64,000 nt of DNA from Acidobacteriota bacterium. GTDB taxonomy: Bacteria; Acidobacteriota; Vicinamibacteria; Vicinamibacterales; UBA823. The translations under genes were made by a program, and so were the position numbers. Under the pieces are notes generated by a model, which worked only from the letters and a program-made list of their open reading frames with translations, did not search any database and was not told the origin of the DNA. Every line of letters begins with the position of its first letter. Positions within the stretch are counted from its first letter, which is position 1. The DNA lies in NCBI GenBank assembly GCA_002730525.1, contig PCAK01000005.1:65280-129279 (forward strand). Direction: 5' to 3'. Of the stretch, positions 1 to 64,000 are shown piece after piece.

Positions 1-30
1 TGGGGCTTGGGGCGCAAGGCGCCCCATCTA
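1..30. repeat. Dispersed palindromic repeat, copy 1
   Basis: These 30 bases recur exactly at 28355-28384. The core GGGGCGCAAGGCGCCCC folds into a 6-bp stem (GGGGCG/CGCCCC). In both places the repeat sits at the 3' end of a minus-strand gene; here its last three bases are the TAG stop of the gamma-glutamyltransferase gene. It may act as a terminator or mRNA 3'-end hairpin. The copy touches the window edge, so its left end is unknown. Confidence 0.75.
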
Positions 31-1722
31 GGGACGGTCGGTACCGATGGCGCCGCCGTCCGCGGCGCGTCCGTCCATCGCCCCATCGAGCAGACCGGCC
101 TCCGCATCGAAGAGGATCGCCTCGGCAGCACCCTGACCGCCGACTTCACGCAACGTGTGGCCACGGGCCTCGAGCAGCGCCGTCGTGTCGGGTGACAACC
201 CATGGCGCTCGTAGTTGATCCGGTCGGGCAGCCACTGATGGTGGAACCGGGGCGCGTCGATTGCTTCCTGGATGTTCATCCCGAAGTCGACGACGTTGAG
301 GATCGTGTGCAGCACGGTGTTGATGATCGTCCGGCCGCCCGGGCTGCCCGTGACCATGAACAGCTCGCCGTCCCTGGCGACGATTGTCGGCGTCATGCTC
401 GAGAGCATCCGCTTGCCCGGCTCCGCCAGATTGGGCTCGGTCCCGATCAGCCCGTCGGCGTTCGTCGTGTCGGGCCCCGCGTTGAAGTCGCCCATCTCGT
501 TGTTCAGAAGGAACCCGGCGCCCGGCACGACGATGCCCGAGCCGTAGCCGAACTCCAGCGTGTAGGTCAACGACACTGCATTCCGGTTCCGGTCGACGAC
601 CGAGAAGTGCGTCGTCTCCGGACTCTCCGCCGGCCAGGTGAAGCTCGTTGGGCTCGACACCGACGCGCTCGCCATGTCGATCGACGCGCGCTGCTCGGAC
701 GCATACGCCTTCGATGTCAGCCGGTCGACCGGGATATCCGGGTTGAAGTCGGGGTCGCCGAGGTGCAGCGCGCGGTCGGCGTAGCCGCGCCGCATCGCTT
801 CAGCAATGAGATGCACCGTCCGCGCCGAGCGGAAGCCGAACGACGCCAGATCGTAATCCTCGAGAACATTGAGCATCTGAACCAGGACGATCCCACCCGA
901 ACTCGGCGGCGGCATCGAGATGATCTCGTAGCCGCGGTAGGTGCCGCGAATCGGCTCCCGTTTCTTGGCCTCGTAGTTGGCCAGATCGGCCTCGGTGATC
1001 AGGCCGCCGTTCTTTCGCATCTCGTCGGCGAGCAGCCGCGCCGTCTCGCCCTCGTAGAATCCGGCCGGCCCCTGGTCGGCGATCCGCTCGAGCGTACGCG
1101 CCAGGTCGAGTTGCCTCAACGTCTCACCGGCCTCGTAGGGAACGCCGTCCTTCGAGAACTGCGCGACCGAGGCTGGATATTGGCTCATCCGCTGGACCGC
1201 CCGCTCGAGTGATGCGGCGAGCGCATGGGTCACCGGAAAGCCGTCACGCGCCAGGGCGATCGCCGGCTCGACGAGGCGTCGCCAGGGCAGCGTCCCGTGC
1301 TCCTCCCAGGCCAGATGCAGACCGGCGACGGTACCGGGAACACCGACCGAGAGGTGGCTCATATGGTGGCGCTGGAACGAGTATTCGTCGTCCTCGAACC
1401 ACATCGTCGCCGATGCGCCGGCCGGTGCCGTCTCGCGAAAGTCGTAGGCGATCGCGTCGCCTGACGCCGCACGGTGAACGAGGAAGCCGCCGCCACCGAT
1501 GTTGCCCGCGGTCGGATGTGCGACGGCCAGCGCGAAGGCCGTGGCGACCGCGGCATCGATCGCCGTCCCGCCCTCTTCCAACGCGTCGATGCCCACCTGT
1601 GACGCGATGGCGTTCTGTGACACGACCATGCCGTTGCGGGCCCGGATCGGCTGATTCCCAGCCTGCACGAGCGCCACAGCCGCGACGGCCACCAGCCCGA
1701 TGACGATGCTCCAACGTTTCAT
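28..1722 (-). CDS. ggt: Gamma-glutamyltransferase
   Basis: Exported N-terminal-nucleophile enzyme that cleaves or transfers gamma-glutamyl groups from glutathione and related amides, normally in the periplasm, after self-cleaving into two subunits. An N-terminal hydrophobic signal (about residues 4-22) is followed by the large-subunit motif GGGGFLVH. The autocleavage site TTHFSV places the catalytic Thr near residue 370. PPPSSGG and GSPGGRTI, typical of the substrate pocket, are present. A GTG at 1737 is also in frame, but the Shine-Dalgarno-like AGGGGA lies between it and the ATG at 1722, so 1722 is preferred. It lies 36 bp downstream of the penicillin-acylase gene in the same direction, a likely operon for salvage of amides and peptides. 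Length (564 aa) is normal for the family. Confidence 0.95.
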   Translation of the reverse strand: MKRWSIVIGLVAVAAVALVQAGNQPIRARNGMVVSQNAIASQVGIDALEEGGTAIDAAVATAFALAVAHPTAGNIGGGGFLVHRAASGDAIAYDFRETAPAGASATMWFEDDEYSFQRHHMSHLSVGVPGTVAGLHLAWEEHGTLPWRRLVEPAIALARDGFPVTHALAASLERAVQRMSQYPASVAQFSKDGVPYEAGETLRQLDLARTLERIADQGPAGFYEGETARLLADEMRKNGGLITEADLANYEAKKREPIRGTYRGYEIISMPPPSSGGIVLVQMLNVLEDYDLASFGFRSARTVHLIAEAMRRGYADRALHLGDPDFNPDIPVDRLTSKAYASEQRASIDMASASVSSPTSFTWPAESPETTHFSVVDRNRNAVSLTYTLEFGYGSGIVVPGAGFLLNNEMGDFNAGPDTTNADGLIGTEPNLAEPGKRMLSSMTPTIVARDGELFMVTGSPGGRTIINTVLHTILNVVDFGMNIQEAIDAPRFHHQWLPDRINYERHGLSPDTTALLEARGHTLREVGGQGAAEAILFDAEAGLLDGAMDGRAADGGAIGTDRP

Positions 1723-1758
1723 CTGGATTCCCCTCACCTGACGCCGCCAGATGAGCCG

Positions 1759-4200
1759 TCACCGGCTCCCGGCGGGAAAGAATTCCTCGGTCCGCTCGGC
1801 CACGGACTCGATCTTCGCTCGCGAATAGAATACTGGAAAATACTTCCCGTCCGCCCACAGCGTGAACAGATCGCTGTAGTGCGAACTGTCGGGGTTCCCG
1901 GACTGCCCCGGTGCGTTCGTCCCGACCGAGTGGTCCCAATTCTCCGTGTCGGCGATGATCCGAAACGAGGCGCCGGAAGTCTGGTTGTCACCGTTGCCGG
2001 TGTTGTTCAGGGTCCGGCCGTATCCGCCGCGCGGGACGGGCCCCACGTCGAGGCGAAGGCGCGTCGCCTCGTCCACGGCCGGGCTCAGCGGATGCCGGAT
2101 GAGCGCATGCTTGAAGTTGGTTTGGCCGTACCGCCAATCGGCCTGATCGGGCCCCAGCTGCGCTTCCAGGTCCGAGAGCGCCTGCTCCAGGCTATCCGCG
2201 ACGAGCCGGTCCCGCCCGGCGATCGGGTCGGCGCCGAACCGGCCATCTGGCGCCGCCAGCCCGTTGATCGCCTTCTTCATGTTCACGCCGCCAACCAACG
2301 TCCGGATCGACGCTGGCACGAATATCTCGCGGAGGTTGCGCACCAGGCGGCGCTCCCAGGCGACGTAGAGCGCCGCCTCGACCGAGTCTCGGCCGAGCAC
2401 CGCATCCCATGCCAGAAGTCGGCGCCGCGCATCTTCCGCCGCCGGGCTGGCGATCGCCACACCGTCGAGAAAGGCCACCAGATTCCGGGCGGGCACCGAG
2501 AGCTCGTCGTGCTGCAGCCGCATCATGTCCACGATCGTGTGGCGGCGGCCTGATCTGAGCACCTCGTTCAGGCGCACCGCGCGCATCTCGTCTCCCCAGG
2601 TGTAGTGCAGCGCGTTAACGTAGGGATACCCGTCGGGAACCATGTAGTTGTTGGCGCTGCCGAAGTAGTCTTCGGGCGGATTGACGACGTGCGGCAGCGC
2701 CTCGATCGGCAAGTAGCCGTCCCATTCGTATCGGCCGTCGCCCGGCACCGGCACGAGGCCGCTCCACCCAGGACGAATCGGTGAGACGCCGACGGCCTGG
2801 TAGCCGATGGTCTTGCCGCGATCGGCCCAGATCATGTTCTCTGCCGGGATCCGGCTGTAACTGCACGCCTCACGAAACTCTTCCCACGTGCGCGCCTGGT
2901 CCATGCGCAGGCTCGCCAAGTACGGTGCCGCCCCGACGTCGAGCCACGCCGCGCGCAGGGCGTAAGCCTTGTCGTGCTCGAGGTCTTCGAACTGCACCGG
3001 GCCATGGCGTGTGTACTTCAGCTGGACCCTGACGGGCGGCTCGCCCTTCACCGAGATCTGCTCCTCGACCACTCGCATCCGCTCCCACTGGTCGAGATAG
3101 CGGTACTCGAGCGGGTCGTCCGGATTGGTGTCGTAGACGTAGAGATCCTCGCTGTCCTGACCGAAGACCGTCAGGCCCCACGCGCCGTGCTCGTTGTGTC
3201 CAATGGAGATGCCCGGCAGGACCGGCTCACCGCCGCCGATGACGTTCCAGCCGGGACCGACCAGATGGACCCAGTAGCGGAGCGACGGCGCCTGCTGCAC
3301 CCGGTGCGGATCGTTCGCCATGAAGGGAAAGCCACTCAAGGTACGGCCGCCGCCGATGACCCAGTTGTTGCTGCCGATGGCTTCCTGTGCCTCGGCGAGG
3401 TCGGCCTCGATCGGCATCGCCGCGCTCAACCGCTTGAACGTCGCGCGGTCCGCCCGAAGCGCCAGCACGATGTCGTCCGGTTCGAACCGCATCGGCCGCT
3501 TGAACGCCCGGTAGATGTCGAGGATCTCGTCGGTCAGTAGTGCCCCGTCGATAGCGGGATCAAGCACGAGATCGGGTTCGCCCGGCCGGAACCAGGACAG
3601 CTCCCGGATCGGCCCAGGGCCGACGCGCGCCACCGCGCGCCCGTAGGCCAGCTCGCTCGTCACGTTGGCCAGGAGGCCCTGGTGACGCGAAATCACGACC
3701 TCGGGCGTCCACCGGCCAGGGGCAATGCCCAGCAGGCGGAACTCGACCGGCAGCAACTCCGGGTTCTGGTCGGTCATCTCGATGTAAGCGTTGATGCCTC
3801 TCACGAAGGCATTGATGATCGCCGCGCCGCGCGGATGGTAGTGATTCAGTTCCTGCGTGAGATCGCCGCGGAACCGGTGCAACCGCGAACCGATGTCGTC
3901 CTCGAGCGCCCGGCGGCCAAGGATCTCCGCCGACGTACCGGTCGCCTTCCGCCGCCACATCTCGAACTGGAACAGCCGATCGCGGGCCGCATTGAAGCCT
4001 TGCGCGAAGAACAGGTCGGCCTCGGTCTCGGCGTAGATGTGCGCAATGCCCCACCGATCCGTGATGATCTCCACGGGCGCGTCGAGGCCGGCCAGCTGCA
4101 GCCTCTCCGGCTGGTCTTGCGCTCTTGCTTCGGACGGTAGCCCGAACTGCGTCGCGGATCCGAGGATCAGGCTGAGGGATAGAACGCGGAGAGTTCTCAT
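1759..4200 (-). CDS. Penicillin acylase family hydrolase
   Basis: Ntn-hydrolase of the penicillin/acyl-homoserine-lactone acylase family, cleaving amide bonds of acylated substrates in the periplasm. Residues 1-28 form a signal peptide ending SEARA. The precursor (813 aa) carries the autocatalytic junction GSNNW with the nucleophile Ser at about 277, which becomes the first residue of the beta subunit. The ANDPH motif that follows is typical. Start ATG 4200 has GGAG upstream and a TATAAT 27 nt before the expected transcript start region. The true substrate (beta-lactam, AHL or another N-acyl amide) cannot be read from sequence. Pairing with ggt suggests scavenging or quorum-signal turnover. 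Confidence 0.92.
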   Translation of the reverse strand: MRTLRVLSLSLILGSATQFGLPSEARAQDQPERLQLAGLDAPVEIITDRWGIAHIYAETEADLFFAQGFNAARDRLFQFEMWRRKATGTSAEILGRRALEDDIGSRLHRFRGDLTQELNHYHPRGAAIINAFVRGINAYIEMTDQNPELLPVEFRLLGIAPGRWTPEVVISRHQGLLANVTSELAYGRAVARVGPGPIRELSWFRPGEPDLVLDPAIDGALLTDEILDIYRAFKRPMRFEPDDIVLALRADRATFKRLSAAMPIEADLAEAQEAIGSNNWVIGGGRTLSGFPFMANDPHRVQQAPSLRYWVHLVGPGWNVIGGGEPVLPGISIGHNEHGAWGLTVFGQDSEDLYVYDTNPDDPLEYRYLDQWERMRVVEEQISVKGEPPVRVQLKYTRHGPVQFEDLEHDKAYALRAAWLDVGAAPYLASLRMDQARTWEEFREACSYSRIPAENMIWADRGKTIGYQAVGVSPIRPGWSGLVPVPGDGRYEWDGYLPIEALPHVVNPPEDYFGSANNYMVPDGYPYVNALHYTWGDEMRAVRLNEVLRSGRRHTIVDMMRLQHDELSVPARNLVAFLDGVAIASPAAEDARRRLLAWDAVLGRDSVEAALYVAWERRLVRNLREIFVPASIRTLVGGVNMKKAINGLAAPDGRFGADPIAGRDRLVADSLEQALSDLEAQLGPDQADWRYGQTNFKHALIRHPLSPAVDEATRLRLDVGPVPRGGYGRTLNNTGNGDNQTSGASFRIIADTENWDHSVGTNAPGQSGNPDSSHYSDLFTLWADGKYFPVFYSRAKIESVAERTEEFFPAGSR

Positions 4201-4233
4201 GCATTACTCCAGGACATAGAAGACCGGCACCGC

Positions 4234-4239
4234 ATTATA
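4234..4239 (-). promoter_or_regulatory. -10 element for the acylase-ggt operon
   Basis: Minus-strand TATAAT puts transcription start near 4227. This gives a leader of about 26 nt that includes the GGAG ribosome site before ATG 4200. No clear -35 is visible. Confidence 0.55.
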
Positions 4240-4290
4240 CGAGTCTCGCGTGGGGGTCGGCGAGGAGTTCTGGCGAGGCTTCCGTTTCGA

Positions 4291-4296
4291 TATAAT
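4291..4296 (+). promoter_or_regulatory. -10 element, nearly leaderless, for the AhpD-like selenoprotein
   Basis: Perfect TATAAT ends 8 nt before ATG 4304, so the predicted start of transcription (about 4303) nearly coincides with the start codon. There is no Shine-Dalgarno sequence in front of this ATG. Confidence 0.6.
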
Positions 4297-4303
4297 CCCC
4301 GGC

Positions 4304-4867
4304 ATGGCATGGATCAAGACGATCGATTACGAGCAATCTGACGGCGCGCTGCGCGCGGAATACGACAAGGCGACCAGGCGTGCCGGCAAGGTCTACAACA
4401 TCGTTGGCATCATGGGCCTTCGCCCGTTGCAGATGAAGGCGAGCATAGATTTCTACGGCGCGGTCATGCACGGCCGGGCCGCACTCAGCCGTGCGCAGCG
4501 CGAAATGCTGGCCGTGGTCGTCTCACAGGTCAACCACTGCCACTATTGAATCGAGGCCCACGTGAACGACCTCCGGGCCGAGGTCGACGACGACGGATGG
4601 GTGGACCGGTTCAAGGCGGACTGGCGAACGGCCGGGCTGTCAGCGACGGACACGGCGCTCATGACCTACGCCGAGCGCCTGACGCGGGCGCCGTGGGAGA
4701 TCCGGCGCGGCGACCTGGACGACCTCCGCGCGGCGGGTCTCGCGGATGAGCAGATGAGCGACGCCGCGCAGGTGATCGCCTACTTCAACTACATCAATCG
4801 GATCGCCGACGGGCTCGGCGTCGACCTCGAAGACTCGATGCCGCCTGACCCCCGCGACGCCGGCTGA
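4304..4867 (+). CDS. AhpD-like peroxidase-related selenoprotein with in-frame TGA (Sec)
   Basis: One frame runs from ATG 4304 to 4867, interrupted only by TGA at 4547-4549. Upstream it encodes an AhpD/carboxymuconolactone-decarboxylase-type domain ending NHCHY. Downstream the same frame continues IEAHVNDL and completes a normal-sized domain. Related proteins carry a redox CxxC at this spot, so the TGA replaces the second Cys: C79-H-Y-Sec82. A hairpin fitting a bacterial SECIS follows (4567-4586). Translated with Sec, the product is 187 aa. The likely role is a cytosolic thiol/selenol peroxidase. The start is supported by the TATAAT just upstream and by MAWIKTIDY, the usual family N-terminus. 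A nonsense-mutated pseudogene is the alternative, but an intact frame on both sides and the SECIS fit argue against it. Annotation as two ORFs (up to 4549 and from 4562) would be an artefact. Confidence 0.85.
4567..4586 (+). promoter_or_regulatory. Candidate bacterial SECIS hairpin
   Basis: CGACCTC (4567-4573) and GAGGTCG (4580-4586) form a perfect 7-bp stem around the loop CGGGCC. The loop begins 25 nt after the TGA and has G at its second position. Both features fit known bSECIS rules (a short apical loop roughly 16-37 nt from UGA, with a G among its first two bases). An alternative stem GGCCC/GGGCC (4555-4559 with 4575-4579) could compete. Confidence 0.7.
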
Positions 4868-4868
4868 C

Positions 4869-5831
4869 TCAATCGGCGGGATCGTCCGGCGGGTCGCCGG
4901 CCGGCGGCACTCCGCTGGTCACGACCACCGGCGTCGCGCGCTCGTTGACCTCGAGCCGGAAGACGTCCGGACGGGCGTAGTGCCCCACGACGTCGAAATC
5001 GTACTTCCCGCGCGCCAGGTCACCCAGGTCCAGGTCGGCCGTGAGCAAGCACGACCCCTCGTACTGCGGACCGGCCAGCAGCCGACCGAAGGGATCGATG
5101 ATGCAACTGCCTCCCCGCGAGACCACCGTCTCCGGGTCATCACCCTGCACGGTGTCGTAGTCGTCCGGAAAGTCCTTTCGCTTCGCGTACTGATTGGCGG
5201 ACAGCACGAAGCAGCGGCCCTCCATCGCAATGTGGCGCATCGACGCGACCCAGGTGTCGCGCTCGTCGGCGGTCGGCGCGCAGTAGATCTGAATCCCCTT
5301 CGAGTACATGTGCAGCCGCATCGCCGGCATGTAGTTCTCCCAGCAGATGACGGCGCCCAGACGGCCCAGCGGCGTGTCGAACACCGGCATCGTCGAACCG
5401 TCGCCGAATCCCCACACCAGCCGCTCGGCCGCCGTGGGCATCAGCTTCCGATGCTTCCCCATAAGCGCACCGTCCGGTGCCAGAAAAAGGACGGTGCAGT
5501 ACAGCGTCCCGACACCACGCTCGATGACGCCGATCACCAGGTGGATCCGGTGGCGCTTGGCGATCGCGCTGAGTCGGTCGACCGCGGGTCCAGGGACGTC
5601 GACGGCGCTGTTCCAGTAGCGCAGGTAGTCGTCACGACCGGCGGGTGTCCGCATGCCGAACCGGGCGCCGAAATCGAGGCCCTTTGGATAGCCGGACACG
5701 AAGGCCTCCGGGAACAGCACGAGGTCGGCACCCTCGTCAGCGGCCCGCACCGTCCAGTCGGCCACGAGCTCGAGGGTGCGATCGCGGTCGAAGACGATCG
5801 GGGCGGTCTGGGCGATGGCGACACGGGACAT
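4869..5831 (-). CDS. Nitrilase-family carbon-nitrogen hydrolase
   Basis: Cytosolic C-N hydrolase of 320 aa, no signal peptide. The catalytic triad is visible: Glu42 in LFPEAF, Lys129 in GKHRKLMP and Cys163 in ICWENYMP. The CWENYMP form and length match true nitrilases (nitrile to acid plus ammonia) and their close relatives rather than the amidases or NAD synthetase domains. The start ATG 5831 has GAGGTG upstream, and a TACAAT at 5876-5881 suggests a 38-nt leader. It converges with the selenoprotein gene; the two stop codons are one base apart. Substrate is not predictable from sequence. Confidence 0.9.
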   Translation of the reverse strand: MSRVAIAQTAPIVFDRDRTLELVADWTVRAADEGADLVLFPEAFVSGYPKGLDFGARFGMRTPAGRDDYLRYWNSAVDVPGPAVDRLSAIAKRHRIHLVIGVIERGVGTLYCTVLFLAPDGALMGKHRKLMPTAAERLVWGFGDGSTMPVFDTPLGRLGAVICWENYMPAMRLHMYSKGIQIYCAPTADERDTWVASMRHIAMEGRCFVLSANQYAKRKDFPDDYDTVQGDDPETVVSRGGSCIIDPFGRLLAGPQYEGSCLLTADLDLGDLARGKYDFDVVGHYARPDVFRLEVNERATPVVVTSGVPPAGDPPDDPAD

Positions 5832-5875
5832 GGCAACACCTCGTCAGTAACAGCGCGAACGGAGCGAATAGGCGC

Positions 5876-5881
5876 ATTGTA
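5876..5881 (-). promoter_or_regulatory. -10 element for nitrilase
   Basis: Minus-strand TACAAT predicts a start near 5869 and a short leader with GAGGTG before ATG 5831. It faces a divergent TAGACT (5910-5915) for the S9 peptidase. Confidence 0.4.
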
Positions 5882-5909
5882 CGTTGCAGGCCGGCCGGAT
5901 CGCGCATGG

Positions 5910-5956
5910 TAGACTCGCCCGAGCCCGTGTACACGGCGAAACATTTTCATCGGAGG
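5910..5956 (+). promoter_or_regulatory. -10 and strong ribosome site for S9 peptidase
   Basis: TAGACT (5910-5915) predicts a start near 5922. GGAGG at 5952-5956 abuts an ATG at 5957 but lies 6 nt before ATG 5963, so it decides the start in favour of 5963. Confidence 0.5.
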
Positions 5957-5962
5957 ATGCCC

Positions 5963-8098
5963 ATGCGCCGGATTTCGATCGCGGTGTTGGCCGGCGCGTG
6001 GACGCTGGCCGCCTGGCCGCACGTCGCAGACGCCCAGCAGCGCGGACTGCAGCCGGAGGACTACTACCAGGAAGTCGCCGTCAGCCAGACCGCGATCTCG
6101 CCCGCCGGCGACCTGGTGGCCTTCACGGCCATGACGATCGTCGAGGACGACAACGCGAGGCATCGTGAGATTTGGGTGCAGCGGCTGCGCGGCGGCGCGC
6201 CCGACGGTGAGCCGTTCCGGTTCACCGATCCGACCGAGGAGTCATCGAGTCCCCAGTGGTCGCCCGACGGCCGGATCCTGAGCTTTCAGTCGCGGCGCGG
6301 GGACGACCCGAACGCGACCTGGTTCGCCCGGGTGACGTCACCCGGCGGCGAGGCCTTCCATGTCGACGGTGTCGAGGGCGCGCCGGTCTGGTCCCCAGAC
6401 GGCGAATGGATCGCCTACACGAAGGCGCCCGACCCAGACCCAGACAATGAAGCGAGCGATGGTGACGGGGACGGTTCGGACGCGCGGCGCGGTTGGACTG
6501 CCCCCGACGCGATCTCGCGCACGCTCGACGTCGAACGTTTCGACGGGCGAGTCGTCACGTCGATGCGCTACAAGCGAGACGGCCAACTACAGCTCCAGCC
6601 GCATCCCTCGACCGAGCAGAAGGCGCAGCTGTTCGTCGTCGCGGCTGCGGGCGGCGAACCGACCCGGCTGACGACCCTCGAGTTCAACGTCGACGGCGTC
6701 GTCTGGTCGCCCGATGCCGCGCGGCTGTACTTCACCGGCGACGCGTCCGAGGACGACGAATACAACCGCGATCTCACGACCGACATCCACCTGATCGACC
6801 GCGAGGGCGGCGAGCCCAGGCGTCTGACGTCGAATCCCGGTGCGGAACGCTCTCTGGCGCTCTCGGCCGACGGAAACTTCCTGGCCTATCTGGCGACGCC
6901 CGAGCGCGGCGCCGAGACCGATCTGAAGATCGTTCGATTGAACGCGCAGGGCCGGTTCAGCGGCGCGGCGCGGACGCTCACGAACGAGTGGCACCTGGCA
7001 CCGGGCGCGCCGACCTGGACGCCAGAGGGGATGGTCCGGTTCTCAGCCGGCATCGGCGGCTCGACCCATCTCTTCGAGGTGACGACCCAGGGCGGCCTGG
7101 TCCGCCAGGTAACGAGCGGTGCGCGCCGCGTGCAGGGGATCTCGACGTCCGCGGACGGGCAGATCATGGCCTACACCGTCACCGATGCCGACTCGCCGAC
7201 CGAGGCATTCGTGGCGCGCGGTGACGGCATGGGCGAGCAGCAGCTCACTTCGTTCAACAATGCCTGGCTCACCGACGTCCAACTCATGCCGGCCGAACGG
7301 CTCTCGTGGTTCGTCGCCGACGGGAGCGAGATCGAAGGCTGGGTCATCAAGCCGGTGGGCTATCAACCGGGCACGCAGTATCCGATGGTCCTGAAGATCC
7401 ACGGCGGACCGCACGGCGCGTACGGCAACACGTTCTTCCGAACGTTCCACGTGCTGTCGAATGCCGGGTTCTTCGTCCTCTATCCGAATCCGCGCGGTTC
7501 GACCGGCTACGGCCACGCGTTCACCTACGCAACGCGCGGTGCCTGGGGCGAAATGGACTCCGAGGACTACCTCGGCGGGGTCGACGCCGCACTGGCGACG
7601 TATCCCGACATCGATCCCGATCGGGTCGGCGTGTCGGGCGGCAGCTACGGCGGGTTCATGTCGAACTGGCTGACGGCGACAACCGATCGCTTCGCGGCCT
7701 CGGTCACCAGCCGGTCGATCACGAACTGGGAGAGCTGGTACGGCGCCTCCGACGCGCAAGGGCTGACCGAGTACGAGTTCCTCGGCGCGCCGTGGGAAGA
7801 GCGGGAACTCTATCGCCGGCTCTCGCCTATTTCCTACGTCGAGAACGTGACGGCGCCCACGCTCATCATCCACTCGGAGAACGACTACCGGACGCCGATC
7901 GCCGACGGCGAACAGTGGTTCATGGCGCTGAAGAAGCAGCAGGTGCCGGTTGAGCTGGTGCGCTATCCGCGCTCGTCGCACGGCCTGTCGCGATCCGGCG
8001 AACCGTGGCTACTGGTCGATCGGATGGAGCGGCTCAGCAGCTGGTTCGAGCATTGGTTGATCGAAGTGCCCGCGGCCACGCGAACAAATCAGCCTTAG
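5963..8098 (+). CDS. S9 family prolyl-oligopeptidase-type peptidase (secreted)
   Basis: Secreted serine peptidase of the acylaminoacyl/dipeptidyl peptidase class, 711 aa. A signal peptide (about 1-24, ending ADA) is followed by a TolB/PD40-type beta-propeller with repeated W-SPDG motifs, then a C-terminal alpha/beta hydrolase. The nucleophile is Ser561 in GGSYGG; the acid is probably in HSENDYRTP and the His in SSHGLS. The frame stays open well upstream of 5963, but the signal peptide and ribosome site fix the start. An acidic linker rich in DPD/DGDGD interrupts the propeller near residues 155-170. It probably trims peptides in the periplasm. Confidence 0.93.
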   Translation: MRRISIAVLAGAWTLAAWPHVADAQQRGLQPEDYYQEVAVSQTAISPAGDLVAFTAMTIVEDDNARHREIWVQRLRGGAPDGEPFRFTDPTEESSSPQWSPDGRILSFQSRRGDDPNATWFARVTSPGGEAFHVDGVEGAPVWSPDGEWIAYTKAPDPDPDNEASDGDGDGSDARRGWTAPDAISRTLDVERFDGRVVTSMRYKRDGQLQLQPHPSTEQKAQLFVVAAAGGEPTRLTTLEFNVDGVVWSPDAARLYFTGDASEDDEYNRDLTTDIHLIDREGGEPRRLTSNPGAERSLALSADGNFLAYLATPERGAETDLKIVRLNAQGRFSGAARTLTNEWHLAPGAPTWTPEGMVRFSAGIGGSTHLFEVTTQGGLVRQVTSGARRVQGISTSADGQIMAYTVTDADSPTEAFVARGDGMGEQQLTSFNNAWLTDVQLMPAERLSWFVADGSEIEGWVIKPVGYQPGTQYPMVLKIHGGPHGAYGNTFFRTFHVLSNAGFFVLYPNPRGSTGYGHAFTYATRGAWGEMDSEDYLGGVDAALATYPDIDPDRVGVSGGSYGGFMSNWLTATTDRFAASVTSRSITNWESWYGASDAQGLTEYEFLGAPWEERELYRRLSPISYVENVTAPTLIIHSENDYRTPIADGEQWFMALKKQQVPVELVRYPRSSHGLSRSGEPWLLVDRMERLSSWFEHWLIEVPAATRTNQP

Positions 8099-8099
8099 G

Positions 8100-8114
8100 C
8101 AGGGCTCCGCCCTG
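8100..8114. terminator. Hairpin between convergent genes
   Basis: CAGGGC-TCC-GCCCTG forms a 6-bp stem with a 3-nt loop and fills the 16-bp gap between two convergent stop codons. There is no U-tract, so it is at best a bidirectional or mRNA-end hairpin. Confidence 0.5.
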
Positions 8115-9464
8115 TCAGGCGCTCACGATGCCGAGCGGCGGATAGTTCTGCCACCGCCCTCGGGTGAAGTCGGGGAACGCCTGCGGGCGGCTGCCGTCGG
8201 CCACCGAGCGCTCGGAGAGTTCCGACACCGCGCTCAGCGCGGCCGCGTCGTAGACGTTCATGTCGGTCGGCCGCCCTTCACGCAGGCACTTGATCAGCCG
8301 GTAGTCCTCGAGGAAATCCATCCCGCCGTGGCCGGCATCGCGTGAGCTCCCGCCGATCTCCTGCCAGAGCGGGTGCTCGTACTCGGCGTAGTAGTCCTCG
8401 GCTGCGTCCCATTGGTGCTCGGCGCTCCGCCCCTCGACGTAGACCCGATCGGGATAGCCCTGGAAGATGCCCCGGGTCCCCTGCACCAGATTGATCCGGC
8501 TGTAGGGACGCGGCAAGTTCGTGTCGTGGCTCAGGAAGATCGTTCGACCGTTGGCGGTACGAATCAGGCTGACGTTCACGTCGCCCAGCGCGTAGCGCTC
8601 TCGCCGTTCAGGGGCGTCCGGTGGAAAGTGGGTCTCGGCATAGTCCTGAAGTCCGCGCGCGTTGCTGCTCATCGACACGAGGTGGTCGAACCGATCCCCC
8701 CGATTGATCTCCATGCAGTTGGCGACCGGTCCGAGCCCGTGCGTCGGATACAGGTTGCCGTTCCGCTCGACCGAGTGCGCGCGGCGCCAGAGCCCCTCGT
8801 TCGCATCCTCGAACTTCACCGACCGCAGATCGTGCAGGTAGCCGCACTCGCCATGGACGACATCGCCCAGCAGACCCTGCCGGACCATGTTGAACACCAT
8901 CATCTCGGCGCGGCCGTAGTTCACGTTCTCCATCATCACGCAGTGCTTCCGCGTCCGCTCGGCGGTCTCGACGAGCTGCCAGCAGTCGTCGACCGTCACC
9001 GCAGCCGGCACCTCGGTCGCCGCGTGCTTGCCGTTGGTCATCGCCGCCAGGCACACCGGCACGTGCCACCGCCACGGCGTCGCGGTGTAGACCAGGTCGA
9101 GGTCCTCTTCCTGACACATCCGCTCGAAGTCGCGGTCGCCGCGGACATAGGCGCGGGGACGCGGATGGCCCGCATCTTCGACCGACGCCTGCATCCGCGC
9201 GACCTTGTCTTCCACGACATCGCAGAGCGCCACGATCCGGGCGCCTTCGATCCGAAGCAGATTGCGGCAGTGCGACGATCCCTGTAACCCGACGCCAACG
9301 AAGCCGATCCGCACCTCGTCGATCGGCGGCGCCGCCAGCAGTGTGGCGGGTGCGGCCCCGAGCTGCGCCGGTTGCGCCTCGGCCGGTCGCACCATCCCAA
9401 CCGCCGCGCCGAACCCTGCCGCACCCAGCTTCACGAACGCGCGCCGATCGAACCGGTTCGTCAT
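8115..9464 (-). CDS. Gfo/Idh/MocA family oxidoreductase, Tat-exported
   Basis: NAD(P)-dependent oxidoreductase of 449 aa. The N-terminus FDRRAFVKLG is a twin-arginine signal (RR at 7-8), so the folded, cofactor-loaded enzyme is exported. A Rossmann domain begins near residue 50 with IGFVGVGLQG. The catalytic-domain motif TEVPAAVTVDDCW follows, where the family usually has EKP. The architecture resembles the exported glycosidase-like (GH109-type) branch, so sugar or glycoside redox chemistry is possible, but the substrate is unknown. The start has GGGAG 7 nt upstream. It lies 24 bp downstream of the second S9 peptidase gene and is probably cotranscribed. Confidence 0.88.
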   Translation of the reverse strand: MTNRFDRRAFVKLGAAGFGAAVGMVRPAEAQPAQLGAAPATLLAAPPIDEVRIGFVGVGLQGSSHCRNLLRIEGARIVALCDVVEDKVARMQASVEDAGHPRPRAYVRGDRDFERMCQEEDLDLVYTATPWRWHVPVCLAAMTNGKHAATEVPAAVTVDDCWQLVETAERTRKHCVMMENVNYGRAEMMVFNMVRQGLLGDVVHGECGYLHDLRSVKFEDANEGLWRRAHSVERNGNLYPTHGLGPVANCMEINRGDRFDHLVSMSSNARGLQDYAETHFPPDAPERRERYALGDVNVSLIRTANGRTIFLSHDTNLPRPYSRINLVQGTRGIFQGYPDRVYVEGRSAEHQWDAAEDYYAEYEHPLWQEIGGSSRDAGHGGMDFLEDYRLIKCLREGRPTDMNVYDAAALSAVSELSERSVADGSRPQAFPDFTRGRWQNYPPLGIVSA

Positions 9465-9488
9465 GACACGTCTCCCTCGCCTCTGCCC

Positions 9489-11873
9489 TCACTGGCCACT
9501 CGACGTCATCTCCTGCCGAGGCGCTTTCAACACTCGGTCGAACAGCTTGGCGCGCCGGCGCATCACGTCGAGCCGGTTGTACTCCTCGCCACGCAGGCTG
9601 TGCGCCTCGATCGGATAGATCATGATCTCCCAATCGTCCTTCTTCAGCTCGAGCAGCCGTTGCGCGAGGCGCACGGAGTCCTGGAAGTGGACGTTGTCGT
9701 CCTGCACCCCGTGCTGAATCAGGAGATGGTCTTGCAGCCCCTCCGCGAAATAGATCGGCGAACTCTGCTCGTAGGCTACCGTGTCGTCGTACGGACTGTT
9801 GAGAATCCGCGTCGTGTAGCCGTGGTTGTAGTGCGCCCAGTCGGTGACCGGCGCCCTGACGGCGCCAGCCGCAAAGACGCCCGGATGCTTGAACATCGCC
9901 ATGAGCGTGTAGAAGCCGCCGTAGCTGCCGCCGAAGAGGCCGATCCGCCCCCGGTCGACGTCTTGCTCGCGCACGAGGTACTCCACGGCCACCAGCCCGC
10001 TCTGGATCTCGGTCTCACCCATGTGCCGGTAGATGCCGGTGCGGAAGTCACGCCCGTAGCCGCGGCTGCCCCGATAGTCGACGCTCATGACGACGTAGCC
10101 CTGCTGGACGAGGTAGTGCAGGAACGGCCGCATCCCCGACCAGCGCCGGTAGACGCCTTGCGCCCAGCCCGCGCCGTGCACGTAGATGACCGCCGGCCGC
10201 GCCGGATGCGGTCGGTCGGGCAGGAACAGGTCGGCGTAGATCGTGTGGCCCTCGCCGTCCTCGAAGGTCACGATCTCGTTGGTCTGCCAGGCATGGCGCC
10301 TGAAGTCGGCCTTGACCGAATCGGTGAGGCGAGCGGGCTCGGCCCCGGTCCGGTTCGGCATGACGAAGAGATCGCCAGGTTCGGTCTGGTTGGAATACGT
10401 CAGCGCAACGTGTTGCTCGTCGGGTGACAGGACGTAGCCGTACCAGCCACTCTCCCGAGTCAACCGCGTCCGCTCGCCGCCCTCGAGCGGCATCGTGTAG
10501 AGTTGGTGTTCGCCCGGGTGGACCTCGTTCGACACGAAGTACCAGCGGGCCTGGTCGCGCGACATCCGCAGGTCGACGAGTCCGAACGCGCCCTGGGTCA
10601 GTTGAACGGGTTCGCCGCCGTCCAGACCGGTGACGTAGAGGTGGTAGTGGCCGTCCTGCTCCGAAGTGAAGTAGACGCGGTCGTTCCCTGGCATCCAGCC
10701 ATACACGATGCCGTCGCCCCGCGAGAGCCGCCCAGTCCGAAACCCTCTGACCCACGCCTCGTCGTGATCGGTCGCGATGACACGCGCCGAGCCGGCGGGC
10801 AGGTCGAGCAGAAGAAGCCAGGCATCCTTGTGGTCGGCGGCGCCGACCCAGGCGACCGCGCGTTGCCCGTCGTGCGACCAGATCGGCGCGTTGAAGTTCG
10901 CGGCCCGCTCCCCCAGGCCGTGGTCGATCCAGGTCACGGTGCCATCTGCCAGATGGACGGCGCCGAGCTGGTAGGTCATCACCGGTTCCCCGGCCTTGAC
11001 CCGGCCGATGCCACTGCCGCGGCTCAGCGTCCGCATCTCGACGAAGCCGCTCTCGGTCACGTACTGCGGCATCTCGATGACGCGCGCGTCGCGCGCATCG
11101 CCGCGATCGGCCAGGACGAACGTGACCCATTCGCCGTCGGGAGAGAGTTCGAGATCGGCGACGCGCTGGTTGTCCTTCACATAGAAGGGCACCGGGCGGC
11201 CGGGGCGCTCTGCTCGCTCACGGTCCTTCCGCTCGGCGTCGAGCCGATCGCTCTTGCGGACGTACTCGAACAGTTCTCGCTGCTGCGCCTCGAGGTAGGT
11301 CTGCAGCGCCGTACCGTCCGGCGGCGCGTCCGGATCGGTGCCACGAAGGAAATTGGTCACCTGGCGAACCTCGCCGGTCGCCAGCGTGACCTCGAACAGA
11401 TTGAGATCGCGCTCGAACGTCACCGCCGCGCCGTCCCAGGTGAACCGCGGGTTGGTCTCGGTCGCTTCGGTGGCGGTGAGCTGTCGGCTCGTGCCATCGG
11501 CGCCGGCCACGAACACGTCGCCCAGCGCGGCGTAGACCTTCGCGTTCCCGGCGCGGTTGCGGAGGCCGTCCACCGCCGGAACGAACCGGCGCGCCTCGGG
11601 CGGCACGCGCCGGGGCTCGCCGCCGTCACGGTCGACGACGTACAGCTCGGCCACGTCGGCGGCGTCGGGGTTCCACAGAAAGTAGAGCGACTCTCCGTCC
11701 TCGGCCCAGCGGACCTGACTCGGAGGCGCGCCGATCCACTCGGCCGTATCCTTGGCGATCGTCTCGAGCGTGAGCCGCTCGACCGCCCCTCGATCCTGCG
11801 CACTTGCCATTCCCGCACCGACCGCGACGATCAACCCGCACATCACGTATCGACGAAGTAGCGCCGTATCCAT
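9489..11873 (-). CDS. S9 family peptidase, DPP-IV-like (secreted)
   Basis: Secreted serine peptidase of 794 aa. A signal peptide (about 1-27, ending ASA) precedes a DPP-IV-type beta-propeller and a C-terminal alpha/beta hydrolase with nucleophile Ser near 650 in GGSYGGF, acid in HGVQDDN and His in IEAHSL. A GTG at 11897 is in frame, but AGGAGG lies just before ATG 11873, which also gives a cleaner signal peptide. The gene begins 20 bp after the esterase gene and precedes the Gfo/Idh/MocA gene, suggesting a three-gene operon of exported enzymes. Confidence 0.93.
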   Translation of the reverse strand: MDTALLRRYVMCGLIVAVGAGMASAQDRGAVERLTLETIAKDTAEWIGAPPSQVRWAEDGESLYFLWNPDAADVAELYVVDRDGGEPRRVPPEARRFVPAVDGLRNRAGNAKVYAALGDVFVAGADGTSRQLTATEATETNPRFTWDGAAVTFERDLNLFEVTLATGEVRQVTNFLRGTDPDAPPDGTALQTYLEAQQRELFEYVRKSDRLDAERKDRERAERPGRPVPFYVKDNQRVADLELSPDGEWVTFVLADRGDARDARVIEMPQYVTESGFVEMRTLSRGSGIGRVKAGEPVMTYQLGAVHLADGTVTWIDHGLGERAANFNAPIWSHDGQRAVAWVGAADHKDAWLLLLDLPAGSARVIATDHDEAWVRGFRTGRLSRGDGIVYGWMPGNDRVYFTSEQDGHYHLYVTGLDGGEPVQLTQGAFGLVDLRMSRDQARWYFVSNEVHPGEHQLYTMPLEGGERTRLTRESGWYGYVLSPDEQHVALTYSNQTEPGDLFVMPNRTGAEPARLTDSVKADFRRHAWQTNEIVTFEDGEGHTIYADLFLPDRPHPARPAVIYVHGAGWAQGVYRRWSGMRPFLHYLVQQGYVVMSVDYRGSRGYGRDFRTGIYRHMGETEIQSGLVAVEYLVREQDVDRGRIGLFGGSYGGFYTLMAMFKHPGVFAAGAVRAPVTDWAHYNHGYTTRILNSPYDDTVAYEQSSPIYFAEGLQDHLLIQHGVQDDNVHFQDSVRLAQRLLELKKDDWEIMIYPIEAHSLRGEEYNRLDVMRRRAKLFDRVLKAPRQEMTSSGQ

Positions 11874-11893
11874 GTCTAGCTCCTCCTGTGGCT

Positions 11894-13441
11894 TCACCGG
11901 GAGACGGCTGTGCCCATCTCCTGCATGATTTCGAGCGGAGAGAGACCGACCCAGCAGTGTCCCTCGCCCGGCCCGTAGACAATCCGCCCCTCGTACGGCG
12001 GATCGGCCGTGGCGAGAAAATCATCGAGGTGGTGCACCGCGTTGTTCAAGAAGTAGTTGTCGGCTTCCCCGATCCAAATGTTGATCTTGCCCCGGAGCCT
12101 CGGCCCGAGTTCGCTCCAGCCCCGCTCGAGCACCAGCCGCAAGTCGTAGCGCTCCCAGTGGGCCACGACGTCCCGATCGAGGACGCCTGTCTCGGGATCC
12201 CAGAGCGGCACCGGCCACCCGTCGTTTCCACGAGGACCGTACGTCGCGTTCCAGGCACCCCACTGACGGCCCGACATCGTCCAGCTATCGCTCGAGCCGA
12301 TGAGATTCTCCAGCCGCGCCTCGTGTCGCATCGTGAAACGTACATCCCCATCGACGTCACGGGCACTCGGCCGCTCGAAGCCTCGCCCGTTGACGTAGGC
12401 GTTGTCGTCCGCGTAGATGTCAACCAGCTGAAAGGCCCGGAAGTCCACGCCGTCGGGACAGTACGACCAGGTGCCGTTGAAGAAATCAGGGTAGAAGACC
12501 TGCAGCGCCAACGAGACCCAGCCGCCCGTCGATCCCCCATCGAGCACCCGGGCGTGCGGCTGCCCAATGGCACGAAACTCGCGCTCGATGTGGGGGATGA
12601 GCTCTTGCGTGATCGCGCTCCCGTACGGCCCGTGGTTCGCCGAGTTCACCTGGTAGGGATCACCGAACGGTCCGTCGCCGTCCAGATGCAGCAGAATCAT
12701 CCGCGGGGCCACATCCGACAGCCAGGCCTCCCGAAACTCGGAATCGTCGGCCATCATCCGCTGGACCCTGTCATAGCGCGAGCCATACCCTCCGATCCGT
12801 ACCCGCAGCGGATACCGCCGCCCTGGCTCTTGCTCGTAGTCCCGGGGAAGGATGACACCGGCCCGCAGGTAGATCGGACGACCGTGGAACTCGCTCAGCA
12901 GCGACGAGCGTAGCTTGACGAACCGCAGATGCTCGGTCGGCGTTGGCAACACCTCGTTCGGCACCCGATGCGTGAGCGGAAGCTCCACCAACATCCCGGC
13001 CGCCGGGTCGAGCCGGATGGCCCGAACGTCACTGTACAGATTGCCTGGCGCGTTCGGTGATTTCAGATCGATGTTGGAATCGAACAGCGCTTGCACACGG
13101 TAGTCGCCTGCCGGCACCTCGTCCAGGCTCGCCAGCGGGAATCCGTACGCCGTCGCCTCGACGCTGTGCCGGCTCCCGGGCTCGACCCCGGCCGTATCGA
13201 TGGCGAAAATCGGCGCCGAATCCATTCCGGTCCGTCCGATGAACTGCCGGGGTTCACCCTCCCCTGGCGGGCCGAGCACGACGAACAACCTCCCCTCGCG
13301 CCGGCTCGGCTGTAGATCGGCATCGACCGTGACCTCGAAACGGATGCCGCCCTCCGCACCGCGCTGTCCGGGCACCGCGCACACGGTGGCGAGCAGCAGC
13401 AGGACGGTCATGAATCCGGTGACCCGAGGGAGGCAGCGCAT
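11894..13441 (-). CDS. Secreted alpha/beta-hydrolase, putative esterase
   Basis: 515-aa exported hydrolase. The N-terminal hydrophobic segment (about 8-25) is a signal peptide; a beta-sandwich-like region (about 30-160) precedes an esterase-D/enterochelin-esterase-type hydrolase domain. The nucleophile elbow is DGGSTGGW (Ser304), the acid probably in IGEADN and the His in GEGHCW (about 495). AGGAG sits 9 nt before ATG 13441. The substrate is unknown; enterochelin-esterase relatives cleave ester-linked siderophores or acylated sugars. It heads the operon with the S9 peptidase. Confidence 0.85.
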   Translation of the reverse strand: MRCLPRVTGFMTVLLLLATVCAVPGQRGAEGGIRFEVTVDADLQPSRREGRLFVVLGPPGEGEPRQFIGRTGMDSAPIFAIDTAGVEPGSRHSVEATAYGFPLASLDEVPAGDYRVQALFDSNIDLKSPNAPGNLYSDVRAIRLDPAAGMLVELPLTHRVPNEVLPTPTEHLRFVKLRSSLLSEFHGRPIYLRAGVILPRDYEQEPGRRYPLRVRIGGYGSRYDRVQRMMADDSEFREAWLSDVAPRMILLHLDGDGPFGDPYQVNSANHGPYGSAITQELIPHIEREFRAIGQPHARVLDGGSTGGWVSLALQVFYPDFFNGTWSYCPDGVDFRAFQLVDIYADDNAYVNGRGFERPSARDVDGDVRFTMRHEARLENLIGSSDSWTMSGRQWGAWNATYGPRGNDGWPVPLWDPETGVLDRDVVAHWERYDLRLVLERGWSELGPRLRGKINIWIGEADNYFLNNAVHHLDDFLATADPPYEGRIVYGPGEGHCWVGLSPLEIMQEMGTAVSR

Positions 13442-13512
13442 CTTGCAGGCTCCTGAGGTAAGTCGGCTGGCGGACGTCTCGAGCGTCGGCTCATGCTATC
13501 GCAGGCGCGAGG

Positions 13513-13518
13513 TAGAAT
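13513..13518 (+). promoter_or_regulatory. -10 element for the TRAP operon
   Basis: TAGAAT ends 10 nt before GTG 13528, implying a leader of only about 3 nt. No ribosome site precedes the GTG. Confidence 0.5.
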
Positions 13519-13527
13519 GGACCCATC

Positions 13528-14562
13528 GTGAGAGAGCGTGTCGAGCGGGGGCGCACACAGAGCGCCTCGATCGGTCTACGAGCGAGCGTGGCGGCGGCCG
13601 TCATCGCCCTCACCGCCACTGGCTGCAACCCTCAGGAACTGGCTCAGCAGGCTGGGTCGCCGACCTGGCTCTCGGTGGCCACCGGCGGTACTGGCGGTGT
13701 CTACTACCCGTACGGCGGCGGGATCGCCAAGGTGATCAGCGACCACCTCGGCAGCGTCGAGGCGACCGCTGAGGTCACGGCGGGCACGGTCGACAACCTC
13801 AAGTTCCTGAACGACCAGAGTGCCGACCTCGCGTTCGCGCTCGCCGACTCGCTGAGCGATGCCGTGGCGGGCGAGGGCATTTTCTCGGAATTCGGCCGGG
13901 TGCCGGCGCGTTCGCTGGCCGTCCTCTACTCCAACTACACCCACATCGCGACGCTGGCCGACACCGGGGTCGAACGGATCGGCGACCTGCGCGGGCGCGT
14001 CGTCAGCACCGGCGCCCCGGGCAGCGGCACGGAAATCATCGCGTTTCGCGTGCTCGAAGCGGCCGGGCTCGACGCCGACGTGACACGGCAGAGCCTCGGC
14101 GCCTCGCAGTCCGTCGACGCGTTGAAGGACGGCAAGATCGACGCGTTCTTCTGGAGCGGCGGCCTGCCGACCGGCGCGGTCCTCGATCTGGCGACCACAC
14201 CCGGCATGACGCTGCGCCTGGTGCCGAGTGACGATGTCCTGCCGGCCCTGCAGGCAAAGTACGGCGACACCGTGTACCACGAGGTCACCGTACCCCAGTC
14301 GGCGTATCCCGATCTGGACGCCGACGTGCCGGTCGTGGGCGTCGCCAACGTGCTCGCCGTGCACGAATCGATGCCGGACGATCTCGCGTACGAGATCATC
14401 CGCGCCCTGTTCGAATACCAACCCGAACTGGTAGCCATCCATGCCGAAGCGGAGAACCTGACCCTCGAGAGCGCCGTCGTCGGGTCGCCGACGCCGTATC
14501 ACGCGGGCGCCATTCGCTACTACGAAGAGCAGGGCGCCTGGGGCGGCACCGACGAACCCTGA
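13528..14562 (+). CDS. TAXI-family TRAP transporter solute-binding lipoprotein
   Basis: Periplasmic binding subunit of a tripartite ATP-independent (TRAP) importer. The N-terminus is a lipoprotein signal with the acylated Cys at about 33 (TATGC). The mature part begins with the TAXI hallmark ATGGTGGVYYPYGGG, and includes STGAPGSGTE. TAXI proteins bind organic acids or amino acids such as glutamate. The start GTG 13528 is close behind a TAGAAT, consistent with an almost leaderless mRNA. The stop overlaps the proposed start of the permease gene, so the two are cotranscribed and translationally coupled. Confidence 0.93.
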   Translation: MRERVERGRTQSASIGLRASVAAAVIALTATGCNPQELAQQAGSPTWLSVATGGTGGVYYPYGGGIAKVISDHLGSVEATAEVTAGTVDNLKFLNDQSADLAFALADSLSDAVAGEGIFSEFGRVPARSLAVLYSNYTHIATLADTGVERIGDLRGRVVSTGAPGSGTEIIAFRVLEAAGLDADVTRQSLGASQSVDALKDGKIDAFFWSGGLPTGAVLDLATTPGMTLRLVPSDDVLPALQAKYGDTVYHEVTVPQSAYPDLDADVPVVGVANVLAVHESMPDDLAYEIIRALFEYQPELVAIHAEAENLTLESAVVGSPTPYHAGAIRYYEEQGAWGGTDEP

Positions 14563-16529
14563 TCCACCCGCCGCTGGACTCCACCCTGGAATCGACATCG
14601 CCTGCCGCCGTTGTCGCCCCGCCCGACGATCCTGAATCGGAGGCCACGACCCGCGCGCTCGCGGGCTGGACCGGACGGCTGGCGACCGCGCTGGCTGCCG
14701 GATTGTCGGCCTACGCGCTCTACTGGGTCATCGGGATCGTCCAGCCTCAGGTCTACCGCGTCACGTTCTTGATGGTGGCGCTGTCCCTGACGTTCTTGCT
14801 CTACCCGTTCGCGCGCCGCAGCCGAGCGAAGGTGACTGCCGTCGACTGGATGCTGCTGGGTGCGGGTGTCGTCGCACTCGCCTGGCCGATCGTCGACTTC
14901 GAGCAGTTCGTACGTCGAGCCGCAACGCCCACGACGCTCGATCTGGTGCTGGGCGTCGTGACGATCGGCCTGGTCCTCGAAGCGACCCGGCGCACCGTGG
15001 GCTGGATCCTTCCGGTCACCGCCATGGCGTTCCTCGTCTACGGCTACCTCGGACCGCTGCTCGGCCTGGTGGGCCTGGACCTGTTCGCCCACCGGGGGTA
15101 CTCGATCGACCGGCTGGTCGGCACGCTGTACATGACGCTGGAAGGGATCTTCGGCGTGCCGCTCGACGTCGCGGCCACCTACATCGTGCTCTTCACGATC
15201 TACGGCGCCATCCTGCAACACTCTGGGGCCGGACAGTTCTTCATCAACTGGGCGATGGCCGCCATGGGCCGCTCGGGAGGGGGTAGCGGACCTGGACGCA
15301 CGATCACGCTGTCGGGCTTCCTGCTCGGCACCGTTTCGGGGAGCGGCGTCGCGACGACCGTCACCCTCGGTGCGGTGGCCTGGCCGCTGCTCCGGCGCTC
15401 TGGCTACCCGCCCGAGGTCGGCGCCGCCATCCTGTCAGCCGCGGGGATCGGCGCGATCATGGCACCACCGACGCTGGGCGCGGCCGCCTTTCTGATTGCC
15501 GAGTTCCTGAAGATCTCGTATCTCCAGGTCATCCTGATGGCCATCGTCCCGGCCATGCTCTACTACTTCTCGATCCTGCTGATGATCGAGGCCGACTCGC
15601 GCCGGATGGGCGCCCGCACCGTCGAGGTGGACCTCCCGAGCCTGGGTGCGCTAACACGACGTTCGGGCTACCACTTCGCATCGCTGCTGGTCATCATCGT
15701 CCTCCTCGTGAACGGGATGACGCCGTTTCGCGCCGTATTCTCGGCGATGGTCGTGGCCGTGGCGCTCAGCTTCCTGCGCCGCGAAGATGCGCTCCGCCCG
15801 TCGCGACTCCTGGCGGCGCTCGAATCGGGCGGGCGCGGAGTCCTCTCCGTCGCCGCGACCACCGCCACGGCCGGCATCATCGTCGGCGTCGTCACTCTGA
15901 CCGGACTCGGCCTGAAGATCGCCGGCATCATCGTCACGCTGGCCGGCGGCAGCATCTTCCTGACGGTAGTCTACGCCGCGCTAGCGGTGTGGATGCTCGG
16001 CCTCGCCGTGCCCGTCACCGCGTCATACATCATCGCGGCGGTGATGATCGCGCCGGCGCTGACCTTGGTCGGCGTGCCCGCGATCGCCGCCCACATGTTC
16101 ATCTTCTATTACGCCGTCCTGTCGGAAGTAAGCCCCCCGACCGCGCTGTCTCCCTTCGCGGCAGCGGCGATCACCGGCGGCAACCCGTTCCGGACGATGA
16201 TGCTGACCTGGAAGTACACGCTGCCGGCCTTCCTGGTGCCGTTCACGTTCACGCTGAGTCCGGAGGGGCTGGGTGCGCTGCTCCAGGCGCCGTGGCCGGA
16301 CGTCATCCGAACGACCCTGACCGCGATGGTGGGTATCGCCGCGCTCGCGATGGGGCTGGGGGGCTGGCTCCGGGTCGAGGCCCGCGCGGCCGAGCGGGTC
16401 CTGGCAACCGGCGGCGGCCTGCTACTCTTCTACGCCAGCGCAGCGACCGACATCGCCGGCGCCGCCGCGTTTGCCCTCGCTGTCACGCTGCATCTCGCGA
16501 GAAGCCGAGTCGCCACCGAAGCCTCGTAG
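14559..16529 (+). CDS. Fused TRAP transporter permease (4TM-12TM)
   Basis: Membrane subunit in which the small and large TRAP permease domains are fused, with many hydrophobic helices. It uses an ion gradient to import the ligand of the adjacent TAXI protein. The only standard start in the frame near the 5' end (TTG 14703) falls inside the first membrane helix (LATALAAGLSAYALYW). The frame is open upstream to CTG 14559, which overlaps the previous stop as CTGA, just as ATGA/GTGA do elsewhere here. I infer a CTG start giving 656 aa. If that is wrong, the gene begins at 14703 with a shortened helix. Large-domain helices and the conserved SEVSPPTALSPFAA segment are intact. Confidence 0.85.
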   Translation: MIHPPLDSTLESTSPAAVVAPPDDPESEATTRALAGWTGRLATALAAGLSAYALYWVIGIVQPQVYRVTFLMVALSLTFLLYPFARRSRAKVTAVDWMLLGAGVVALAWPIVDFEQFVRRAATPTTLDLVLGVVTIGLVLEATRRTVGWILPVTAMAFLVYGYLGPLLGLVGLDLFAHRGYSIDRLVGTLYMTLEGIFGVPLDVAATYIVLFTIYGAILQHSGAGQFFINWAMAAMGRSGGGSGPGRTITLSGFLLGTVSGSGVATTVTLGAVAWPLLRRSGYPPEVGAAILSAAGIGAIMAPPTLGAAAFLIAEFLKISYLQVILMAIVPAMLYYFSILLMIEADSRRMGARTVEVDLPSLGALTRRSGYHFASLLVIIVLLVNGMTPFRAVFSAMVVAVALSFLRREDALRPSRLLAALESGGRGVLSVAATTATAGIIVGVVTLTGLGLKIAGIIVTLAGGSIFLTVVYAALAVWMLGLAVPVTASYIIAAVMIAPALTLVGVPAIAAHMFIFYYAVLSEVSPPTALSPFAAAAITGGNPFRTMMLTWKYTLPAFLVPFTFTLSPEGLGALLQAPWPDVIRTTLTAMVGIAALAMGLGGWLRVEARAAERVLATGGGLLLFYASAATDIAGAAAFALAVTLHLARSRVATEAS

Positions 16530-16668
16530 CGCAAAGCCGATCTCGGACTCGCCTTCGGCTCGTCCTGGCAGGGCTTGGCCCGCTCGCTTCGCTCGGGGGG
16601 GCCAGCTTTCTTCAGTGTCGCAGGAAGGGGCAAGCCCCTGCCCTACGCATCTCTCAGACTCGCTTCAC
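16530..16668. repeat. Intergenic hairpin repeat between convergent genes
   Basis: 139 bp with no gene. It shares stretches with 58507-58610: GCCTTCGGCTCGTCCTGGCAG here against a near-identical form there, and CTGCCCTACGCATC at both right ends. Internal hairpins include GGGGC-AA-GCCCC and TGGCCC...GGGCCA enclosing a GCTCGCTTCGCTC palindrome. This points to a dispersed structured repeat, here also placed to end transcripts from both sides. Confidence 0.65.
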
Positions 16669-18339
16669 CTACCGTGTCAACTTTCGGTACTTGATTCGGT
16701 GCGGCTGGTCGGCCGCCGCGCCGAGCCGGCGGCGCCGGTCGGCCTCGTAGTCCTGATAGTTGCCTTCGAACCAGACGACCTCGCTGTCGCCCTCGAACGC
16801 CAGCATGTGGGTCGCTATCCGGTCCAGGATCCAGCGATCGTGGCTGATGACGACCGCGCATCCCGCGAAGTCGACCAGCGCATCCTCCAGCGCGCGCAGC
16901 GTGTCGACGTCGAGATCGTTGGTCGGCTCGTCGAGGAGCAACAGGTTGGCCCCGCCACGCAGCAACTTGGCCAGATGCACGCGATTCCGTTCGCCGCCCG
17001 ACAGGGCGCCGACCTTGCGCTGCTGATCTCGCCCCTTGAAGTTGAACCAGGAGACGTAGGCTCGCGAGGCTACGGTCCGCTTGCCGAGAGTGATCTCATC
17101 CTCACCGCCCGATATCTCTTCCCAGACCGTGCGGTCCGCCTGCAGCGCTTCCCGCGACTGGTCGACGTAGCCGATTGACACCGTGTCGCCGATCCTCAGC
17201 GTCCCTTCATCGGGCGTCTCGACGCCCGTGATCATCCGAAACAGCGTCGTCTTCCCGGCGCCGTTCGGACCGATGACGCCGACGATGCCGCCCCGCGGCA
17301 AGGTAAAACTCAGATCGTCGAACAGCAACTGATCGCCGTAGGCCTTCCGAAGGTGATCTGCCTCGACGACGATGTCGCCCAGACGCGGACCAGGCGGAAT
17401 GTAGATCTCGACCTGATCGATCTTCTTGGCCTGGTCCTCGTTCAGCAGCTTATCGTAGGCATTCAAACGGGCCTTGCCCTTCGCCTGGCGGGCGCGCGGC
17501 GACATCCTGACCCACTCGAGTTCGCGCGACAACGTTCGCTGACGCTTGCTCTCGTATTTTTCTTCGGCGCCTAGTCGTGCCTGCTTCTGCTCGAGCCACG
17601 ACGAGTAGTTCCCTTCCCAGGGGATCCCCGAGCCGCGATCGAGTTCGAGAATCCAGCCGGCGACGTTGTCGAGGAAGTACCGGTCGTGCGTGACGGCGAC
17701 GACGGTGCCCGGGTACGCCTGCAGATGGTGCTCGAGCCACGCCACCGACTCGGCGTCGAGATGGTTGGTCGGCTCGTCGAGCAGCAGTAGATCCGGTGCC
17801 TGCAGCAACAAGCGGCAGAGCGCGACGCGCCGCCGTTCGCCGCCGGATAGCGTCGCAACGTCACCCTCACCGGGCGGCAGCCGCAGCGCGTCCATCGCCA
17901 TCTCCACCTTCGAGTCGAGGTCCCAGGCACCCGCCGCCTCGATCCGATCCTGCAGTTTGCCCTGCTCGTCGAGGGCCCGCTCCATCTCCTCGGGCGACAG
18001 ATCCTCGCCGAACCGGGCCGTGACCGCGTCGTAGGCCTCGAGCAGTGCACGAACCGGCGCGACGCCCTCGTCGACGTTCCCACGCACGTTCTTGTCAACG
18101 TCCAGCGTCGGCTCCTGCTGGAGAAACCCGACCGTGATGCCCTGAGCCGGAAACGCCTCGCCCTGTACTTCGGTGTCCACGCCGGCCATTACCCGCAGCA
18201 GCGTGCTCTTCCCCGAGCCATTCAGTCCAAGCACCCCGATCTTGGCTCCGGGCAGGAAGGACAACCAGATGTCGTGGAGCACGACATGGTTGGGCTGGTG
18301 CACCTTGCCCAGCCCCTTCATGGTGTAGATGAATTGCGG
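16669..18339 (-). CDS. ettA: Energy-dependent translational throttle protein EttA (ABC-F)
   Basis: Cytosolic, ribosome-associated ABC-F ATPase that binds the E site and gates translation according to energy state. 556 aa, matching the family. Two nucleotide-binding domains: Walker A GLNGSGKS (about 39-46) with signature LSGGERRR, and GPNGAGKT with LSGGERNR; both Walker B motifs read LLLDEPTN. The long basic inter-domain linker is present, and the C-terminus RIKYRKLTR is typical. The frame extends upstream to 18507 but the family N-terminus MPQFIYTM and a GAGGTGG site fix ATG 18339. A divergent promoter lies upstream. Confidence 0.97.
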
Positions 18340-18380
18340 CATGCCACCTCGACCGTGCGATCGGCGCGAAGAAAGTGAGG

Positions 18381-18388
18381 AGTATACT
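18381..18388. promoter_or_regulatory. Divergent overlapping -10 elements (AGTATACT)
   Basis: The 8-bp palindrome AGTATACT provides TATACT on both strands. On the minus strand (18386-18381) it predicts a start near 18374 and a 35-nt leader for ettA. On the plus strand (18383-18388) it predicts a start near 18395 for the zinc peptidase gene. The two promoters cannot both be occupied at once. Confidence 0.55.
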
Positions 18389-18452
18389 GCACGAGCCGAC
18401 GCGGCCCGGGGATCGGTCTCGACCTCGCCGGCCGACCGTTCTCCCGCACACG

Positions 18453-19514
18453 ATGGCCGCCTACCTCGTCCGTCCGCACCGCGACGCTCCGCCGCGACGT
18501 CGGCCACCGGTCTGGCGGAACTGGCCCGACGAGAAACTCCTCGACGTTCGGATGTGCGACCTCGGGGTCGGCCTCGAAGGCGGCGCGCTCGAGAAGCGCC
18601 TGCGCGAGATCGACGCGGAACTCGCGCTCCGGGGCTTCCGGTTCCGACCGCACTACTGGCTCTCGGATGACTGGTTCACACCGGACGACGTGCCCGGCGT
18701 CGCGTTGCCGTTCTACCTGGCGCACCCGCGCCTGATGCAACTCGAACAGACGCAGCTGCTGGAAGTCGAAGGCCGGACCCGCGCAGCCTGCCTGCGGATC
18801 CTCCGGCACGAGGTGGGCCACGCGATCGACAACGCCTACCGTCTTCAGCGCCGCCCGACACGGCGCAAGCTCTTCGGCAAGTCGTCGGTGCCCTATCCCG
18901 AGTTCTACACGCCACGGCCCTACAGCAAGCGGTTCGTGCTGCACCTCGACTCGTGGTACGCCCAGAGTCACCCGGATGAAGATTTCGCCGAAACGTTCGC
19001 CGTGTGGTTGAATCCGAGATCGATGTGGGCGAGACGCTACGCCGGCTGGCCCGCGCTGAAGAAGCTCGAGTACATGGATCGGCTGATGTGCGAGATCGGA
19101 TCGGCGCGGCCGCGCCATTCGAGTCGTCGGGTAGTCGACCAGGTCTCCCGGCTTCACAAGACGTTGCGCGCGCACTACAAGGCGAAACGGGACCACTACG
19201 GTCTCGAGTACCCCGATTTCTACGACCGCGATCTCCGCCGCCTGTTCTCCGCGGCGCCGGAGTTTGCCAAGAACGTGCCGGCGGCCAGATTCCTCAACAG
19301 GATTCGCGCCGGCGTTCGCCGACACGTCGCGAGCTGGACGTCGACCTACCAGTACACCATCGACCAGGTGCTCGAGGACATCATCACCCGGTGCGATGCA
19401 CTGGACCTGCGCCTGACAGCACCCGAAGACAAGACCAAACTCGACTTCACCGTGCTGCTGACCATGCAGACGATGAACTACCTACACAGCGGACGACACA
19501 AACTCGCGTTATGA
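18453..19514 (+). CDS. Putative zinc-binding metallopeptidase
   Basis: 353-aa protein without a signal peptide, so probably cytosolic. It carries HEVGHAID (His119, Glu120, His123) and, downstream, [11 protein letters not shown], which would supply the third zinc ligand (Glu) as in gluzincins. It resembles the 'putative zinc-binding metallopeptidase' family of unknown substrate. The frame is open to GTG 18375, but that start would precede the predicted transcript, so ATG 18453 is used; no clear ribosome site is seen. Its stop overlaps the start of the ATP-grasp gene (ATGA), so the two proteins likely act together, perhaps making and trimming a small peptide. Confidence 0.75.
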
Positions 19515-20533
19515 GAAACCTCCGGGTGTTGGCCTTGATGCACGACTACATGGTGCCGCCGGCCGAAACGGCGGGCCATGACCTCGCGACGGTCCAGTGG
19601 AAGACCGAGTACGACGTGCTGTCGACGCTGGCCGATCTGGGCCACGAGGTGCAGCAGCTCGGGGTCAAGGACGAGTTGAGCGGCATCCGTCAGGCGATCA
19701 CTGACGGGAACCCGCACATCGCCTTCAACTTGCTCGAGGCCTTCCACGAGGTCGGCTCGTTCGATCAGAATCTCGTCGCCTACCTCGAATTGCTCCGCAT
19801 GCCCTACACCGGCTGCAATCCGCGAGGGCTCCTGCTGTCACGCGACAAGGCACTGTCGAAGAAGCTGCTGGCCTACCATCGAATTTCCATTCCCGACTTT
19901 GCAGTCTGCCGAACCGGGCGCGCCGTGAAGCGGCCGAAACGGATGGGCTTCCCGCTCATCGTGAAATCGCTGACGCAGGACGCCTCCATGGGCATCTCGC
20001 AAGCCTCCGTTGTTCGGGATGATGCCAAGCTGGCCGAGCGGGTCCGGTTCATCCACAAAAGCATCGGGACCGACGCCATCATCGAGCAGTTCGTCGAGGG
20101 CCGTGAATTGTACGTCGGCGTCCTGGGCAACCACCGGCTGAAGTGTTTTCCGATCTGGGAGCTGAAGTTCACGAAGATGCCCGACGACGTCCACCGGATC
20201 GCGACCGAACGCGTGAAGTGGAGCCACAAGTATCAGCGGAAGCACGGCATCAAGGCCGGAGCGGCCAAGGGGATCTCGGCGGAGCTGACGACACGCATCT
20301 ACCGCGTCTGCCGCCGCGTCTACCGGACCCTCGAGCTGAGCGGCTATGCCCGGATCGATATCCGGCTCGCCGAGGATGGGCGATTCTACGTACTGGAAGC
20401 GAACCCCAACCCGCAGATCGCCTTCGGGGAGGACTTCGCCGAGTCGGCGGAAAACGCGGGCCTGTCGTACGAGAAGCTGCTGCAGCGGATTCTCAACGTC
20501 GGCCTCCACTGGCGACCGGAACACAAGGGATAG
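19511..20533 (+). CDS. ATP-grasp ligase, D-Ala-D-Ala ligase-like
   Basis: 340-aa ATP-grasp enzyme that should form an amide bond from a carboxylate, ATP and an amine via an acyl phosphate. Features of the D-Ala-D-Ala ligase class: the TGCNPRGLLLSRDK segment near 100, EQFVEGRELYVGV, and the metal-binding end YVLEANPNPQ. It lacks the usual N-terminal Ddl signature and is unlikely to be the cell-wall ligase. ATG 19511 overlaps the stop of the metallopeptidase gene by 4 bp; the frame also extends far upstream as a shadow. Substrate unknown. Confidence 0.8.
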   Translation: MRNLRVLALMHDYMVPPAETAGHDLATVQWKTEYDVLSTLADLGHEVQQLGVKDELSGIRQAITDGNPHIAFNLLEAFHEVGSFDQNLVAYLELLRMPYTGCNPRGLLLSRDKALSKKLLAYHRISIPDFAVCRTGRAVKRPKRMGFPLIVKSLTQDASMGISQASVVRDDAKLAERVRFIHKSIGTDAIIEQFVEGRELYVGVLGNHRLKCFPIWELKFTKMPDDVHRIATERVKWSHKYQRKHGIKAGAAKGISAELTTRIYRVCRRVYRTLELSGYARIDIRLAEDGRFYVLEANPNPQIAFGEDFAESAENAGLSYEKLLQRILNVGLHWRPEHKG

Positions 20534-20560
20534 GCGTCGAACAGCCGATCCGCGGGTCGC

Positions 20561-21661
20561 TCACCAGACGCGAGCGATCGCCTCGCCGATCAGGTAGCCC
20601 ACCGCAGCGACTCCGAAGCCGACGAGGAACATGTCGCGGCCGCTCACCCAGACACTCCGGCCGGTGAAGATGCTTCGGGCGCCGCCAATGGCGAAATGCG
20701 CAGCCATGCTGGCGACGAGCGAGACCCAGAGCGCCATTCCGACCTCCAGCAGCAGGAACGGCACGATCGGAATCAAGGCGCCGACGGCCGTGGCACTCCC
20801 TGTCACCCAGCCGTCGATCGCCGGAGAGAGGTCGGCTTGGCGCAGCTGCAGTTCCTCCCGCACCTTCGCCTCGAGCGCCTGGGCCGGGTCGCGCATCAGG
20901 GTGCTGGCAGTCTCCTTCGCGCGATCGGCCGTCATCCCTTTCGCCTCGTAGATAAGCGCCAGCTCTTCTTCCTCCACGTCGGGCATCAGCTCCAACTCAA
21001 GGCGCTCCATCTCGATCTGATGCGCGTGCACCTCGGCCTCGCTCTTCGCGGCCAGATAGCCACTCGAACCCATCGAGAGTGCGTCGGCGATCGCGCCGGC
21101 GATGCCGGTGATGACCACCACCTGTGGGCCGACCGAAGCGCCGATCACACCGGCGACCAGGCCAAGGTTCGCGGTCAGGCCGTCGTTGAACCCGTAGACG
21201 ACGCTGCGAAGATACCCGCCGCCACCGCCGGCGTGCCACGGCTCACCCTCGCGGCCCAGCAGACTCGACAGCTCTCGCGCGTGCTCGGCTGATTCGGTCG
21301 CGATCTGGAACGCGGCGTCATGGACGGGCGCGATGTCGCTCCCCTGCGCCAACCGGAGATACGCGGTCACTTCGCGCCCCTCCTCCGCCAGGATCATGGG
21401 CAGCACCGTGGCGGTGCCGAACCGGCGCGCGACCCAGGCCAGCAGACGCGTCCGGCACGACAGCCGGTGAGAGGGCGTCGGCTGCTCATGCTCCGCGAAC
21501 AACGCCTCCCACTTCTCCACGTGGCGGTCCTCGACCGACGCGAGGCGTTCGAACAGATCGCGTCGCACGTCGTCGACCTCGACGGCGGCAAGAGCGCGGT
21601 AGAGAAACGCCGCGTCGCGCTCGTCGCGATAGTGCTCGACCCAGAGCGGATCGGCAGACAC
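20561..21661 (-). CDS. Ferritin-like/VIT1 fusion metal exporter (MbfA-type)
   Basis: 366-aa inner-membrane protein. Residues about 1-140 form a rubrerythrin/ferritin-like domain with iron ligands in RDERDAAF, VEDRHVEKW and ESAEHAREL. Residues about 150-366 form a VIT1/CCC1 transporter with hydrophobic helices and the DGLTANLG and SMGSSGYL motifs. The same layout occurs in membrane-bound ferritin A (MbfA), which exports iron from the cytoplasm. GTG 21661 lies 1 nt after the stop of the upstream gene (TAG C GTG) and begins where the ferritin domain begins; a GTG at 21715 would overlap that gene. Third gene of an envelope metal/redox operon. Confidence 0.88.
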   Translation of the reverse strand: MSADPLWVEHYRDERDAAFLYRALAAVEVDDVRRDLFERLASVEDRHVEKWEALFAEHEQPTPSHRLSCRTRLLAWVARRFGTATVLPMILAEEGREVTAYLRLAQGSDIAPVHDAAFQIATESAEHARELSSLLGREGEPWHAGGGGGYLRSVVYGFNDGLTANLGLVAGVIGASVGPQVVVITGIAGAIADALSMGSSGYLAAKSEAEVHAHQIEMERLELELMPDVEEEELALIYEAKGMTADRAKETASTLMRDPAQALEAKVREELQLRQADLSPAIDGWVTGSATAVGALIPIVPFLLLEVGMALWVSLVASMAAHFAIGGARSIFTGRSVWVSGRDMFLVGFGVAAVGYLIGEAIARVW

Positions 21662-21662
21662 G

Positions 21663-22310
21663 CTACGGTTCGGCTCCCGCGGCCGACCGGAAGTCGACGA
21701 GCACGTCGGCGACACCGGCGGCCGGCACGGTCACGGTCTGGGAGGTCCCCTCCAGCACCTCGTGCCAGAATCGGAGCTCATAGGTCCCGGGCGGCACGCC
21801 GTCGAGCCGAAACGACCCGTCCGCCTCGGAAACCGCGGTACGATCGACGGAGGCCATGATGAATCCCCGCATCCACGTGTGCGTGTCGCAGGCCAGCCGT
21901 ACGAGGCCTCGGGCCGTCAGCTGACGCCTGATCGTCAGCCCCGCCATCGGGATGGCGATATTGAAGAGCGAGCGCCCATCCTCGGCATAGGCATGGCTGG
22001 TGTGCAGCACGTTGTCGACGCTCGTCAGGTCGATCGCGCCCCCGGGGCGTGACACCTGGACCCGCGGACGGAAGAGGCACCCCTCGTTCGACACCTCGAT
22101 CGGCGGCGCCTCGGCCGGAGCCGTGAGGCCGACGACGGTCACGACGGCGTTCGCCAGCCCGCCCTCGGCATCGACGACGATCGACTCGTCAGGCACGGTC
22201 TGTCCGCAGACCTCCGGGTTGGCCGTCACCCGGATCGCGATACTCCCATAGCAGATACCCCACCCACTGGATGTGTTGGTGCTGTCGGTTGACAATCGGA
22301 ATCCGCACAC
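21663..22310 (-). CDS. Cupredoxin-like plus carboxypeptidase-regulatory-like protein, N-terminus unclear
   Basis: The frame encodes a methylamine-utilization-like protein. An N-terminal strand (GSIAIRVTANPEVCGQ) leads into a cupredoxin-like fold with possible type-1 copper ligands in DNVLHTSH and CDTHTWM, then a beta-sandwich (GSFRLDGVPPGTYELRF). Relatives are periplasmic, yet no signal peptide is encoded. The first 122 bp overlap the upstream cytochrome-barrel gene in another frame, so the residues before about 23 are probably not real. The actual start may be a GTG near 22231, or the domain may be joined to the upstream protein by a frameshift. It is followed directly by the ferritin-VIT1 gene. 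Confidence 0.65.
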   Translation of the reverse strand: MCGFRLSTDSTNTSSGWGICYGSIAIRVTANPEVCGQTVPDESIVVDAEGGLANAVVTVVGLTAPAEAPPIEVSNEGCLFRPRVQVSRPGGAIDLTSVDNVLHTSHAYAEDGRSLFNIAIPMAGLTIRRQLTARGLVRLACDTHTWMRGFIMASVDRTAVSEADGSFRLDGVPPGTYELRFWHEVLEGTSQTVTVPAAGVADVLVDFRSAAGAEP

Positions 22311-23274
22311 CCGCCGCCGCGGCGATCGCTCCGGTCCGTGTGAGCCCCTTGCGAATCTGCGGTGTCACGGCGAGTCGCTCGTCAATCCCATTGAGTTCGA
22401 GACCAATCGACCAGGTGCTCGGCAGCCCGGAGAGATCACGGCCGCCGTAGACGTTGTAGACGACCGCGGTCGCCTCGCCCGGATCCCGGGTCGGCACCTC
22501 GACCTTCAGCTGGGTCTGAAGCGTGAAGTCTCTCAGTGCAAAGCCCGCCGACAGATACGGCTCCAAGACGGTCGTGCCGCCGCCGAGGCCGAGCCCTTCA
22601 CTACCGGTTGGCGTCTTCACCTCGAAACCACCGCTGAAGATCCGCGTCGACGCGCGGTCGGTGTAGAGGACGTACTTCGCGGCCACCGTGATGTCACCGA
22701 GCCCGGCTGCCCGCTCACCGTTAGGACTCGCCGTCTGCAACGGCAGCCCGACCTCGACATGACCGCGCCGTCCGACCCGGCGTTCATAGACCATCTTGAT
22801 CCGTGCCGACGCCCCGTCGTCATCGTCGCCGTGCGACACCGCCGGCAGGATGACGACCTCATTCTCGGGAAACGCCTTCTCGGTGAAGATCGGCCGAGAG
22901 AAATTCACGTTTCCGAGCGGCCACCGCGGCTCCGTGCAGAATCCACGGATGTACCCGACGAGCACGCGGATCTGATCGTCGTCGAGCGCCTCGCCGTATC
23001 CCGGCATCTGCGATGACAGGCCGGCCACCGGTCCACCCCGCGCGATCACGAGCTCCCAGTCGGCGTCGGGTTCGGGCGTCGTTACCGCACAATCGGTGAA
23101 ATCCATCGGCTCGACCGTAATCGTCGCCACCGCAACTTGACCGGTACCGTCCTCGGCGTGGCAGCTGGCGCACCACGCGGAGTACATTTCGCTCGGCAAC
23201 GTGGGAACTTGTGCGCTGACGCTGACGGGAAACAGGAGAAGCAGGAGATGTGCGAGCCGACCGAACGCCACCAT
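22189..23274 (-). CDS. Cytochrome c domain fused to an outer-membrane beta-barrel
   Basis: 361-aa exported protein. A signal peptide (1-22, ending VSA) is followed by a single-heme cytochrome c domain: CASCH at about 34-38, and QMPGYGEAL supplying the probable axial Met before VLVGYIRGFC (about 120). From about 125 to the end it shows alternating strands typical of an outer-membrane barrel, with the last strand HIQWVGYLLWEY. A heme on the periplasmic end of a barrel suggests electron or metal-linked traffic across the outer membrane. It is first in the operon with the cupredoxin-like protein and the metal exporter. Confidence 0.8.
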   Translation of the reverse strand: MVAFGRLAHLLLLLFPVSVSAQVPTLPSEMYSAWCASCHAEDGTGQVAVATITVEPMDFTDCAVTTPEPDADWELVIARGGPVAGLSSQMPGYGEALDDDQIRVLVGYIRGFCTEPRWPLGNVNFSRPIFTEKAFPENEVVILPAVSHGDDDDGASARIKMVYERRVGRRGHVEVGLPLQTASPNGERAAGLGDITVAAKYVLYTDRASTRIFSGGFEVKTPTGSEGLGLGGGTTVLEPYLSAGFALRDFTLQTQLKVEVPTRDPGEATAVVYNVYGGRDLSGLPSTWSIGLELNGIDERLAVTPQIRKGLTRTGAIAAAAGVRIPIVNRQHQHIQWVGYLLWEYRDPGDGQPGGLRTDRA

Positions 23275-23282
23275 ACGACTCC

Positions 23283-23288
23283 ACTATA
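23283..23288 (-). promoter_or_regulatory. -10 element for the metal/redox operon
   Basis: Minus-strand TATAGT ends 9 nt before ATG 23274, so the leader would be about 2 nt. GGAG lies 5 nt before the ATG but would then be outside the transcript, so one of the two readings is wrong. Confidence 0.4.
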
Positions 23289-23326
23289 GGAAGTCGTTCG
23301 CATGAACGCAACGCGGAAACACGTCT

Positions 23327-23347
23327 CTGGACTGAGGCTCAGTCTAG
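23327..23347. terminator. Near-perfect dyad downstream of the ABC exporter gene
   Basis: CTGGACTGAG-G-CTCAGTCTAG pairs over 10 bp (one G-T). It lies 26 bp past the ABC exporter stop and 40 bp before the next promoter. It could end transcripts or be an operator for the metal operon. It lacks a U-tract on the minus strand. Confidence 0.4.
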
Positions 23348-23372
23348 TTTCCGCCGCATCGCGCCACGACCG

Positions 23373-25247
23373 CTAGAGCGATCTGGCGTTACCGGCAGGC
23401 ACCGCCGGCGTGGGCGGTAGGTCGGGCGTGAAGTCTTCGCCGGGATTGATGAAGCGATCGCGCTCGAGCCGGTACTGCTTCTCGTAGAGCTGGCGGTAGC
23501 GTCCGTCGAGCGCCAGCAACTCGTCATGCGTACCTCGTTCGACGATCTCACCACCCTCGATGACGAGAATCTGATCGGCACTCTGAATCGTCGACAGTCG
23601 ATGCGCGATGACGAAGGTCGTTCGCCCATGGCGCAGGCGGCGCAGCCCGTCCTGAATGAAGCCCTCGCTCTCGCTGTCGAGGCTCGACGTGGCCTCGTCC
23701 AGAATCAGGATGCGTGGATCGGCGAGAATCGCCCGGGCGATGGCCACGCGCTGCCGCTGCCCCCCCGACAGCTTCACGCCCCGCTCACCCACGACCGTGT
23801 CGTACCCCTGCTCCAGTTCCTGGATGAACTCGTCGCAGTGCGCGATCCGACTCACGTCGCGGATCTCCTCGGGCGTCGCGTCGGGCCGCGCGAATCGAAT
23901 GTTTTCGGCCACGGTACCGTCGAAGAGGAAGTTCTCCTGCAGGACCACGCCGATATGTCGACGGTAGTCCCGGAGCCGAAGCGACGCCAGGTCGAGCCCA
24001 TCCACCGTGACCCGACCTGACTTGGGTCGATTGAACACCAGGATCATGCTGATCATCGTGCTCTTGCCCGACCCACTCGATCCGACCAGCGCCGTGGTCG
24101 TGCCCGCCGGCGCCACGAACGACACGTCGCGCAGGACCGGCACGCCGTCGGTGTACTCGAACCAGACGTGCTCGCAGGTCACGTCGCCGTGGACCTCGGG
24201 AACCGGCTGCCGGTCCGCGTCCTCCTCGTCTTCGGTCGCCATCTGGCGGATCTCCCGGATCCGATCAAGGCCCGCGAATGCTTCCGTAATCTGCGTGCCG
24301 ATTGACGCAATCTGCACGAGCGGTGCCGCCATGAGACCCGTGAAGAAAATGTAGGCGATGAAGTCTCCGAGTGTCATCGTCCCGGCGAGAATGGCCCGGC
24401 CACCGACGAGAATCATCAGCACGCCGATCGCCCCGATGACCAGCGTCGAGACCGCGGTGATCCCCGACACACCGGTGATCGACTTGGCGACGTTGCGCAG
24501 CAGCCGGTGCGCGCCGTTCGCGAAGATCCGCTGCTCACGCCGTTCCACCGTGTAGGCCTTGACGATCCGGATGCCACCCAGCGTCTCGTTCAGCCGACCT
24601 GTCACCTCGGCGTTGATCTTGCCCCGCTCGCGAAACAACGGCCGGAGTCGCTTGAAGGCGGTGGCCATCGTTCCGGCGAACGCGAGGAGGATCAACAAGG
24701 TGACGAGGGTCAGCTGCCAGTTCAGGTAGAAGAGCACGCCCAGCGCGATGACAGCGGTGACCAGACCGCCGGTCAGCTGCGCGAGTCCGGTGCCCACCAG
24801 GTTCCGGATCCCCTCGGCGTCGGTCATGATCCGGGAAATCAGGACGCCGGTCTTCGTGGAATCGAAGTAGCCGATCGGGAGGCGGGTGACGTGCACCTGC
24901 ACGCGCTTCCGCATGTCGGTAATGGCGCGCTGGGCCGCGACGCCAAGGACCTGTGACAGCGCGAACACCGTCGCCGCCTGGACCACCGCCGACACGCCCA
25001 CGGCCAGCGCCAGCGTTGGCAGCAGGTCGCCGCGCTGATTGGCGATCACGTCGTCGATCAGAAACTTCGATGACGCGGGCAACACCAGGCCCGACAACCG
25101 GTTCACCAGCATCAACCCCAGGCCGAGCGCAAGCCGGTGACGGTGCGCGTACACCAGTTCGCGGGCTTCCACCCACGCACCGCTCGTCGTGTCCTGTTGC
25201 TTCTCGGTCGACATCACTCGTTCGCGTGCAGCGCCGCTGGACGCCAC
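23373..25247 (-). CDS. ABC exporter, fused permease and ATPase (MsbA-like)
   Basis: 624-aa half-transporter that homodimerises in the inner membrane and exports lipids or drugs. Residues about 35-330 form the six-helix exporter membrane domain. The ATPase domain has Walker A GSSGSGKST, Q-loop GVVLQENF, signature LSGGQRQRVAIARA and Walker B ILILDEATSSLD, followed by the H-loop IAHRLS. GTG 25247 is chosen because a TAGTAT (-10) ends exactly 7 nt upstream, as at several other leaderless starts here; ATG 25214 is the alternative. The substrate is unknown. Diverges from dinB. Confidence 0.93.
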   Translation of the reverse strand: MASSGAARERVMSTEKQQDTTSGAWVEARELVYAHRHRLALGLGLMLVNRLSGLVLPASSKFLIDDVIANQRGDLLPTLALAVGVSAVVQAATVFALSQVLGVAAQRAITDMRKRVQVHVTRLPIGYFDSTKTGVLISRIMTDAEGIRNLVGTGLAQLTGGLVTAVIALGVLFYLNWQLTLVTLLILLAFAGTMATAFKRLRPLFRERGKINAEVTGRLNETLGGIRIVKAYTVERREQRIFANGAHRLLRNVAKSITGVSGITAVSTLVIGAIGVLMILVGGRAILAGTMTLGDFIAYIFFTGLMAAPLVQIASIGTQITEAFAGLDRIREIRQMATEDEEDADRQPVPEVHGDVTCEHVWFEYTDGVPVLRDVSFVAPAGTTTALVGSSGSGKSTMISMILVFNRPKSGRVTVDGLDLASLRLRDYRRHIGVVLQENFLFDGTVAENIRFARPDATPEEIRDVSRIAHCDEFIQELEQGYDTVVGERGVKLSGGQRQRVAIARAILADPRILILDEATSSLDSESEGFIQDGLRRLRHGRTTFVIAHRLSTIQSADQILVIEGGEIVERGTHDELLALDGRYRQLYEKQYRLERDRFINPGEDFTPDLPPTPAVPAGNARSL

Positions 25248-25253
25248 TCCACC

Positions 25254-25273
25254 ATACTACCGCGTAGTACACT
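25254..25273. promoter_or_regulatory. Divergent leaderless promoters: ABC exporter and dinB
   Basis: Minus-strand TAGTAT (25259-25254) puts +1 at 25247, the first base of the exporter GTG. Plus-strand TACACT (25268-25273) puts +1 at 25280, the first base of the dinB GTG. The 32-bp intergenic space has no room for leaders or ribosome sites. Confidence 0.7.
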
Positions 25274-25279
25274 CGGCGG

Positions 25280-26392
25280 GTGACCGACAGTGCCCGTCGC
25301 ATCGTGCACGTCGACATGGATGCGTTCTACGCGTCGGTCGAACAACGCGACGACCCATCGCTGGCGGGCAAGCCGGTCGCCGTCGGTGGACGTCCGGAGC
25401 GGCGCGGCGTGGTCGCCGCGGCCAGCTACGAGGCGCGCGAGTTCGGCGTGCGGTCGGCGATGGCGATGGCCAGGGCCGTGCGACTCTGCCCGTCGCTCGC
25501 GATAGTGCGACCCGACTTCTCGAAGTACCGGGCCGTGTCCAAGGAGGTCTTTGGGATCTTCCGCGAGGCGACGCACCTCGTGGAACCGCTGTCGCTCGAC
25601 GAGGCCTACCTGGACGTAACGATCAACGCCTGGGGCGAACCGCTCGCGACGACCGTCGCCAAGCGGATCAAGGCCCGCATTCTGGAACGCACGTGCCTCA
25701 CCGCTTCGGCCGGCGTCGCCCCCAACAAGTTCATTGCCAAGATCGCCTCGGGATGGCAAAAACCCGATGGGTTGACCGTCGTGCCGCACGCCCGCGTCGA
25801 AGCCTTCTTGCAGAAGCTGCCCGTCGAGGCGCTGTGGGGCGTCGGCCCCGTCACCGCGGGCAAGCTCAGGGCCCGCGGCATCGAGCGGCTGGTCGACGTC
25901 CGCGAGGTCGAGCTCGATGCGCTCCGCGAGACCGTAGGGCGATGGGCTGAATCGCTGCAGCGGCTGGCGTGGGGCCAGGACGAGCGCCCGGTCGTCATCA
26001 ATCGGCCGTCCAAGTCCGCCGGTTCGGAGCGGACCTTCGCCGAGGACCTGATCGACCTCGAGACGATCCGCGCCGAGATCGATGGCTTGGCGCGCCGGGG
26101 TACCGACTGGATGGCCCGGAAGGGGCGGACGGCACGCACCGTCACCCTCAAGTTGCGCTACAACGACTTCACGACGATCACGCGCCGCCATACGACGTCG
26201 CTGCCGACGCGCGACGCCGAGGCTATCGTCAAGCGCGCGCTCGCGCTGCTCGACCGCACCGAAGCTGGCGTCCGTGCGGTACGCCTGCTCGGGGTGACGA
26301 TGCACAACCTGACAACCGACGACGCACCCCCACCGGCCAATCGGCTTCCCCGGTTGCCGTTCGACGACCTCGAACCGTCCGGGCTGTTATGA
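25280..26392 (+). CDS. dinB: DNA polymerase IV
   Basis: Y-family translesion DNA polymerase, 370 aa, cytosolic, tolerant of damaged templates and error-prone. The N-terminal catalytic motifs are VDMDAFYASVEQ (metal-binding Asp) and SLDEAYLDVT. The helix-hairpin-helix region follows (LWGVGPVTAGKL) and then the little-finger domain (about 245-350). The C-terminus ends RLPFDDLEPSGLL; a beta-clamp-binding peptide is plausible there but not obvious. It begins with a GTG that coincides with the predicted transcription start. No LexA-type box was recognised upstream. A small gene follows 7 bp later. Confidence 0.95.
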   Translation: MTDSARRIVHVDMDAFYASVEQRDDPSLAGKPVAVGGRPERRGVVAAASYEAREFGVRSAMAMARAVRLCPSLAIVRPDFSKYRAVSKEVFGIFREATHLVEPLSLDEAYLDVTINAWGEPLATTVAKRIKARILERTCLTASAGVAPNKFIAKIASGWQKPDGLTVVPHARVEAFLQKLPVEALWGVGPVTAGKLRARGIERLVDVREVELDALRETVGRWAESLQRLAWGQDERPVVINRPSKSAGSERTFAEDLIDLETIRAEIDGLARRGTDWMARKGRTARTVTLKLRYNDFTTITRRHTTSLPTRDAEAIVKRALALLDRTEAGVRAVRLLGVTMHNLTTDDAPPPANRLPRLPFDDLEPSGLL

Positions 26393-26393
26393 T
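26388..26393 (+). promoter_or_regulatory. Leaderless -10 element inside the end of dinB
   Basis: TATGAT overlaps the dinB stop and puts +1 at 26400, the first base of the next GTG. The small gene may therefore have its own promoter in addition to read-through from dinB. Confidence 0.5.
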
Positions 26394-26399
26394 CGGAAC

Positions 26400-26630
26400 G
26401 TGCTAAACGGAACGCGCGAAGCCATCCTCAGGAGGGTCCAACCGATCAGCATTCACGGCCAGGTCTCCTGTGACGTCGTCTTCTCGGACTCCAACGACCC
26501 CGAGGGACCGGTGCACACCGCGCGGGTCGGCCCGGAAGCCATGGCCCACGGAATCGAGCCGGGTGACCCGATCAGCCTCGTCTACCTCATGGGCTCCGTG
26601 ACGGCGGTGCGCCGGACCGTGCCGCGCTGA
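26400..26630 (+). CDS. Small hypothetical protein, 76 aa
   Basis: Not recognised. The product is soluble, without signal or membrane segment, with beta-rich stretches (SIHGQVSCDVVFSD, PISLVYLMGSVTAVRR). It starts at GTG 26400, matching a TATGAT spaced for a leaderless mRNA. Position directly after dinB suggests cotranscription but gives no function. Codon use (G/C in third positions) fits a real gene. Confidence 0.6.
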   Translation: MLNGTREAILRRVQPISIHGQVSCDVVFSDSNDPEGPVHTARVGPEAMAHGIEPGDPISLVYLMGSVTAVRRTVPR

Positions 26631-26843
26631 GCGCGGCCGCCGTCGGCGCGCCATCTCTTCATCCCGTCATCTCTTCACCTCTTCAAGCGCTCGAGATGCT
26701 CGGCGTGATCGGTCTCCTTCGCCGGGATGTCCTCGAGACGCACGAGGATGGCGTGATTGAGTTCACCCGCGATGATAGCCTTGTCGACAGCGTCGGGCAG
26801 ACGCCCGCATGAAGTCAGTGAATAACGAACGAGGAGCCATCGG
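26631..26843. other. Gene-free gap with a possible ORF remnant
   Basis: 213 bp before the M28 peptidase gene. A minus-strand frame (26675-26920) encodes AVDKAIIAGELNHAILVRLED and ends LERLKR, but it overlaps the start of the M28 gene and has no ribosome site I can see. It may be the end of a decayed gene. The plus strand has GAGGAG before ATG 26844. Confidence 0.4.
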
Positions 26844-28259
26844 ATGTCAGAGCAGCGTTCACACATCGTACGATCGTCACGAATGATCGCCACGATCGCC
26901 ATCCTGGCGGCGGCCAGCATGATGGCCCCACCGGCCGTGACCGGTCAGGCGTCGGCGTCGGAATGGCTCGACGCCTATCACGAGCCGGCCAGCCGCATCA
27001 TCGGCGAAGCCATGGCCGGAACATTCGCGTGGGATCGGCTCGCTGAGTTGAGCGATACGTTCGGCCACCGTCTGAGCGGTTCACCCCAGCTCGAACGGGC
27101 TATCGAATGGGCCGCCGAGCAGATGCGGGGCGACGGGCTCGAGAACGTCCGGCTGGAGCCGGTCATGGTGCCGCACTGGGTGCGCGGCGAGGAGCGCGCC
27201 CGGACGACGCGACCCAGCGAGCAGGAGCTGGTGATGCTCGGCCTCGGGGGCAGCATCGCCACGCCTCCCGGCGGCGTCGAGGCGGAGACGCTCGTGGTGA
27301 GCAGCTTCGATGAACTCGACGCGCGCGCCGACGACGTGGCGGGCAAGATCGTGGTCTACAACGTCCCGTTCACGAACTACGGCCAGACGGTGCGATACCG
27401 CACCACCGGCGCATCGCGCGCCGCCCGGCACGGCGCGGTGGCGAGCCTCGTCCGATCGGTCGGCCCGACCTCCGGCCGGACGCCGCATACCGGCGCCATG
27501 ACCTACACCGACACCGACCCTCAGATTCCGGCCGCGGCGGTCACCGCCGAGGACGCCGACCTGTTGCAGCGGATGCAGGACCGGGGAACGCCCGCCTGGG
27601 TCCACCTCGAGATGAACGCCCAGATGCTTCCGGACGCCGAGTCCGCTAATGTCGTGGCCGAGATTCGCGGACGCGAGCACCCCGAGGAAGTCGTCGTCAT
27701 CGGGGGCCACATCGACTCCTGGGACGTCGGCACCGGATCCACTGACGACGGCGGTGGGTGCATCATCACTTGGGACGCGCTGCGCATCTTGCAGCGCCTG
27801 GGCCTGCGGCCGCGCCGCACGTTGCGCGTCGTGCTCTGGACGAACGAGGAAAACGGACTCCGCGGCGGAACAGCGTACCGCGATCGCTACGCCGATCAAC
27901 TCGAGAATCATGTCATGATGCTGGAGTCGGATGGTGGCGTCTTCCAGCCGCGGGGCTTCGGCTTCACCGGCAACCCGAAGGCTCGCGCAACGGTCGAGGC
28001 AATCGCATCACTGCTGCGCGGTATCGACGCCCACCGGATCGGACCCAGCGGCGGCGGCGCCGACATCGGCCCAAGCGTCCGAGCGGCCGGCATCCCGAGC
28101 ATGTCAACCGATGTGGACGGATCGACCTACTTCACGATTCACCACACGCCCGCGGATACGATGGACAAGATCGATCCCACCGACGTCGCGCGCAACGTCG
28201 CCGCGGTCGCCGTCATGGCCTACGTCGTGGCCGACATGCCGGAACGGCTGGGCCAATAG
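26844..28259 (+). CDS. M28 family zinc aminopeptidase (secreted)
   Basis: 471-aa exported peptidase. A signal peptide (about 14-36) is followed by a PA-type insert domain (about 140-250) and the M28 catalytic domain. Zinc ligands and catalytic residues: His289 in GGHIDSWD, Asp301 in TDDGGG, Glu335/336 in TNEENGL, and the C-terminal His in TIHHTPADT. The layout matches carboxypeptidase Q/aminopeptidase Y-type enzymes that release N-terminal amino acids or cleave dipeptides. GAGGAG lies 9 nt before ATG 26844. It joins the other secreted peptidases as part of a peptide-degrading secretome. Confidence 0.93.
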   Translation: MSEQRSHIVRSSRMIATIAILAAASMMAPPAVTGQASASEWLDAYHEPASRIIGEAMAGTFAWDRLAELSDTFGHRLSGSPQLERAIEWAAEQMRGDGLENVRLEPVMVPHWVRGEERARTTRPSEQELVMLGLGGSIATPPGGVEAETLVVSSFDELDARADDVAGKIVVYNVPFTNYGQTVRYRTTGASRAARHGAVASLVRSVGPTSGRTPHTGAMTYTDTDPQIPAAAVTAEDADLLQRMQDRGTPAWVHLEMNAQMLPDAESANVVAEIRGREHPEEVVVIGGHIDSWDVGTGSTDDGGGCIITWDALRILQRLGLRPRRTLRVVLWTNEENGLRGGTAYRDRYADQLENHVMMLESDGGVFQPRGFGFTGNPKARATVEAIASLLRGIDAHRIGPSGGGADIGPSVRAAGIPSMSTDVDGSTYFTIHHTPADTMDKIDPTDVARNVAAVAVMAYVVADMPERLGQ

Positions 28260-28385
28260 AAGAGGGCGGAGCGCCTGCGAAAACGGTCAAGGCGCGCACG
28301 GCACGCCTCGCGGGTGCGGAGTGGGGCACTCGGGGTCCCCGCGTAGCGCCCGCGTGGGGCTTGGGGCGCAAGGCGCCCCATCTAC
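28260..28385. repeat. Intergenic repeat with palindromes, copy 2 of the 30-bp element
   Basis: 126 bp between convergent genes. Bases 28355-28384 match 1-30 exactly, with the hairpin GGGGCG/CGCCCC. Another hairpin, GGGG-T-CCCC, lies at about 28332-28340. The repeat ends 1 bp before the TAA of algH. No ORF is likely here. Confidence 0.75.
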
Positions 28386-28952
28386 TTAATGCACGCCGTG
28401 GCTCATCTGTAGCGCCGCGGGATCGGCACCGAGGCGGCGTATCGCGATCTCCCACATCCGCTCGGGCTCGGTCCGGAAGACGAGGTCGAGGTCGACATCG
28501 ATCGTGAGCCAGGAAGACGCCGCAATTTCCGCGTCGAGCTGGCCGGGGCCCCAGCCCGCGTAGCCGGTCAATAACCTCGCCTGCGTCTCCGGTTCGGCTT
28601 CGAGGAGCTGGCGCAGAAGATCGGCCGAGGTCGAGAGATAGACGCCGGGACAGACCCGCACCGCGTCGGACTCGGCCGGCTCCTGGCCCAGGAGGATCCA
28701 TCCGCGCTGCGGCTCGACTGGACCACCGATCCACAACTGCAGGCCGCCGCGAACATTCACCGGCGGCTCGAGCTTGACGACGTCGGCCGCACAGGTCTCC
28801 GTGGGGCGGTTCAACACGAGCCCGAACGCGCCTTCAGCGCCGTACTCGCACAGCAGGATGACCGTGCGGTGGAAATTGGGATCCGCCAACTGCGGCATCG
28901 ACAGCAGGAGCGTCGGTGCGAGTCGGGAATCGGGTGACGGAGGCGTGTCCAT
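28386..28952 (-). CDS. algH: YqgE/AlgH family protein
   Basis: 188 aa, the usual length of this widely conserved cytosolic family of uncertain function (linked by name to alginate regulation in Pseudomonas). The typical N-terminus APTLLLSMPQLADPNFHRTV and the core GAFGLVLNRPT, GGPVEPQRGWIL and LLTGYAGWGPGQLDAEI are present. The frame runs on to 29075, but ATG 28952 gives the standard start. A GGGAGAG lies upstream. Follows queG on the same strand with a 79-bp gap. Confidence 0.93.
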   Translation of the reverse strand: MDTPPSPDSRLAPTLLLSMPQLADPNFHRTVILLCEYGAEGAFGLVLNRPTETCAADVVKLEPPVNVRGGLQLWIGGPVEPQRGWILLGQEPAESDAVRVCPGVYLSTSADLLRQLLEAEPETQARLLTGYAGWGPGQLDAEIAASSWLTIDVDLDLVFRTEPERMWEIAIRRLGADPAALQMSHGVH

Positions 28953-29031
28953 GGCGTCGGCGAATCGGCTCTCCCAAGAGTATGGCGACGGCCGCCAAAG
29001 ATCAAAACACCCCGGCTGACACCCAAGGTGG

Positions 29032-30093
29032 CTACGGCGCCAGCTTCCGCCGGGCCCATGCCACGTGCTCGGCAACCATCGGGTCGTCGAGCGAGGGCGC
29101 TGCCTCGGCTGGGTCCGGCCCGGACCCGGGCTTCTCGAGGGCCTCCCGCGCGGCCGGGTCGCCGCTGTTGCCCAGCGCGATCGCCAGGTTTCGCCGGAGC
29201 CGCTTCACGCCTGCCCGCGTCATCGCCGACCCTTTCATCGTCGACCGCAACTCCGCATCGGGCCGCTGCCAGAGGTCGAGCAGGCTGGGCTGATCGAAGA
29301 GCGCCCGGGGAAGCCACGCGCGGTCGGTGTTGCGCGCCGCGGCATCGTTCCACGGGCAGACATCCTGGCAGATATCGCAGCCGAAGACGTGTGACTCAAC
29401 ACCATCGCGCTGCCGTTCTGGCACCGCGCCCTTCAGCTCGATCGTGAGATACGACAGGCATCTCGTCGCATCGAGCACCCACGGCTCGGGCAGCGCGCCG
29501 GTCGGGCAGGCCTCGAGACAGAGCGTGCAGTTGCCGCACTGGTCAAGCGACGCGTCGTCCGGCGGGAGATCGAGCGTGCAGATGATCTCGGACAGGAACA
29601 GCCACGATCCGCGTTCGCCGTTGATGAGACAGGTGTTCTTGCCGATCCAGCCGAGGCCAGCGTGCTGCGCGTAGACGCGTTCCTGAACGGGACCCGTATC
29701 GACGTAGGCCCGCGCCTCGAACGTCGGGCCGGCACGTTCGGCCATCCAACTCCGCAGCGCCTCGGTGCGCGCGCCCACGACGTCGTGGTAGTCGTCACCC
29801 CACGCATAGCGGGCGATCTTCGCGTCGCCCGGCGCGTTGCGCTCCGTCGAATACGGCCGGTCCACGTTGTAGACGGTCGCCAGCATCACGACCGACCTGG
29901 CACCGGCGAGCACCGCGCGAACGTCAGCCCGCCGGTCGGCTGTTCGCGCCATGTACGCCATCTCAGCCGCATGCCCGCGATCGATCCACTCTCGAAGGAA
30001 GCCCAGCTCAGGCAGCGACTCGGCCGGCGCGATCCCGCACAGATCGAAACCCAGCTCGGAGGCACGCGCCTTGATCTGAGAAGCCGTCACCAT
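29032..30093 (-). CDS. queG: Epoxyqueuosine reductase
   Basis: Cytosolic cobalamin- and iron-sulfur-dependent enzyme that reduces epoxyqueuosine to queuosine in tRNA, the last step of queuosine synthesis. 353 aa. The N-terminal domain has LGFDLCGIAPA and YVDTGPVQER; GLGWIGKNTCLI is conserved. Two 4Fe-4S binding motifs follow: CGNCTLCLEACPTGAL and CDICQDVCPWN. The C-terminus carries HEAT-like helices and is somewhat short. ATG 30093 matches the family N-terminus; the upstream frame is a shadow of acnA. It lies 31 bp after acnA and is probably cotranscribed. Confidence 0.95.
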   Translation of the reverse strand: MVTASQIKARASELGFDLCGIAPAESLPELGFLREWIDRGHAAEMAYMARTADRRADVRAVLAGARSVVMLATVYNVDRPYSTERNAPGDAKIARYAWGDDYHDVVGARTEALRSWMAERAGPTFEARAYVDTGPVQERVYAQHAGLGWIGKNTCLINGERGSWLFLSEIICTLDLPPDDASLDQCGNCTLCLEACPTGALPEPWVLDATRCLSYLTIELKGAVPERQRDGVESHVFGCDICQDVCPWNDAAARNTDRAWLPRALFDQPSLLDLWQRPDAELRSTMKGSAMTRAGVKRLRRNLAIALGNSGDPAAREALEKPGSGPDPAEAAPSLDDPMVAEHVAWARRKLAP

Positions 30094-30124
30094 CGAAGGC
30101 CTCCGTCCGCGGTTCGCTCGATGG

Positions 30125-32769
<2,645 letters not shown>

Positions 32770-32773
<4 letters not shown>

Positions 32774-33882
32774 GCTGGTCTCGTCCCTCCTCGCCACGGC
32801 CGCCCACGACCGGGCCGCAGCGCTCCCCTGATCATCACATACTCGCCGACGTTATCCGAGGTCAGGAGGCCAACGAGCCGTCCGCCATCGAGCACGGGCA
32901 GCACCGGGCATCCGCCGGACTCCAACCGCTGGAACGCCGACTCGAGCATCTCCCGCGCGTCGGCGACCTCGAAGTTCCGCGTCATCACCTGCTGGACGGC
33001 CCCCGCCGCGCCGCGCTCGCCGAGCGCGGCCATCATCGCGTCGCGGGTCAGCACGCCAACCAGCGCGCCGCCTTCGATGACGGGAAAGTCGCGCTGCGAG
33101 CCGGCCAGCACCAGGTCGACCGCCTCCTGAAGTGGGGACGCAGCCTCCAACACGTGGAAATCGGTCAACATCGCGCGGCTCACCGGAATGCCGGCCAGCG
33201 CCGACCGGAGGCTCACCATCGAGGCCTCGCTCGACGCGCCCATCCAGACGAACAGCGCAATGAACACTAGAAATGGGTTCGAGAAGAGCCCGACGAACCC
33301 GAACAGCAGCGCCAGCCCCTGGCCGATGTTGGCGGCGATCTCTGTCGCCCGGACGTAGTCGAGCCGTTCCGCCAGCAGTGCGCGCAGCATCCGCCCGCCG
33401 TCCATCGGGAAGGCCGGCACCAGATTGAACACGGCCAGCGACAGGTTGACGACCGTGAAGCGCTCCACGACACCAGCCGACGGGTCGAACGCCAGCTCGG
33501 GCAACGTGCCCAGCGTGAGCATCAGAGCCAGATAACATCCGGCGGCGATCGCCAGGTTGACCGCCGGTCCGGCCAGCGCGACCCAGAGTTCCTGTCTCGG
33601 CACGTCCGGCATACGCTCCAGCCTGGCCAGCCCGCCGATCGGCAACAGCGTGATGTCCCGGGTGCGGATGCCGAACCGGCGCGCGGTCAGCGCGTGGCCG
33701 AGTTCGTGCAGCACGATCGTGAAGAAGATGGCCAGCAGGAACAGCGCGCTGGCGATCACCGCGCCAAGTTCCCGGCCACCCGCCACGCCGCTGAACAGGA
33801 TGAAGCCGATCAGCACCAGGAACGTCCCGTGGACGTAGATCGGGATCCCGGCGATCGTCGCGATCCGCCACGACCATTTCAT
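32770..33882 (-). CDS. Site-2 protease (M50) with tandem CBS domains
   Basis: 370-aa intramembrane zinc protease. Membrane helices occupy about 1-225. The zinc site is HELGH (59-63) and the third ligand lies in the second motif FPMDGGR. Two CBS domains follow (about 245-300 and 305-365), which usually bind adenosine nucleotides and could regulate the protease. Such enzymes release membrane-anchored factors such as anti-sigma proteins, but no partner is nearby. The stop overlaps acnA by 4 bp. Start ATG 33882 is preceded by a 39-bp gap after the barrel gene. Confidence 0.93.
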
Positions 33883-33921
33883 GACCGGTCTCCATCCACA
33901 CCGCGCCCGACGCGGCGATCG

Positions 33922-34614
33922 TCAGAAGACAGCGAGAAAGACGCTCGCGTGTCCGGTGACGGACGTACGGCGCCGATCCTCGAGATCGAATCCATCGTTT
34001 CGTATCAACAGGCGCAGTTCGGCGCGAACGCCGACGCGCTGGATCCAGGAATCTGCCGGGTTCCAGAGGGCGTACTTCACTCCACCCCCCGCGTGCGCCG
34101 CGCGCCCGCTCGCGACGAGGACCGAACCGTCGTCGAGTTGGCGCAGGTAGCCGAGCCCGCCGACGAGAAAGGGCCGCAGCCGGCCGTCGACCGCTTCGAG
34201 GGCCGTCAGGTGGACCACGACGCTGCCGTCGATGATCCATTGCGACAGGGCGGTGTCGAAGCTCCGCGAGCCGGCCTCGACGTCGCCCGTGACCTGCGTG
34301 GCCACGTTCGGTGTCGCGTAGCCCAGACCCGCCTCGACGGCAAAGATCCGGGACAGGCGCCATCCCAGTCGAAGGTCGAGAGCGATCGCGGTCTCCAGTT
34401 CGGACTCGATCGAGAACAGCGTGAACTCGCCGCCGCCCGAACCGGTGTTGGCCGTCAGGGTCGCCTCCGCACCGCCGATCTGATATCCGGAGATGGCACC
34501 GACCCCGACGCCGATCTCGAGCCGCCCCTGCCCGGCCGCCGGGGGCGCCGACGCGGCGAGACCCGCACCAAGCACGACCGCGGCCACGACGCGTGAACGG
34601 CCGCCGCGGGTCAC
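33922..34614 (-). CDS. Small outer-membrane beta-barrel protein
   Basis: 230 aa. Signal peptide (1-29, ending AAGQG), then amphipathic strands such as LEIGVGVGAISGY and FAVEAGLGYATP, and the terminal strand ASVFLAVF with a C-terminal Phe, as expected for insertion by the BAM machinery. An OmpW-like 8-stranded barrel is likely; the function is not known. GTG 34614 overlaps the stop of the matrixin gene (GTGA), so the two are coupled. Confidence 0.75.
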   Translation of the reverse strand: MTRGGRSRVVAAVVLGAGLAASAPPAAGQGRLEIGVGVGAISGYQIGGAEATLTANTGSGGGEFTLFSIESELETAIALDLRLGWRLSRIFAVEAGLGYATPNVATQVTGDVEAGSRSFDTALSQWIIDGSVVVHLTALEAVDGRLRPFLVGGLGYLRQLDDGSVLVASGRAAHAGGGVKYALWNPADSWIQRVGVRAELRLLIRNDGFDLEDRRRTSVTGHASVFLAVF

Positions 34615-35612
34615 TTGCTCACGACCTCGAGGTCGGCGACGGCGTCCGCCCCGGCCCGCACCGTGACGATCTGCGACGCGAACCCTACTCGAAAGTCGAC
34701 GTCGACCGTGTCGGAATCCTGAAAGAAGCTGTCGGGGTCGGCGTCGTCCAGTGGCTCTACGCGGAGGAGATACGGACCTGGCGGGAGACCGGCCACAACG
34801 AACCGCCCTTCGCTGCCGATCGAGAAGTTGCCCACGAGCGTCTCGGTCTGCATGTTGAACGCCACGACGTGGGCGCCCACGACGCTCGCGCCGCCCTTCT
34901 GGACCCGTCCCGAGATACTGCCGGTCGCCTGCTGGAACTCAGGCGTCGGATACAGGTCTGAGACCCCGGCCCGATCATCTGCGTGCAGGCGGCGGCCCTC
35001 GATGGAGCCACTCGAGAACGCGATCGGGAACATCGCGGTCCCCGAGGCGATCACGCGTCGTCCCCCGGTCGGTCGTAGCTCCGTCTCGCCGATCGCCGAG
35101 TGGCCGAGGCCGAGCAGGTGACCGATCTCATGCAGGGCGATCGCCTCGACATCGAAGCCGCTCTGGCCGTCGGTGGACCACGCGACCGCCGCGTTGAAGG
35201 CGATGTCGGCTTCGATGATCTCGCCCGAGCCGGTCCTGGTGAGCAACGACGTTACGGCGAGAACGCGGTCGTCGAAGTCGAACACGTCCTCAAAGCCGAC
35301 CGTCGTGACGCCGTCTTCGCTAAGCGGCGACAACCCGGTGAATCCGACCTCGGTGAACGTCGCGGTCGCGGTCGGTACCGCCTCCCACGACGCGAAGGCG
35401 CGCCCGACGGCCTGGCGAAACGCCTCGCCGGAGACGCCCGGCAGGTCGCGGTCACCGACGAAGTAGCGGATCGGGCCGCCTCCCCACCGAAGCACCTGGT
35501 CGGGATCCTGCGCGAACCCCAGCTTCAGATAGGCCTCGAGCGGGGAGGCCCCGGCGAGGACAAAGGCCAGCACCATCGCCGTCGGAGCCCGCCACGTCCT
35601 GTGCACCTTCAA
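34611..35612 (-). CDS. Matrixin-type metalloprotease (secreted)
   Basis: 333-aa exported protein. Signal peptide about 1-27. The catalytic zinc motif HEIGHLLGLGHS (His161, His165, His171, Glu162) fits HExxHxxGxxH, followed by an AMFP Met-turn (about 193). The C-terminal 100 residues hold a carboxypeptidase-regulatory-like beta-sandwich (SISGRVQKGGASVVGAHVVAF). TTG 35612 overlaps the upstream stop as TTGA; GTG 35606 is a possible alternative. It may process surface proteins or extracellular substrates. Confidence 0.88.
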   Translation of the reverse strand: MKVHRTWRAPTAMVLAFVLAGASPLEAYLKLGFAQDPDQVLRWGGGPIRYFVGDRDLPGVSGEAFRQAVGRAFASWEAVPTATATFTEVGFTGLSPLSEDGVTTVGFEDVFDFDDRVLAVTSLLTRTGSGEIIEADIAFNAAVAWSTDGQSGFDVEAIALHEIGHLLGLGHSAIGETELRPTGGRRVIASGTAMFPIAFSSGSIEGRRLHADDRAGVSDLYPTPEFQQATGSISGRVQKGGASVVGAHVVAFNMQTETLVGNFSIGSEGRFVVAGLPPGPYLLRVEPLDDADPDSFFQDSDTVDVDFRVGFASQIVTVRAGADAVADLEVVSK

Positions 35613-36217
35613 CGGCGCACCGCCTCACCGGGCAGATCGGCGATCAGCTCCCGCAGCCGCCGGCCGAACTCGCGGAACGGCATCAGCCGCCGCCCGATGT
35701 CACCGCGCACGAGCGGCTGCACCGACGGCCCCGGCGCAAAGGTCGGCATCACCACCCGCTGGTTGGTCGCTCGGTTCACGACGATGCGAAACAATCCCTG
35801 GGACAGTCCGAGAATGATCGGGATCGAGGGCCCTCTCGTCCCAAGGAACATCACGACCTCCTGGCCGATCGTGAGCACCGGCGCGCCGAGGACGACGGTC
35901 CGGTGGGCGCCCATCGTGCCGCCCGGCACGCGAATGCGGACCGACGGGCCGAGATCGCCTTTGAAGTACCCGGACGCATCGACGGTGACGAGGCTCTCGA
36001 TCCGCTCGCGACCGGTGGTCCAACGCGGCGACACTGCCGCCACCCGTCCGTACACGATCACGCGCGCCTCGTCGGCCAGCTCCGCGAGCGTCGCCGGCAC
36101 GACGGACGAAGCCGCCGCCATCAACGGCGCCGCAACTCCCAGGCCTGCCACCAGAGCGACGACCAGCCATCTAGAAGCGGTTTCACCACTTCTAGAGACC
36201 TGCTCGACTCTTCTCAT
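35609..36217 (-). CDS. Exported hypothetical protein linked to matrixin
   Basis: 202 aa with a signal peptide (about 14-36). Not recognised by name. The mature part (LADEARVIVYGRVAAVSPRW...VRIRVPGGTMG...GQEVVMFLGT) has the look of small secreted beta-domains often found beside matrixin-type proteases. ATG 36217 has GGAG 6 nt upstream and lies 17 bp after lpxB; the long upstream frame is a shadow of lpxB. Its stop overlaps the matrixin start, suggesting that the two act together, for example as substrate, inhibitor or chaperone; this is inference. Confidence 0.7.
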   Translation of the reverse strand: MRRVEQVSRSGETASRWLVVALVAGLGVAAPLMAAASSVVPATLAELADEARVIVYGRVAAVSPRWTTGRERIESLVTVDASGYFKGDLGPSVRIRVPGGTMGAHRTVVLGAPVLTIGQEVVMFLGTRGPSIPIILGLSQGLFRIVVNRATNQRVVMPTFAPGPSVQPLVRGDIGRRLMPFREFGRRLRELIADLPGEAVRR

Positions 36218-36234
36218 CCGCAACTCCAGCTTCT

Positions 36235-37383
36235 TCAGCTCGTCGCCGCCCGGTTCGCGACGGCGAGCACCGCCTCGGCCGCGCGGCGGCTCGCACCGGC
36301 ACCTCCCAGGCGTGTCCGCACCTCGTCGAGCAACGCGCGCGTCTGCCGCATCCGCTCGTCGTTGGTCAGGTAGCCGACGACCTCGGCCGCGATCACCCCG
36401 GGGGTGCACTGATCTTGAATCAACTCGGGCACGATCGACTGCCCCGCCACCAGATTGACCATGCCGTAGGTGTCCACATGCACGAATCGCTTGCCGAGCG
36501 CGTAGGTCAGCGGCGAGACGCGATAAATGATGACCATCGGCCGTCCGTGAATCGCCGCCTGGATCGTCGCGGTGCCCGAGGCCGTCACGACCAGATCGGC
36601 GACCGACAGCGCGTCGTCCGTCCGCCCATCGACGACGGAGACACGGCCGGGTCCCTCCCACGCCGCGGCCCGCCCGAACAGCCGGTCATCGAGGCCGGGC
36701 GCGCGCGCGACGATGAACTGAGCGGTCGGCACCTGCCCGACGATCGTGCGCACGGCGTCCAGCAAGGGGGGCAGGAGTTGAGCGACCTCATTGGGGCGGC
36801 TGCCTGGCAGCAGCGCGATGGTGGGTGCGTTCGGCTCGAACCCCAACTCGGCGAGCCACGCGGCGCGCGGTGTCCCCGTCTTGACCAGTTCGATGAGCGG
36901 GTGGCCGACGAACTCGACGGGGATGCCGGCCTCTCGGTACACGGCCTCCTCGAACGGAAAGATCACCAGCATCAGGTCGACGAGCCGCGCGAGCGTGCGC
37001 ACCCGTCCACGGCGCCAAGCCCAGACCTGGGGACTCACGTAGTAGACCACCGGCACGCCGAGCCGCCGGGCCGCCGCGGCCAATCGGAAATTGAAGTCTG
37101 GAAAATCGACCACCACGACCACGTCCGGCCGATCTCGCCGCATGGCCGCGACCAGCGTGCGGTAGATCGCCCACGACCGCGGCAGGACGGCCAGCGCCTC
37201 GACCAATCCGGTCACGCTCAGCCCGCGATAGTGGCTCACGAGTCGGGCGCCCGCGGCAGCCAGCCGATCGCCTCCCAGGCCGGTGACCCGCGCCGCCGGC
37301 GCCAGGCGCATCAGCTCGGTCGTCAGTGCGGCGGCATACATGTCGCCCGACGTCTCGCCACACGAGATCAGGACTTTGGGCAT
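36235..37383 (-). CDS. lpxB: Lipid-A-disaccharide synthase
   Basis: Peripheral inner-membrane GT19 glycosyltransferase that joins UDP-2,3-diacylglucosamine to lipid X to make the lipid A disaccharide. 382 aa. N-terminal SCGETSGDMYAA and GLGGDRLAAAGA, then YYVSPQVWAWRRGRV, LLPGSRPNEV and TASGTATIQAAI are all family signatures. It shows that the cell makes LPS. ATG 37383 matches the family N-terminus; a TTG at 37392 is less likely. No other lpx genes flank it. It begins the long minus-strand run ending at queG. Confidence 0.96.
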   Translation of the reverse strand: MPKVLISCGETSGDMYAAALTTELMRLAPAARVTGLGGDRLAAAGARLVSHYRGLSVTGLVEALAVLPRSWAIYRTLVAAMRRDRPDVVVVVDFPDFNFRLAAAARRLGVPVVYYVSPQVWAWRRGRVRTLARLVDLMLVIFPFEEAVYREAGIPVEFVGHPLIELVKTGTPRAAWLAELGFEPNAPTIALLPGSRPNEVAQLLPPLLDAVRTIVGQVPTAQFIVARAPGLDDRLFGRAAAWEGPGRVSVVDGRTDDALSVADLVVTASGTATIQAAIHGRPMVIIYRVSPLTYALGKRFVHVDTYGMVNLVAGQSIVPELIQDQCTPGVIAAEVVGYLTNDERMRQTRALLDEVRTRLGGAGASRRAAEAVLAVANRAATS

Positions 37384-37464
37384 GTAACGCAAACAGCTTG
37401 CGGCGGCGGGGGGGAAGCCGCGCCCGTGAGGCGGGTGCGGCGCACGACCGATACGGGGGCGCGG

Positions 37465-39690
37465 CTACTCAGGCGCGCCGGGCCTCGCGAAGAGCGCCGC
37501 GTCGAGCGCCGCATTGAACGTCAGGTCCGCCAACTCCCGCTCGAGCACCGAAACCCCGCCCCGTCGCACGATCGCGCGGAACGCCACCTGCACGCCGTCG
37601 ACCTCACGGTAGTCGGAGTACAGCTCCTCCGTCTCCTCCGGCCCAGCCGGGCCCTGCGACACATAAGTCTGCCGGATGACCTGGCCGGTCCGCGGGTCGA
37701 GGAAGAGACGCACCGGCTCGTCGATATCCGCGGTGAGGAACTCAACACCCGCCGGGCGTCCATCGTCCGCCGCCGCGTCGATCGGCCGCATGTCGACGCC
37801 CCCGTCGGCCGCGCGGAGCAGTAGTTGAATCAGGTCGCGACGCAGGCTCGCGCGAAAATCGTCGCGCACCGTCGGCGACGCGTCCTCGACGCCGTCAGGG
37901 CCCTCCAGCCAGGCCTCGTCGTCGGCAAACGCCTGGACGATGCGACCGGTCGGTAACGCCGCCTCGACCCGAAACCGTCCCGGATAAGCGGTATAGCTGA
38001 CGGTATCGGCGTTCATCGAACCGGCCGGCGTGTACATCGTGGTTCGACCGCACGCCGTCGCCGTGGTGATCGTGCGCAGCCGATCGACGCCACCCTTGGC
38101 GGCAATCGCCCGCCGGACAACCTCCATCGCCTTCACGCGTTCGTCGGGGGTCGGTCGCGTGGGCACCACCATATCCTCGGACGCCGATGCCGCCAGGCGC
38201 AGGCCGCCCGGCGAGAGATCGAGATCGGCGAGGGCCACGCGCTCGACGTTGGGAAATCCCGCCGCAGGCAGGTCGTCGACGAACGCGGACGCATCGCCGA
38301 CCAGCACGATCGACAGCTGATCGGGCAGCAGGAACTCCTGCGAGACGCGCTGAATGTCGTCCACCGACACCGCGCTCACGCGCTCGCGATAGGTGCCGAG
38401 TTCCTCGGGATCCAGTCCGTAGAACAACACGTTCAGAACTCTGAGCGCGATCGCATCGGGTGTCTCGAGCTGCAGCGGAAAGCTGCCCGTCATGTAGGCC
38501 TGCACGCCGTCCAACTCGCGCACACCCACGGGTTGCCGCCGCAACCGCCAGAACTCCTCGATCGTCAGTCTGAGGGCTTCCGCCGTCGCCTCGGTCCGCG
38601 TGTCGGTCTGAGCCACGACGTCACCGGTGGTCTTCAACGTGTGAATCGACGCCTCGGCACCGTAGGTCAGACCGCGTTCGGTCCGCAGGACGCGATGGAG
38701 GCGGTTGCTCCCCTCGCCGCCCAGCACCCGGACCGCCATGTCGAGCGGCATGTATTCTGCGTGCGTGCGCGCCACGCCGATGTGTCCGGCGCGGATCTCG
38801 GTCTGCACCGCGCCCGGCATGTCCACCACGACGACCCGACTCGTCGGCGGCGGCGGCGAACTCAGCGCCGGTGTGTCGATCGTCTTCGGCTCCCAATCCC
38901 CGAAGATCCGCTCCACGGTCTCGAAGGCCGTCTCGGCGGTGAGGTCCCCGACAATCGCCATGATGGCGTTGTTCGGCGCGAAGTAGCGGTCGTGGAAGGC
39001 GTGGAGATCGGCCGAGGTGATCGTCGGGAGCGACTCGAGCGTGCCCGACTGCGGCCGTCCGTAGGGGTGCTCCCCGTAGACCAGCCGGTCGAAGACGACC
39101 CCGGCGACGTAGTCGGGATCCTGCATGCTCACCTGCAGGCCGGAGAGAATCTGCTGACGCTGCCGCTCGATCTCCTCGGGCGCGAAGGCGGGCTGCCGGA
39201 TCACCTCGCTCACGAGCCCCATGACGAGCTCGAAGCTGTCGCTCATCACGACCGCGTTCACGAAGGTCAGGTCACTGCCGGAGCCGACGCCGAGCCCGCC
39301 GCCGATCGTATCGATGGTCTCCGCGATCTCCTGCGCCGAGCGCGAGGTGGTGCCCTGATCGAGGAGCGCGCCGAGGAGGCTCGCCAGCCCCGCTTTCTCG
39401 GCCGGTTCGTGCGCGATCCCGGCGCCCACGAGCAGCCGCACACTGACCACGGGCTGCTCGTGATGCAGCACGGCGATGACGCGCATGCCGTTCTCGAGCG
39501 TCCGCACCTCGTATGGCGGAAACTGCACCTCGGTGGGCTCGAGCGGCTCGGGCGGGGGCTCGATCGGCCAGCCGCTCAGCGTCTGGCCGTGCACCGACGC
39601 GGCCAGCAGCAGCGGCGCCACGACGCCCACGAGCCAGGCGGCCGGCGCTACGACGGCCCGGCAGCCCGTCGCGCTCCGCGTCATCCTCAT
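37465..39690 (-). CDS. Inactive M16 peptidase subunit with C-terminal LolA-like domain
   Basis: 741 aa. Signal peptide, then an M16 (insulinase/processing-peptidase) fold of about 450 residues. The zinc motif HxxEH is missing: the aligned segment reads AGLASLLGALLDQG. This is normal for the non-catalytic half of two-chain M16 enzymes, and PIYERVSA-type strands and the R/Y substrate pocket region remain. From about 510 to the end lies an extra domain resembling outer-membrane lipoprotein-sorting (LolA-like) proteins (AYPGRFRVEAALP, DEPVRLFLDPRTGQVIRQ). Start ATG overlaps the stop of the active subunit gene (ATGA). Confidence 0.85.
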   Translation of the reverse strand: MRMTRSATGCRAVVAPAAWLVGVVAPLLLAASVHGQTLSGWPIEPPPEPLEPTEVQFPPYEVRTLENGMRVIAVLHHEQPVVSVRLLVGAGIAHEPAEKAGLASLLGALLDQGTTSRSAQEIAETIDTIGGGLGVGSGSDLTFVNAVVMSDSFELVMGLVSEVIRQPAFAPEEIERQRQQILSGLQVSMQDPDYVAGVVFDRLVYGEHPYGRPQSGTLESLPTITSADLHAFHDRYFAPNNAIMAIVGDLTAETAFETVERIFGDWEPKTIDTPALSSPPPPTSRVVVVDMPGAVQTEIRAGHIGVARTHAEYMPLDMAVRVLGGEGSNRLHRVLRTERGLTYGAEASIHTLKTTGDVVAQTDTRTEATAEALRLTIEEFWRLRRQPVGVRELDGVQAYMTGSFPLQLETPDAIALRVLNVLFYGLDPEELGTYRERVSAVSVDDIQRVSQEFLLPDQLSIVLVGDASAFVDDLPAAGFPNVERVALADLDLSPGGLRLAASASEDMVVPTRPTPDERVKAMEVVRRAIAAKGGVDRLRTITTATACGRTTMYTPAGSMNADTVSYTAYPGRFRVEAALPTGRIVQAFADDEAWLEGPDGVEDASPTVRDDFRASLRRDLIQLLLRAADGGVDMRPIDAAADDGRPAGVEFLTADIDEPVRLFLDPRTGQVIRQTYVSQGPAGPEETEELYSDYREVDGVQVAFRAIVRRGGVSVLERELADLTFNAALDAALFARPGAPE

Positions 39691-41036
39691 GGCGCGACTC
39701 CCGCCAACGCACCCGGCGGCATGATGGTGAGAATCAGACTGTTGTCGTCGGTGAAGTAGGTCTGGGCGACGCGCTGCACATCCTCGGCCGTGATCTCCAT
39801 GAAGATGTCGAACTCGCCGTCGGCGGTCGTGATGTCGTCATGGATGACCGCGGCATGCGCGAGGTGGGTCGCCTTCTGCTGGTTCGACGTCCGCCCCAGG
39901 ATGTAGTCGCGCGCGAACTGGTTCTTGACGCGCTCCAGTTCACGCGAGGACACCAGCTCGGTCTTCAACCGTTCCAGCTCGTCGCGCAGGGCACGCTCGG
40001 CCTCTGCCGGCGACCGGCCGGGTTGCACAAGCGCGACCGCGAAGAACAGGCTCGGATCCTCCACGATGTCGCCCTGCCCGAACGCCGCGAGCGCCAACTG
40101 CTCCTCGTAGACCAACCGCCGGTAGATCCGGGAACTCTGGCCGTCCGAGAGAATCTTCGACGCGAAGTGCAACGGATACGAGTCCGGGTGGCCATCGAAC
40201 GGAATCTTGTGGACCACGACGACCGCAGGTAGCGGCCAGGCCTCCTCGAGGTTCACCCGACGCCCGCTCTCCCAGAGCGGCTCCTGCGGAATGTCGCGCG
40301 GCACCGGCTGCGCCGCCGCCGGCACCCGACCGAAGTATCGGGTCACCAACGCCATCGCCTCCGCCGAGTCGAAGTCACCGACCAGCACGAGGGTCGCATT
40401 GCTCGGTACGTAGTAGGTGTCGTAGAAGCTCCGCACGTCGCCGACCGACGCGGCTTCCAGGTCGGCCATGCTGCCAATCGTCGGGTGCTTGTAGGGATGC
40501 ACCGTGTAGGACTGGTCGTAGATGATCTCGGACAATCGACCGAACGGCTGGTTGTCGATACGCATCCGCCGTTCTTCCTTCACGACCTCGCGCTCGGTGG
40601 CAAACGCCTCCGGCCTGATCTCGAGGGTCGCCATCCGGTCGGCCTCCAGCCAGAGGGCCATCGGCAGATAGTGGGCGGGGACGGTTTCCCAGTAGACCGT
40701 CGTGTCCTCGGTCGTGTAGGCGTTGCTCCGCCCGCCGACGCTCGCCACCATCGACGTGTGCTGTTCTGCCTGCACGTTCTGTGATCCGCTGAACATCAGA
40801 TGCTCGAACAGGTGCGCGAACCCTGTGAGCCCGGGCCGCTCGTTCTTCGAGCCGACGTGGTACCACAACTCGACGTGGACGATCGGCGTCGAGCGATCCT
40901 CCGACAGCACGACCGTCAGCCCATTGGGTAGCGTGGCGATCTCGTACTGCAGTCTGGGCGGCCGCGTCGCGGCGGTCGCGTCGCCAACCCCGATCAACGC
41001 CGCGATTGCGACGCACGTCCACCACCGTTTCCGCAT
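39687..41036 (-). CDS. M16 family zinc peptidase, catalytic subunit
   Basis: 449 aa, exported. Signal peptide (about 1-22), then the M16 N-terminal domain with the inverted zinc motif HLFEH (His75, Glu78, His79) and the downstream Glu ligand in the WLEADRM region. It should pair with the inactive subunit encoded 4 bp downstream to form the clam-shell peptidase that degrades small peptides in the periplasm. ATG 41036 has GGAGGA 5 nt upstream; the frame extends to 41081 without support. Confidence 0.93.
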   Translation of the reverse strand: MRKRWWTCVAIAALIGVGDATAATRPPRLQYEIATLPNGLTVVLSEDRSTPIVHVELWYHVGSKNERPGLTGFAHLFEHLMFSGSQNVQAEQHTSMVASVGGRSNAYTTEDTTVYWETVPAHYLPMALWLEADRMATLEIRPEAFATEREVVKEERRMRIDNQPFGRLSEIIYDQSYTVHPYKHPTIGSMADLEAASVGDVRSFYDTYYVPSNATLVLVGDFDSAEAMALVTRYFGRVPAAAQPVPRDIPQEPLWESGRRVNLEEAWPLPAVVVVHKIPFDGHPDSYPLHFASKILSDGQSSRIYRRLVYEEQLALAAFGQGDIVEDPSLFFAVALVQPGRSPAEAERALRDELERLKTELVSSRELERVKNQFARDYILGRTSNQQKATHLAHAAVIHDDITTADGEFDIFMEITAEDVQRVAQTYFTDDNSLILTIMPPGALAGVAP

Positions 41037-41092
41037 GATTCCTCCGATTATCGCACAGTCGGCGCGGGGTCGCCCGCGCATGCGGCGGGCGG

Positions 41093-41905
41093 TCAGTCCC
41101 GACTGAGGAGCCGGAATCCCGTCATGGCCCAGGTCCGGGCCTCGCGCTCGAGTGGATCGGCATCGATCCGCCGCTGGACACCCATGAAGATCTCGATGGC
41201 GACCGCGTCAGCCTCGATGCGGAGACCAGTTTCGAACCCACCGCCCCAGACACTGCTCCGTCCGGCGATGTCAGCATCCGTGGGAATGTAGGTGAACGCG
41301 CCGCCAAACAGCACCGCAAGGCGATCGTTGAGCGCATACCGCAGTCGGGCATCGCCCCCCAGTTCGCCGTCGTAGTCGACGAACGAGCGCTGGGTAGTGT
41401 AGAAGGCGCGTCCGCGGAGATCGACATGCCATCGATCGAAGTCGGCCGGCTGCCACACCTGCACGCCGGCCATGTTCCAATCGATCGGGAAGTTCTTCGG
41501 CCGGTCGCCGAGATGCCGCGAGATGTGATGGAAGGTGCCGGCGACCTCGGTCGAGCCCAGCCGGTAGGTCATCGAGCCGGCGAGCGTGTAGTTGCCCTGG
41601 TTCGGATCGAACCGCCGCAACTCCTCGCCCAGAATCGTCTCGAAGTTGGCGACGAAGTGCACCCGTCCCCTGCCGTAGTCGACGACGTCGATCTCGCCGC
41701 CGTAGTCGGCGTCCCAGTTGAAACGCTCGTCGTCGTCGAGCAGGGCCGCGGCGTTCAGGTGGAAACGGTAGCCGCTGAAGAAGCGAAGACCGCGATCATC
41801 GTCGTCATTGGACGGCGCGTCGACTTGAGTCTGCGCAAAGGCGAGCGACGCGAGACAGCACGCAGCGAGACAGCACACCGCAGCACGTCGGAATCCTGAG
41901 GGCAT
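41093..41905 (-). CDS. Exported beta-rich protein of unknown function (DUF1207-like)
   Basis: 270 aa. Signal peptide with an unusual Cys-rich hydrophobic core (AAVCCLAACCLASLAFA), then alternating strands: FFSGYRFHLNAA, GRVHFVANFETILGEELRRFDPNQ, GSTEVAGTFHHISRHL. The GxEVAGTxHHxSRH-type segment suggests an outer-membrane barrel of the DUF1207 kind, but I am not certain. ATG 41905 fits the signal peptide and a TATACT 57 nt upstream; the frame up to 41989 precedes that promoter. Confidence 0.65.
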   Translation of the reverse strand: MPSGFRRAAVCCLAACCLASLAFAQTQVDAPSNDDDDRGLRFFSGYRFHLNAAALLDDDERFNWDADYGGEIDVVDYGRGRVHFVANFETILGEELRRFDPNQGNYTLAGSMTYRLGSTEVAGTFHHISRHLGDRPKNFPIDWNMAGVQVWQPADFDRWHVDLRGRAFYTTQRSFVDYDGELGGDARLRYALNDRLAVLFGGAFTYIPTDADIAGRSSVWGGGFETGLRIEADAVAIEIFMGVQRRIDADPLEREARTWAMTGFRLLSRD

Positions 41906-41961
41906 CTCACGCGGCGGGCGTGCACGAACGACGCGACGAGGCTCTGAGGAACAAGGCCGGC

Positions 41962-41967
41962 AGTATA
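41962..41967 (-). promoter_or_regulatory. -10 element for the exported beta-rich protein
   Basis: Minus-strand TATACT puts +1 near 41955, giving a leader of about 50 nt before ATG 41905. It is only 24 bp past the stop of the KHE1-like gene. Confidence 0.45.
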
Positions 41968-41990
41968 GCACGCGCCACGCCGTCGCCACG

Positions 41991-42686
41991 TCAGGTGGAG
42001 CGCGCCGTTCGCTCGACGAACCAGGTCAGACGCTCGAGTGACAACGCCGACGACACGTCGCGCACGAGGCGACGGCGCTCAGACGGGCCGAGCGCGAGCG
42101 CCTGACGCAGCTGGGCAAGCGGCGGCGACGCGTCGAACCTCCACTCGACCCGGTGCAGGCCCTGTCGCGCGCCCCGCCGCGAGAGATAGTGCCCAACAAC
42201 ACGAAACGCGAAGTAGTAGGCGAGCACGTTCGGCCCGGGGATGATGGCGAGGATCCCCGAGATGGTCAGGCCGACGGCATCGAACGCCAGCCAGAACAGG
42301 TGGCGGTCGGCGTCGCGCTGCAAGATCCGTCGCATGATCTGCTCGGCGGCGTCGGGCGCGAGGTCGTCCGGATGCGTCAGGTGCGAGGTCGACTGCCGCC
42401 GCAGATGCCACAGCAGGCGCTGCTCGGCGACGGATGCCGCCACCCATCGCATGAGCCGCCGAAGGCCCCACCGCCAGGCCCGACGGAACCGCGAGGACGA
42501 CGCGGGTTCGGAAGCGCGCGGGCGGCGGCGACGTCCCGGTTCGGCCTGCCTGATCGCCTCAAGAAACTCGCCGAACCACCGCCGGAGAAATCCGCGCGGG
42601 CGGCCCTCGGCCTCGCCCGGGTCATCGTGCACCTCGCAGTACAACGCGTACCGCTCGATGCCGACAGGAACGAGGTAGACCCGCAT
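41991..42686 (-). CDS. Mitochondrial K+-H+ exchange-related family protein
   Basis: 231 aa. The N-terminus MRVYLVPVGIERYALYCE and the segment HLFWLAFDAVGLTISGILAIIPGPNVLAYYFAFR, which holds the hydrophobic helices, match the family related to yeast Mdm38/KHE1 partners; its biochemical role in bacteria is unknown. A basic stretch (GRRRRPR) separates the two parts. The long frame upstream of 42686 is a shadow of the phospholipase gene. Lies 26 bp downstream of that gene. Confidence 0.75.
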   Translation of the reverse strand: MRVYLVPVGIERYALYCEVHDDPGEAEGRPRGFLRRWFGEFLEAIRQAEPGRRRRPRASEPASSSRFRRAWRWGLRRLMRWVAASVAEQRLLWHLRRQSTSHLTHPDDLAPDAAEQIMRRILQRDADRHLFWLAFDAVGLTISGILAIIPGPNVLAYYFAFRVVGHYLSRRGARQGLHRVEWRFDASPPLAQLRQALALGPSERRRLVRDVSSALSLERLTWFVERTARST

Positions 42687-42712
42687 CGGCGCGCGCTGGA
42701 TGGCCGAAGCGG

Positions 42713-43612
42713 TCAGCGCGCGCCTCCAGGTTCCGCGCCGCCGGCCGCGCGCGACCCGCCCGGCAGGCGAGGCCGGCCGCCAGCCTCCCACGCACCCGTG
42801 ACGAACGCAGCGAGCGCGCCGCTCGCCTCCCCGATCCGCCGCTCGAAGACCGGACCGACCGCCGTCCAGAACCGGGCGAAGTACCGATCGTCGTATCGCG
42901 TGGCGGCGCCGTCGGCCTGCCGATCCGCTTCCAGGACGGCCGCCGCCGCGGCCTCGCTCGCGATCAGGATGTCGAAGATCGCGCCGAGCGGGTCCGCAAT
43001 CGGCGCCGGGGCCTCCGAGGGCCACGCCAGTTCGGATCGATGGCGATAGAACAACTCGGTCTCGAATCGGGCGTGCACGCCTCGTTGACCGGTGAGCTGG
43101 CCGTCGTAGTTCAGCACGGCGTGCAGCGGCACGTGCGCATCGGCCACGTAGTGCGACAGCACGGCGGCGTAGAACGCGACGTCGTTCAGTGATCCGCCGG
43201 ACGGCCGCTGGTTGTACCGGTCGAACGCGCTGGCCAACCGATCGAAGAACTCGACCGTCCGCCACGGGAGCAGCCCACGCTCAGTCACGACCGCCTCACC
43301 GAACCGGCGAATCGCGTCTTCACGGGTTCGCGGCAGCGCCGCGAACGGCGCCGACCCGTAGGCATCGAGATTCAAGAAGTGGCGCGGCGCTTCGTTGACG
43401 AATCCCGCGGTGCGCCAGAGGTCGGGATCCACGGCATGCTCGGTGATGAAGGCACGCCGGCTGTCGAAGAACGGGCGGATCGGGGGTGGCAGCAGATCGA
43501 TCGCCCGATCGGTCACGTAGCGATGCGCGTCGAATCCCCAGCCCATCACGACCGACTGGGCGACCCACAGCGCGAGCGCGCAGGCGAGTATCCGCCTGAC
43601 GGTGGTCGACAT
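42713..43612 (-). CDS. Zinc-dependent phospholipase C / S1-P1 nuclease family protein
   Basis: 299 aa, exported. Signal-peptide cleavage before Trp25 (VVMG|WGFDAHRYV) would leave an N-terminal Trp, the first zinc ligand in this family. His30, the DPDLW region and DAHVPLHAVLNYDGQLTG supply other metal ligands. It should hydrolyse phosphodiester bonds in lipids or nucleic acids outside the cytoplasm. ATG 43612 coincides with the transcription start predicted by TAATAT. The C-terminal tail is Gly/Arg/Ala-rich and probably disordered. Confidence 0.82.
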   Translation of the reverse strand: MSTTVRRILACALALWVAQSVVMGWGFDAHRYVTDRAIDLLPPPIRPFFDSRRAFITEHAVDPDLWRTAGFVNEAPRHFLNLDAYGSAPFAALPRTREDAIRRFGEAVVTERGLLPWRTVEFFDRLASAFDRYNQRPSGGSLNDVAFYAAVLSHYVADAHVPLHAVLNYDGQLTGQRGVHARFETELFYRHRSELAWPSEAPAPIADPLGAIFDILIASEAAAAAVLEADRQADGAATRYDDRYFARFWTAVGPVFERRIGEASGALAAFVTGAWEAGGRPRLPGGSRAAGGAEPGGAR

Positions 43613-43617
43613 GGCGA

Positions 43618-43624
43618 TATATTA
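43618..43624. promoter_or_regulatory. Divergent overlapping promoters: phospholipase gene and nfo
   Basis: TATATTA reads TATATT on the plus strand (last base 43623, +1 near 43630, ATG 43635) and TAATAT on the minus strand (last base 43619, +1 exactly at ATG 43612). The two -10 boxes overlap in a 22-bp gap, so the genes should exclude each other's initiation. Confidence 0.65.
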
Positions 43625-43634
43625 GCAGCCTGTC

Positions 43635-44504
43635 ATGCCACGCCTCGGCGCCCACATGTCGATTGCCGGCGGTCTGCCTCGCGCCGTCGAGCGCGGACGA
43701 GCCACCGGCTGTGACGCGTTACAGATCTTCACGAAGTCAGCGAGCCAATGGCGCGCCCGGCCACTGCCCGCTGAAGAGATCGCGACCTTCCGCGCACGCG
43801 CCGAAGAGTTCGACATCCACCCGATCGCGGCGCACGCCAGCTACCTCATCAACCTCGCCGCGCCCGACCCCACCCTGCGCGACCGCTCGATCGCGGCACT
43901 CACCGATGAACTGGATCGAGCCGATGCACTGGGCCTGCTGGGCGTCGTGCTGCACCCCGGTTCGTACACGACCGGCACCGAAGCCGACGGCCTCCGGCTG
44001 GTCACCGAGGCGATCGACGCCATCTTCTCGACGCGAGTCGCGGGGACGAAGCTCCTGCTGGAACACACCGCCGGCCAGGGCACGAACCTCGGGCATCGAT
44101 TCGAGCACCTCGCGACGATCATCGACGGCGCGTCTGCCAGGGACCGGCTGGGCGTCTGTCTCGACACTTGCCATCTCCTGGCGGCCGGATACGACATCGC
44201 GTTGGAGCAGGGCTACGCCGACACGTTCGATGCCTTCGAGTCACTCATTGGACTCGACCGGCTGCACTTACTCCACCTGAACGACTCGAAGTTCGCCTGC
44301 GGCAGCCGGCGGGATCGCCACGACCACATCGGCCGCGGCTGGGTTGGGCTGAAGACGTTCGCCCGGCTGCTGGGGGACCCGCGTCTGGCCGGCCTGCCGA
44401 TGGTGCTCGAAACGCCGAAGGACAACCGCCAGAATCCCGCCGCCACGACCCCCGATCCCGCCGACCTCAGAAACCTGCAGGCGTTGCGCGATCTGATGGG
44501 CTGA
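43635..44504 (+). CDS. nfo: Deoxyribonuclease IV (endonuclease IV)
   Basis: AP endonuclease of base-excision repair; TIM-barrel with three zinc ions, cytosolic. 289 aa. The start MPRLGAHMSIAGG and the motifs VLHPGSYTTG, LLLEHTAGQGTNLG, CLDTCHLLAAGYD and HLNDSKFACGSRRDRHDHIGRG contain the metal ligands. ATG 43635 fits the promoter just upstream with about 5 nt of leader. The stop lies 4 bp from that of the convergent AMMECR1 gene. Confidence 0.96.
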   Translation: MPRLGAHMSIAGGLPRAVERGRATGCDALQIFTKSASQWRARPLPAEEIATFRARAEEFDIHPIAAHASYLINLAAPDPTLRDRSIAALTDELDRADALGLLGVVLHPGSYTTGTEADGLRLVTEAIDAIFSTRVAGTKLLLEHTAGQGTNLGHRFEHLATIIDGASARDRLGVCLDTCHLLAAGYDIALEQGYADTFDAFESLIGLDRLHLLHLNDSKFACGSRRDRHDHIGRGWVGLKTFARLLGDPRLAGLPMVLETPKDNRQNPAATTPDPADLRNLQALRDLMG

Positions 44505-44508
44505 GCAG

Positions 44509-45051
44509 CTAGGCCACCTCGCCGAAGACCTCGGCCTCGAAGCGGTGGACGACGAGCGCGCCCATCCCCGTCCAGGCGTGTCGCGCCAACCCCGCCTTGA
44601 CGCACGTCTGGGCCAGCAGTTCCTCACGATCCCAGCCCCATTCGGTCGCGACCTGCGGCAGGAGCAACCCGTGGCGGTCGCCGTCCTTGACAACGACACC
44701 GTGACGGCCAACCTCGATCTCCGTCGGATCGGTGACCTGCTCCATCGGGCCGAGCACGGAGATCTCCAGAGTGACCTGACCGACCGCCGTGGCATCGAGC
44801 GGCGGAAAGCGTGGGTCGCTGATGGCCGCGGCCGCGGCGCACCGGGCGACGACATCGACGAGCGGTTCGGTGTCACCGAGCGAACCGATACAGCCCCGCA
44901 GGGTGCCGTCTCGGTGGAGCGTCACGAACGCGCCGGCCCGCTGGTCGAGCGCCGGGACGCGCGGCGGCGCGTAGGACCGGCCGTTCACCCGCGCGACAAC
45001 GGAGGCCCGGGCGATCTCGAGCAGTGCGGCACGCTGGGCTTCGTTCAACAT
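44509..45051 (-). CDS. amrA: AMMECR1 domain protein (AmmeMemoRadiSam system protein A)
   Basis: 180 aa, cytosolic. The AMMECR1 signatures are TLRGCIGSL, DPRFPPL and EISVLGP. This protein usually accompanies a MEMO-family protein and a radical SAM enzyme in an uncharacterised modification system. GAGGTGAGGAG precedes ATG 45051; the frame upstream is a shadow of the MEMO gene. It lies 16 bp downstream of the MEMO gene. No radical SAM gene is present in the window. Confidence 0.88.
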   Translation of the reverse strand: MLNEAQRAALLEIARASVVARVNGRSYAPPRVPALDQRAGAFVTLHRDGTLRGCIGSLGDTEPLVDVVARCAAAAAISDPRFPPLDATAVGQVTLEISVLGPMEQVTDPTEIEVGRHGVVVKDGDRHGLLLPQVATEWGWDREELLAQTCVKAGLARHAWTGMGALVVHRFEAEVFGEVA

Positions 45052-45067
45052 GGCCGCCTGGCTCTCC

Positions 45068-45949
45068 TCACCTCGCCACCGTCCTCGAGAAGCGGCCGAA
45101 GGCCGCGGCCAGATAGGCCACCACGGAATCCTTGTCGCCCGACACGTCGCCCGAGTCGCCATAGCGCAGCACGACTCCATCAGTTGCGCCGAGTCGCCGC
45201 GCGGCGTCCATGACCGCCACGGCCGGTCCGCCACCACAGGCCACGAAGCGGCCGCGGTCGGCTTCCGGATACCGTTCCAGTTCGGCTCCCCACGCGGCGG
45301 GATCCAGCGACCGCACGGCTCCGAGCACGGGGGCCGCGAGCGCCTCGGCGCGCTCGGCGTCGACGTAGTGCGCCAGGTCGGTGCTGGCCACCAGCAGCGC
45401 CCGCCGCTCGGCCAGACTATCGACCAGTGCATCCGCCAGCGCTGCGATCGTCGCCGCGGTCTGGAATCCCATGACCAACGGCACGATTGGCGCGTCGGGC
45501 AGCAGGTGCTTCAGAAACGGAAACTGCAACTCCAGGGAGTGTTCGCGCTGGTGCGCCGCACGGTTCACCTCGACCACCGCCGACGACGCCAAGTCCGCCG
45601 CGCACACCGACTCCAATCGCAGCGGACCGAGCGGGGTCTCGAAGGCCCCATGGTCGTCGAGCGCGACGCCGTCGAACCCGACGTAGTGCGAGGGCCCGAC
45701 CAGGACGACGAGCTCGAACGGAATCGCGGTCGCGACGGCGTACGCGTGCGCCGCGACCGCACCCGAGTACATCAGGCCGGCGTGCGGAGCGATAATCGCG
45801 GTCACGGAGCCGTCGAGCATCGCCGGTGCCGGTGTTGGCGTCGATGCCAGGTAGCCGTCCAACTCGCGCGCAAGCGCACCGGCAGTCGCCGGATACCAGG
45901 TTCCCGCAACCGCCGCGGGCCGGCTATCGGACGACCGGGTCGGGGACAC
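45068..45949 (-). CDS. amrB: MEMO1 family protein (AmmeMemoRadiSam system protein B)
   Basis: 293 aa. The MEMO fold resembles nonheme-iron dioxygenases; conserved parts here are VAGTWYPA, IIAPHAGLMYSGAVAAHAY, VLVGPSHYVGF, EHSLELQFPFLKHL and STDLAHYV. The His residues in APHAG and DLAHY are the likely metal ligands. GTG 45949 coincides with the start predicted from TAGCAT. Its product probably works with the AMMECR1 protein encoded downstream. Confidence 0.9.
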   Translation of the reverse strand: MSPTRSSDSRPAAVAGTWYPATAGALARELDGYLASTPTPAPAMLDGSVTAIIAPHAGLMYSGAVAAHAYAVATAIPFELVVLVGPSHYVGFDGVALDDHGAFETPLGPLRLESVCAADLASSAVVEVNRAAHQREHSLELQFPFLKHLLPDAPIVPLVMGFQTAATIAALADALVDSLAERRALLVASTDLAHYVDAERAEALAAPVLGAVRSLDPAAWGAELERYPEADRGRFVACGGGPAVAVMDAARRLGATDGVVLRYGDSGDVSGDKDSVVAYLAAAFGRFSRTVAR

Positions 45950-45955
45950 GACTCG

Positions 45956-45961
45956 ATGCTA
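45956..45961 (-). promoter_or_regulatory. Leaderless -10 element for the MEMO-AMMECR1 operon
   Basis: Minus-strand TAGCAT ends exactly 7 nt before GTG 45949, placing +1 on the G of the start codon. No ribosome site exists. Confidence 0.55.
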
Positions 45962-46009
45962 CCACCCGGCCGGCGGCCCGGAGCCGGGCTGCTGGTGCGG
46001 GTCGCGGGC

Positions 46010-46015
46010 TATAAT
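46010..46015 (+). promoter_or_regulatory. -10 element for the PHP hydrolase operon
   Basis: Perfect TATAAT with predicted +1 at 46022. ATG 46030 would have an 8-nt leader; ATG 46051 has GAGG 5 nt upstream inside the transcript and is preferred. Confidence 0.6.
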
Positions 46016-46050
46016 TCGACGTTCGAGGAATGCTGAGGATTGAGGCTCAT

Positions 46051-47076
46051 ATGATGCCGTGCGTCTCCCGTCCGCTGCGCAGCGCCGCACTGGCGACGCT
46101 GTCCGTCATGGTGCTGCTCGCGACGGCCTCCGGGTCGGCCGACGCACAGCCCTCGGCCCGCCGCTGGTACAAGGGCAACACCCACACGCACACCGTCAAC
46201 AGCGACGGCGACAGTGCGCCGGACGAGGTGGTGCGATGGTATCGCGAGCGCGACTACCACTTCCTCGTCCTCTCGGATCACAACTTCCTGACGTCGGTCG
46301 ACGGCGTCAATGCGGTGTACGGCGCCGACGAGCAGTTCCTCGTCATCCGAGGCAAAGAAGTCACGGACGCGTTCGAAGACAAGCCGATCCACATCAATGG
46401 CCTGAATGTGCAGCGCCTGGTCGAACCCCAGGGGGGCAACAGCGTTGTCGAAGTCGTGCAGCGCAACGTCGACGAGATCCGAGCGGCGTCGGGCGTGCCC
46501 CACATCAACCACCCGAACTTCGGATGGGCGATCACGGCGGACAAGCTACGGCAGGTCCGGAACAACCGGCTGTTCGAGGTGTACAACGGCCATCCCCGGG
46601 TGAACAACCTCGGCGGCGGTGGTGTGCCCGGACTCGAAGAGATGTGGGACGCCATCTTGACGAGTGGCATCCTGCTCTACGGCATCGCCGTCGATGACGC
46701 GCACATCTTCAAGCGCCCCTGGGATCCCGATGCCGCCCGGCCCGGCCGCGGCTGGACCATGGTGCGGGCGAATTCCCTGACGGCCGCCGATCTGCTGGAG
46801 GCGATCGGCCAGGGAGAGTTCTACGCTTCGACCGGGGTCGTGTTCGAGGACTACCGGGTGACCGACGCGTCGATGACGATCGCCATTGAGGAAATTCCCT
46901 CGAGCAAGTACCGGGTCGAGTTCATCGGCGCGGAAGGGCGTCTCCTGGAGGAGACGACCGCGAACCCGGCGGTCTACGAGTTCACCGGCCAGGAGCGCTA
47001 CGTCCGCGCCAAGGTGCTGGAGTCGAACGGCCTCACGGCCTGGCTCCAGCCGGTCATGCTCGACGCAACCCGATGA
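46051..47076 (+). CDS. PHP-domain metal-dependent hydrolase, CehA/McbA-like (secreted)
   Basis: 341 aa. Signal peptide (about 9-32, ending ADAQ). The PHP domain begins at once with GNTHTHTVNSDGDS (metal His pair and Asp) and continues with LVLSDHNFL, GVPHINHPNFGW and GIAVDDAHIF, the remaining ligands. Members hydrolyse phosphoesters or carbamates; the exported form here probably acts on an environmental or envelope substrate. Some in-frame room exists up to ATG 46030. yggT follows after 11 bp. Confidence 0.85.
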   Translation: MMPCVSRPLRSAALATLSVMVLLATASGSADAQPSARRWYKGNTHTHTVNSDGDSAPDEVVRWYRERDYHFLVLSDHNFLTSVDGVNAVYGADEQFLVIRGKEVTDAFEDKPIHINGLNVQRLVEPQGGNSVVEVVQRNVDEIRAASGVPHINHPNFGWAITADKLRQVRNNRLFEVYNGHPRVNNLGGGGVPGLEEMWDAILTSGILLYGIAVDDAHIFKRPWDPDAARPGRGWTMVRANSLTAADLLEAIGQGEFYASTGVVFEDYRVTDASMTIAIEEIPSSKYRVEFIGAEGRLLEETTANPAVYEFTGQERYVRAKVLESNGLTAWLQPVMLDATR

Positions 47077-47087
47077 GGTAACGGCGC

Positions 47088-47318
47088 GTGCTGCTGGGAA
47101 CCTTGTTCGACCTGTACTCGCTGGTCGTGATCGTCGCGGTCGTGATGTCGTGGATGCAGCTGCCACCACATCACCCGGCGGCCCAGTTCGTCGGCACGCT
47201 GACCGAGCCCGTCCTCGCTCCGATTCGCCGGGTGCTGCCGCCAATGGGCGGACTGGACCTCTCGCCGATGATCCTGCTCATCGGCCTGCAATTCCTGCGA
47301 CGTCTATTCATGGTGTAA
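47088..47318 (+). CDS. YggT family membrane protein
   Basis: 76 aa, essentially one YggT unit: two hydrophobic helices around the family motif PVLAPIRRVLPPMGGLDLSPMI. Function uncertain; linked in other bacteria to osmotic tolerance and to cell-division-associated loci. GTG 47088 has GAGGTAA upstream. Followed after 12 bp by gatC, so it probably shares that transcript. Confidence 0.88.
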   Translation: MLLGTLFDLYSLVVIVAVVMSWMQLPPHHPAAQFVGTLTEPVLAPIRRVLPPMGGLDLSPMILLIGLQFLRRLFMV

Positions 47319-47330
47319 CCGGAGCGCCGC

Positions 47331-47630
47331 ATGTCCTCCCATCTGACCAAGGCCGACGTCGAACGGATCGCCGAACTGGCGCGCCTCGAGTTATCCAAGG
47401 AAGAGCAGGAGACGTTCGCTCGGCAACTGGCCGAGATCCTGACCTACGCGGAGGCCGTCCAGGCGGTCGACACGACCGACGTCCCGCCGACCACACACCT
47501 GCTCTCCAGCCACGAGGCTCTGCGCGCGGACGAGCTGCGCGACTCGCTACCACGGGAAGACGCGCTCGCCAACGCGCCGGACGCGGCGGCTGAAGAGGGC
47601 TTCTTCAAGGTCCCGAAGGTCATCGGATGA
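47331..47630 (+). CDS. gatC: Asp/Glu-tRNA amidotransferase subunit C
   Basis: 99-aa scaffold subunit of the GatCAB enzyme that converts misacylated Glu-tRNA(Gln) and Asp-tRNA(Asn) to the correct amides. Family features: LTKADVERIAELARLELS near the start and GFFKVPKVI at the end. GGAG lies 6 nt before the ATG. Stop and gatA start overlap (ATGA). Confidence 0.95.
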   Translation: MSSHLTKADVERIAELARLELSKEEQETFARQLAEILTYAEAVQAVDTTDVPPTTHLLSSHEALRADELRDSLPREDALANAPDAAAEEGFFKVPKVIG

Positions 47631-49093
47631 CGATCTCGACGCGAACGCTGGTAGAGGTGCGCGACGCGGTGGCCGACGGAGCCGCCACGGCGGTCGACGT
47701 CTGCACCGACTACCTCGATCGGATCGCGGCGACCGACCCGTCGCTGCACGCGTTCAACCGCGTCACTCGAGAGCGGGCACTTGAGCGCGCGGCGATGCTC
47801 GACCGGTCGCGAGTCGCCGACGATCACCGGCCGTTGCTGGGCGTCCCGATCGCCGTCAAGGACAACCTCTGCACGCGAGGCGTCGCGACGACCGCTTCGT
47901 CACGCGCCCTCGACGGATTCGTCCCGCCGTACGACGCGACGGTCATCGCGCGGTTGGAAGACGCCGGCGCTGTCGTCGTCGGCAAGACGAACTGCGACGA
48001 GTTCGCCATGGGTTCGTCGACCGAGAACTCCGCATTCGGACCGACGCACAACCCGTGGGACCTGGCACGCAGCCCGGGCGGATCGAGCGGCGGCTCGGCC
48101 GCGGCCGTCTCGGCTCGGCTCGTTCCGGGCGCCCTGGGCTCGGACACCGGCGGCTCGATTCGCCAGCCGGCGGCCCTGTGCGGCGTCGTGGGCCTGAAAC
48201 CGACCTACGGGCGCGTCTCGCGTTACGGCCTGCTGGCCTTCGCCTCGTCACTCGACCAGATCGGGCCGCTGACGCTGACCGTGCGGGACGCCGCACTGCT
48301 GCTGGAAGTCATCGCCGGCGCTGATCCGTGCGATGCCACCGCCGCCCCGAACGCGGTGGCCACCTACGCCGACGGGCTCGACGGCGACCTAAGGGGCATC
48401 CGACTGGGCGTACCTTCCGGCCTGCTCGAGGACGGCGTGGATGCCGACGTCGGCCGCGTGTTCGACGAAGCGGTCGCGGCGTTCCGGGCCGCCGGCGCGA
48501 CCATCGCGGACGTCGCGCTCCCGCATGCCAGCTATGCCATCCCCGTCTACTACTTGATCGCCACGGCCGAGGCCAGTTCGAACCTCGCTCGCTACGACGG
48601 TGTCCGCTACGGGCATCGCGCCTCGCTGGATCCCGCGACGGCGACCTTGACCGCCATGTACGACCGAACCCGCAGCGAGGGGTTCGGCGCTGAAGTGAAG
48701 CGCCGCATCATGCTCGGCACCTACGCACTCAGCGCCGGCTATTACGATGCGCACTACCTGAAAGCACAGCAGGTCCGCACCTTGATCCGGCAGGACTACG
48801 AGGCGGCGCTCGAGTCGGTCGACGCCGTGCTCATGCCGACGAGCCCGGTGCCGGCGTTCGCGCTGGGAGACAAGGTCGACGACCCGCTGCAGATGTACCT
48901 GCTCGACGTCTTTACGGTGAGCGCCAACCTCGCCGGCCTTCCGGCGATGAGCGTGCCGGCCGGATTCACACCGGGACGGCTGCCGGTCGGCGCACAGCTC
49001 GTGGGGCGAGCGTTCGATGAAGCGGGGCTGCTACGGATTGCGGACGGCTACGAGCGCGCCAACGGCTGGTGGAGAGAATCGCCGACCCTCTGA
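47627..49093 (+). CDS. gatA: Asp/Glu-tRNA amidotransferase subunit A
   Basis: 488-aa amidase that releases ammonia from glutamine for the GatCAB reaction; cytosolic. The Ser-cisSer-Lys triad is visible: Lys in IAVKDNLCTRG, the cis-Ser in PGGSSGGSAAAV and the nucleophile Ser in GSDTGGSIRQPA. Full length. gatB is not in the window; genes after gatA are on the other strand. Confidence 0.97.
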   Translation: MTISTRTLVEVRDAVADGAATAVDVCTDYLDRIAATDPSLHAFNRVTRERALERAAMLDRSRVADDHRPLLGVPIAVKDNLCTRGVATTASSRALDGFVPPYDATVIARLEDAGAVVVGKTNCDEFAMGSSTENSAFGPTHNPWDLARSPGGSSGGSAAAVSARLVPGALGSDTGGSIRQPAALCGVVGLKPTYGRVSRYGLLAFASSLDQIGPLTLTVRDAALLLEVIAGADPCDATAAPNAVATYADGLDGDLRGIRLGVPSGLLEDGVDADVGRVFDEAVAAFRAAGATIADVALPHASYAIPVYYLIATAEASSNLARYDGVRYGHRASLDPATATLTAMYDRTRSEGFGAEVKRRIMLGTYALSAGYYDAHYLKAQQVRTLIRQDYEAALESVDAVLMPTSPVPAFALGDKVDDPLQMYLLDVFTVSANLAGLPAMSVPAGFTPGRLPVGAQLVGRAFDEAGLLRIADGYERANGWWRESPTL

Positions 49094-49099
49094 CGGAGG

Positions 49100-49417
49100 C
49101 TAGCGAGCGGGCACGGGCTGCGCCGGCGAGCGGAAGAGCCAGATCAGGCCCATCACGGCGAGCAGCACGACCAGCGCGGGCACGGCCAGCGCCGCCGCCG
49201 CGCCCACGAATGCCGCGAGCAGGATCAGGCCGACCACGGGCGCCAGCAGCAGGGCGACCGCCGCGCCAAAGACGAGCCCGAAGAACGTCTTGAAGAGAAG
49301 AACGGGAATCAGCACCAGCCCGAGCAGCAGCTTGGCGAAGACCAGCCCCACCGCCACACCGGCGACGGCCAGTGCACCGAAGGTCACGACCGCGCCCAGC
49401 GCCATCAACTCGAACAT
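49100..49417 (-). CDS. Small hydrophobic membrane protein
   Basis: 105 aa, almost entirely Ala/Val/Leu/Gly-rich, with three or four likely membrane helices and a short polar tail (FRSPAQPVPAR). Not recognised. It begins MFELMALGAVV, without a cleavable signal. It lies 19 bp downstream of another small membrane protein gene and converges with gatA, whose stop is 6 bp away. Confidence 0.6.
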   Translation of the reverse strand: MFELMALGAVVTFGALAVAGVAVGLVFAKLLLGLVLIPVLLFKTFFGLVFGAAVALLLAPVVGLILLAAFVGAAAALAVPALVVLLAVMGLIWLFRSPAQPVPAR

Positions 49418-49436
49418 CGGCTCTTCAGCCCTCCCA

Positions 49437-49703
49437 CTATCCCCTACGGGACGCCTGCTCGAGAAGTTCCGGGGTCTTCAACTGATCGGCGGGGCCGCGC
49501 GGTGCATCGGGTGGCAGGTAGGCGAACTCGCCGTCCAGGTCGTCGAAGTTCCTGAAGACCAGAGTCTTCCGACTGCCCCGGCGCAGCTTCGGCATGGCCA
49601 GGGCAACGCAGACACCGATGAACAGCGCGAGCAGGAAGACGGTCGAGGCGCCGAGTCCTTGCAGCGCTCCGACGGCGAGATCGGTGATCTCGGCCGAGGT
49701 CAC
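49437..49703 (-). CDS. Single-pass membrane hypothetical protein
   Basis: 88 aa with one membrane helix (about 20-37: STVFLLALFIGVCVALAM) followed by a basic cytosolic stretch and an acidic FDDLDGEFAYLPPD segment. Not recognised. GTG 49703 overlaps the stop of the omega-like gene (GTGA), so the two are translated together. Confidence 0.6.
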   Translation of the reverse strand: MTSAEITDLAVGALQGLGASTVFLLALFIGVCVALAMPKLRRGSRKTLVFRNFDDLDGEFAYLPPDAPRGPADQLKTPELLEQASRRG

Positions 49704-50008
49704 CGGGCGGTCTCCCCGACCGGCGGCTTGTCGGGCAGCTCGTAGACGACGAGCCCCTCCTCCACTTCCTGCATCGCCACGCGCTCGAGTTTCGGCGGCA
49801 TCTCGGGCCTCGCACCCGTCTCGGGGTCCGGACGGAGGTGCGCGAGCCGCGGCAGCGCGCCCCGCCGGAGTTGCTTGGCACGCTGGGCCGCCACGTCGAC
49901 GTAGAGGAAACGACTCCGAATCGGAGCCATCTTCGGCAGCGGCTTCGGCTCGGGCGCGGCCTCCACAACAGCATCTTCAGCGGGTACAGGGATTGACGTC
50001 TCGTCCAT
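49700..50008 (-). CDS. RNA polymerase omega-like protein
   Basis: 102 aa. The middle and end (SRFLYVDVAAQRAKQLRRGALPR and KLERVAMQEVEEGLVVYEL) resemble RpoZ, in which the helix VxxAxxRAxQL contacts the beta' tail and xxxAxxEVxxGxV ends the conserved core. An acidic, proline-rich N-terminus of about 30 residues is added. It may be the genuine omega subunit or a paralogue. ATG 50008 lies 9 nt past a TATCCT, so the mRNA would be almost leaderless. Confidence 0.6.
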   Translation of the reverse strand: MDETSIPVPAEDAVVEAAPEPKPLPKMAPIRSRFLYVDVAAQRAKQLRRGALPRLAHLRPDPETGARPEMPPKLERVAMQEVEEGLVVYELPDKPPVGETAR

Positions 50009-50016
50009 AACCAATC

Positions 50017-50049
50017 AGGATACTCCAAATCACCGGAAGACGCTATCCT
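50017..50049. promoter_or_regulatory. Divergent short-leader promoters: omega-like gene and glycosyltransferase
   Basis: TATCCT occurs on both strands: minus 50022-50017 (ATG 50008) and plus 50044-50049 (ATG 50058). In each case 9 nt separate the last T from the start codon position, implying leaders of about 2 nt. Confidence 0.55.
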
Positions 50050-50057
50050 CGCTTGTC

Positions 50058-50927
50058 ATGCACGTCAGCGGCTTTACCATCGTCCGTAATGCCGTCAAGT
50101 TCGGCTACCCGTTCCAGGAAAGCATCCGTTCCCTGCTCCCGCTTGTCGACGAGATGATCGTGGCAGTGGGCAAGAGCTCGGATGGCACGATCGAGGGCGT
50201 GCGGGGCGTGCGCTCGCCCAAGATCCGCATCGTCGAAACGACATGGGATCTCTCGAAGCGCGAGGGCGGACGGTTGCTGGCCGAGCAGACAGACCTGGCG
50301 CTGACTGAATGCGCCGGTGACTGGTGTTTCTATCTACAGGCCGATGAAGTGGTCCACGAACGGGACTACCCTCGCATCCGACGCGCGATGCAGCAGTTCC
50401 TGGCCCGGCCTGCGATTGAGGGGCTGTGGTTCCGGTACGCCCACTTCCGGGCCGGCTACGATGTTCGCGACACGCTGGGCTATCGGCGCGCCGTCCGAAT
50501 CGTGAGGAATGGCGTCGGTATCCGGTCGCGCGCGGACGCGTGCACCTTCTGGGGCAGCAACGGCCGGCCGCTGCACCCACGCTGGCCCAGCGGAACCAGG
50601 CCAGCCGGGGGCGAAATCTATCACTACGGCGGAGTCCGTCCCCCTCGCCTGCAGGGGATACGCAGAGCGACCCTGGAACAGATGTACGACGAGGGCCGGA
50701 TGGGAGATTCGGCTCCTGAGCACGAGATCCCGGACTGGACGTACGACTACCGGGGATGCGTGCCGTTCCAAGGCACCCACCCGGCCGTCATGTCCGATCG
50801 GATCTCTTCAATGGACTGGGAACGGCCACCCTTTCATCCCGTGCCCCGATGGCGGGACAGCTACTGGTGGCGGGTTCGGCTCCGGAAGGCTGGGTTGTTG
50901 CCACGAGGGTGGGTCGACTGGCCCTAA
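50058..50927 (+). CDS. Glycosyltransferase family 2-like protein
   Basis: 289 aa, cytosolic or membrane-associated, no signal. N-terminal GFTIVRNAVKFGYPFQESIRSLLPLVDEMIVAVG is typical of GT-A family-2 enzymes, and FYLQADEVVHERDY supplies the metal-binding DxD-like site. Sugar donor and acceptor are unknown; LPS core or capsule decoration is plausible. No other glycan genes adjoin. The C-terminus is rich in Trp, Pro and Arg. Confidence 0.8.
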   Translation: MHVSGFTIVRNAVKFGYPFQESIRSLLPLVDEMIVAVGKSSDGTIEGVRGVRSPKIRIVETTWDLSKREGGRLLAEQTDLALTECAGDWCFYLQADEVVHERDYPRIRRAMQQFLARPAIEGLWFRYAHFRAGYDVRDTLGYRRAVRIVRNGVGIRSRADACTFWGSNGRPLHPRWPSGTRPAGGEIYHYGGVRPPRLQGIRRATLEQMYDEGRMGDSAPEHEIPDWTYDYRGCVPFQGTHPAVMSDRISSMDWERPPFHPVPRWRDSYWWRVRLRKAGLLPRGWVDWP

Positions 50928-50952
50928 GCCATGCGCCCTGGCGCCATGCGCC
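50928..50952. repeat. Short direct repeat with hairpin
   Basis: GCCATGCGCC occurs twice (50928-50937 and 50943-50952). GCGCC-CT-GGCGC inside it folds into a 5-bp stem just after the glycosyltransferase stop, in a 55-bp gap between convergent genes. Confidence 0.5.
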
Positions 50953-50982
50953 GACCCACCCGTCGAGGTCGCTCACCGACGA

Positions 50983-52863
50983 CTAGGCGCCCACGACCTC
51001 CCCGTCGATCACCTCGCCATCCGGCGCCGTGGGATCCCCCTGCGAGGCCGGCGGCTCCTCCGGACGGGGCAGCAAGCCGGCAATCTCCTCGACGCGCTGC
51101 TGCAGGTCCTTCGCCGCGGCCTGAATGACGCCGACTTCGGTGCCCTTCGAGGCTTCCCGCGCTGCCGCCATTGATGTCTCGGCTCGCTCGACGTCGGGCT
51201 GCGGCAGACGATCGCGGTTCTCGGTCACCGTGTGCTCCAGACCGTAGACCGCTGCATCGAGCTGATTCCGCTCGTCGATCAGCGTTCGATACGCGCGGTC
51301 TTCCGCTTCGTGCGCCGCGGCTTCCTGGACGAGCCGATCGACATCGTCGGACGAGAGGCCGCTGGAGGCGGTGATCGTCATCTCCTGGGCTTTCGCCGTC
51401 GCCTTGTCCGTGGCCGACACGTGCACGATGCCGTTCGCGTCGATGTTGAAGATCACCTCGACCTGCGGCACCCCGCGCGGCGCCGGGGCCAGGCCAACCA
51501 GATGGAACCGGCCAAGCGTGCGATTGTCTTTCGCGCCCGGCCGCTCGCCCTGCAGCACGTGCACCTCGACGCTCGTCTGGCTGTCGGCGGCCGTCGAGAA
51601 GATCTCGCTCTTCCGCGTCGGAATCGTGGTGTTGCGCGGAATCAGCGGAGTCATCACGCCGCCCAGCGTCTCGATGCCCAGCGACAGCGGCGTCACGTCG
51701 AGCAGCAGCACATCCTTGACGTCGCCGGCCAGTACGCCACCCTGAATGGCGGCGCCGATGGCTACGACCTCGTCGGGGTTGACCCCCTTGTGGGGGTCCT
51801 TGCCGAAGTAGTCGCGCACCAGCGACTGCACCTTTGGCATCCGTGTGGAGCCACCCACCAGCACCACCTCGTCGACGGCGGCGGCCTGGAGGCCCGCGTC
51901 GGCCAGGGCCTGCTTCACCGGGCCGAGTGTGCGTTGCAGCAGGTCGTCGACCAGCTGCTCGAGCTTGGCGCGGCTGAGCTTGAGCGACAGATGCTTCGGA
52001 CCGGCCGAGGTCGCGGTGATGAAGGGCAGACTGATCTCGGTCTCGAGCGCCGTCGACAGTTCAATCTTCGCTTTCTCAGCGGCTTCCCGGAGGCGCTGGA
52101 GGGCCATCCGGTCGGCCGATAGGTCCACGCCGTCGGTCGCCGAGAACTGCTCGACCATCCAGTCGACGATGCGGTGGTCCAGATCGTCTCCGCCGAGATG
52201 GGTGTCACCGTTGGTCGACTTCACCTCGACGACGCCCTCACCGACCTCGAGGATGGAGATGTCGAACGTGCCGCCGCCGAAGTCGAAGACGGCGATCGTT
52301 TCATCACCCTTCTTGTCGAGGCCGTAGGCGAGGGCAGCAGCGGTCGGCTCGTTGATGATCCGCTCGACCGTCAGGCCGGCAATCTTCCCCGCGTCCTTCG
52401 TGGCCTGGCGTTGCGCGTCGTTGAAGTACGCCGGAACCGTCACAACGGCGTCCGCCACCGGATGCCCCAGATGATCCTCCGCGGCCTGCTTCAGCTTCTG
52501 GAGAACCGCTGCCGAAATCTGCGGCGGCGACTGGACCGTCCCGTGCAACTCGACCGCGACGTCACCGTTCTTCGCGGCCACGATGCGGTACGGCATGCGT
52601 GCGGACTCGGACGCGATCTCGGCGTGCTTGCGGCCGATGAACCGCTTCACGGAGGACACGGTCTGCTCCGGGTTCGTCACGGCCTGGCGCTTCGCGATCT
52701 CGCCAACGAGACGTTCGCCGTCCTTCGAAACGGCGACGACCGACGGGGTCAGCCGGCTCCCCTCCTGGTTGACGATGACGGCCGGCTGCCCGCCCTCCAT
52801 CACGCTGACCACCGAATTCGTCGTGCCCAGGTCGATTCCGATAACGCTCTTGCTTCTGCTCAT
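50983..52863 (-). CDS. dnaK: Chaperone protein DnaK (Hsp70)
   Basis: 626-aa ATP-dependent chaperone that binds unfolded polypeptides in the cytosol. The ATPase domain has [48 protein letters not shown] and [10 protein letters not shown]. The substrate domain begins after [17 protein letters not shown] 52863 has GGAGGA directly upstream; the frame to 52941 runs through the promoter region. grpE and dnaJ are not adjacent, so this is a stand-alone dnaK. The C-terminus [10 protein letters not shown] keeps the usual acidic character. Regulation is suggested by an AT-rich upstream region with a HAIR-like dyad. Confidence 0.96.
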
Positions 52864-52912
52864 CGCTCCTCCGTCGGGCTCTGTGGCTTCGGCCCGGAAA
52901 ATGATTCCACCG

Positions 52913-52941
52913 ATGATACATAGATAGTTATCTATATGCAA
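52913..52941 (-). promoter_or_regulatory. dnaK promoter (-35 and -10)
   Basis: On the minus strand, TTGCAT (52941-52936) and TATCAT (52918-52913) are separated by 17 bp. This is the clearest two-box promoter in the window. Predicted +1 is near 52906, with a 43-nt leader ending in GGAGGA. Confidence 0.55.
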
Positions 52942-52951
52942 TCATATTTAC

Positions 52952-52968
52952 TGAGTGACTATCACTCA
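52952..52968. promoter_or_regulatory. HAIR-like inverted repeat upstream of dnaK
   Basis: TGAGT-N7-ACTCA matches the core of HAIR, the HspR operator (CTTGAGT-N7-ACTCAAG), at 11 of 14 positions. It lies 10 bp upstream of the dnaK -35. A second dyad, ATAGATA-GT-TATCTAT (about 52919-52934), overlaps the promoter spacer. HspR itself is not in the window. Confidence 0.45.
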
Positions 52969-53063
52969 TGTATATGAGATATCAGAACCAAATGATTAAA
53001 GCGTTTGTTTTCAGTCTGATACAAATGCCAACCGCCGATCGGGTCGCCTGACTTGGGCGCTAC

Positions 53064-53069
53064 TATAAT
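53064..53069 (+). promoter_or_regulatory. -10 element for the ymdB-xseA-xseB-ispA run
   Basis: Perfect TATAAT, predicted +1 at 53076, only 6 nt before ATG 53082. The GAGG at 53070-53073 would then lie outside the transcript. Confidence 0.55.
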
Positions 53070-53081
53070 GAGGTCACGGCC

Positions 53082-53900
53082 ATGCGACTGCTCTTCATCG
53101 GCGACATCGTCGGCAAACCCGGACGTGAAATCGTCCGGCGCGGTCTGCGCCCGCTCATCGAGGCACACCAGATCGACCTCGTCATCGCCAACGTCGAGAA
53201 TGCGGCCGGCGGGTTCGGCATCACACGCGAGATCGGCGAGTCGCTCCGTGATCTGGGCATCGAGGTCATGACCTCGGGCAATCACATCTGGGACAAGAAG
53301 GAAGCGCTCGACTACATCACGCGCGAACCGCGCCTGATCCGGCCGGCGAACTACCCCGCGGGCACGCCCGGTTATGGGATGTGCACGGTGACGACGTCGG
53401 CGGGGGACGTCGCGGTCGCCGTCATCAATGTCATGGGGCGTGTCTTCATGCAGCCCCTCGACAACCCGTTCAGCGTGGTCCTCGATCAGATTCGCGTCGC
53501 GCGGGAGGAGACCCGCGTCATCTTTGTCGACTTTCACGCGGAAGCGACGTCCGAGAAAATCGCGATGGGCTGGCATCTCGACGGCCAGGTCACCGCGGTC
53601 GTCGGCACCCATACGCATGTCCAGACCGCCGATGCCCGCCTGCTCCCTGGCGGCACGGCGTACATCACCGACGTCGGCATGACCGGACCGCACGACTCGA
53701 TCATCGGCGTGGAAACGGGCGCGGCGCTGTCGCGGTTCGTCACGGGCCTGCCCAGCCGGTTCGAAACCGCGACACGCGACCCCAAGCTGCATGCCGTCGT
53801 GGTGACGGCCGACGTCGCAACGGGTCTGGCCACCGACATCGCACCGTTGAGCCTGAGCCTGCATGACATCGAAGCGCTTGCGGCGCGACCGGTATCCTGA
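53082..53900 (+). CDS. YmdB family metallophosphoesterase
   Basis: 272 aa, cytosolic calcineurin-like phosphoesterase that in Bacillus hydrolyses 2',3'-cyclic nucleotides and affects development. Signatures: LFIGDIVGKPGRE at the start, NVENAAGGFGITRE, TSGNHIWDKKE, VDFHAEATSEK, GTHTHVQTAD and YITDVGMTGPHDSIIG, containing the metal ligands. It is the first gene of a run with xseA (1 bp gap). Confidence 0.93.
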   Translation: MRLLFIGDIVGKPGREIVRRGLRPLIEAHQIDLVIANVENAAGGFGITREIGESLRDLGIEVMTSGNHIWDKKEALDYITREPRLIRPANYPAGTPGYGMCTVTTSAGDVAVAVINVMGRVFMQPLDNPFSVVLDQIRVAREETRVIFVDFHAEATSEKIAMGWHLDGQVTAVVGTHTHVQTADARLLPGGTAYITDVGMTGPHDSIIGVETGAALSRFVTGLPSRFETATRDPKLHAVVVTADVATGLATDIAPLSLSLHDIEALAARPVS

Positions 53901-53901
53901 C

Positions 53902-55395
53902 ATGGCCGATCTGTTCGACCTGCCGTTCGACGACCCGAAGCCACCAACCCGCGACGAAGCGCCACCGTCCCGGGAGGTCGAACCCGCACCGACGAGAGCG
54001 CCGAGCCCGTCTTCAACATCAGCGACCTCGGGCGCCACGCCCGGCCGGCGCATCTTCACCGTCTCCGAACTGACGGGGGAGCTGCGTGGTCTGCTGGAAA
54101 CGACCTACGGCGAACTCTGGATCGACGGTGAACTGTCCAACTTCAAGCGCTGGCGCACGGGGCATGTTTACTTCACGTTGAAGGATGCCGGGGCGCAGGT
54201 GAAAGGGGTCATGTTCCGGTCCGCAGTCCGCTACCTGCGCTTCACACCCGAAGACGGGATGCGGGTCATCGCGCGCGGCCGTCTGGGGGTCTACGAGCCC
54301 AAGGGCGAGTACCAGATCGTCTGTGAGCACCTGGAGCCGCACGGCGTCGGCGCGCTCCAGCTCGCGTTCGAACAGCTGAAGCGCCGTCTCGAAAGCGAAG
54401 GCCTCTTCGACCCCGCTCGAAAACGACCGCTGCCGGCGCTGCCACGGAAGATCGGCATCGTCACATCGCTGGATGGCGCCGCGCTACGCGACATCATTCA
54501 CGTGCTGCGCCGGCGCTACCCTAATGCACATCTCCTGATCCGCCCGGCGCGGGTCCAGGGCGATGGCGCCGGCGCGGAGGTCGCGCGCGGGCTGACGCAA
54601 CTCGCGGCGGTGCCGGGCGTCGATGTCGTCATCGTCGGACGCGGCGGCGGATCGATCGAGGACCTGTGGACCTTCAACGAGGAGGCCGTGGCGCGCGCCA
54701 TCGTCGACTCCCCCGTTCCCGTAATCTCCGCCGTTGGCCACGAGACGGACTTCACGATCGCCGACTTCGCTGCGGATCTGCGGGCGGCGACGCCGTCGGC
54801 GGCGGCCGAACTGGTGGTGACGCGCAAGGACGAATTCGCGCAGCGGATCGATCGGATGCAGGAGCGACTGCGCGCCAGCGCGATCATGAAGGTGCGCGAG
54901 GGCCAGACGCGCCTGCGCGAATTCGAGCGACGGCCCGGCCTGGCCGGCTGGCCGGCACGTCTGGCGCTGACGGCCAGGCGGGTGGTCGACCTGACGCACG
55001 GGATGTCGCGCTCGGCGCACGACCGCGTCGCTCGCGACCGGCGCCGATACCAGGCGCTGCGTCTCCGTCTGGAGGCGCGCGACCTCCGGCGCACGGTGGG
55101 CACGATCGCCGCGCGGCTGGCGGGCTCGGACGGGCGCATGGCCGGCGCGATGTCCCGGCTCACCTCGCACCGGCGCGAGGGACTCGGCGCCCTTACCGGG
55201 CGCCTCGAGAACCTCAGCCCGCTCGCCGTCCTTGGCCGGGGCTACGCCGTCTGCTGGAACGACAACCGGAGCGCGATCGTATCGGATGCCGGCGCCATCG
55301 AGACCGGCGACCGCGTGCACGTCACGTTGCACCAGGGTGAACTGGAGTGCACGGTAACCGGGCGCGATCAGGCCCGCCGCACATCCGACAGGTGA
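53902..55395 (+). CDS. xseA: Exodeoxyribonuclease VII large subunit
   Basis: 497 aa; catalytic subunit of the nuclease that degrades single-stranded DNA to oligonucleotides. N-terminal OB fold (FTVSELTGELRGLLETTYGELWIDGELSNF), then the catalytic domain with GIVTSLDGAALRDIIHVLRRRYP and GRGGGSIEDLWTFN, and the long coiled-coil that binds XseB. A 45-residue Pro/Ser-rich N-terminal extension precedes the OB fold. ATG 53902 follows the ymdB stop; the frame also extends to 53863. Confidence 0.95.
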   Translation: MADLFDLPFDDPKPPTRDEAPPSREVEPAPTRAPSPSSTSATSGATPGRRIFTVSELTGELRGLLETTYGELWIDGELSNFKRWRTGHVYFTLKDAGAQVKGVMFRSAVRYLRFTPEDGMRVIARGRLGVYEPKGEYQIVCEHLEPHGVGALQLAFEQLKRRLESEGLFDPARKRPLPALPRKIGIVTSLDGAALRDIIHVLRRRYPNAHLLIRPARVQGDGAGAEVARGLTQLAAVPGVDVVIVGRGGGSIEDLWTFNEEAVARAIVDSPVPVISAVGHETDFTIADFAADLRAATPSAAAELVVTRKDEFAQRIDRMQERLRASAIMKVREGQTRLREFERRPGLAGWPARLALTARRVVDLTHGMSRSAHDRVARDRRRYQALRLRLEARDLRRTVGTIAARLAGSDGRMAGAMSRLTSHRREGLGALTGRLENLSPLAVLGRGYAVCWNDNRSAIVSDAGAIETGDRVHVTLHQGELECTVTGRDQARRTSDR

Positions 55396-55414
55396 ATCTC
55401 TAGAGCGAATCGAG

Positions 55415-55672
55415 ATGAGCAGCAAGATCAAGGACTTCGAATCGGCCATCGGTGAACTGGAAGCGCTCGTGAAGCAGCTCGAGGAGGGCGACCTCTCCCT
55501 CGACACGTCGCTGGAACTGTTCGAGCGCGGCGTCAAGCTCTCGCGCTACTGCCATCAGCGTCTGGAGGAAGCGGAACGCCGCATCGAGGTACTGAACGAG
55601 CGTGGCGAGGTCCAGCCCGCGCCGGATGCGCTCCACGCGGCTGACGACGACGCAGACGAGCCAGGCCGGTGA
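55415..55672 (+). CDS. xseB: Exodeoxyribonuclease VII small subunit
   Basis: 85-aa helical-hairpin subunit that binds the XseA coiled coil. Signatures: DFESAIGELEALVKQLEEGDLSLDTSLELFERGVKL and CHQRLEEAERRIEVL. An acidic tail (ADDDADEPGR) follows. Stop overlaps the ispA start (GTGA). Confidence 0.95.
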   Translation: MSSKIKDFESAIGELEALVKQLEEGDLSLDTSLELFERGVKLSRYCHQRLEEAERRIEVLNERGEVQPAPDALHAADDDADEPGR

Positions 55673-56622
55673 CCCCACCCGACGATTTCGCCGACTACCT
55701 GGCCGCATGTCGGGCCGACGTGGACCGCGCGCTGGACGCACTGCTGCCCGGCGCACCCGGGTGCCCGGCCCTCATCGCCGAAGCGATGCGCTACAGCGTG
55801 ACGGCGGGCGGCAAGCGTTTCCGCCCGATCCTGACGCTGGCCGCCTCTGACGCCATGGATGCGGTGGGCGCGGCCGCCGGCGCCGGTCCATCCCGCGACC
55901 TCGTCCTGCCATTCGCCTGCGCCATCGAGTTGATCCATACCTACTCCCTCGTGCACGACGACCTGCCCGCGATGGACGACGACACGCTGCGGCGGGGCCG
56001 ACCGACGTCCCACGTTGTCTTCGGCGACGGGCTGGCCATCCTCTCGGGTGACGGTCTGCTCACCGAGGCCTTCGGCGTGATGTCACGGGCCGGCGCGGCG
56101 GACGACCCCACGGCCGCCCTCCGGCGATTGCGCGCGATCGCATTCGTGGCCCAGGCTGCCGGAGCCGCGGGCATGGTCGGGGGGCAGGCGATCGACCTGC
56201 AAGCCAGCGGCATGGGCCGCCCGGGCACACCGGCAAGCGCGCTCGATGCCGCGGCGCTGCGTGGCATGCACGAACGAAAGACGGGCGCACTCATTCGCGC
56301 CGCGGCCGTCGCCGGCGCGATCATGGCCGGCGGCAGCGACGCCCGCGTCCAGGCCGTCGACGACTACGCGCAACATCTCGGCCTGGCGTTCCAGGTCGTC
56401 GACGACATCCTCGACGTCGAGGGCGCCGCCGCCGAACTGGGCAAGACGGCGGGCAAGGACGCCGCGGCCGGGAAGCCGACCTACGTGTCGCGGCATGGCC
56501 TCGAGCCCGCACGCCAGCACGCTGCTGACGCTGCCGACCGCGCGCGCGACGCGCTGCGTTCCGCGGGCCTCGAAGGCCGGCTGACGGGGATCGTCGATTG
56601 GGTGGTCTCGCGGACGCATTAA
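55669..56622 (+). CDS. ispA: Polyprenyl (farnesyl/geranylgeranyl) diphosphate synthase
   Basis: 317-aa cytosolic prenyltransferase that adds isopentenyl diphosphate to allylic diphosphates to make C15-C20 precursors for quinones, undecaprenol and other isoprenoids. Signatures: GGKRFRPIL, first Asp-rich motif DDLPAMDDDTLRRG, HERKTGALI and second Asp-rich motif DDILDVEG. The residues before the first motif (HTYSLVH) suggest farnesyl or geranylgeranyl length. GTG 55669 overlaps the xseB stop. In many bacteria dxs follows next; here a hairpin element takes its place. Confidence 0.94.
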   Translation: MTPPDDFADYLAACRADVDRALDALLPGAPGCPALIAEAMRYSVTAGGKRFRPILTLAASDAMDAVGAAAGAGPSRDLVLPFACAIELIHTYSLVHDDLPAMDDDTLRRGRPTSHVVFGDGLAILSGDGLLTEAFGVMSRAGAADDPTAALRRLRAIAFVAQAAGAAGMVGGQAIDLQASGMGRPGTPASALDAAALRGMHERKTGALIRAAAVAGAIMAGGSDARVQAVDDYAQHLGLAFQVVDDILDVEGAAAELGKTAGKDAAAGKPTYVSRHGLEPARQHAADAADRARDALRSAGLEGRLTGIVDWVVSRTH

Positions 56623-56778
56623 CCCAGAGCTCACTTGTGTTGACGATGGCTGGTGCCGGGCTGGACGGCGAGGGCCAGGCGCGACGAGGGAGTTTGGTGG
56701 ACCCAAGTGACTGAGGAGCAACGCCGCCCTCGTCGGGCAGAACCAGCCAGGCGTGGCAACACAAGGGAGTTCTGGGTT
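56621..56778. ncRNA. Large multi-stem hairpin element (structured RNA or small mobile repeat)
   Basis: The whole ispA-tlyA gap folds on itself. Arm pairs, outside to inside: 56621-56628 with 56771-56778 (8 bp); CTC with GAG; CTTGTGTTG 56634-56642 with 56757-56765 (9 bp); GGCTGGT 56648-56654 with 56742-56748 (7 bp); GCC with GGC; CGACGAGGG 56682-56690 with 56727-56735 (9 bp). The interior holds a side hairpin (CTGG...CCAG) and a terminal TTGG...CCAA loop. The outer ends abut the ispA stop and lie 3 bp from the tlyA start. It could be a structured RNA, a processing or attenuation signal, or a MITE-like insertion. No protein is encoded. Confidence 0.7.
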
Positions 56779-56781
56779 TAG

Positions 56782-57588
56782 ATGACGCCCCGCCCCGCAG
56801 CACCCGGCGATGGCACGTCCGCCAACCCAAAACGGACGAAACATCGTCTGGACACTCTGGTCGTCGAACGCGGCCTGGCCGGCTCGCGCGCCCGCGCGCG
56901 CGCGATGATCCTGGCGGGGCACGTCCGGCTCGACGGTGAGATCGCGCCGAAGGCCGGCACGCTCGTCTCGACTGACGCGACCGTCACGGTGACCGAATCG
57001 GATCACCCGTTCGTGAGCCGCGGCGGCATCAAGCTGGCCCACGCGATCGACACCTGGCAGGTGCGCATTCGCGATCGCCAAGCCCTCGACATCGGCGCGT
57101 CGACCGGCGGGTTCACCGACGTGCTGCTCCGGTCGGCCGCGTCCCACGTCGTGGCGCTCGACGTCGGACGCGGCCAGTTAGCCTGGTCGCTGCGGCAGGA
57201 TCCGCGCGTCACCGTGCTCGACCGCGTCAATGCGCGGTCGCTCGACACGGTCGCGTGGCCGCCGGGGCGCTCGATGTTCGACGTCATCACGGTCGACGTC
57301 GCCTTCATCTCGCTGACGCTGATCGTCCCCGGACTGTCGGCGCGTCTTCATCCCGACGCCGACGTCCTGCTGCTGGTCAAGCCTCAGTTCGAAGCGGGGC
57401 GATCGGACGTCGGCAAGGGTGGCCTCGTCACCGATCCCGCCGTGCACGCGCGCGCGGTCGAGCGGGTCGTGGCCGCGACCGATCGGATAGGATTGACGGT
57501 GGTGGGCACCATCGAGTCACCGATCACCGGCGCCGAGGGGAACCGCGAGTTCTTCCTCCACCTCCGACGGCGGGAGGATACGGCGTGA
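56782..57588 (+). CDS. tlyA: TlyA family rRNA 2'-O-methyltransferase
   Basis: 268 aa. N-terminal S4 RNA-binding domain (RLDTLVVERGLAGSRARARAMILAGHV) and C-terminal FtsJ-type methyltransferase with SAM motif LDIGASTGGFTDVLL and the catalytic K-D-K-E set (HPFVSRGGIKL, TVDVAFISL, LVKPQFEAGR). TlyA methylates 16S and 23S rRNA ribose and is called hemolysin in older annotations. The stop overlaps the nadK start (GTGA). Confidence 0.93.
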   Translation: MTPRPAAPGDGTSANPKRTKHRLDTLVVERGLAGSRARARAMILAGHVRLDGEIAPKAGTLVSTDATVTVTESDHPFVSRGGIKLAHAIDTWQVRIRDRQALDIGASTGGFTDVLLRSAASHVVALDVGRGQLAWSLRQDPRVTVLDRVNARSLDTVAWPPGRSMFDVITVDVAFISLTLIVPGLSARLHPDADVLLLVKPQFEAGRSDVGKGGLVTDPAVHARAVERVVAATDRIGLTVVGTIESPITGAEGNREFFLHLRRREDTA

Positions 57589-58490
57589 GCGGCGCCGAGC
57601 GCTCGAGCCGGCCGATCGCACGGGTCGGCGTCGTCGCCAAGTCCGGACTCCGCAAGGCTGCCGGCACGCTGGTCGAGTTGAGCGCCTGGCTCGAATCGCG
57701 AGGGCTCACGGGCGTGTTCGAGAACGAGACGGCGGCGCTCGCCGGCCTCGGTGATCGGGTGGCCACGTGCAGTCGCGACGAGATGCCCGGGCGCGCCGAT
57801 ATGGTCCTCGTCCTGGGCGGCGACGGGACGCTGCTGGGCATGGGCGACCGGATCGCGCAGGCCGGCACCGACATCCCACTCCTCGGCGTGAACTTCGGGG
57901 GATTGGGGTTTCTCACCGAGATCACGCTATCCGAGTTGTTCCCCGCGCTCGACGCGGCAATCGACGGCTCGGCGAAGCTCGACCAGCGGCGCATGCTTCA
58001 CGCCGTCGTCCGCAGGGGCGGTGCCATCGCGGCCGATCGGGTGGCACTCAACGACGTGGCGCTAACGCGCGGCGAGAATTCGCCGATCATCGATCTCTCG
58101 GTGTCGGTCGGCTCCCAGTTCGTCGCCGCGTTCAAAGCGGATGGACTCATCGTGGCAAGCCCCACGGGCTCGACGGCCTACAACCTGGCAGCCGGCGGCC
58201 CGATCGTGCATCCGGTCGTGGACGCGCTCGTTATCACGCCGATCGCGCCCCACACGCTGACCAATCGTCCGATCATCATTCCGGCCACGTCGGACGTCCG
58301 CATCCAGCCGGTCTTCGACTGCGACGCGGACCGCGTCAACGTCGCGTTCGACGGGCAGAACGGAATGGAACTGGTCTGCGATGACGTCGTCAGCGTGGCG
58401 GCGGCCGAACGGCCGCTGCAGCTCTTTCGCGCGACCTCGCGCAGCTACTTCACGGTGCTCCGCGAAAAGCTGAAGTGGTCTGAGCGCTGA
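57585..58490 (+). CDS. nadK: NAD kinase
   Basis: 301 aa; phosphorylates NAD to NADP in the cytosol. Signatures: LVLGGDGTLLGMGDR (about 76-90), LLGVNFGGLGFLTEI and ASPTGSTAYNLAAGGPIVHP. GTG 57585 overlaps the tlyA stop by 4 bp; the frame upstream is a shadow of tlyA. recN, often next in such runs, is absent; a repeat region follows. Confidence 0.95.
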   Translation: MSGAERSSRPIARVGVVAKSGLRKAAGTLVELSAWLESRGLTGVFENETAALAGLGDRVATCSRDEMPGRADMVLVLGGDGTLLGMGDRIAQAGTDIPLLGVNFGGLGFLTEITLSELFPALDAAIDGSAKLDQRRMLHAVVRRGGAIAADRVALNDVALTRGENSPIIDLSVSVGSQFVAAFKADGLIVASPTGSTAYNLAAGGPIVHPVVDALVITPIAPHTLTNRPIIIPATSDVRIQPVFDCDADRVNVAFDGQNGMELVCDDVVSVAAAERPLQLFRATSRSYFTVLREKLKWSER

Positions 58491-58701
58491 GCGCGGGGGT
58501 GGGCGTTGCGCGGGGGACTTCGCCTGCGGCTCGTCCCGGCAGCCCTGAAGGACTGCCCTACGCGTCAGTTCGTCCCGGCGGCCCTGAAGGACCGCCCTAC
58601 GCATCCTCTCCGACTACCGCAACACCCACCCTCGCGCCAAGCAACAGAAGGGTAGTCGAGCCTGTCGTCAGGCGGCTGGCCTAGCGCTCGCCGCGCAGGC
58701 G
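58491..58701. repeat. Tandem hairpin repeats between convergent genes
   Basis: 211 bp without a gene. Two 33-bp units (58532-58564 and 58571-58603) start TCGTCCCGGC and end GCCCTACGC. Each contains a stem around CCCTGAAGGA: GGCAG/CTGCC in the first, GGCGG/CCGCC in the second. The A-T to G-C exchange in both arms keeps the pairing. The left flank (58517-58543) and right end match the repeat at 16530-16668. Confidence 0.7.
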
Positions 58702-59733
58702 CTACTCCCTGAAGAACCTGATCTGATACTCACGCACGTTGCGATTGTGCTCGCGCAGCGACGACGCGAAGACGTGCGAGCCGTCGTTCCGGCTGACGAA
58801 GTACAGATAGCCGACGTCGGCCGGCTGGACCGCGGCCTCGAGCGAGCCCAGGCCAGGCGCCGCGATCGGGCCGGGCGGGAGTCCGGGATATCGATAGGTG
58901 TTGTAGGGCGAATCGAACGTCAGATTGTCGCGCGTGAGGTTGCCGTCGTAGAGCCCGGCCCGCTCCAGGGCGTAGATGACCGTCGGGTCGCACTGGAGCG
59001 CCATGCCGATCCGCAGCCGGTTCCGGTAGACCGCCGCCACCACAGAGCGCTCCTCGGACAACGCCGTCTCCCGCTCGATCAGCGACGCCAGCGTCACAAC
59101 CTCGCGCATGCTGAGGTCGGCCGCTGCCGCGCGCTCACGCAGCGGCTCGCCGAACGCCTCCAGGAATCGCGCCACCATCGCCTCGATGAGGTCGTCGGCC
59201 GTGGCCGTTCGGGGCAGTGCGTAGGTATCGGGAAACAGATAGCCCTCGAGATCGGGGGCCGTCGGATCGAGCGACGCGATCAACTCGACTCGTCCGGCCG
59301 CGTCAAGGAACGCGGCGCCGGTTCCGAAGTCGCTGGCGCCGAAGATCTCGGCCATCGCCGGCACGGTCAAGCCTTCCGGGAAGGTAAGCGGCCGAAGATG
59401 CACTTCACCGCGGGCGAGCTTACCGACGACATCGAGCGCCGACACCGGTTCATCGAAGCGGTACTCACCGGCCTGCAGATCGCGCCCGCGGTCGGTCTTC
59501 CAGAGCGCATACCGGAAGGCCCACTCGTCCTCCACCACGCGCGCCGCGACCAACTGGCGGGCAATCGCCAGCGCACCCGCGCCCGGCGCGATCTCGACGA
59601 ACACCTCCGGACTCTCGTAACCCCGGAACCGAGCCTCCCACCGATCGATCAGGCGGGTCGCGGCGATGGCGGCCACGACGGACACAAGCCCCGCCCCGAC
59701 CAGCGCCAGCAGCCCCAACCGTCGCAGCGTCAT
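58702..59733 (-). CDS. mltG: Endolytic murein transglycosylase MltG
   Basis: 343-aa inner-membrane-anchored lytic transglycosylase that cuts nascent glycan strands and sets their length. N-terminal membrane helix (about 8-28), LysM-like region, then the catalytic domain with the Glu in LASLIERETAL, and YNTYRYPGLPPGPIAAPG and FVSRNDGSHVF. ATG overlaps the ruvX stop (ATGA). Confidence 0.95.
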   Translation of the reverse strand: MTLRRLGLLALVGAGLVSVVAAIAATRLIDRWEARFRGYESPEVFVEIAPGAGALAIARQLVAARVVEDEWAFRYALWKTDRGRDLQAGEYRFDEPVSALDVVGKLARGEVHLRPLTFPEGLTVPAMAEIFGASDFGTGAAFLDAAGRVELIASLDPTAPDLEGYLFPDTYALPRTATADDLIEAMVARFLEAFGEPLRERAAAADLSMREVVTLASLIERETALSEERSVVAAVYRNRLRIGMALQCDPTVIYALERAGLYDGNLTRDNLTFDSPYNTYRYPGLPPGPIAAPGLGSLEAAVQPADVGYLYFVSRNDGSHVFASSLREHNRNVREYQIRFFRE

Positions 59734-60158
59734 GGCGTCTGATCCAAGTGATCTTGAAGGATGACGGCCGCGGCCGCGGCGTCGAGCGACGCCTTCCGGC
59801 GCCGCCAGTCAGGCTCCTGTGTCGCCAGCAGTCGCTCGGCTTCGCGACTGCTGAGGCGCTCGTCCTGAAATGCGAGCGGTAGGTCGACCTGTCGGCGCAG
59901 CCGGTCGGCGAACGCCTGCACCCGCGTCGTCTCCTGACTCGGACGACCGTCCAGATGGCGCGGCAGCCCGACGACGATCCCGTCGAGCCCGTCACCATCG
60001 GTGCGGAGCTTCCGGATCTCGTCGACGACGGCCGTCACGACGTCGGCGATGGCCCCCTCCCGCGTGATCGTGCGCAGCGGACGCGCCAGTGTTCCCGACG
60101 CATCGCTCACCGCCAGACCGACCCGCCGGTCGCCGACATCGAGCCCCATCAGCCTCAT
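59730..60158 (-). CDS. ruvX: Holliday junction resolvase-like protein RuvX/YqgF
   Basis: 142 aa, RNase H-like nuclease involved in pre-16S rRNA 5'-end processing and possibly recombination. Signatures: GLDVGDRRVGLAVSD, IVVGLPRHLDG, DERLSSREAE and ASLDAAAAAVILQ. ATG 60158 coincides with the +1 predicted from TACGCT. The usual ruvX-mltG order is kept. The long frame upstream of 60158 is a shadow. Confidence 0.93.
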   Translation of the reverse strand: MRLMGLDVGDRRVGLAVSDASGTLARPLRTITREGAIADVVTAVVDEIRKLRTDGDGLDGIVVGLPRHLDGRPSQETTRVQAFADRLRRQVDLPLAFQDERLSSREAERLLATQEPDWRRRKASLDAAAAAVILQDHLDQTP

Positions 60159-60164
60159 CGACCT

Positions 60165-60170
60165 AGCGTA
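60165..60170 (-). promoter_or_regulatory. Leaderless -10 element for ruvX-mltG
   Basis: Minus-strand TACGCT ends exactly 7 nt before the A of ATG 60158. No ribosome site is present. Confidence 0.5.
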
Positions 60171-60241
60171 GCAGTCCGAGGTGAAAACGCCGAGTCGCAC
60201 CGAGACCGTTGAGGCGCCCAGGCCCGCACCAGCCGGCGTGC

Positions 60242-60247
60242 TATAAT
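60242..60247 (+). promoter_or_regulatory. -10 element for the phosphodiesterase gene
   Basis: Perfect TATAAT, predicted +1 near 60254. The leader is about 2 nt if TTG 60256 is used, or about 137 nt if ATG 60391 is used. Confidence 0.55.
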
Positions 60248-60255
60248 CCCGCGAA

Positions 60256-62421
60256 TTGTCATCCGCTTTTCGGATCGCGTTCGGGCGATCGCGACTCGCG
60301 CGTGACCGCGATCGGAACAGGGCGGCGTTCGCGTCTCCGGGAGCGACCCGCCGGCCCGCAACTCCCCCGATCGACCGACGCGTTTCGCTCATGAGCGTCA
60401 TCGTGGCGCTCGCGGTGACCGTCGCCTGCAACACTCCCGCAACACCGCAGTACTCCCAGCGGCTCGTCATCCTGGGATTCGACGGGCTCGATCCGGATCT
60501 CGTCGAGCAGTTCATCGCAGACGGCAAGCTTCCCCACCTCGCGTCGCTCGTCGGTGACTCGGGCGTGCATCGACTGGAGACGACGGTCTCGTCCGAGTCC
60601 GAACCGGCATGGGCCTCGTTCGCGACGGGCCTCAGCCCTGCGGGACACGGTCTATTCGACGCGCGCGTCCGCGACCCCGCGTCGTACGCCACCCGGCCGG
60701 GACTCGTCGAACGCGACCCGGCCAGGTTCCTGCTCAACTACCTTCCGATGCGGGCCCCCGCGGTGCGGTCCACGCGAGCCGGCACGCCGTTCTGGGTCAC
60801 GGCCGGTCGCGCCGGCGTCCGCTCCGCCATCTTGTCGGTGCCGGGGACCTTTCCGGCCGACGTCGTGACCGGCACCGAGATCCTGGCCAGCGTCCCCGCG
60901 CTCGATCCCGTGATGGCGACCGGCGCCTACACGTACTACGCCAGCGATCTCGCGGAAGCGGACGCGGGGCCTACCCCGTTCGGCGGTCTGGCCGCCAGGC
61001 TCGTCCTCACCGGCGACGTGGCGCCCGCGGACCTGGTCGGCCCGCCGGACCCGGTGATCGCCGACGAATTGGGGGCGCTGCGGGCCCGGACCGAACTGAC
61101 CGAGCAGGAGCGGCTGCGCCTCGAAGAACTGAGCGTCGTCGAGCACCTCCGCATTCCGATGACTGTTCGCTGGAACCGCGGCGCGCCCGATCCGCGGACG
61201 GTCACGATCGAATTCGAGGACCAATCGCTCCATCTGCGACAGGGCGAGTGGAGTCGCTGGGTCGACGTGGAGTTTCGGGCGAACCTGTTGGTCCGGTTCC
61301 GGGCCATGACGCAGATCCTGCTGGTCGATGCGTCCGACACCCTGCGGCTGTACGTCTCGCCGTTGCAGTGGCACCCGGTCGCGCCGCCGCTCCCGATCTC
61401 GTCGCCACCCGAGCTGTCGGCCGAGCTCTACGACCGCCTCGGTGCGTACCGCACGCTGGGCTGGGCGGAGGCCACGGCCGCGCTCCAGGAAGATCGGATC
61501 GACGAACGGGCCTTCCTCGACGATCTTGATCGCGCGTTCGACGACCGGGCCGAGTTGATTCTGAGCCGCCTGGACCGCCCCGACTGGAACCTGCTGGTCG
61601 GCGTCGTCGAAGCGCCCGACCGGGTGCAGCACATGATGTGGCGGCTCATCGATCCCCGCCATCCGCGCTTCGACGCCGACCTGGCCGCACGCTACGGCCT
61701 GACCATCGAACAGATCTACCGCCGCAGCGACGACCTGGTCGGTGAGGTGCTGCGCCGGCTCGATTCCAGCACGCCGCTCCTGGTGCTGTCGGACCACGGC
61801 TTTCATTCATGGCGCCGGTCGGTCCACCTCAACTCGTGGCTCGTCGAAGAAGGCTACATGACCCTGCGCGACGCCGCCGCGAGCGAGGCGGACGGTGACA
61901 GCGAGGAGGCGTTCGAGCGCCAGATCGACTGGACGCGGACTCGCGCCTACGCGATCGGGCCGGGTCAGATCTTCATCAACCTCGAGGGCCGCGAACCGGA
62001 GGGCATCGTCAGCGCCGGTGCCGAGCGTTCGGCGCTCGCCAACGAAATTGCCGAGAAGCTGACGACATTGACGGACCCGGCCGACGACACCCCAATGGTC
62101 CGAGCGGTCCACCACGGCGACACCGTGCACGTCGGCCCGCACCGTGACCGCGCTCCGGATCTGCAAGTGGGCTTCGCCGAGGGCTACCGGGTGTCGTGGC
62201 CGACGACAATCGGTCAGGCGCCGCCCGGCCTCGTCGTCGACAACGAGGGCCGGTGGAGCGGCGACCACGGCGGCTTCGACTTCGCCTCGACGGCGGGCGT
62301 CCTCGTCGTGAACCGCCCGATCGCGGGCCGTGATCCGCGGCTGGTCGACCTGGCACCGACGGTGCTCGAGTACTTCGGACTGCAGGTTCCGCCCGAGATG
62401 GAAGGTGTCCCCCTATTCTGA
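60256..62421 (+). CDS. Type I phosphodiesterase/alkaline phosphatase superfamily protein
   Basis: About 721 aa. The core begins ILGFDGLDPDLVEQFIADGKLPHLASL, the metal site of the phosphodiesterase/nucleotide pyrophosphatase family; the nucleophile is probably in the SSESEPAWASF stretch, and further ligands are in VEAPDRVQHMMW, LSDHGFHSW and GDHGGFDF. An export segment ending VTVACN suggests a lipoprotein. The start is uncertain: ATG 60391 gives only 12 residues before the Cys and no positive charge, while TTG 60256 supplies basic residues (DRRVSL) but a long leader of 45 residues. Substrate unknown. Confidence 0.82.
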   Translation: MSSAFRIAFGRSRLARDRDRNRAAFASPGATRRPATPPIDRRVSLMSVIVALAVTVACNTPATPQYSQRLVILGFDGLDPDLVEQFIADGKLPHLASLVGDSGVHRLETTVSSESEPAWASFATGLSPAGHGLFDARVRDPASYATRPGLVERDPARFLLNYLPMRAPAVRSTRAGTPFWVTAGRAGVRSAILSVPGTFPADVVTGTEILASVPALDPVMATGAYTYYASDLAEADAGPTPFGGLAARLVLTGDVAPADLVGPPDPVIADELGALRARTELTEQERLRLEELSVVEHLRIPMTVRWNRGAPDPRTVTIEFEDQSLHLRQGEWSRWVDVEFRANLLVRFRAMTQILLVDASDTLRLYVSPLQWHPVAPPLPISSPPELSAELYDRLGAYRTLGWAEATAALQEDRIDERAFLDDLDRAFDDRAELILSRLDRPDWNLLVGVVEAPDRVQHMMWRLIDPRHPRFDADLAARYGLTIEQIYRRSDDLVGEVLRRLDSSTPLLVLSDHGFHSWRRSVHLNSWLVEEGYMTLRDAAASEADGDSEEAFERQIDWTRTRAYAIGPGQIFINLEGREPEGIVSAGAERSALANEIAEKLTTLTDPADDTPMVRAVHHGDTVHVGPHRDRAPDLQVGFAEGYRVSWPTTIGQAPPGLVVDNEGRWSGDHGGFDFASTAGVLVVNRPIAGRDPRLVDLAPTVLEYFGLQVPPEMEGVPLF

Positions 62422-62437
62422 TGACGAGGTGAGCGCC

Positions 62438-63543
62438 ATGGCTCGCACCATGCTGATGCCTCAAATCGCTCTCGTGGTCACGGCCCTGCTGGCCTGGCCG
62501 GCCGCCGGATCGGCGCAGCCCCAGGCGCGAGAGCGCCTCGAAACGCTCTCGCGCTAGGCTGATGAGCGGATCGAGGCTTGCAGGAAGAGGCCGACGCGCT
62601 GGCGGTCCAGGAACGGACGCTGCTGGATGACCTGCGCGGGCTGGAACGCGAACGCCGGCAGAAGATCCAGGAGCTCGAGTTGATTCAGGCCGACGTCGAA
62701 ACCGAGCTTACCGCCCTCGAGCAGACGGCCGGTGAGCAGGAGCCCGCGGTCGAGGCCCGACTCACCGAGCTGTACAAGCTGGGTCGGCCGGGCTACCTCC
62801 GCTTGCTGCTCGGCCTGGACGACTTCACCTCCGTCATGCGCGCGTATCAGACGGTCGCCATGCTGGCCGAGCGCGACCGCCAGACCATCGCAGCTCATCG
62901 CGCGACGCTGGCCGCGATGCGCGAGTCCAGAGAAACGATCGGCGCCCGTCGCGACGGGATGCTGGCGCTGCAGGACGAGGCCCGGCGCAGCCGACGCGCG
63001 CTGGACCAGGCGGTCGCGGCGCAGTCGCAACTCATCGAATCGATCGACGCCAGGCGCGATCTGACCGCGCAGCTCACGGGCGAGTTGCAGATGGCGCGCG
63101 ACCGGCTGCGTACCTCTCTGGCAGTACTCGCCGAAGGCGGCACGACCGACGCGGAGGACGCGCCGCTGCCGCTCCGCCCATTCCAGGGGCAGCTGCGCTG
63201 GCCCGTCCCGAATGCCGGCGCCACGCCAGCCGGGAGCGACACCCAGCGAGGCATCGCGATCGAGGCCGGTGCCGGGCAGGCGGTCGCGGCCGTTCACGGC
63301 GGGCGCGTGGCCTTCACCGGCCCGTTTACGGGCTTCGGCAACCTCGTCATCGTCGACCACGGCGGCCAGGCCTACTCGCTCTACGGATACCTCTCGGCGA
63401 TCGACGTCGAGCGCGGGGCGGCGGTCACCGCGGGCCAGACGGTTGGGCGCGTGGGCCAATCGCCCTCCGGAGGGGAGACGGTCTACTTCGAGCTGCGGAT
63501 CGACGGTCAGTCGGTCGATCCACTAGAATGGCTGTCACGATGA
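62438..63543 (+). pseudogene. EnvC-like murein hydrolase activator, damaged near its 5' end
   Basis: ATG 62438 encodes a signal peptide (ALVVTALLAWPAAGSAQ) then QARERLETLSR and a TAG (62555). Past the TAG the same frame gives ADERIEA, then needs a -1 shift near 62577 to reach the second frame, which continues LQEEADALAVQERT without break to 63543. That part has the long coiled coil (about 80-200 of the whole) and a C-terminal LytM/M23 domain (RWPVPNAG, HGGRVAFTG, GNLVIVDHGG, YFELRIDG) lacking the zinc ligands, as in EnvC. So the gene carries a stop and a frameshift within 25 bp, or the sequence has errors here. TTG 62578 could restart translation but without a signal peptide. Confidence 0.75.
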
Positions 63544-64000
63544 AGTATCGGACGCGCCTGCTGGTACTGCTCCTGTCGGCACCGATCCTCGTGTTCGCGG
63601 TGCTCGGCGGCTACCTCGGCCGCACCTTCGCGCAGGAAGACTCGTATCGCCCGCTGCGCATCTTCGAGGACGTCGTCTCCCTCATCCTCAACAGCTACGT
63701 CGAGGATGTCGATGTCGATCGCGTCATGGCTGGCGCGATGCGGCGACTCTCGGGCGGCCTCGATGCCGATAGCGCCTACCTGACGCCCGGCGACGTCGCC
63801 GCGCTCGAGTCTGGCGACGCGCTGCCGGAAGGGCGTACGGGCGTGACGCTCACACGGCAGTTCTATCTCAGGGTGCTCTCGGCGCGGGACGGTTCGCCCG
63901 CCGCGGAGGCTGGGCTGCGGCCGGGCGACTACATCCGGGGCATCGACGGTGAATCGACCCGCAACATCTCGATCTTCGAGGGCACGCAGCGCCTGCGCGG
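63540..64000 (+). CDS. S41 family C-terminal processing protease (partial, cut by window end)
   Basis: The first 153 residues of a CtpA-like periplasmic protease. ATG 63540 overlaps the envC-like stop (ATGA). A signal or membrane anchor (LLVLLLSAPILVFAVLGGYL) is followed by the N-terminal helical region and the start of the PDZ domain (AAEAGLRPGDYIRGIDGE). The Ser-Lys catalytic part lies beyond the window. envC-ctpA order is common, which supports the identity of the preceding broken gene. Confidence 0.85.
   Translation, partial: MKYRTRLLVLLLSAPILVFAVLGGYLGRTFAQEDSYRPLRIFEDVVSLILNSYVEDVDVDRVMAGAMRRLSGGLDADSAYLTPGDVAALESGDALPEGRTGVTLTRQFYLRVLSARDGSPAAEAGLRPGDYIRGIDGESTRNISIFEGTQRLR

What the first reader, a model, noticed from the sequence alone, without database searches (positions are those of the whole stretch)
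4304..4867. AhpD-like selenoprotein with a CxxU site
Seen: one frame interrupted only by TGA at 4547-4549, placed exactly where the redox CxxC needs its second Cys (CHY-TGA), and a perfect 7-bp hairpin with loop CGGGCC 25 nt downstream. Known: AhpD/CMD-domain selenoproteins have been reported from metagenomic surveys, and bacterial SECIS hairpins sit in this range with G early in the loop. Inferred: the host decodes UGA as Sec, and standard pipelines would split or truncate this gene.
Basis: partly seen in the sequence, partly recalled or inferred. Interest (0 to 1): 0.9.

Follow-up and report, generated by a model that had tools for sequence, protein, structure and literature searches.

The report
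Selenoprotein of the AhpD-like peroxidase-related family
This gene really does appear to encode a selenium-containing AhpD-like redox protein whose in-frame UGA is read as selenocysteine, but the family has been described since 2005, so it is a well-supported, ordinary new member rather than a discovery.

Summary
Window 4304-4867 (+) is one gene interrupted only by TGA 4547-4549, exactly at the second Cys of the AhpD redox motif (CHYU, C79/U82). The read-through protein is a strong TIGR01926 (peroxidase-related, AhpD-like) match. The host genome (99.2% complete) encodes all the machinery: tRNA-Sec(UCA), SelA, SelB, and a SelD with an in-frame TGA of its own. In 101 distinct downstream sequences from relatives in several phyla the TGA sits at the same codon and the Glu/Cys/His catalytic residues are kept. 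A hairpin at 4567-4586 (7 bp, loop CGGGCC, 24 nt between TGA and loop) fits the published bacterial SECIS model. Alone it is weak evidence: synonymous shuffles fold about as well. Across relatives it is supported by a compensatory C-G to U-A exchange. Synteny is kept in two same-family genomes. Sec forms of TIGR01926 with CxxU are already in the literature (2005 survey, 2026 review), so this is a new member of a known kind. One small extra: the hairpin occupies two alternative registers, loop about +16/17 or +24/25, in different branches of the family. I found no description of this in the few papers I checked.

The parts
4304..4867 (+). Sec-type ahpD-like gene (TIGR01926 peroxidase-related), 187 residues with U82; stop TGA 4865-4867
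   Evidence: TIGR01926 138.7 bits against a cut-off of 81.8; Pfam CMD PF02627; homologous to solved structures 6k40, 2oyo, 3c1l
4547..4549 (+). in-frame TGA read as selenocysteine (U82)
   Evidence: same codon is TGA in 101 distinct relatives' downstream sequences; TGC in Cys homologues
4538..4540 (+). TGC, Cys79: first residue of the CxxU motif
   Evidence: Cys in 106 of 107 aligned relatives
4567..4586 (+). bacterial SECIS hairpin, 7-bp stem, loop CGGGCC 4574-4579
   Evidence: fits the published bSECIS model; compensatory change at the pair +21/+34 across relatives
1759..4200 (-). divergent neighbour, probably penicillin acylase-like; conserved flank
   Evidence: tblastn 91% in L054, 75% in L055; name is my reading of the translation
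4869..5831 (-). convergent neighbour, probably nitrilase / carbon-nitrogen hydrolase-like; conserved flank
   Evidence: tblastn 97% in L054, 85% in L055; name is my reading of the translation

Best explanation
The gene encodes a selenocysteine-containing member of the AhpD-like, peroxidase-related family (TIGR01926). The ribosome reads UGA 4547-4549 as Sec, using SelB with Sec-tRNA(Sec) and the hairpin just downstream. The protein should be an all-helical AhpD-fold thiol/selenol oxidoreductase. Sec82 would be the attacking residue, forming a selenenylsulfide with Cys79, with Glu67, Tyr81 and His86 serving as the proton relay. Shown here: family, TGA position, Sec machinery, conserved hairpin with covariation, conserved relay residues. 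Inferred: actual Sec insertion, that Sec is the attacking residue, peroxide or disulfide reduction, physiological substrate.
For: TIGR01926 E 1.7e-40 across both sides of the TGA. Solved AhpD-like structures match residues 16-173 with CxxC at CxxU. tRNA-Sec with anticodon TCA, SelB 331.7 bits, SelA 552 bits, SelD 351.5 bits with an internal TGA. Relatives in Acidobacteriota, Planctomycetota, Chloroflexota, Actinomycetota and Gemmatimonadota have TGA at the same codon. SECIS pair +21/+34 is C-G in 46 and U-A in 15 of 67 sequences; C/A never occurs and T/G once. Glu67, His86 and codon 82 (Sec/Cys) invariant in 107 rows, Cys79 in 106. Genomes with a TGA-type homologue have selA in 43 of 45 cases, against 17 of 30 for the others. 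Synteny conserved.
Against: No experiment. The hairpin of this single sequence is no stronger than synonymous shuffles, and no Rfam family matched here. The covariation counts and the selA association are not corrected for phylogeny. In the selA table, TGA was counted anywhere in the matched stretch. One TGA-type genome (G104, 85% complete) lacks a selA match and one (G145) has only a fragment.
Confidence: 0.96

Rival explanations
1. Pseudogene or sequencing error: the TGA is a nonsense mutation or base-call error in a Cys-type gene.
For: TGA differs from TGC by one base; the hairpin alone is not significant.
Against: Same codon is TGA in two same-family assemblies and across phyla; the protein is 79-89% identical over its whole length, 3' half included; Sec machinery is complete.
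Confidence: 0.01
2. Two separate genes: a 99-aa ORF ending at TGA 4549 and a second one starting at GTG 4562, as a standard ORF caller lists them.
For: the ORF listing under table 11 gives exactly these two ORFs.
Against: The AhpD fold and the TIGR01926 model span both halves, the split lies inside the catalytic motif between C79 and H86, and Cys homologues are single ORFs.
Confidence: 0.01
3. UGA is read as another residue (Cys or Trp, by reassignment or a suppressor) rather than Sec.
For: Any read-through of UGA would also open the frame.
Against: The gene's own stop is TGA, and so is that of the window ORF ending at 1759, so UGA does not look reassigned. tRNA-Sec(UCA) and SelB are present, and the hairpin covaries.
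Confidence: 0.02

Closest known systems
AhpD-like protein selenoprotein family (TIGR01926 / COG2128, CxxU; Sargasso Sea 2005, GOS 'AhpD-like 1', 2026 review PMC13188914)
   Same: Same family model as in the 2026 review, same CxxU motif with Sec at the second Cys position, hairpin SECIS directly downstream
   Different: Only the host: a Sec-decoding bacterium close to Acidobacteria MAGs UBA2161 and UBA823. No functional difference seen
AhpD-related protein NF041238 (AhpD_rel_CFYUT, Sargasso 'hypothetical protein 1')
   Same: AhpD-like domain with CxxU
   Different: 75.3 bits against a cut-off of 175, and the match covers only the second half of a 357-position model: not a member
M. tuberculosis AhpD and P. 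aeruginosa PA0269 (Cys-type)
   Same: Glu-x11-Cys-x2-Cys/Sec-x3-His spacing of the proton relay (E67, C79, U82, H86); PA0269 also has Tyr before the second Cys (PMC3141380)
   Different: Cys in place of Sec; TIGR00777 AhpD score 20 against a cut-off of 192
Cys-type relatives of solved structure: 6k40 AhpD, D. geothermalis 2oyo, Mlr4105 3c1l
   Same: Homologous over most of the length (E 4e-28 to 1e-25)
   Different: CxxC in the two aligned (6k40, 2oyo), no Sec

Membership tests
TIGR01926 peroxidase-related enzyme | score above the curated cut-off | tested here: met
   138.7 vs 81.8 bits
TIGR01926 peroxidase-related enzyme | E-x11-CxxC/U-x3-H relay motif | tested here: met
   E67, C79, U82, H86, conserved in 106-107 of 107 rows
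Bacterial selenoprotein | in-frame TGA aligned with a Cys of homologues, conserved beyond it | tested here: met
Bacterial selenoprotein | host encodes selA, selB, selC, selD | tested here: met
Bacterial SECIS (published model) | 3-9 nt loop, 4-16 bp stem, G in the first two loop positions, 16-37 nt from UGA to loop, MFE <= -7.5 kcal/mol | tested here: met
   loop 6 nt, stem 7 bp, G second, 24 nt, -14.5 kcal/mol for a 45-nt stretch holding the hairpin (model)
Bacterial SECIS (published model) | binds SelB and drives Sec insertion | not testable with these tools
   needs a reporter or binding assay
Canonical AhpD (TIGR00777) | score above cut-off | tested here: not met
   20 vs 191.95 bits
NF041238 AhpD_rel_CFYUT | score above cut-off | tested here: not met
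   75.3 vs 175 bits
AhpD-like peroxidase activity | reduces peroxides or accepts electrons from an AhpC-type partner | not testable with these tools
   biochemical assay needed

The most novel reading that the evidence does not exclude
Within this one selenoprotein family the SECIS hairpin has moved about 8 nt along the coding sequence more than once. The conserved CTCC(G) segment, in the D-L-R codons, serves as the 3' arm in the near register (loop about +16/17) and as the 5' arm in the far register (loop about +24/25). This would give a natural series for studying how SECIS elements shift while the coding sequence is kept.
Probability: 0.6. Interest if true: 0.35.

Novelty: new member of a known kind. 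Interest (0 to 1): 0.2.

Why it matters
It corrects an annotation: standard callers would split this gene inside its active site. It adds an acidobacterial-type host with the full Sec pathway. The family alignment shows clear SECIS covariation and a register shift that could be tested with reporters, but no new biology is needed to explain the gene.

Tried and rejected
Rfam scan of 4000-5200: no match. Hairpin significance from the single sequence, by synonymous shuffles and by TGA background: not significant, so not used as evidence. Phage relatives by tblastn: none. RNase P class B family search of the genome: no hit and irrelevant, run only to see whether the genome was held. Scan of the window for another in-frame Sec TGA by GC3 and open flanks: the only other candidate is the stop of the ORF ending at 1759 (-), followed by another ORF, and no hairpin of at least 6 bp with a loop of 4-8 nt was found after it; rejected. 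Pseudogene, split-gene and code-reassignment readings considered and rejected. Structure prediction not run, because solved homologues already settle the fold.

Full report
Observation. The frame 4304-4867 (+) is open except for TGA at 4547-4549 (and its own TGA stop at 4865-4867), giving a 187-residue protein with the motif NHCHYUIEAH. Under table 11 it falls apart into two ORFs. A 7-bp hairpin CGACCTC-CGGGCC-GAGGTCG sits at 4567-4586, with 17 nt between TGA and stem and 24 nt between TGA and loop.

Family. The read-through protein matches TIGR01926 (138.7 bits, cut-off 81.8) over residues 3-174, across the TGA, and Pfam CMD. Solved AhpD-like structures 6k40 and 2oyo align over most of the protein with Cys at the TGA position, and 3c1l matches residues 16-173. 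It is not canonical AhpD (TIGR00777) nor NF041238: both scored below cut-off. The relay residues known from M. tuberculosis AhpD (Glu118, Cys130, His132, Cys133, His137) and PA0269 (Tyr in place of His132) (PMC3141380) correspond to Glu67, Cys79, Tyr81, Sec82 and His86. Across 107 aligned relatives E67, codon 82 (Sec or Cys) and H86 are invariant and C79 and Y81 are kept in 106.

Sec machinery. The window's genome (3.31 Mb, 99.2% complete) holds tRNA-Sec (61.6 bits, anticodon TCA), SelB (331.7 bits), SelA (552 bits) and SelD (351.5 bits, itself with an internal TGA; read as ...YSACAGU...). It also holds a second TGA-containing relative of this gene at G000:C43:45045-45593 (42% identical) with the motif NQCHYUIRHH.

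Relatives. Searches gave relatives in the same genus (89%), same family (79%), same order, and in named MAGs of Acidobacteriota, Planctomycetota, Chloroflexota, Actinomycetota and Gemmatimonadota. All Sec-type relatives have TGA at the codon aligned to 4547-4549, 101 distinct downstream sequences in all. Cys-type relatives have TGC there. Of 75 genomes with a homologue, those with a TGA-containing match have selA over cut-off in 43 of 45 cases and those without in 17 of 30 (Fisher p 5.5e-5). This is not corrected for phylogeny, and TGA was counted anywhere in the match. The flanking genes are the same in the two same-family MAGs UBA2161 and UBA823.

SECIS. Taken alone, the hairpin proves little: 782 of 2000 synonymous shuffles fold at least as well, and 30 of 1458 TGAs in the window have a similar hairpin. 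Across relatives it is informative. Sliding the partner by 1-4 columns drops the paired fraction from 0.78 to between 0.28 and 0.55. The pair +21/+34 is C-G in 46 and U-A in 15 of 67 sequences, with no C/A and one T/G cell. In 11 sequences the change couples a silent GAC to GAT in the Asp codon with GTC (Val) to ATC (Ile). The U-A state is seen in same-order relatives and in Planctomycetota, Chloroflexota and Actinomycetota sequences. The hairpin meets every numeric constraint of the published bSECIS model (PMC13188914).

Mechanism. By analogy with AhpD (PMC3141380) the CxxU pair would be a selenenylsulfide/selenolthiol centre, with Sec82 as the attacking residue and Cys79 resolving it. That assignment and the substrate (peroxide or a protein disulfide) are inferred, not shown.

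Novelty. AhpD-like CxxU selenoproteins were reported from the Sargasso Sea in 2005 (27 sequences, PMC1088965) and from GOS in 2008 (299 'AhpD-like 1', PMC2398784). The 2026 review lists 'AhpD-like protein, TIGR01926, CxxU' (PMC13188914). Sec-containing Acidobacteria were known by 2006 (PMC1794560). Hence: a new member of a known kind.

Extra observation. The hairpin occurs in two registers, loop at about +24/25 (most sequences, this gene included) or about +16/17 (27 of 107 tree rows). The shared CTCC(G) segment is the 5' arm in one and the 3' arm in the other. A quick tree needs at least 4 changes between registers. Some sequences can form both (7 of 101). Caveats: a quick tree with many weak forks, registers called from the sequence itself, and the SECIS columns not removed before tree building.

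Noticed in passing
L024-L133, 10-40 nt downstream of the Sec TGA: SECIS hairpin in two alternative registers (loop +16/17 or +24/25) sharing the CTCCG segment as opposite arms; at least 4 switches on a quick tree.
   Followed up: partly
L134 (G000:C43:45045-45593, minus strand): Second Sec-type AhpD-like paralogue in the same genome, motif NQCHYUIRHH; the ORF reading upstream of it looks rhodanese/sulfurtransferase-like.
   Followed up: partly
L138 (G000:C10:38726-39655): SelD of the host is itself a predicted selenoprotein (internal TGA, CAGU motif).
   Followed up: partly
window 4304-4867: Subthreshold Pfam match to sestrin (PA26, 27.1 vs 29.4 bits), consistent with the AhpD-like half of sestrins (the last point is from my own knowledge).
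   Followed up: no
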